NCBI GenBank assembly: GCA_030621535.1
Contig: JAUXHM010000001.1
Location: forward strand, 1-18,885
Source: Candidatus Methanophagales archaeon
Lineage (GTDB): Archaea; Halobacteriota; Syntropharchaeia; Alkanophagales; Methanospirareceae
Direction of reading: 5' to 3'
DNA: 18,885 nucleotides
Both the position numbers and the translations under genes were made by a program. The notes under the pieces are model-generated. The model worked only from the letters and a program-made list of their open reading frames with translations. It searched no databases and was not told where the DNA came from. Positions 1 to 18,885 of the stretch are shown one piece after another; within the stretch, counting starts at the first letter, position 1; each line of letters begins with the position of its first letter.

Positions 1-55
1 AAAACTCTACTCTTTTTTATTTTTTATGAAGACCATTGAATTGTAATAAGAAAAG

Positions 56-184
56 ATGACGAAAAAGAAAAGAGTGAACAGGAAGAAGGAAGAAAGTAGT
101 GGAAGATGGCAGAGAGCGATAATAGGACTGTTGATGGCGTTGATAATGGTTGGTTCGGTGATTGCATTATTGTTTCAGTTTTAG
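56..184 (+). CDS. small single-pass membrane peptide (42 aa), hypothetical
   Basis: Short open frame, ATG to TAG, with a stop codon (47-49) just upstream in frame, so it is not the tail of a longer gene. The product has a very basic head (about residues 1-20, many Lys/Arg) and one hydrophobic helix (about 21-40, ending in ALLFQF). This is the pattern of a tiny inner-membrane protein with a cytoplasmic basic N-terminus. No family is recognised. There is no clear Shine-Dalgarno site; the preceding bases are A-rich. It may be real because of the sharp charge/hydrophobic partition, but it could be chance. Confidence 0.4.
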   Translation: MTKKKRVNRKKEESSGRWQRAIIGLLMALIMVGSVIALLFQF

Positions 185-274
185 ATAACACCGAAAAAAC
201 AAACCGCTAAAAAAGAAAAGCTACGCCGCTAAACCGCTTGAAACATCTCAAACCTAAAACCTAAAACCTGACAC
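185..274. repeat. short direct repeats (cctaaaa units) between genes
   Basis: AT-rich spacer containing three near-identical words around 250-272 (acctaaaacctaaaacctga) and two ccgctaaa words around 210-237. No gene is seen. This is low-complexity intergenic DNA of the kind that lies outside operons in this window. Confidence 0.35.
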
Positions 275-982
275 CTATACAAATCCCTTCTTTATCTTAT
301 TCGCATACAAATGCGCTATTCGTGTGGGTTCAGGTAGTTTATGCTTACGGATGCAATTTTTTATCAGCCGCAGCGAACTTTGTAGCGATATTTTATGCCC
401 TGGCGCTACGATTATGGGTCTACAGCCCTTTTTACTCTTGAGATAATATCCTACTTCTCTACCTTTGTATTTTATCATACACGCTTCGCCTTCGGTCATC
501 GGCACTTCACCACTGCCACACAGGAGGTTCTTTGCCACCCCCACGGTCGCTACGTCCAGAACAACACCTACATGCGTGGCTAATCCCGCAAACCTCGGAT
601 GGTTTACCCCGCAACCGTCTATTACTAACAGGTCGGGCTTGGTTGTGTTTTCAAGTGCGTGAAAAGCGTTTATTATAGCTGGCGCTTCTCTGAACGAAAG
701 AAGCCCCGGAATGTAAGGGAAATCCACAGGCAGCACCGAGTATGAATAATTGACAAGTCTCATGGATGGGTATTCGAGCACTACAACAGCAGATATTATT
801 TTCTCTTGTCTATCTTTGGCTTCGTCTTTGTCTTTATTTTTAGTATTGTTTTTTGATTCGTAAAAGAAAGCCTGGTCTGCACCTGCGATTAGTTTTAAGC
901 CTTCTAAGCTCTGTTTATCTTCTATTAGCGCTTTTGATGCGATTTCTCGCTGTATGCGATATAGTTGTTCGGTAGTTTTCAT
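275..982 (-). CDS. nfi: endonuclease V (deoxyinosine 3'-endonuclease)
   Basis: Repairs deaminated DNA by cutting near inosine. Numbered from the ATG at 982 (235 aa), the family landmarks are all visible: AGADQ with catalytic Asp36, PYIPGLLSFRE with wedge residues Y90-P92 and Glu99, IDGCGVNHPR with Asp122, GLATHVGV, and VGVAKNLLCG with Lys151. Length fits the family (about 220-240). A Lys/Asp-rich insert (residues 43-60) separates strands near the start. A GTG at 1006 would add eight residues (MKVILYNT), but those codons lie in a TATA-like leader, and a CTAAATAG box (1011-1018) sits at the right distance for a leaderless or short-leader transcript from 982. The Asp near the C-terminus of E. 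coli Nfi is His here (TRIAH). Monocistronic, minus strand. Confidence 0.93.
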   Translation of the reverse strand: MKTTEQLYRIQREIASKALIEDKQSLEGLKLIAGADQAFFYESKNNTKNKDKDEAKDRQEKIISAVVVLEYPSMRLVNYSYSVLPVDFPYIPGLLSFREAPAIINAFHALENTTKPDLLVIDGCGVNHPRFAGLATHVGVVLDVATVGVAKNLLCGSGEVPMTEGEACMIKYKGREVGYYLKSKKGCRPIIVAPGHKISLQSSLRLIKNCIRKHKLPEPTRIAHLYANKIKKGFV

Positions 983-983
983 G

Positions 984-1018
984 GTATTATAAAGTATAAC
1001 TTTCACCTACCTATTTAG
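984..1018 (-). promoter_or_regulatory. nfi promoter: TATA-like CTAAATAG plus gttatactttata leader
   Basis: Reading the minus strand, a TATA-like box (1018-1011) is followed by gttatactttata (1000-988) and then the ATG at 982. The same order of words stands before asd at 16397-16427. The first box sits about 30-36 nt before the start codon, typical for archaeal TATA boxes on short-leader mRNAs; the second AT-rich word fits a proximal promoter element near -10. Confidence 0.5.
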
Positions 1019-1148
1019 GACGCAGATTTACGCAGATTTACGCAGAAAAATATTTCCTCAAAGTATCCAATAAATGCCTTACGTTTAACTTCCGGTTTAG
1101 TGCCAAAATTAAGCTTAAAATCATGATTATCTGCGTTCATCTGCGTCC
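1018..1148. repeat. intergenic inverted-repeat element 1 (cgcagatt type)
   Basis: Arms 1018-1037 and 1129-1148 are inverted copies matching at 18 of 20 positions. The left arm itself is built from tandem acgcagattt units (1020-1044). The core of about 90 bp has no open frame of note. The nfi TATA-like box overlaps the outer edge. A related element lies at 16308-16396. Confidence 0.7.
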
Positions 1149-1276
1149 GATTATCAAATTTTATTCTTTCTTGATTTTTTTGTTTTCTCGTGAAAATCTG
1201 TGTAATCTTGTGGTTATAATTTTCGGAATGACTATATTTAAGGTTAGACCTACAAAATAAATAGCAAGGTGAAAAT

Positions 1277-1471
1277 ATGGAAGTAAAAGAAGTAATCTTG
1301 AAGGAAATCGAGAGGGTTCCTGAACAATACCTTGCGGAGATACTGGATTTTATACGTTTTTTAGCGGGAAAATCGTTGGAAGAAAGTATGGAAACGGCAA
1401 TCGCAAGCGAAACGTCTCTTAAAAAAGATTGGCTAAAACCGGAGGAAGATGAAGCTTGGCGAGATTTGTGA
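1277..1471 (+). CDS. DUF2281-like antitoxin (64 aa)
   Basis: Small acidic protein with an amphipathic N-terminal helix (VKEVILKEIERVPEQYLAEI), then LDFIRFLAGK and an acidic C-terminus ending in EDEAWRDL. This is the layout of DUF2281/VapB-like antitoxins in archaea, where the N-terminal half dimerises and the tail wraps the toxin. A Shine-Dalgarno-like aaggtga (1266-1272) is four bases before the ATG and a TATA-like ctatattta lies around 1232-1240. The stop overlaps the start of a MazF-like toxin reading frame (GTG at 1468), the usual antitoxin-toxin coupling, but that toxin is broken. The family call rests on pattern and context; no DNA-binding domain is obvious. Confidence 0.65.
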   Translation: MEVKEVILKEIERVPEQYLAEILDFIRFLAGKSLEESMETAIASETSLKKDWLKPEEDEAWRDL

Positions 1472-1584
1472 ATGGAGATGTGGTGGTTGTTCCATTTCCA
1501 TTTTCGAATAATTTTACGACAATGAAGGCTCGTGGATGCTCCGCATGGTGGCGTTCCGCAGGGAGTTCGAAGCAGTATTTATAA
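1468..1584 (+). pseudogene. truncated MazF/PemK-like toxin
   Basis: A frame opening with GTG inside the antitoxin stop codon gives VNGDVVVVPFPFSNNFTTMK followed by AR. This is the classic N-terminus of MazF/PemK endoribonucleases (strand 1 with the VVVVPFPF motif, then the loop before RPALV). After codon 22 (1531-1533) similarity stops abruptly. The frame runs through a GC-rich stretch coding Trp/Ser-rich residues and ends at 1584. A full MazF has about 110-120 residues, so the fold cannot form. The antitoxin is therefore orphaned. Confidence 0.65.
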
Positions 1585-1649
1585 TTGCAGACCACTGGTG
1601 TGGCATGGCAGAGTCGAATTTTCTAGTGAAATTGCTATATCCTTAAATT

Positions 1650-1747
1650 TCACCGCAGAGCACACGGAGACCGCAAAGGCACCAGAAAGCCTAAACAATG
1701 ATTGAAACTGTCTTAAAACTCTGCGTACTCTGCGCTCTCCGCGGTGA
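1650..1747. repeat. intergenic inverted-repeat element 2 (ccgcagag type)
   Basis: Arms 1650-1677 and 1720-1747 are inverted copies, starting tcaccgc and ending gcggtga, matching at roughly 20 of 28 positions. The core is about 42 bp. It lies between the toxin remnant and the 3' end of the Mut7-C gene and resembles elements 1 and 3 in size and architecture but not in sequence. A minus-strand open frame across it (1579-1782) has repeat-derived composition and is not taken as a gene. Confidence 0.6.
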
Positions 1748-1797
1748 TAAATCACTATATTTTTAGACAGTACCCTCCTCACAATTCCAATACACCC

Positions 1798-2289
1798 TCA
1801 TTTCAACTCCCTTAACTTCTCACGCATATTCCTCCAATGACTCCCTTCCCAGTATATCCTGCCGCAACGTTCGCAAACCCAGAAATCCCACGCTCCTATC
1901 TTGCTCTTTGGCACATAACTTTTCTCTCTCAGTATCTCCTCTTCCCCTCCCTCGACTTTCCTTATCCTCGCATTGCACTCGCTGCACCTGACCGGAACGG
2001 GTTCGAGGTTTAAGGCGATATTATGCCGAAGCAGCTCCTCTAACTGTTCCATCGCATCATCGGTTTTTATTTGAACGCATTGCACACCTTTTTTCCTTGC
2101 ACCCAACACGAGATTTTTATCCCCGGTGAGCAATATTCGTGCTTCCTGCTTCGCTAAAGAGACAAGAGCATTGTCCTCGTCTTCTTCGTCTTTCTTAATC
2201 GTTATGTCCGCAGCAAAAACGGTATCGTGCCCAAGAATACGAAGCCACGTGCTTAGCTTTCCTAACATCCTGTCAGTCACGAATCGCAA
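1798..2289 (-). CDS. Mut7-C RNase domain protein with zinc ribbon
   Basis: 163-aa PIN-like ribonuclease of the Mut7-C (DUF82) family. The N-terminus (FVTDRMLGKLSTWLRILG, residues 3-20) is the family signature, with Asp6 expected in the metal site. ARILLTGDKNL (50-60) carries the second acidic site (Asp57). The C-terminus is a zinc ribbon with Cys102, Cys105, Cys139 and Cys142, followed by the conserved GRIYWEGSHWRNM. Length matches archaeal stand-alone members. The start is TTG at 2289, supported by a Shine-Dalgarno-like agaggaagg ending about four bases upstream. The cellular RNA substrate is unknown. It stands alone, transcribed away from the lipoprotein gene. Confidence 0.88.
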   Translation of the reverse strand: MRFVTDRMLGKLSTWLRILGHDTVFAADITIKKDEEDEDNALVSLAKQEARILLTGDKNLVLGARKKGVQCVQIKTDDAMEQLEELLRHNIALNLEPVPVRCSECNARIRKVEGGEEEILREKSYVPKSKIGAWDFWVCERCGRIYWEGSHWRNMREKLRELK

Positions 2290-2419
2290 GGTTCCTTCCT
2301 CTTTTTTTTTCTCTACTTACCCCTTTAATTCATCATCCGAGCTTTTAATTGAATTTTAATTAGCGCAAAACAGGGAGCGTTTCTACAACATCAAAGGTAT
2401 TTACACCATGGAATAATGC

Positions 2420-2457
2420 TATATAAAAGGAAGACTTTTTTCATTAAAAGGAGGTGA
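2420..2457 (+). promoter_or_regulatory. TATA box and strong ribosome-binding site of the lipoprotein gene
   Basis: TATA box ctatataaaag (2420-2430) followed 17 bases later by a near-perfect Shine-Dalgarno aaggaggtga (2448-2457), seven bases before the ATG at 2465. This is the strongest expression signal in the window and implies a leadered, well-translated mRNA. Confidence 0.8.
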
Positions 2458-2464
2458 AAAAAAA

Positions 2465-3382
2465 ATGGAAAGAAAAGCAATTGCAGGATTAATAGCCGTA
2501 GTTGCAATCGTAGCGGTTGCGATGTGTGCGGGATGCGTTGAGGAGGAGCGAATGAGTACAGCGGAAATAAAAGAGATGGTTCTTGCTACTGCTGAAAACA
2601 CAGATACTTACAAGTTTGACATGGATATGACACAAAAGACGCTAATAAGCAACGAGACTGATGAGACAGAGATGACGATGACAAGCACTGGAAGTGGTGT
2701 AATGGACAGAACAAGCAAAAAGATGAAGCTGGAGATGACGATGACGATGCAACTGCCTGAGGAAGCAGAAATACCTGAGACAAAGGAAATGAAGATGGAC
2801 ATATATTTCGTCAATAACTCTCTGTACACGAAGATGGACATGGGTATTCCAATGATGCCAGCGCAATGGACAAAGATGGAAATGCCCGAAGAATACTGGG
2901 AATCGCAGAACCAGATAGGGCAACAAATGGAACTGCTGAACATCTCAAAGGTAGAACTATTGGAAGATGAAAAGGTGAACGATGTGGATTGCTATGTGCT
3001 AAAACTCATGCCTGACATCGAGAAGTACTGGGAGACCGTGATGAAGCAAGAGGGGCTGGGCGAGCTAATGCAAAACCTGCGACAAAACGATAGCTTCGAC
3101 ATAGGAAAACTGATAAAGGAGATGTCTATAAAGCAATGGATTGCAAAGGGTACGAAGTTCCCGGTGAAGACAGAAGTGCAGATAAAAATGGCGATGAGCT
3201 CCGCAGACTTGAACATACCTGAAACGGAGGAGGAATTTACAATGACGATGGATCAAAGAACCAACCTAGTTTTCTATGACTATAACAAGCCAGTGACGAT
3301 AGAATTGCCAAAAGAGGCGGAAAGTGCTACCGGGTTTCCAATGTTTCCACCGCTGAATCAAACAGCTACAACTGCTGCATAA
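2465..3382 (+). CDS. exported lipoprotein, LolA-like fold suspected
   Basis: 305 aa. Residues 1-23 form a signal peptide (basic ERK, hydrophobic AIAGLIAVVAIVAVAM) ending in a lipobox-like CAGC with Cys24 as the lipidated residue. The mature part is unusually rich in Met, Glu, Lys and Thr, with repeated EMTMT-type strands and alternating hydrophobic/polar residues, e.g. around 60-90 and 240-260. That suggests a large beta-sheet like LolA/LppX proteins; DUF6612-like archaeal and firmicute lipoproteins look similar. It probably sits on the outer face of the membrane and binds a hydrophobic ligand, but that is inference. Strong promoter, ribosome-binding site and terminator make it a self-contained unit that is likely highly expressed. 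Confidence 0.72.
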   Translation: MERKAIAGLIAVVAIVAVAMCAGCVEEERMSTAEIKEMVLATAENTDTYKFDMDMTQKTLISNETDETEMTMTSTGSGVMDRTSKKMKLEMTMTMQLPEEAEIPETKEMKMDIYFVNNSLYTKMDMGIPMMPAQWTKMEMPEEYWESQNQIGQQMELLNISKVELLEDEKVNDVDCYVLKLMPDIEKYWETVMKQEGLGELMQNLRQNDSFDIGKLIKEMSIKQWIAKGTKFPVKTEVQIKMAMSSADLNIPETEEEFTMTMDQRTNLVFYDYNKPVTIELPKEAESATGFPMFPPLNQTATTAA

Positions 3383-3398
3383 GTAAATACGAAATATA

Positions 3399-3429
3399 AA
3401 GAGGACTTCTTCCTCTTCTTTTATTTTTT
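3399..3429 (+). terminator. hairpin plus T-run terminator
   Basis: Perfect 7-bp stem aagagga / tcctctt (3399-3405 and 3411-3417) with a 5-base loop, followed by a T-rich tail (3418-3429). It lies 17 bases after the lipoprotein stop and overlaps the 3' end of the convergent ogt gene. Confidence 0.7.
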
Positions 3430-3741
3430 AAAATCAAAAAGGAAAAGAGTTTGCTCGAAATTTAGCACCTTTCTCCCTTTTATCTCTACTCCTTCCGCGC
3501 TCAGAAGCCTTATCTTCTTCTCCACGCCTGAGCTATAACCTCCAATGTCACCATCGCTTCTAACGACACGATGACAGGGAACAACAATAGGATACGGATT
3601 TGCAGCAACTGCCTGTCCAACAGCACGAGCAGCACGAACAGAGCCCGTTAGTTCTTTTGCTATCTCACCATAAGTCATTAGCTTACCCTTCGGTATTTGC
3701 TTTACCAACTTCAATACTTCCTCCTGGAAATTCCCATCCAT
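3421..3741 (-). CDS. ogt: methylated-DNA--protein-cysteine methyltransferase (Ogt type)
   Basis: 106-aa protein made of only the C-terminal DNA-binding/active-site domain of O6-alkylguanine-DNA alkyltransferases. Visible features are GKLMTYGEIAKELT (helix-turn-helix entry), SVRAARAVGQAVAANPYPI (recognition helix with the arginine finger), and the PCHRV active site with Cys56, so it should be catalytic and not an alkyltransferase-like protein, which would carry Trp or Ala there. GDIGGYSSGVEKKIRLLSAEG closes the fold. The N-terminal RNase-like domain of Ada/MGMT is absent, as in many short archaeal forms. Shares a 33-bp divergent promoter region with the gene at 3775; no Shine-Dalgarno is seen. 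Confidence 0.93.
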   Translation of the reverse strand: MDGNFQEEVLKLVKQIPKGKLMTYGEIAKELTGSVRAARAVGQAVAANPYPIVVPCHRVVRSDGDIGGYSSGVEKKIRLLSAEGVEIKGRKVLNFEQTLFLFDFKK

Positions 3742-3774
3742 ATTTTAAAATATAACATCCACTAAAACAATAAT
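3742..3774. promoter_or_regulatory. divergent promoter between ogt and the spermidine synthase-like gene
   Basis: Only 33 bp separate the two ATGs. The segment holds ttttaaaatataac (3743-3755), a TATA box placed about 25 bases before the ATG at 3775. Neither start has a Shine-Dalgarno, so leaderless or near-leaderless transcripts are likely. Confidence 0.5.
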
Positions 3775-5544
3775 ATGCATCATGCACATAACACCATGAG
3801 AGTAAATAGCTGTGGGGCTCTGCCCCACGACCCCGCAAGCCCTGTAAGGGCTTATCACACAGCCGTATTCATTGTCATTACAATAACTCTGCTTTCTACC
3901 GGAGCAGCGGCGATGATCTATGAAGTCGTCCTTTTAAGGGAATTTACACTACTTCTCGGCTCTTCTTTTTATTCCGGCTCGATAGTTTTAGCTTCGATAA
4001 TGGGCGGTCTCGCAGTTGGAAGCCTTGTCATCGGCAAACTCTCTGATAGAACCAGGAATCCATTCCTTCTGCTCTTCATCTTAGAAATGCTTATTGCCCT
4101 TATTTCCCTGGTTATAGTGCCAGTCACGAGGAGACTTGCGCTCTACGATACTTGGATGCTAACTGACGGAATAATTTATGCATTCGAATTTATCAATCTC
4201 AACCCTACTTCATGGCATGTTCTGGTATTCTACGGTTCGTGCATTTTGCTCGTTCCCGCCGTATTGATGGGTGGAGAACTCCCGGTAGCCATAAACATAT
4301 TATCAAAATACAAAACGGGAAAAATCGGCGAAGTATCCGGATACTCATATTTTTTGGATACCATAGGAGGAGTCTCAGGGGCGATTTCTGCCGGGTTCAT
4401 AATGATTCCCCTATTCGGCTCAATAACGACTGTACACACCGGGGGAATGCTGAATACAACAGGAGCAGTGAGTGTGGCGCTGTTCATGATATTCTTTCGG
4501 AGCTCTGATAGCCATTCAACGGCACTCTTTCCAAAGAACAAACATCGAAATAATCGATACAAGATGATTCCCGTGATTATATTTTTTGCTCTTTTTTTCT
4601 CTCTATTTGCCCTGGGCTACCATAAGGCGGAGCAGTTGGAATATACCACGGTTGGGGATTTGTATCGTGGACAGGTTATCCTTGAGCGAACACAGAGCAG
4701 ATACCAGGCGATAACAGTAATAGACCATGATATTCTCGGACGTGTTTTGTTCCTCGATGGTAGAGTGCAAATATCCGAGAGTGATGATGAGCCATATTCG
4801 GAGGCGCTGGTATTACCCGCCGCAGTTACATTACTGAATAACGCACATAAACATAATCTTGATGTCCTCATCATTGGTGGTGGCGACCTCGGCGTCTTAG
4901 AAGTATTAACGAGGTTCTCTGATGACAAAATAGGAAACATAACACTCGTGGATTTAGACCCCGAAGTAATAGAAATATCAAAGAAATATTTGGGCGGCAT
5001 ACATAATGATTCATGGAAAGACCATAGATATGAGTATGTGGCGATGGACGGAAGAAAATATGTAGAAGAAGCGCTTAGGGACAGTAAAAAGTTCGACCTC
5101 GTTATTTTAGACCTGCCTGACCCCAACAATGATATTCTCGCAACTTTTTATTCGCTGGAATTCTATGATGACGTTTATTCTTTGCTGGATGAAGATGGGA
5201 TAATGGCTACGCAGGCTACGCAGGCAGATTGGGCATTAGGAGCTGACGGATACGTGATAATTGCAAACACCCTGCGACAGTCACGATTTCCGGTTGTTCG
5301 AATGTACACGCAGTATATACCAAGTTTCGGGCAATGGGGATTCACAATCGCATCCAAACGTTATGACCCACTGCAAATAAGTGACGATGAGATTGCGGAT
5401 GTAATAGCGGCTATCGAAACAAACACATACAGCGAAGAGACACATTTTTCGCTCTTCGCACTTCCTCCGTGGCTTCTAAAAGATATGGAGAATACGCATT
5501 TTATAAATACGATTGATAAACCGGTAATAATTAAGGAGTATTAA
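3775..5544 (+). CDS. membrane-fused spermidine synthase-like protein
   Basis: 589 aa. About seven hydrophobic helices (roughly residues 29-50, 67-88, 97-118, 147-172, 190-218, 228-241, 263-281) form an MFS-like membrane half with the STGAAAMIYEVVLLREF signature. A cytoplasmic aminopropyltransferase domain follows (about 290-520): YQAITV, LFLDGRVQ, DDEPYSEALV, IIGGGD (367-371, SAM/dcSAM site), VDLDPEVIE, and the catalytic-loop equivalent LDLPDPNND (446-453). The usual GGGDG is GGGDL and STDP is LPDP, so substrate specificity may differ from classical SpeE. The first 25 codons run through two perfect hairpins (3812-3853) and look unlike the family; ATG 3796 is an alternative start. Followed one base later by the channel gene. 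The SpeD at 11516 could supply its aminopropyl donor. Confidence 0.85.
   Translation: MHHAHNTMRVNSCGALPHDPASPVRAYHTAVFIVITITLLSTGAAAMIYEVVLLREFTLLLGSSFYSGSIVLASIMGGLAVGSLVIGKLSDRTRNPFLLLFILEMLIALISLVIVPVTRRLALYDTWMLTDGIIYAFEFINLNPTSWHVLVFYGSCILLVPAVLMGGELPVAINILSKYKTGKIGEVSGYSYFLDTIGGVSGAISAGFIMIPLFGSITTVHTGGMLNTTGAVSVALFMIFFRSSDSHSTALFPKNKHRNNRYKMIPVIIFFALFFSLFALGYHKAEQLEYTTVGDLYRGQVILERTQSRYQAITVIDHDILGRVLFLDGRVQISESDDEPYSEALVLPAAVTLLNNAHKHNLDVLIIGGGDLGVLEVLTRFSDDKIGNITLVDLDPEVIEISKKYLGGIHNDSWKDHRYEYVAMDGRKYVEEALRDSKKFDLVILDLPDPNNDILATFYSLEFYDDVYSLLDEDGIMATQATQADWALGADGYVIIANTLRQSRFPVVRMYTQYIPSFGQWGFTIASKRYDPLQISDDEIADVIAAIETNTYSEETHFSLFALPPWLLKDMENTHFINTIDKPVIIKEY
3812..3853. repeat. twin-hairpin palindromic element inside the 5' coding region
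   Basis: Two perfect 7-bp stems with 3-base loops in a row: gtggggc-tct-gccccac (3812-3828) and aagccct-gta-agggctt (3837-3853). Weaker outer arms gctgtg (3809-3814) and cacagc (3858-3863) frame the pair. GC-rich compared with its surroundings. Confidence 0.75.
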
Positions 5545-5545
5545 G

Positions 5546-6517
5546 ATGCTACTACTACGGCTGATAAACAGGATAAGAGCTTTAAGGCGACACGTAGATA
5601 AATTCAGGATTCTATCCCTACTCCTTTTCGTGCTCATATTCGGCTCCATCGCATTTTACCATTTTGAAAGAGGCAGTGAAGGAGTAGAAGAGATATGGGA
5701 CGCTGTTTATTGGGTAATCGTGACGATTACAACCGTGGGCTATGGTGATTTCACGCCAAAAACAATGGGTGGACGGATTACATTTGTGCTGGTTGCATTG
5801 GGGGGAATAGGAACCATTGCGTATGTAATTGAACAACTTGTATCCTTTTCTACTAAGAGTCAATTAAAAAAATTATTTGGGTCGGGGGCGGTGAAGATGA
5901 AGAAGCATACCATTATTGTGGGCTGGAATACCAAAGCAGAAGAGGCGATAAAAGAGCTACGGAACGAAAATGAGGAGTTTTTGGTGGTGGGAAGCGAATT
6001 GGATCAAGCAGAGCTGAATGCGCGGGAGATACATCATATTAGTGGAGACCCGACAAAGAGCGAGACGTTGAATAGATGCGGGATCGAAGATGCAAAGACG
6101 ATGATGATACCTCTGGAGAATGATTCTGAGACGATAATGATTGCTCTCGCAACCCTGAGACTGAATCCGGGTATAAAAATCGTTGCGACATGCGAGGCGC
6201 GGGAGCACGTGGAGATGATGCGTGGAGCTGGGATTGACCATATAATCTCTTATGCGGAGCTAAGCGGCCGATTACTTGCTCAGGCGGTTACCGAGCCAGT
6301 GGTTGTGAATTTCATTATGGATGCTACGACATCGGTTGAAGGGTTTGACCTGAAACAGATAAAAGTGGGCGAGAAAACGAGGTTGGCGGATATGTCGCGG
6401 GGTGCGGGTGAGAAGGTGATTGCGCTGTACAAAAGCGGAAGGTTTGTTTTCGAGTTCGCGGCTGATGTTGTGTTGGAGGAGGGGGATTATCTGGTGGTAA
6501 TATCTTCTTCATGCTAA
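5546..6517 (+). CDS. two-TM potassium channel with RCK (TrkA-N/TrkA-C) domain
   Basis: 323 aa, the layout of MthK-type ligand-gated K+ channels. TM1 is about residues 22-38 and the pore helix is DAVYWVIVTI. The selectivity filter TTVGYGD (62-68) is intact. TM2 (about 77-100) carries the GGIG hinge. A Rossmann RCK-N domain starts at KKHTIIVGWN (119-128), a variant of the usual IVG.G.G nucleotide loop, and a TrkA-C domain covers about 255-320. A Shine-Dalgarno-like aaggag (5533-5538) lies within the last codons of the upstream gene, and the stop-to-start gap is one base, so the two are co-transcribed and probably coupled. Ion-channel genes sit beside SpeE-like and PspA/DUF350 genes in bacterial relatives of this cluster. 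Confidence 0.92.
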   Translation: MLLLRLINRIRALRRHVDKFRILSLLLFVLIFGSIAFYHFERGSEGVEEIWDAVYWVIVTITTVGYGDFTPKTMGGRITFVLVALGGIGTIAYVIEQLVSFSTKSQLKKLFGSGAVKMKKHTIIVGWNTKAEEAIKELRNENEEFLVVGSELDQAELNAREIHHISGDPTKSETLNRCGIEDAKTMMIPLENDSETIMIALATLRLNPGIKIVATCEAREHVEMMRGAGIDHIISYAELSGRLLAQAVTEPVVVNFIMDATTSVEGFDLKQIKVGEKTRLADMSRGAGEKVIALYKSGRFVFEFAADVVLEEGDYLVVISSSC

Positions 6518-6735
6518 ATTGTTATAATTTCGTTTGCATCCCAGCATGACGTTTATAGATTAATATAAAACCGTAGGGCAATACATATCCGATCATTCTC
6601 TCTGGTGCGGACTTATTGTAATGATAAATCTTTCAGCAAGTATTCCCTTCAGATTGATTGCCATATCTTCTCAATACAAATGGATTGTGTTGTGCTATAT
6701 AAAACCATGACTAAATTGATTATCACCTCTACTTC
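6518..6735. other. intergenic region with two orphan TATA-like boxes
   Basis: AT-rich convergent region. It holds two plus-strand copies of atataaaacc (6563-6572 and 6697-6706) that look like promoters, but no plausible plus-strand coding frame follows; the ATG at 6708 opens only 16 codons. No hairpin terminator was seen after the channel gene. Confidence 0.35.
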
Positions 6736-6912
6736 TCACTCAAAACAAGGCCTGTAACCACTACCAAGCTCATGACCGCAAGCAAGACACCGATAATATC
6801 CATAACAATTATAAGTCTCCCCAGTCATAAGATTACGGGTCTTACTTGAAACTTCAAATACAACACTCATTTTTCCACATTTTGGACACTGGAGGTTTGG
6901 TATTGGTTCCAT
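6736..6912 (-). CDS. small zinc-ribbon protein (58 aa)
   Basis: Starts MEPIPNLQCPKCGKMSVVFE and contains a second pair in CLACGHELGSGY, so it carries two CxxC knuckles (Cys9/Cys12 and a pair about 33 residues later), a treble-clef or rubredoxin-like zinc ribbon. No other domain. The ATG at 6912 is preferred: a purine-rich aagagg lies about 13 bases upstream. The longer frame to 6978 runs into the terminal repeat of a MITE-like element, giving 22 residues that do not look conserved. Function unknown; such proteins often bind nucleic acid or a partner protein. Confidence 0.6.
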   Translation of the reverse strand: MEPIPNLQCPKCGKMSVVFEVSSKTRNLMTGETYNCYGYYRCLACGHELGSGYRPCFE

Positions 6913-6959
6913 TATATCTTCATTCCTCTTTAAGAAGCTCCATCCACGCCACCCCGCAT

Positions 6960-7075
6960 TAAAGAGCTTGTCCCACAATTAGATATTTTACGAAATGGAA
7001 TGAGTATTTTCCGATATAAAACCCTATCTGAGCTTATCTTTGTCGAAGATTTTGAATTTTGAGACAGCCTCTTTA
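6960..7075. mobile_element. MITE-like element with 21-bp terminal inverted repeats
   Basis: Ends 6960-6980 (TAAAGAGCTTGTC...) and 7055-7075 (inverse of TAAAGAGGCTGTC...) match at about 17 of 21 positions. The 116-bp unit has no coding frame, begins and ends with TA as in IS630/mariner-type insertions, and carries an internal TATA-like box (7014-7023). No matching transposase lies in the window. Confidence 0.55.
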
Positions 7076-7128
7076 GTACAAGACCTGCACTAAGCACAGA
7101 CCTGCGACTCAAGTTTCAATATACATAC

Positions 7129-7736
7129 TCACTTATCATAGGGGATATATAAGCTTTTCGGTTTTTTTTCGCCATCGCATTTTTGAGAACCCATAAAAAG
7201 TTTAGCGTAAAGTGTCATATATCCAATTTTTAGTGTTTTCTCCTTCTCCTCATCTATCACAACTAACGGTATAGTATCGTTTTTCTCGTAATTCTTCTGC
7301 CCCGAGATATACTTCTCCACCACTTCCCACCACTTCCCACCACTTCCCACCCTTGCCCTACTGACCCATGATAACAACTTGGCGCCCACAAATGCCCCGG
7401 GCACCACTCCTTAAGCTGCGGAAATCTATCCCTCAATAGCTTACTGCTTCTCCCCTTTATTCGCTTCGCTATCCCGCTAACCGAATATTTTGGCGGATAT
7501 TTGATAAACAAATGAACATGGTCTATGTTTACAGCCATGTCAATAACCTCAATATCTAGCTCTTTACAGGTTTCACGAATGATTTCTTCCGCCGCTTCCG
7601 CAACTTCTCCCTCCAATACCTTCCCGCGCTATCTCGGTGAAAAAACTAAATGGTCCGTTAGTAGCGAAACCGTATGCCTGTCATGCTGAAGTTCATGCCT
7701 CGTTACCTTACCCCGCTTCGCTTCCACTTCGCCCAT
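7129..7736 (-). pseudogene. tnpA: IS200/IS605-family transposase TnpA, decayed
   Basis: Read on the minus strand from ATG 7736: GEVEAKRGKVTRHELQHDRH and TVSLLTDHLVFSPR, then a TAG (7629-7631) where the family has Tyr (YRGKVLEGE). The same frame continues through DHVHLFIKYPPKYSVS, which holds the HUH metal-binding His pair, KGRSSKLLRDRFPQL and LWAPSCYHGSVG. A 10-bp tandem repeat (about 7319-7352) then shifts the frame by 20 bases; the other frame resumes with EVVEKYISGQKNYEKND, containing the catalytic Tyr. Two lesions therefore kill it: one nonsense codon and one repeat expansion. A tail of about 50 codons to 7129 may be element DNA and not protein. No TnpB is nearby. It sits between the zinc-ribbon gene and recQ. 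Confidence 0.85.
7319..7352. repeat. 10-bp tandem repeat (ccacttccca), about three copies
   Basis: Three consecutive copies of a 10-base unit within the tnpA pseudogene. Removing two units (20 bases) restores a continuous TnpA reading frame from GSVGQGWEVV into EKYISGQKN. Confidence 0.85.
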
Positions 7737-7887
7737 ATTTCGTAAGGTAACTATAAGATACGTCAAAACAATATAAAAGCTTTTCTGTTGCTTTTTCTCG
7801 CGAAAATATCCAATCACAACCCTCCACGCCACAAATTTCAACTCTTAAAATTATTTTAGCTTTTCCAGCCGCGGTTCTTAAACAACT

Positions 7888-10059
7888 CTAAGATATTTTA
7901 CGATTGCTCATTTTAGAGGCCCTTACCAGGCGTATTTCTTCATAAGAATAATCATCACCCAGCTTTTCTTTTATAGGTGCTAATCTCTCGCTACCCAGAA
8001 TTGACATCGCCCTTATGATATGCTCTTGCCTATCAATATCAACGAATTTATCAATAGAAATTTCTTCGTCTGATAAAATTAGTTTTTCAATATGTGATGC
8101 TATCGTGCTTACTGCCAGATTTCTTTTCTGTGCGATTTCCTCAATTGTTAAATTTTGTTTGTAAAGTTCCAGCGTTTCTTGCAGCGTAGATGTCTTCATT
8201 GTTTTGATTTTGACCGGTGTTGGATTATAGTCGCGTACGTTGATTGCTTTGGGCTCAACATTATGTTCCTTACAATAATCAACAATTTCTTTTACGAATA
8301 ATTCCCCGTATTTCTCTAATTTGCTTTCACCAACGCCGCCGATCTTCCGAAAATCTGATAGACTTCGCGGGAACTGAGTTGCCATCACCTTCAAACTCGA
8401 ATCGTGAAAGATGATATACGGTGGCATACCCTCTGCATCAGCAAGTTCCTTCCTCAAACTTCTTAAAATTTCAAATAAACCGTGATTGAAGCCCACATCG
8501 AAATATTTTTGTGCTATCTGAACTTCTTCTGTCGGCTTGGTCAACAAAACCCTTTCTTTTTTGGATAAAATATCGCGACTCTTCTGTGTCAGTTTTACGA
8601 TTGGGTATTTGTCACCTTCCGATTTCAGATAACCGAGTTGAACGAGTTCCCTGATAAAAGCCTGCCACTGCTTTTTTGCGTATTCTTTGCCCGTGCCATA
8701 AGTCGTTAAAGTATCGTGCCGATTGCGAATTACTTTTTGACTCTTTGAGCCACACAAAACATCAGCGATGTAACTCATTCCGAACCGTTCCCTAACCTGA
8801 GAAACGCACGATATGACCTTTTGAGCGATAAATGTTCCATCAATCGTTTCCTTCGGCTCCAGGCAATTATCGCAATTCCCGCAATTCGTTTCATTTTCAT
8901 TACATGCTTCACCGAAATAATCCAACAAAATTTTCCTGCGACACGTTCTACATTCACAGAAATTAACCATCTCCTGCAATTTTTTATATGCAACTCGCTT
9001 TTCCGTTTCATCTCCTTTTTGCTCGATGAAGTACTCTATTTTTCGCTTATCGCCGTGACTGAAAAAGAGAATGCAATCGCTTCTAAGTCCGTCTCTGCCT
9101 GCCCTTCCTGTCTCTTGATAATAGCTCTCAAGATTTTTAGGTAAATCGTAATGTATCACAAAACGTATATTCGACTTATCCACGCCCATTCCAAAGGCTA
9201 TTGTTGCCACGATTATCTCAACATCGTCTTTAACAAATTTATCCTGCGTTTCCGCCCTTAAATCAGCTCTCAAGCCTGCGTGATACGGTAAAGCGCGAAA
9301 ACCGTCTTTTTGTAGTTTATTTGCCAGATCATCGGCAGATTTACGGCTGTAACAATAAATTATCCCTGGATCTCTTTTATGGTTCTTTAAATTTAAATAC
9401 TGGAGCAATTGGTGATAGGCATTATCTTTTGGTTTAACCTGGTAGAATAAATTTTCCCGGTTTAAACTCGCTTTATATATCTTTGAATTGGTTAGCCTTA
9501 ACTGTGTTATAATATCCTTTTGTACATCGGGGATAGCGGTTGCGGTCAGTGCAATTAAAGGAGCTTGAGGGAAATGCTCTTTAAGCAATTTCAACTGACG
9601 GTATTCTGGTCTAAAATCATGCCCCCATTCTGAGATGCAGTGGGCTTCGTCAACGGCAATCAAACTGATATTCAAACGCTGTAAGAATAGCAAGAAGTCG
9701 GGTAGCATTATTCTTTCGGGAGCCACATAAAGAATGCTGATTCTGTTCTCCAGCAATTCCAATTTTATGTGTTGTATCTCATCAAAACGCAAAGAGCTGT
9801 TGATATATGCTGCCGCAATTCCATTTGCTTTTAACCCATCGACTTGGTCTTTCATCAAAGCAATAAGCGGTGAGACAACGATCGTCACACCGTCCAAAAG
9901 AAGGGCTGGTAATTGATAACACAAAGATTTACCCCCACCCGTTGGCATCAGGGCAAAAACATCGTTTTTTAGCAGAATATCCTTGACGATCTCCTCTTGA
10001 AGAGGAAGAAATGAAGTATAACCAAAGTATTTTTGTAGTGCTTGATACGCTAATTCCAT
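7888..10059 (-). CDS. recQ: ATP-dependent DNA helicase RecQ
   Basis: 723 aa from ATG 10059. Superfamily 2 helicase: motif I PTGGGKS (39-45), motif II DEAH (137-140), the RecQ aromatic loop after it (SEWGHDFRPEYR), motif VI QETGRAGRDG (315-324). The RQC zinc site uses Cys368/370/373, 386, 393, 396 and 399. A winged-helix region (about 405-500), an HRDC domain (about 520-597) and a C-terminal helix-turn-helix (about 624-662, TIEEIAQKRNLAVSTIASHI) follow, the full bacterial layout. An upstream frame to 10191 only overlaps the preceding gene. The start lies seven bases after that gene's stop, with gagggt just upstream, so it is the last gene of the PspA operon and probably translationally coupled. 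RecQ is uncommon in archaea, so transfer from bacteria is likely. It acts at stalled forks and in recombination. Confidence 0.96.
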   Translation of the reverse strand: MELAYQALQKYFGYTSFLPLQEEIVKDILLKNDVFALMPTGGGKSLCYQLPALLLDGVTIVVSPLIALMKDQVDGLKANGIAAAYINSSLRFDEIQHIKLELLENRISILYVAPERIMLPDFLLFLQRLNISLIAVDEAHCISEWGHDFRPEYRQLKLLKEHFPQAPLIALTATAIPDVQKDIITQLRLTNSKIYKASLNRENLFYQVKPKDNAYHQLLQYLNLKNHKRDPGIIYCYSRKSADDLANKLQKDGFRALPYHAGLRADLRAETQDKFVKDDVEIIVATIAFGMGVDKSNIRFVIHYDLPKNLESYYQETGRAGRDGLRSDCILFFSHGDKRKIEYFIEQKGDETEKRVAYKKLQEMVNFCECRTCRRKILLDYFGEACNENETNCGNCDNCLEPKETIDGTFIAQKVISCVSQVRERFGMSYIADVLCGSKSQKVIRNRHDTLTTYGTGKEYAKKQWQAFIRELVQLGYLKSEGDKYPIVKLTQKSRDILSKKERVLLTKPTEEVQIAQKYFDVGFNHGLFEILRSLRKELADAEGMPPYIIFHDSSLKVMATQFPRSLSDFRKIGGVGESKLEKYGELFVKEIVDYCKEHNVEPKAINVRDYNPTPVKIKTMKTSTLQETLELYKQNLTIEEIAQKRNLAVSTIASHIEKLILSDEEISIDKFVDIDRQEHIIRAMSILGSERLAPIKEKLGDDYSYEEIRLVRASKMSNRKIS

Positions 10060-10066
10060 GTTACCC

Positions 10067-11011
10067 TCACTTCGCCCTCCCCGGACCTCCCCCACCCCGG
10101 ATAGTATATCCCGTACCTCTCGGTCTGACAACAGGACCTGAACCGGGACGATCGTACCTGTAAGGCGAGTAGTATCCATATCCACCACCACAGACCCAAA
10201 AAAAGCCCCAGGGGTAATACCCCGTTCTCTCTCTGACTACACGAGTATCATTAACCGTAACCGTCTCATTATCCGCAGTAACGTTGAAGAACTCTCGCTG
10301 GAACGTTTCGTTCGTCGCCACTTTCTCTTTCAACGCAAGCACCTCGTCGTACGACTTCCTCGCCTCTATGTTCACCGCCGCATCTCTCGGTCCACTCAAC
10401 TTGTGTTGAGGATACTTTATCGCATACATCGTCCCCGCAAGAGGTGCAACGTGCTCAATCTCTGCGGGTTCTCCTGATTTATACCTGACATCACTCCTCA
10501 ACGATACGAAGTCATTTCCTTCCGCACGAATCTTGAACACGTCCTCTTCATAATCGTCTGAACCCGCTGCTATACAAACATATTTGCTGCGACCATCAGA
10601 ATAAGTCGTAACATAAGCAACTATATCACCATTCGCACCAGAGAACCACGAATAATCCCAGAACGGCTCCCATCCACTACTCTTCTCGCTTTCTATCGCA
10701 GTTGTGACAAAACCTACCTCCTCTAACTTCTCGTGCACCGTTTTATCAATATCCTTCGCCTCTCTTCCATATCTGTACATTATCCCGGCAACGCCATTTT
10801 CATGCACTCTCTGTGCACTGTAATGGTCTATAGAATCGTCGCCAAGCGTGTGATAGCCAAGGTAAGAAACTAAAGAAAGAGCTATTTGCTGGTCTTCTGT
10901 GTATTTCGGAGGTGCTAAAAGCGGTCCTATAACGAACGGAATCGAAGCCACAATGAGTATCACTATAACAACCATAGCTGCTATTATGCCTATATCCTCT
11001 TTAGCTACCAT
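10067..11011 (-). CDS. membrane-anchored protein with Gly/Tyr-rich tail, PspA-cluster associated
   Basis: 314 aa, family not firmly recognised. One N-terminal membrane helix (residues 8-31, IIAAMVVIVILIVASIPFVIG). A soluble alpha/beta region (about 37-250) follows, with TEDQQIALSLVSYLGYHTLG near its start. The low-complexity tail (264-314) has WGFFWVCGGGYGYYSPYRY, then Arg/Gly/Pro-rich RPRGTGYTIRGGGGPGRAK. The position next to DUF350 in a PspA/SpeD operon, the anchored topology and the Gly-rich tail resemble the DUF4247 and DUF1190 (YjfM) proteins of bacterial counterparts, but I cannot show homology by eye. The tail could mediate aggregation or surface binding. Starts at ATG 11011, 62 bases after the DUF350 stop; ends seven bases before recQ. 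Confidence 0.7.
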   Translation of the reverse strand: MVAKEDIGIIAAMVVIVILIVASIPFVIGPLLAPPKYTEDQQIALSLVSYLGYHTLGDDSIDHYSAQRVHENGVAGIMYRYGREAKDIDKTVHEKLEEVGFVTTAIESEKSSGWEPFWDYSWFSGANGDIVAYVTTYSDGRSKYVCIAAGSDDYEEDVFKIRAEGNDFVSLRSDVRYKSGEPAEIEHVAPLAGTMYAIKYPQHKLSGPRDAAVNIEARKSYDEVLALKEKVATNETFQREFFNVTADNETVTVNDTRVVRERTGYYPWGFFWVCGGGYGYYSPYRYDRPGSGPVVRPRGTGYTIRGGGGPGRAK

Positions 11012-11075
11012 TTCTTCTTATTATTATTTGTTTTTCTTTTAGCACAGGTTTTCTTTTTTCTAAAAAGAAAAAGTG

Positions 11076-11513
11076 TCACGTCATTATTACCGCCATTGCC
11101 ACCACCGAAACTGCAACGTATACAACACCTGAAAGTATCCCGGCTGCGACGTTACCGTTACTTATCGCCTCTTGCAGTTTTATCTTCGGCACTAATAATA
11201 TATCAAACACGAAGAAAAGGAGTGTTGCAACGAGCGAAATCCCTATGCTCCAGCCAATTGTTAATGCGATGTCATGAACCAGTAAACCAGTTCCCGGTGA
11301 CATAATCGTCGCCGCAACCACCATACCTATGCCGAGCAACATCAAACTGAAAAAAATCGCAACCGCACTATTCTTTCCTTCTATCGCTTCCTGCAAATCG
11401 AATTTCCGGAACACGAGAATATCATAAACTTTCACTAACAGCATGCTAAGACCTATCCCTATTACCAGCCATAAGAGTGCTACCCACGCCGTTACTATCA
11501 TTTCATTTACCAT
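11076..11513 (-). CDS. DUF350 membrane protein (YjfL-like)
   Basis: 145 aa with four membrane helices (about 8-28, 48-70, 80-104, 120-143). The two halves are internal repeats: each ends a helix pair with an amphipathic linker, FDLQEAIEGKNSAVAI in the first and IKLQEAISNGNVAAGI in the second. That duplication and the Gln-Glu-Ala-Ile motif define DUF350. Family members accompany PspA-type proteins (E. coli YjfL next to YjfJ) and SpeE-like genes in mycobacteria; their molecular role is not known. The start lies two bases after the speD stop, so it is co-translated with it. Confidence 0.92.
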   Translation of the reverse strand: MVNEMIVTAWVALLWLVIGIGLSMLLVKVYDILVFRKFDLQEAIEGKNSAVAIFFSLMLLGIGMVVAATIMSPGTGLLVHDIALTIGWSIGISLVATLLFFVFDILLVPKIKLQEAISNGNVAAGILSGVVYVAVSVVAMAVIMT

Positions 11514-11515
11514 TT

Positions 11516-11857
11516 TTATTCACCCCCTATTATTTTATCCAGTACAATCTCCGCTTTACCACCCAGCATATCTTCCATGAGCTCCAGAACCTTTTTCGCA
11601 TCCCCACGCCCACATGACATCACCTCTACGAATATCGAATTCTCCTCCGGATACGTATGAACGGCAATATGGCTCTCTGCAAGCAATGCAATCGCTGTAA
11701 GTCCCGATGGGCTGAACTTATGGCTGACGGTTTTCAGTAACGTCAAATCCATCAACTTCGCCGCTTTCTCTATCGTTTCCTCCATCAGCTCAACATTTTC
11801 CAGCTTTTCCACATTGCAATCCTTTATCAGTCCTATAATAGCTTGAATTCTTGCCAT
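11516..11857 (-). CDS. speD: S-adenosylmethionine decarboxylase proenzyme
   Basis: 113 aa, prokaryotic class 1B SpeD. It self-cleaves before Ser62 in LAESHIAVHTYPEE to make the pyruvoyl cofactor; His67 and Cys82 (VMSCG) are the partners expected in processing and catalysis. VSHKFSPSGLTAIALL precedes the site, as in the family. Decarboxylated SAM is the aminopropyl donor for spermidine-type polyamines, linking this gene to the SpeE-like protein at 3775. A related archaeal family has been recruited as arginine decarboxylase, which the sequence alone does not fully exclude. The ATG at 11857 is chosen: gaggaga sits just upstream. A GTG at 11872 overlaps the previous stop (GTGA) and would add five residues. 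Confidence 0.93.
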   Translation of the reverse strand: MARIQAIIGLIKDCNVEKLENVELMEETIEKAAKLMDLTLLKTVSHKFSPSGLTAIALLAESHIAVHTYPEENSIFVEVMSCGRGDAKKVLELMEDMLGGKAEIVLDKIIGGE

Positions 11858-11868
11858 TTCTCTTCTCC

Positions 11869-12213
11869 TCACCCGGGGACCAACCCCTCTCCCTTGAACA
11901 CCAAAATTGCCTCCTCGTAGCTCAAATCCTCCGGCGGAAGTGTCAAATCCGGCGTTGGAAACGCTTCCTCTTCGTCCAGCACCTCGTCCATCTCAATGTC
12001 TTCACCCACGAGCAGCCCCCTTGACCTTATCAGTTCAAATATCTGCGGATAAAGTTCGTTGAACTTCTCTTCTGCAAGCTCCCCGCGTTCATTAAGAGTC
12101 GCGAGTTCGTTGTCCGGCTCGTTTATCTTATCTAATATCTCCGCTTTGTTCGCCACTGGGAACGCCCACGTCCCGCCACCAGAAATGCCAATTAATAAAT
12201 ATTCACGCGACAT
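11869..12213 (-). CDS. unrecognised 114-aa acidic protein of the PspA operon
   Basis: No family recognised. The N-terminus (SREYLLIGISGGGTWAFPVA) is a beta-strand/Gly-turn start. The rest is very acidic, with NELATLNERGELAEEKF, a DIEMDEVLDEEEAFPTPD loop, and a C-terminal helix (LSYEEAILVFKGEG). No signal peptide, membrane helix or cysteines, so it is cytoplasmic. It lies between pspA and speD. GTG 12222 overlaps the pspA stop, while ATG 12213 has a better-placed ggggaag upstream. The locked position in the operon suggests a dedicated partner of PspA or SpeD, possibly an adaptor, but the function is open. Confidence 0.75.
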   Translation of the reverse strand: MSREYLLIGISGGGTWAFPVANKAEILDKINEPDNELATLNERGELAEEKFNELYPQIFELIRSRGLLVGEDIEMDEVLDEEEAFPTPDLTLPPEDLSYEEAILVFKGEGLVPG

Positions 12214-12218
12214 TTTCT

Positions 12219-12965
12219 TCACTTCCCCTTCAGCTCCTCGTCAAGTGAGGAAAGCGACCCTGAGACTTTCAATTCTCGCTCGATTTCGCTTGTACCCAAG
12301 TCCGCAGTCCCCGCGCCGGTGCCGAGTTCCGCCGATGCTTCCGCTTTTGCCTCTTCCATCCGAATCTTCTCCGTCATCCGCTGCACCGTCAAATCAACGT
12401 CGCTAATCTCGCCGTCTATTCCCGAGAGCGCCTCGTTAACGCGCTTACCCGCCTTCGCCATCGCGTAATCAGATTTTAAATCCGCTCGCTTGTCCGCGAA
12501 CCTCCGAATCTTCGCGTTTAAATCCACCTGCTTGTCCTTCAGCATCCTCACCTTCTTCTCCATTTCCGCAACGGACTGCTGAAGCAGCGGTATTCTCTCC
12601 CTCGTCCTCGTCTCCTCCTCCAACAGTTGCGCCGCCGCACTGTTCAGTTGCTCCACCTGCAGTTCCGCCTTCTCGCGCTTCTCGCCCTCTAACTCCGCCA
12701 CTCTCTCCTCCAACGCCACCGCCCGCTTTCTGTACTCCAACGCCTTGTTGTGCACCGAGCCCACCTTCTTCTGTGCCTCGTTCAATTCCCGCTTCTTCAG
12801 GTTCTTCGCCGCGATTGAATCCCGCACTGCGACCGCCACCTTCTTATTCTCCTCAACCAATTTCTCGTGTGCGTAGTCGAGTTGTTCCGCCGGGTCTTCA
12901 AATCGCTCTACTATTTTGCTCATCTTCGCTTTAGCCACATTTGAGAACCTATCAATCAATCCCAT
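12219..12965 (-). CDS. pspA: PspA/IM30 (ESCRT-III-like) membrane-stress protein
   Basis: 248 aa. It begins with the family's amphipathic membrane-binding helix (MGLIDRFSNVAKAKMSKIV), followed by FEDPAEQLDYAHEKL, the PspA/Vipp1 helix-1 signature. A nearly continuous coiled coil runs to about residue 205, dense in Glu/Lys/Arg heptads. The C-terminal extension (about 208-248) is Gly/Ala/Ser-rich then acidic. Family members polymerise on damaged membranes and repair or remodel them. The neighbours (DUF4178 upstream, SpeD and DUF350 downstream) point to the YjfJ branch and not the PspF-regulated E. coli pspABC type. The start follows the DUF4178 stop by 12 bases, with aggggtga as Shine-Dalgarno. 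Confidence 0.93.
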   Translation of the reverse strand: MGLIDRFSNVAKAKMSKIVERFEDPAEQLDYAHEKLVEENKKVAVAVRDSIAAKNLKKRELNEAQKKVGSVHNKALEYRKRAVALEERVAELEGEKREKAELQVEQLNSAAAQLLEEETRTRERIPLLQQSVAEMEKKVRMLKDKQVDLNAKIRRFADKRADLKSDYAMAKAGKRVNEALSGIDGEISDVDLTVQRMTEKIRMEEAKAEASAELGTGAGTADLGTSEIERELKVSGSLSSLDEELKGK

Positions 12966-12977
12966 TTTTCATCACCC

Positions 12978-13526
12978 CTAAAAAATTTCCAAACTTCTCC
13001 TCGATAAATCATTTCCCCTATATACTTCCAGCCTTGCCCCTGCGGGCTTTTCCAAGCTGAGGATTTCTCCTGTTCGCTCGAACTCGCAATCGGCATACGT
13101 TACCTGCGTTCCAGCAGCAACGTCCCACGGAAAAGATCCCTCAACCAGGACAATCCTTGCTTTTCCCACTTCGTTCGCCTTCACTTTTTCCCCTTGAAAG
13201 TCAAATACAGTTCCTTCTTTTAGTTCATCAGGGTCTGGTGCATCCGCAGATTCGACTTCGTCAAGTAAATCAAGTGTCGTCCCTTCCTTTGATAACCATT
13301 TGTGCTCTTCCGTATCTGAGAACTCCAAATAGAACTCTTCCCAGCGCCCTCCTCCCCAGTCATATACCAGCCTTCCAAGCACGGTGAAATCTAATCCATC
13401 TATCGTTCCGATACTGCCTTCTCTTAATTCTTCTGGTTTGGTATCTGGTCTAACATCTCCCCGCTGCTTCTTCTTTTTTTCTTTTCTTATTTCAAGTATC
13501 CTTTTGCTTCGCTCGAATAATCCCAT
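12978..13526 (-). CDS. DUF4178 protein, first gene of the PspA operon
   Basis: 182 aa. After a basic head (residues 1-30, Lys/Arg-rich) comes EGSIGTIDGLDFTVLGRLVY and WEEFYLEFSDTEEHKWLSKE, the DUF4178 pattern of a small all-beta unit with a conserved Trp-Glu-Glu-Phe/Tyr strand. A second beta-rich half (about 100-182) repeats the theme (ELKEGTVFDFQGEKVKANEVG, then VTYADCEFERTGEILSLEKP), suggesting a duplicated domain. E. coli YjfK (DUF2491) holds the equivalent place next to its PspA homologue. No membrane helix; the basic head may touch lipid or PspA. A TATA box 25-34 bases upstream and no leader make this the operon's first gene. Confidence 0.85.
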   Translation of the reverse strand: MGLFERSKRILEIRKEKKKKQRGDVRPDTKPEELREGSIGTIDGLDFTVLGRLVYDWGGGRWEEFYLEFSDTEEHKWLSKEGTTLDLLDEVESADAPDPDELKEGTVFDFQGEKVKANEVGKARIVLVEGSFPWDVAAGTQVTYADCEFERTGEILSLEKPAGARLEVYRGNDLSRRSLEIF

Positions 13527-13560
13527 TCTTAACTTTTTCTTTGTCTTTGATTTATATAAT
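13527..13560 (-). promoter_or_regulatory. promoter of the PspA-SpeD-DUF350 operon
   Basis: On the minus strand, a TATA box attatataaat (13560-13550) stands 24-34 bases before the ATG at 13526, with an A-rich spacer and no Shine-Dalgarno. It fits a leaderless transcript. It lies just 12 bases after the stop of the upstream DUF39 gene, so the PspA operon has its own start of transcription. Confidence 0.65.
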
Positions 13561-13571
13561 ACCTTTTCATT

Positions 13572-15101
13572 TTAAATCCTTAATTTCCACTGCCATCTCC
13601 TCATCCTTCTTTTACCTATCAATTTGCTTATCTCGTCGCTTGTTACCATTCCAATCACGCTTCTATCCTTACTCACGACAGGTAACGCAGAAATGTTGTA
13701 TTTCTCCAATTTGCGTATTACCAGTTCGAGGGGCTCATCCGAATCAGCGGTAATCACGTTTCTTGTCATTATTTCTGTCAACCCTCTGTGTTGCGTTGCC
13801 ACTGCCGTTGAGATATCCCATGCGGTTACGATACCCACAAGTTTGTTCCCTGCTGATACAACGGGGACATGTGTAGTCTGTGTTTTCAGGAGTAATTTCG
13901 CTGCATCTGCTATGCTCGCCCGTTCACTTATTGTGGTCACTTCGCGTATCATTATATCCTTCACCAGAGGCAGCTCCTCCGTCTGTTTCATCGACTTTAA
14001 CACGGTATCCGTTGGCAGTCGCCCTACGGGCAGCGACAATAAAAACTCCCCTGCTTCTATTTCACTCTTTAACTCGTCCGCAATTCGCTTCGCCATATAA
14101 AAACTTGAAAGAGGCGACGTTGGCACTTCATTACCTTCTATTTCTATCATCCCTGTTTTTAACTCCTCGTAGGTAACTTTCCTCACTACTGGTCGTTCCC
14201 TTCTGCCAACGCCATAATCAAGCACTTCTGTTACAATATCCGCATCTTGTATTCCCGTTTTCTTCGCTATATCCTCGTTCAGTACAGGTATCGGTATTCC
14301 AATACCCACATACAGCGTCACGCCATATTTGTGGAATGTAGCACCTCGGAGGTATTCTGTACTCATTTCCTTCAGGTTCCCCGTGACCATTAACGTTCCA
14401 AAGCGGTCGGCAGGGTTGTGCTGCGTTCCCGTTCCCACCACATATCCGCTTGCACCGCAAAGGAAAATCCTTGTTCCCAATCCTATGGTCTCGAAATCGG
14501 GGTCGTTAGAAAGAGGAGAAAGGGCTCCTGCACCACAATAAGTCGCATTACGATAATTAGGTAGCAGCGTGCCCATATAGGTATATAAAGTTCTGTCCGT
14601 GGAGTTCGCCCCGACTTCATGCCGTTGTGATGAATTCCGCGGATTTATCATTATCGCTTGATTCACCTCGTCAAGCGTAATTGTTGTTTCTATTTCTTTA
14701 CGAGGATAGCAGTCTGTGCCGTAGCCGATAGCCTTCATCTCTAATTGCTTACCCGCCACTAAATCCTCTATTGCATGCCCGCCACCATATTCCATTCCTT
14801 TCTCCTCGGATAATTGTGCTGCTCCTAAATACGCATCTACCGCTGCAAGACCCGTATATGCTTCTACGTCGTTAAGCCACACACGCTGCATTTTTAGCGG
14901 GGGTTCGGAATGCCCGAAGTTGATGAGCACACCTGAGGAACACATAGGGCCAAACGTCCCGGTGGTTACGACATCCACTTCCTTCACTGCTTCTTCTGCC
15001 CCTAACTCGCTCACTATCTCGCTCATTCTATCCGCTGTTACTACGCGAACACTGCCATCCCCGATTTTTTCGTTTATCTCCCCTATGGTTTTAGTTTGCA
15101 T
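13572..15101 (-). CDS. L-aspartate semialdehyde sulfurtransferase (DUF39 with CBS pair), homocysteine synthesis
   Basis: 509 aa. The DUF39/HcyS domain (about 1-365) contains Cys54 in GPMCSSGVL and Cys131 in YGTDCYPRKE, the same positions as the two cysteines studied in Methanosarcina acetivorans MA1821, where a persulfide is carried. GAGALSPLSNDP and LCGASGYVVGTGTQHNP are further family blocks. Two CBS domains follow (about 379-435 and 441-496), often binding adenine nucleotides or SAM, so feedback by methionine/SAM level is plausible. It makes homocysteine from aspartate semialdehyde and sulfide. The ferredoxin-type partner (MA1822) is not in the window. It starts 19 bases after cooC, behind a gaggggggg tract that can serve as the ribosome-binding site. 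Confidence 0.92.
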   Translation of the reverse strand: MQTKTIGEINEKIGDGSVRVVTADRMSEIVSELGAEEAVKEVDVVTTGTFGPMCSSGVLINFGHSEPPLKMQRVWLNDVEAYTGLAAVDAYLGAAQLSEEKGMEYGGGHAIEDLVAGKQLEMKAIGYGTDCYPRKEIETTITLDEVNQAIMINPRNSSQRHEVGANSTDRTLYTYMGTLLPNYRNATYCGAGALSPLSNDPDFETIGLGTRIFLCGASGYVVGTGTQHNPADRFGTLMVTGNLKEMSTEYLRGATFHKYGVTLYVGIGIPIPVLNEDIAKKTGIQDADIVTEVLDYGVGRRERPVVRKVTYEELKTGMIEIEGNEVPTSPLSSFYMAKRIADELKSEIEAGEFLLSLPVGRLPTDTVLKSMKQTEELPLVKDIMIREVTTISERASIADAAKLLLKTQTTHVPVVSAGNKLVGIVTAWDISTAVATQHRGLTEIMTRNVITADSDEPLELVIRKLEKYNISALPVVSKDRSVIGMVTSDEISKLIGKRRMRRWQWKLRI

Positions 15102-15120
15102 AGTACTAATATCCCCCCCC

Positions 15121-15885
15121 TCACATTATAGCTCTCGCTATTCTTCTTATACCGATAACAGACGGCGCATCGTCAGGTAAATCCACGATTGGCACGCCTT
15201 TAAAGTCATATTCAGGGATTAAAGGGTCAAAGGGTATTATTTCCTCTATCGTGAGTCCGTATTTCTTTGCTTCTTCTATTATCATCGCCTCCATGCCCTC
15301 TGGTATTTTATTCGCTATGTTCATCATTTGCTTCACGTCAGCATCTATTTCCTCGGCAATCCGCCTGAGCCGCAATGCGGTTTTTATGCTCTTCAGCGTC
15401 ATGTCCAGCACGACAAGCATCACGTCAACATCTCTTGTCGTTCTTCTACTGAGGTGCTCCAGACCCGCTTCGCAATCTATTATCGTGTAATCGTAGTTCT
15501 TCGTCAACGTGTCTATAATCATTCGTATTATGTGATTTACCGGGCAGTAGCAGCCCGGCCCCTCAGGGCGGCCCATAACCAGCAGGTCATACTGCTCTTC
15601 CTCTTCTATTATCGCCGCTATTTTACCCTCGAATTGCGACCTCACGTCTAACGTAACGTCCCGATGCTTATCCTCCAACAGATCCTCCCTTACATCACCC
15701 GCCGTCTTATCATACGATATCCCAAGTGCCTCAGGCAAGTTTGAATCGGCATCCGCATCCACGGCTAATATGCAAACGTCCTGACCTGCAAGTTTCAGTA
15801 TTTCAGTGATTAACCGCGCGGAAATAGCTGTCTTCCCTGTTCCCCCCTTCCCCGCTACCGCGATTATTTTGCCTTTTCGCATCAT
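15121..15885 (-). CDS. cooC: CooC-type nickel-insertion ATPase (MinD/SIMIBI family)
   Basis: 254 aa from ATG 15885. Deviant Walker A GKGGTGKT (12-19) with the signature lysine of SIMIBI ATPases, ILAVDADADSNLPEALG (switch I region), and GPGCYCPVNH with Cys112 and Cys114, matching the numbering of the metal-binding CxC of Carboxydothermus CooC1. YTIIDCEAGLEHLSRRT is the Walker B/switch II region. CooC proteins dimerise on ATP and load nickel into CO dehydrogenase/acetyl-CoA synthase, so the organism should use the Wood-Ljungdahl route. A TTG at 15909 would add eight residues, but gaggaga lies seven bases before ATG 15885. Directly upstream of the DUF39 gene and likely co-transcribed with it. 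Confidence 0.92.
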   Translation of the reverse strand: MMRKGKIIAVAGKGGTGKTAISARLITEILKLAGQDVCILAVDADADSNLPEALGISYDKTAGDVREDLLEDKHRDVTLDVRSQFEGKIAAIIEEEEQYDLLVMGRPEGPGCYCPVNHIIRMIIDTLTKNYDYTIIDCEAGLEHLSRRTTRDVDVMLVVLDMTLKSIKTALRLRRIAEEIDADVKQMMNIANKIPEGMEAMIIEEAKKYGLTIEEIIPFDPLIPEYDFKGVPIVDLPDDAPSVIGIRRIARAIM

Positions 15886-16045
15886 AAGATTCTCCTCGCT
15901 TGGGCTCAAAGTTCAGATTTGTACAAGAAGGCGTGGTTTGTTTGTTTCTTCCGGTTACCTAACCGCGGCTAAACCCCTGCGGGTATTCTAAACCGCCAAT
16001 TGAACTCACAGCTCACAGCACTTACATTCACCACTCCAAACCTGT

Positions 16046-16192
16046 TTACTTCCCTCTGTGACTGGATTTCATTCTCAAATCCTTCGACCCACATTTCCTG
16101 CATCTCGTCGCTCTGATCGCATTCCTTGCATTGCAGTCCATGCATATTTTCACACGGAAGAGTCTTGCTTCCGCCTCTGGGAATCTTGCCAT
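16046..16192 (-). CDS. rpl40e: 50S ribosomal protein L40e
   Basis: 48 aa, missed by length-based gene calling. [20 protein letters not shown] is the conserved archaeal start, followed by [20 protein letters not shown]. The four cysteines (Cys17, Cys20, Cys31, Cys34) form the C4 zinc site, and the basic end (MKSSHRGK) contacts rRNA. Length is typical for archaeal L40e, which lacks the ubiquitin fusion of eukaryotes. A gaggagaggt tract lies about 11-20 bases upstream and a TATA-like atataaataaaagg is at 16232-16245. It is the single most direct sign that the window is archaeal. It lies 160 bases upstream of cooC on the same strand. Confidence 0.95.
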
Positions 16193-16231
16193 TTTCGGTT
16201 TTTACCTCTCCTCAGTATATCTACTCTACAA

Positions 16232-16245
16232 CCTTTTATTTATAT
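16232..16245 (-). promoter_or_regulatory. TATA box of the L40e gene
   Basis: Minus strand atataaataaaagg about 40-53 bases before the L40e ATG, leaving room for a short leader containing gaggagaggt. The downstream cooC and DUF39 genes may share this promoter. Confidence 0.55.
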
Positions 16246-16307
16246 CTACTGCATAAAAACCTTTAAATAATTTCACAAATAAAGGAAAGATAAAAAATTA
16301 AATTGTT

Positions 16308-16396
16308 GACACAGATTAACGCAGATTAACACAGATGATAAAAATTAACCGTGTTCAACGTAAATAAATACGCGTAAATCAGTGTTAATCCGTGTC
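16308..16396. repeat. intergenic inverted-repeat element 3 (cagattaac type)
   Basis: Left arm from 16308 (gacacagattaacgcagatt) and right arm 16375-16396 are inverted copies matching at about 17 of 21 positions, with tandem acagattaac units inside. The unit vocabulary is shared with element 1. It ends one base before the TATA-like box of asd. Confidence 0.7.
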
Positions 16397-16427
16397 TTAA
16401 ATAGAAGGAAGTTATACTTTATATACA
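16397..16427 (+). promoter_or_regulatory. asd promoter: TTAAATAG plus gttatactttata leader
   Basis: TTAAATAG (16397-16404) lies about 24-31 bases before the ATG, and gttatactttata (16411-16423) about 5-17 bases before it. No good Shine-Dalgarno. The arrangement copies that of nfi. Confidence 0.5.
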
Positions 16428-17483
16428 ATGAAAAAAATAAAAGTTGGGGTATTAGGTGCGACCGGAAGCGTAGGGCAGCGATTTGTGCAGCTTTTGGACG
16501 GACACCCCTGGTTTGAACTCAAATCGTTGTTTGCTTCTGAACGAAGTGCGGGTAAGAAATACCGCGAGGTATCGAAGTGGTTTCTTCCCTATGAGATGCC
16601 CGCGGAAGCAGCAGAGATGGTAGTGCAATCGCTGAACGATGTGGATACTTCAGAGAACGAAGACATCGCAATTATGTTCTCTGCTTTGCCGGGCTCGGTT
16701 GCAAGCGAGGTAGAGAAGAGATGTGCACAGGCAGGATATTGCGTGGCAAGTAATGTCTCGGTGCATAGGATGGAGCCTGATGTGCCTCTGGTCATTCCTG
16801 AGATAAACGCCGACCACTTAGCATTAATCGAGGTGCAAAAAGAGAAGCGGGGATGGGATGGATTCATCATAACAAATCCTAACTGTTCTGCCATCGTCAT
16901 GACGTTGAGTTTGAAACCGCTGATGAGATACGGGGTAAAAGAAGTGCGGGTGTCAACCATGCAGGCGGTATCGGGTGCGGGATATGCAGGCGTACCGTCA
17001 ATGGCGATTCTGGATAACGTGATACCGTTTATAGAAAGCGAAGAAGATAAGATGGAAAGTGAACCGCTGAAGATTCTCGGCACAGTGGAAGAAGGTTCAG
17101 GAATAAAAAACGCCGCATTCAACGTGTGTGCTTCTTGTCATCGGGTTCCGGTGATGGATGGTCATACCGAGGCGATATGGGTAAAGTTTGAGGAAGGTGT
17201 AACGGAAGAAGAAGCAAAGAAGGCGTTTAAGGACTTCACCACCGACATAAAAACACCTTTTGCTCCTGCGAAGCCTATAATACTGCGTGAGGAGCAGGAT
17301 AGACCGCAGCCCAGGTTAGACCGTGATGCAGGGATGGGTATGAGTGTATCGGTAGGGAGAATAAGAGCAGGAAGAATGGAGAATGAGGTGAAGTACATTG
17401 CACAGGGTCACAATACGGTACGAGGTGCTGCGGGTGCGTCCATATTGAATGCTGAAGTACTGGTGGAGAGGAAATACGTATAA
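16428..17483 (+). CDS. asd: aspartate-semialdehyde dehydrogenase
   Basis: 351 aa, the archaeal/fungal type. NADP-binding loop GATGSVGQ (10-17), [21 protein letters not shown] (the conserved loop before the catalytic domain), active-site Cys153 in [15 protein letters not shown] (182-189), and [13 protein letters not shown] (237-249) with the general-base His246. It reduces aspartyl phosphate to aspartate semialdehyde, feeding Thr, Met and Lys synthesis and, here, the homocysteine synthase at 13572. Length is normal and all catalytic residues are present. Transcribed away from the L40e/cooC/DUF39 block, next to an inverted-repeat element that touches its promoter. Confidence 0.96.
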
Positions 17484-17525
17484 AAACCTAATTTTAGTCG
17501 GCTTTTAACAGTGGCTTTAAATTAA

Positions 17526-17690
17526 AATGATTATTTCTTCATCAGCGAATCCATCTCAACGAAATTGCTGGATTGTGAAGTTATTGATAAGGATAAGCTG
17601 AGAAGATATAGCGACCATAATCCTGTATATAAAGTATTCCTAAGAGCGAAACGTTCGGAAAACATCAATCCCCTAATATTTTTAGGGTAG
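17526..17690 (+). pseudogene. possible gene remnant without a start codon
   Basis: A 54-codon open frame after an in-frame TAA, with no ATG; a TTG codon lies at about residue 14. The translation (ISTKLLDCEVIDKDKLRRYS, then DHNPVYKVFLRAKRSENINP) has protein-like composition and may be the tail of a lost gene. A 6-bp hairpin ccctaa/ttaggg (17671-17687) closes it. No family recognised; it may be chance. Confidence 0.25.
17671..17687. terminator. weak hairpin after the remnant
   Basis: Stem ccctaa / ttaggg of 6 bp with a 5-base AT loop, without a clean T-run. It could end transcription from asd or be incidental. Confidence 0.3.
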
Positions 17691-17724
17691 CCTATTTATC
17701 TACCTAACAACATTAATATATAGC

Positions 17725-17862
17725 ATGGACGATAATACCCGGGCTGCGAAAGAGAAAACGTTCTGGGACAAGTTCAGTCCTGAGTATGGCCGATTCATTG
17801 CACCTCCAATGGTCAAGAAGGCAGAGGAACGGAAAGAAGCAGCAAAGCTAAAAAATGAATAA
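17725..17862 (+). CDS. 45-aa protein resembling a methyltransferase N-terminal cap
   Basis: Short frame from ATG 17725 to TAA. KEKTFWDKFSPEYGRFIAP recalls the first helix of many class I SAM methyltransferases (FWDKFAPEYDRF), but the Rossmann fold is missing and the remainder is a charged helix (MVKKAEERKEAAKLKNE). It overlaps the next gene by eight bases (ATG 17855), so the two are translated together, and the third gene in the row is a methyltransferase. It may be a detached N-terminal piece or an independent small subunit. A TATA-like tatttatc (17693-17700) and an AT-rich ttaatatata (17713-17722) precede it, with no Shine-Dalgarno. Confidence 0.55.
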   Translation: MDDNTRAAKEKTFWDKFSPEYGRFIAPPMVKKAEERKEAAKLKNE

Positions 17863-18094
17863 AGAAGACATTGAATGGCTTCGCATAACGGAAGGCATCT
17901 GCAAGTCGGTGCCTGTGATGTACAATGAGAACCGCGTAGGTTCCAATGCCATAACTGACCGAGTTCAGGTTCATAGTCGGCCGATACATGTGAATTCACT
18001 CGAGAATATAGTCAAGCAGGTGGTTGAGGAGGTGACAAAACGTAAGGCATATGTCGTAACCGAGGGTACGGCAGGCTATATTTTGAACCTATGA
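17855..18094 (+). CDS. 79-aa hypothetical protein
   Basis: Begins MNKEDIEWLRITEGICKSVP and ends KAYVVTEGTAGYILNL. The middle contains VQVHSRPIHVNSLENIVKQV, suggesting a strand then a helix (about residues 46-62). No signal peptide or membrane helix. Family not recognised. The start overlaps the 45-aa gene and the stop overlaps the next start as ATGA (18091-18094), so it is locked between the two in one operon. The good coupling supports a real gene. Confidence 0.65.
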   Translation: MNKEDIEWLRITEGICKSVPVMYNENRVGSNAITDRVQVHSRPIHVNSLENIVKQVVEEVTKRKAYVVTEGTAGYILNL

Positions 18095-18885
18095 ACGATA
18101 GCGATAACCGTGGCAAGTTAAAGGAAAACCTCGAAAAGCCATATTATGGATATAGCATAATGAGGTATCTCACAGTGGCTTTAATAATAGGGGGCATTGT
18201 GAGCATAGCACTTGCAATTATTTTCACAGCCTGGGTTTCTATTTCATGCTGGGTTTTAGGAGCAATCTTACTCTCTTTTGGAGTGTTCTGGCATCTTTCG
18301 ATGGGCTGGGTGAACGATCCTGAGAAAATAGAGCTCGTAAAGGATAAGTTCTCAAACCAGTTAGAAAACGTCTGGGCTGGCAATGGTAAAGTGCTGGACA
18401 TGGGAACGGGGCTTGGTCGTGTAGCAATTGAAATAGCCAAACAGTTTCCGGAAGCACAGGTAATTGGCGTGGATACGTGGACGAAAGGCTGGAAATTATT
18501 TGGAATGACGAAAGCAGGTGCGGAGAAAAATGCGAGAATTGAAGGTGTGAGTAGCAGATGCGCGTTCCAAACTGATAGTGCACTTGACTTGCCATTCGGG
18601 GATGGAGAATTTCAATTAGTGGTAAGTTCATTTGCCTTTCACGAGATTAAAGTGCCAGACCGAACGGTTCTCCTCAAAGAAGCCATCCGACTCCTTGCAC
18701 CCGGCGGTGTGTTCGTGATATGCGACCCCTTTAGCGGTTCTTTCTTGAATGCATATAAAGTGAAGAGCGTGCCTGAACTACTTGAAAAGGTGCAGCGGAT
18801 GGGTGTTGACGATGCGAAATTTGTGAGTTTTAAGGAAGCGGGTGTCAATCTCGGTAGGCTCGCGCATATCTGGGAAATGGGATAT
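18091..18885 (+). CDS. membrane-anchored class I SAM methyltransferase (3' end outside window)
   Basis: 265 codons read to the window edge without a stop. Two hydrophobic helices (about residues 24-47 and 52-73) anchor the protein. A Rossmann methyltransferase domain follows: motif I VLDMGTGLGR (101-110), acidic IGVD (Asp128) at the end of strand 2, LDLPFGDGEFQLVVSSFAFHEI (the motif IV region), and LLKEAIRLLAPGGVFVICDP (motifs V-VI). It is of the UbiE/small-molecule type, so lipid, quinone or another hydrophobic substrate is plausible. The start overlaps the upstream stop (ATGA). The active-site loop looks intact; substrate unknown. Confidence 0.85.
   Translation, partial: MNDSDNRGKLKENLEKPYYGYSIMRYLTVALIIGGIVSIALAIIFTAWVSISCWVLGAILLSFGVFWHLSMGWVNDPEKIELVKDKFSNQLENVWAGNGKVLDMGTGLGRVAIEIAKQFPEAQVIGVDTWTKGWKLFGMTKAGAEKNARIEGVSSRCAFQTDSALDLPFGDGEFQLVVSSFAFHEIKVPDRTVLLKEAIRLLAPGGVFVICDPFSGSFLNAYKVKSVPELLEKVQRMGVDDAKFVSFKEAGVNLGRLAHIWEMGY

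Follow-up and report, generated by a model that had tools for sequence, protein, structure and literature searches.

A putative PspA–polyamine membrane-stress module in two converging gene arms of Methanophagales archaea

Bacterial operons combining PspA with polyamine genes have already been described (Ravi et al. 2024, PMC11237479), and the available text of that study proposes that PspA systems monitor polyamines or the aminopropylation of other substrates. The second group delineated there comprises PspA, a spermidine-synthase-like protein fused to seven transmembrane (7TM) segments, DUF350, DUF4178, a lipoprotein (Ctha_1186) and a CesT/Tir-like partner of PspA. We analysed an 18,885-nt stretch of a Candidatus Methanophagales genome (the window), in which PspA, a 7TM-fused SpeE, DUF350 and DUF4178 likewise occur together. 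The archaeal locus departs from the second group, as presented in that text, in that PspAA replaces the CesT/Tir-like protein, SpeD and an RCK channel are added, the genes form two converging arms and the host is an archaeon. Since its PspA partner is PspAA and not CesT/Tir-like, we regard it as a variant of the group and not a member. The bacterial analogy drawn in the initial annotation was right, though already in print; set against the systems in the available text, it is the PspAA form of the module in methane- and alkane-oxidising archaea that is new.

The arms (Table 1) converge across a gap of 3.55 kb (6517 to 10067); the 1.4 kb given initially fits only if RecQ is taken as the end of the minus-strand operon. 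On that strand, the identities assigned to DUF4178, PspA, SpeD and DUF350 were borne out by profile matches, as was the tight packing of the genes, with 4-nt ORF overlaps at PspA/PspAA and PspAA/SpeD and 2 nt between SpeD and DUF350. The 114-residue protein left as unknown is PspAA. The plus-strand pair is indeed a membrane-fused SpeE and an RCK channel, 1 nt apart. Rfam returned no match on the window, and no GSP_synth-type ATP-grasp ligase was present among the window ORFs scanned.

Table 1. Features of the two arms and of the gap between them (positions in the window).
Feature	Position	Strand	Basis or remark
Membrane-fused SpeE, spermidine-synthase-like (~7 TM, then synthase domain)	3775..5544	+	PF01564 112.9 bits at 356-528; PF17284; NCBIfam MFS_SpdSyn
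Potassium channel, pore (TVGYGD) and TrkA/RCK domain	5546..6517	+	PF07885 (Ion_trans_2), PF02254 (TrkA_N)
IS200-like transposase gene, in gap	7263-7616		
RecQ helicase, in gap	ORF 7888-10191		Likely ATG a few nt past the stop of the 314-aa gene
80-aa ORF, in gap			Zinc-ribbon scores below cut-off
Anchored Gly/Tyr-rich tail protein, 314 aa	10067..11011	-	N-terminal TM, conserved body, conserved Lys-ending tail
DUF350 (YjfL-like) membrane protein, two similar halves	11076..11513	-	PF03994 81 bits; alignment of 18
SpeD, AdoMet decarboxylase type	11516..11872	-	PF02675 90.8 bits; NCBIfam TIGR03330 above cut-off
PspAA, PspA-associated protein; 117-codon ORF, 114 aa from its ATG	11869..12222	-	PF22743 31.1 bits, cut-off 27
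PspA/IM30 (ESCRT-III-like) protein	12219..12965	-	PF04012 47.1 bits, cut-off 33.9
DUF4178 protein, first gene of conserved arm	12978..13526	-	PF13785 80.8 bits

Presence and absence were surveyed in 53 genomes of the order Methanophagales, the close relatives of the window being ANME-1. Module-type SpeD, DUF350 and PspA occurred in an identical set of 16 genomes. The module SpeE occurred in 20, including all of these; the three genes were accompanied by SpeE in 16/16, contrary to the lack of co-occurrence that the initial annotation would have taken as refutation. Fisher p values, uncorrected for kinship, were 3e-10 over genomes, 1.6e-4 over 15 genera and 7e-5 within the 8 genera holding the module. 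Seven of the 16 carried the two arms on a single contig, always convergent, and in three of these seven their alignment ends were 22, 167 and 544 bp apart. Another 15 Methanophagales genomes repeated the gene order of the six-gene arm (complete in 14, truncated at a contig end in one), as did L016, which holds both arms, and a Methanolliviera-like genome; such conservation argues against a chance arrangement. Evolutionary distances of the two arms correlated (r 0.93, 0/2000 permutations), and their trees had just 3 of 14 splits in common.

Could the arms be neighbours without a common function? They are truly separate in at least three of the 16 genomes (the flanks read put 7 kb or more between them in G031, G049 and G025), and four genomes have SpeE without the second arm. 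The perfectly nested presence over 53 genomes, the repeated adjacency and the joining of the same parts in bacteria nevertheless make this explanation exceedingly improbable. Co-occurrence and the conserved convergent neighbourhood uphold the original view of one module, and the eight genes very probably form a unit. In the Methanolliviera-like genome, the six-gene arm and the Lys tail are present but module SpeE is missing, and SpeD carries Asp in place of the catalytic His. Outside ANME-1, 32 genomes of the phylum had a DUF350 match; among the 16 of these genomes whose loci were read, other module genes were seen only in G086 (tblastn, 1e-3). A fused SpeE of G042 was dropped as a module member at 27% identity.

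SpeE of any kind was absent from 28 of the 53 genomes while ArgDC was present in 45, which argues that the module is not the housekeeping polyamine route. A canonical spermidine operon was rejected as a description of the locus; canonical soluble SpeD/SpeE sit in other genomes (G002, G033, G034) and soluble SpeE only in G001, all without DUF350. A separate canonical speE beside an independent speD, which the initial annotation had named as counter-evidence, was not seen in the 16 module genomes, where PF01564 matched module SpeE or its pieces and nothing else.

The Ser, His and Cys residues of AdoMet decarboxylase processing and catalysis are kept in 17 of 18 aligned SpeD sequences, and SpeD has the features of a class 1b enzyme, including the conserved Pro, whose identity we infer. 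SpeD was also considered as the ornithine decarboxylase SpeDC and rejected; it does not carry the Gln, Thr, Phe, Tyr signature, at positions deduced from published text. Second SpeD copies in G018, G050 and G051 resemble ornithine-decarboxylating SpeDC, unlike window SpeD. The fused SpeE retains both active-site Asp (D-L-P-D-P) and the YQ motif. Judged by these conserved residues, SpeD probably produces decarboxylated AdoMet, from which the membrane-tied SpeE would pass the aminopropyl group on to a membrane-located amine. This part of the initial proposal is supported; for its aminopropylated lipid nothing was found among the eight conserved genes.

The same residues bear on an alternative, in which a free polyamine (spermidine or N1-aminopropylagmatine) is made at the membrane under stress and would stabilise nucleic acids and the membrane itself, with potassium let out or in by the channel and the tail protein belonging to the envelope without any tie to the enzymes. 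Among solved structures the SpeE domain is closest to 7xif, an archaeal-type polyamine aminopropyltransferase (E 6.5e-40). Its second Asp, which presumably binds the far amine of putrescine, would suit a free diamine acceptor as well or better. ArgDC could provide agmatine in the 45 genomes noted above, and the available text of one study reports agmatine use by most spermidine synthases tested (PMC11107197). Membrane fusion, fixed operon partners and the conserved tail end are left unexplained by this alternative, as is the difference in tail ends described below. We consider it possible but doubtful.

Two further kinds of operon are informative about the tail. The ATP-grasp group (E. coli yjfIJKLMC; the third group of Ravi et al. 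in the text available) shares with the archaeal module PspA, DUF350 and an anchored protein with a conserved tail, and the potassium channel with a ligand-sensing domain that is a feature of that group is also present in the archaea. A Rhizobium member has such a channel (27% identity to the window channel, E 6e-15) and likewise carries its PspA on an opposite-strand arm. The group differs in that a peptide-spermidine ligase replaces SpeD/SpeE and the tail ends in Gly or Ser, not Lys. Plasmid operons of Novosphingobium and Alteromonas share fused SpeE, SpeD, DUF350, DUF4178 and a Lys-ending anchored protein with the module, but PspA is replaced there by an SPFH or TelA-like protein and no channel is annotated; an amine-oxidase-like FAD protein further distinguishes the Novosphingobium operon. 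DUF4178 adjoins fused SpeE in 5/5 matching plasmid records.

Such operons carry anchored proteins with a Gly/Ser/Arg/Tyr-rich tail, and these proteins and the pattern of their end residues appear to be new here. The 314-residue archaeal protein matched neither Pfam nor NCBIfam at E 0.1. Its structure model contains a helix (4-28) and a domain (about 62-160), with residues 244-314 below pLDDT 50. The tail is the most conserved part (54% invariant versus 36% for the body, over 7 divergent rows) and is modelled as disordered. All 22 homologues end in Lys; as 67 of 318 archaeal ORFs do so, the archaeal tail alone says little. Lys also ends the tail in 8/8 bacterial SpeE-type loci (six genera) that carry two or more of SpeD, DUF350 and DUF4178, compared with 6/108 neighbouring bacterial proteins, while 11/11 ATP-grasp loci with a tail end in Gly or Ser. 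Six of the eight bacterial tail ORFs are unannotated in their records and were picked as Gly/Ser-rich ORFs with a TM segment or lipobox. The pattern was noticed on the initial loci, and only Ensifer, N. resinovorum, Burkholderia and homologues were checked afterwards. Within the eight, Tritonibacter SpeD and Burkholderia DUF350 gave no match and Ensifer had no clear DUF4178. The counts leave out Cupriavidus and Rhodovulum (operon partners not detected), Haloarcula, and on the ATP-grasp side Photobacterium (no tail found). The Haloarcula fused SpeE adjoins a Val-ending lipoprotein and lacks SpeD, DUF350, DUF4178 and the second Asp. For the Alteromonas lipoprotein, 16 of 17 homologues, with identities reaching as low as 28-30%, have a terminal Lys. 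The body of this lipoprotein showed no homology to that of the archaeal protein (hhalign probability 1.2), and the two have a common end pattern, Gly-Ser/Thr-Gly..Arg..Gly-Pro...Lys.

We propose an accessory membrane-stress module of two converging transcription units with the tail lysine as acceptor, an explanation to which, taken whole, we assign a probability of about one half. The acceptor itself is a tentative element: comparing the tails suggests that the aminopropyl group may go to the lysine at the C-terminus of the anchored protein, leaving a tethered tip whose chain matches that of spermidine, much as yjf-type operons may arrive at something similar when their ligase joins spermidine to a C-terminal Gly/Ser. 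Of the lipid or peptide acceptor suggested initially, the peptide option would best fit this comparison. Transfer to a lipid or surface polymer would accord with the membrane fusion of SpeE and the action of PspA on membranes, yet the conserved set of eight has no lipid-handling gene and no sequence feature points to lipid; it is very unlikely. As for the remaining parts, PspA with PspAA might patch or shape the membrane, DUF350 might move or bind a cationic compound and the RCK channel might adjust potassium while polycation charge changes, a combination that is conceivable, if short of probable. The sensor roles initially given to PspA and DUF350, and ion balance by the channel, are guesses.

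The sidedness of the membrane affects the tail-lysine reading. By hydropathy, six of 14 fused proteins have 7 TM, all richer in Lys+Arg on the N-terminal side, seven have 6 TM (with this lean in only three) and one has 8; with such mixed topologies, placement of the SpeE domain outside is weak. Cysteines of the SpeE domain, taken as a side marker, point neither way, numbering none in 44 of 91 fused proteins and 1 to 5 in the remainder. Were 7 TM with the N-terminus inside correct, the domain would lie outside alongside the tail, and decarboxylated AdoMet would cross the membrane to reach it, with the 7TM part or DUF350 as possible exporters. Tail and decarboxylated AdoMet may be separated by the membrane, which counts against the tail lysine.

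More broadly, and rather improbably, bacterial and archaeal envelope proteins could bear a C-terminal 'polyamine tip' from two unrelated enzyme classes, with PspA and the channel tied to it. ATP-grasp ligases would amidate terminal Gly/Ser with spermidine, and fused SpeE would aminopropylate a terminal lysine, whose side chain corresponds to the aminobutyl half of spermidine. If true, this would be a new protein modification common to bacteria and archaea and would give a role to DUF350, DUF4178, DUF1190 and orphan AdoMet decarboxylases. The end-of-tail rule would make the reason for polyamine genes in PspA operons directly testable on the last residue of one small protein.

Within ANME-1, the module would mark an accessory envelope-stress system, and some lineages have a plain PspA-PspAA pair instead. 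Genomes with that pair have no polyamine genes, unlike those with the module, and their PspA is of another type, scoring 89-106 bits versus 39-54 for the module PspA. PspA precedes PspAA in 6 of the 7 such loci read, as in the module.

Across 53 genomes of the order, module-type SpeD (85–93 bits), DUF350 and a PspA of the low-scoring type occur in an identical set of 16. The membrane-fused SpeE was present in those 16 and in four others. These distributions make it very probable (about 0.93) that the plus-strand pair (arm one) and the minus-strand operon (arm two) form a single eight-gene module. The initial annotation was right to place a further gene in the minus-strand arm but left its identity unknown; it is PspAA. 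Nine other genomes carry a different PspA type and lack the module polyamine genes. PspA was followed by PspAA in six of the seven such loci examined, and PspAA was absent from the ORF list of the seventh. ArgDC was present in 45/53 genomes. Close fused-SpeE relatives carry Methanophagales/ANME-1 names, with some Methanosarcinales, Syntrophoarchaeum or ANME-2.

Both arms lay on a common contig in 7/16 genomes, convergent in every case. The aligned arm ends were separated by 22 bp in genome G028 (whose channel gene is frame-shifted in the assembly), 167 bp in G047 and 544 bp in G043; RecQ, RecQ remains or other DNA separated them in the remainder. In the window, a contig of a genome that is 60.6% complete, RecQ, a transposase gene of the IS200 type and one short ORF separate the arms, which thus lie 3.55 kb apart. 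At locus L016 the two arms are both present, with 2.9 kb between them. Of the nine genomes with arms on separate contigs, three (G031, G049 and G025) extend at least 7 kb past the arm-two end without arm one; the other six may reflect contig breaks. A Methanolliviera-like genome (G086, named from its tail protein) has arm two only. Distance matrices of the arms were correlated (r 0.93), and just 3/14 splits of their trees agreed. RecQ at the arm-two end was complete or nearly so in the window genome, G024, G045, G050 and G052, and broken in G027, G043 and G051. In G050, G037 and G035, sequence related to the IS200-type gene lies close to the end of the arm.

Features of the window and of compared loci
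Feature	Locus	Coordinates	Strand	Remark
Arm one	window		plus	membrane-fused SpeE, then potassium channel with TrkA domain
Arm two	window		minus	DUF4178, PspA, PspAA, SpeD, DUF350, 314-aa anchored protein
O6-methylguanine-DNA methyltransferase domain gene	window	3421-3741	minus	divergent to SpeE, likewise in several relatives
IS200-type Y1 transposase gene	window	7263-7616	minus	between arms
RecQ helicase	window	7888-10191	minus	starts a few nt past stop of 314-aa gene
SpeD, Asp for catalytic His	L083	5834-6181		Methanolliviera-like G086
yjf-type operon	L135	1-5158		Rhizobium plasmid
165-aa tail protein	L141	3396-3893		beside spermidine-ligase-type gene
Fused SpeE-like protein region	L144	4096-8159		Haloarcula plasmid

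The Ser, His and Cys of SpeD were retained in 17/18 sequences; the sole exception came from G086, which lacks the module SpeE. Passages of Li et al. 2023 (PMC10407285) give ornithine-decarboxylating SpeD relatives a Gln/Thr/Phe/Tyr signature. The window SpeD looks unlike it, and that assignment was rejected. Second SpeD-like genes of G018, G050 and G051 (L049, L050 and L051) resemble it, and the same open frame includes an acetyltransferase-like stretch upstream in G050 and G051. The window SpeE matched polyamine aminopropyltransferases (7xif, E 6.5e-40) and retained both Asp. Thirteen aligned fused SpeE proteins read D-L/F-P-D-P, and soluble ones D-S-T-D-P. The Haloarcula protein has Gly replacing the second Asp; its neighbours are a lipoprotein with a Tat signal and a protein that resembles DUF2617 at a score below the cut-off.

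A protein search with the 314-aa tail protein returned 22 homologues, archaeal where named, several distant ones being lipoprotein-like. C-terminal Lys was seen in all 22 and in 17/17 copies from fetched loci (archaeal ORF background, 67/318). This end is the most conserved part among divergent members and is predicted to be disordered, in a weak structure model (mean pLDDT 54). Among bacterial operons with the same enzymes, those of Novosphingobium (three records), Gemmatirosa, Tritonibacter, Alteromonas, Ensifer and Burkholderia encode a protein that is anchored or has a lipobox and whose end, rich in Gly/Ser/Arg/Tyr, closes with Lys. Ensifer, Burkholderia, N. resinovorum and 17 homologues of the Alteromonas protein were examined only once the pattern had been noticed; Lys is the last residue of 16 of these homologues, and the remaining one finishes in Lys-Gly-Asn. 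In contrast, 11 of the 12 ATP-grasp loci examined encoded such a protein, with Gly-Gly as the last two residues in six, Gly-Ser in four and Cys-Gly in one. Neighbouring bacterial proteins ended in Lys in 6/108 cases and in Gly or Ser in 20/108. The contrast between seven lineages and nine gave a post hoc Fisher p of 9e-5. The L141 tail protein is annotated as tRNA-dihydrouridine synthase, a name that looks wrong.

YjfC and YgiC are annotated in GenBank as peptide-spermidine ligases, a naming that reportedly goes back to Pederick et al. 2023. The ATP-grasp ligase would act on the Gly/Ser end of the tail protein; if so, the Lys end of SpeE-type operons is simply explained. Lysine has an aminobutyl group as its side chain; it is also the residue to which silaffin polyamine chains are attached. 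One aminopropyl transfer could render the terminal side chain spermidine-like. Polyamine-conjugated proteins have precedent in silaffins (PMC6356823). Against tail-tip modification, decarboxylated AdoMet is made inside, whereas the tail seems to lie outside the membrane. Crude hydropathy calls would place the SpeE domain outside as well in the six of 14 proteins for which seven TM segments were called, and the other eight are mixed.

Ravi et al. 2024 (PMC11237479) already describe the bacterial PspA-polyamine groups; in their proposal, what PspA systems monitor is polyamines or the aminopropylation of other substrates. Popp et al. 2022 (PMC9239133) cover archaeal Psp proteins, with neither DUF350 nor spermidine in the main text. 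Among the matches listed from open-access literature, neither the archaeal module nor the Lys/Gly tail rule was described. The Rhizobium operon is likewise split into two arms: one strand carries PspA-YjfI and the other channel-YjfK-DUF350-DUF1190-ligase.
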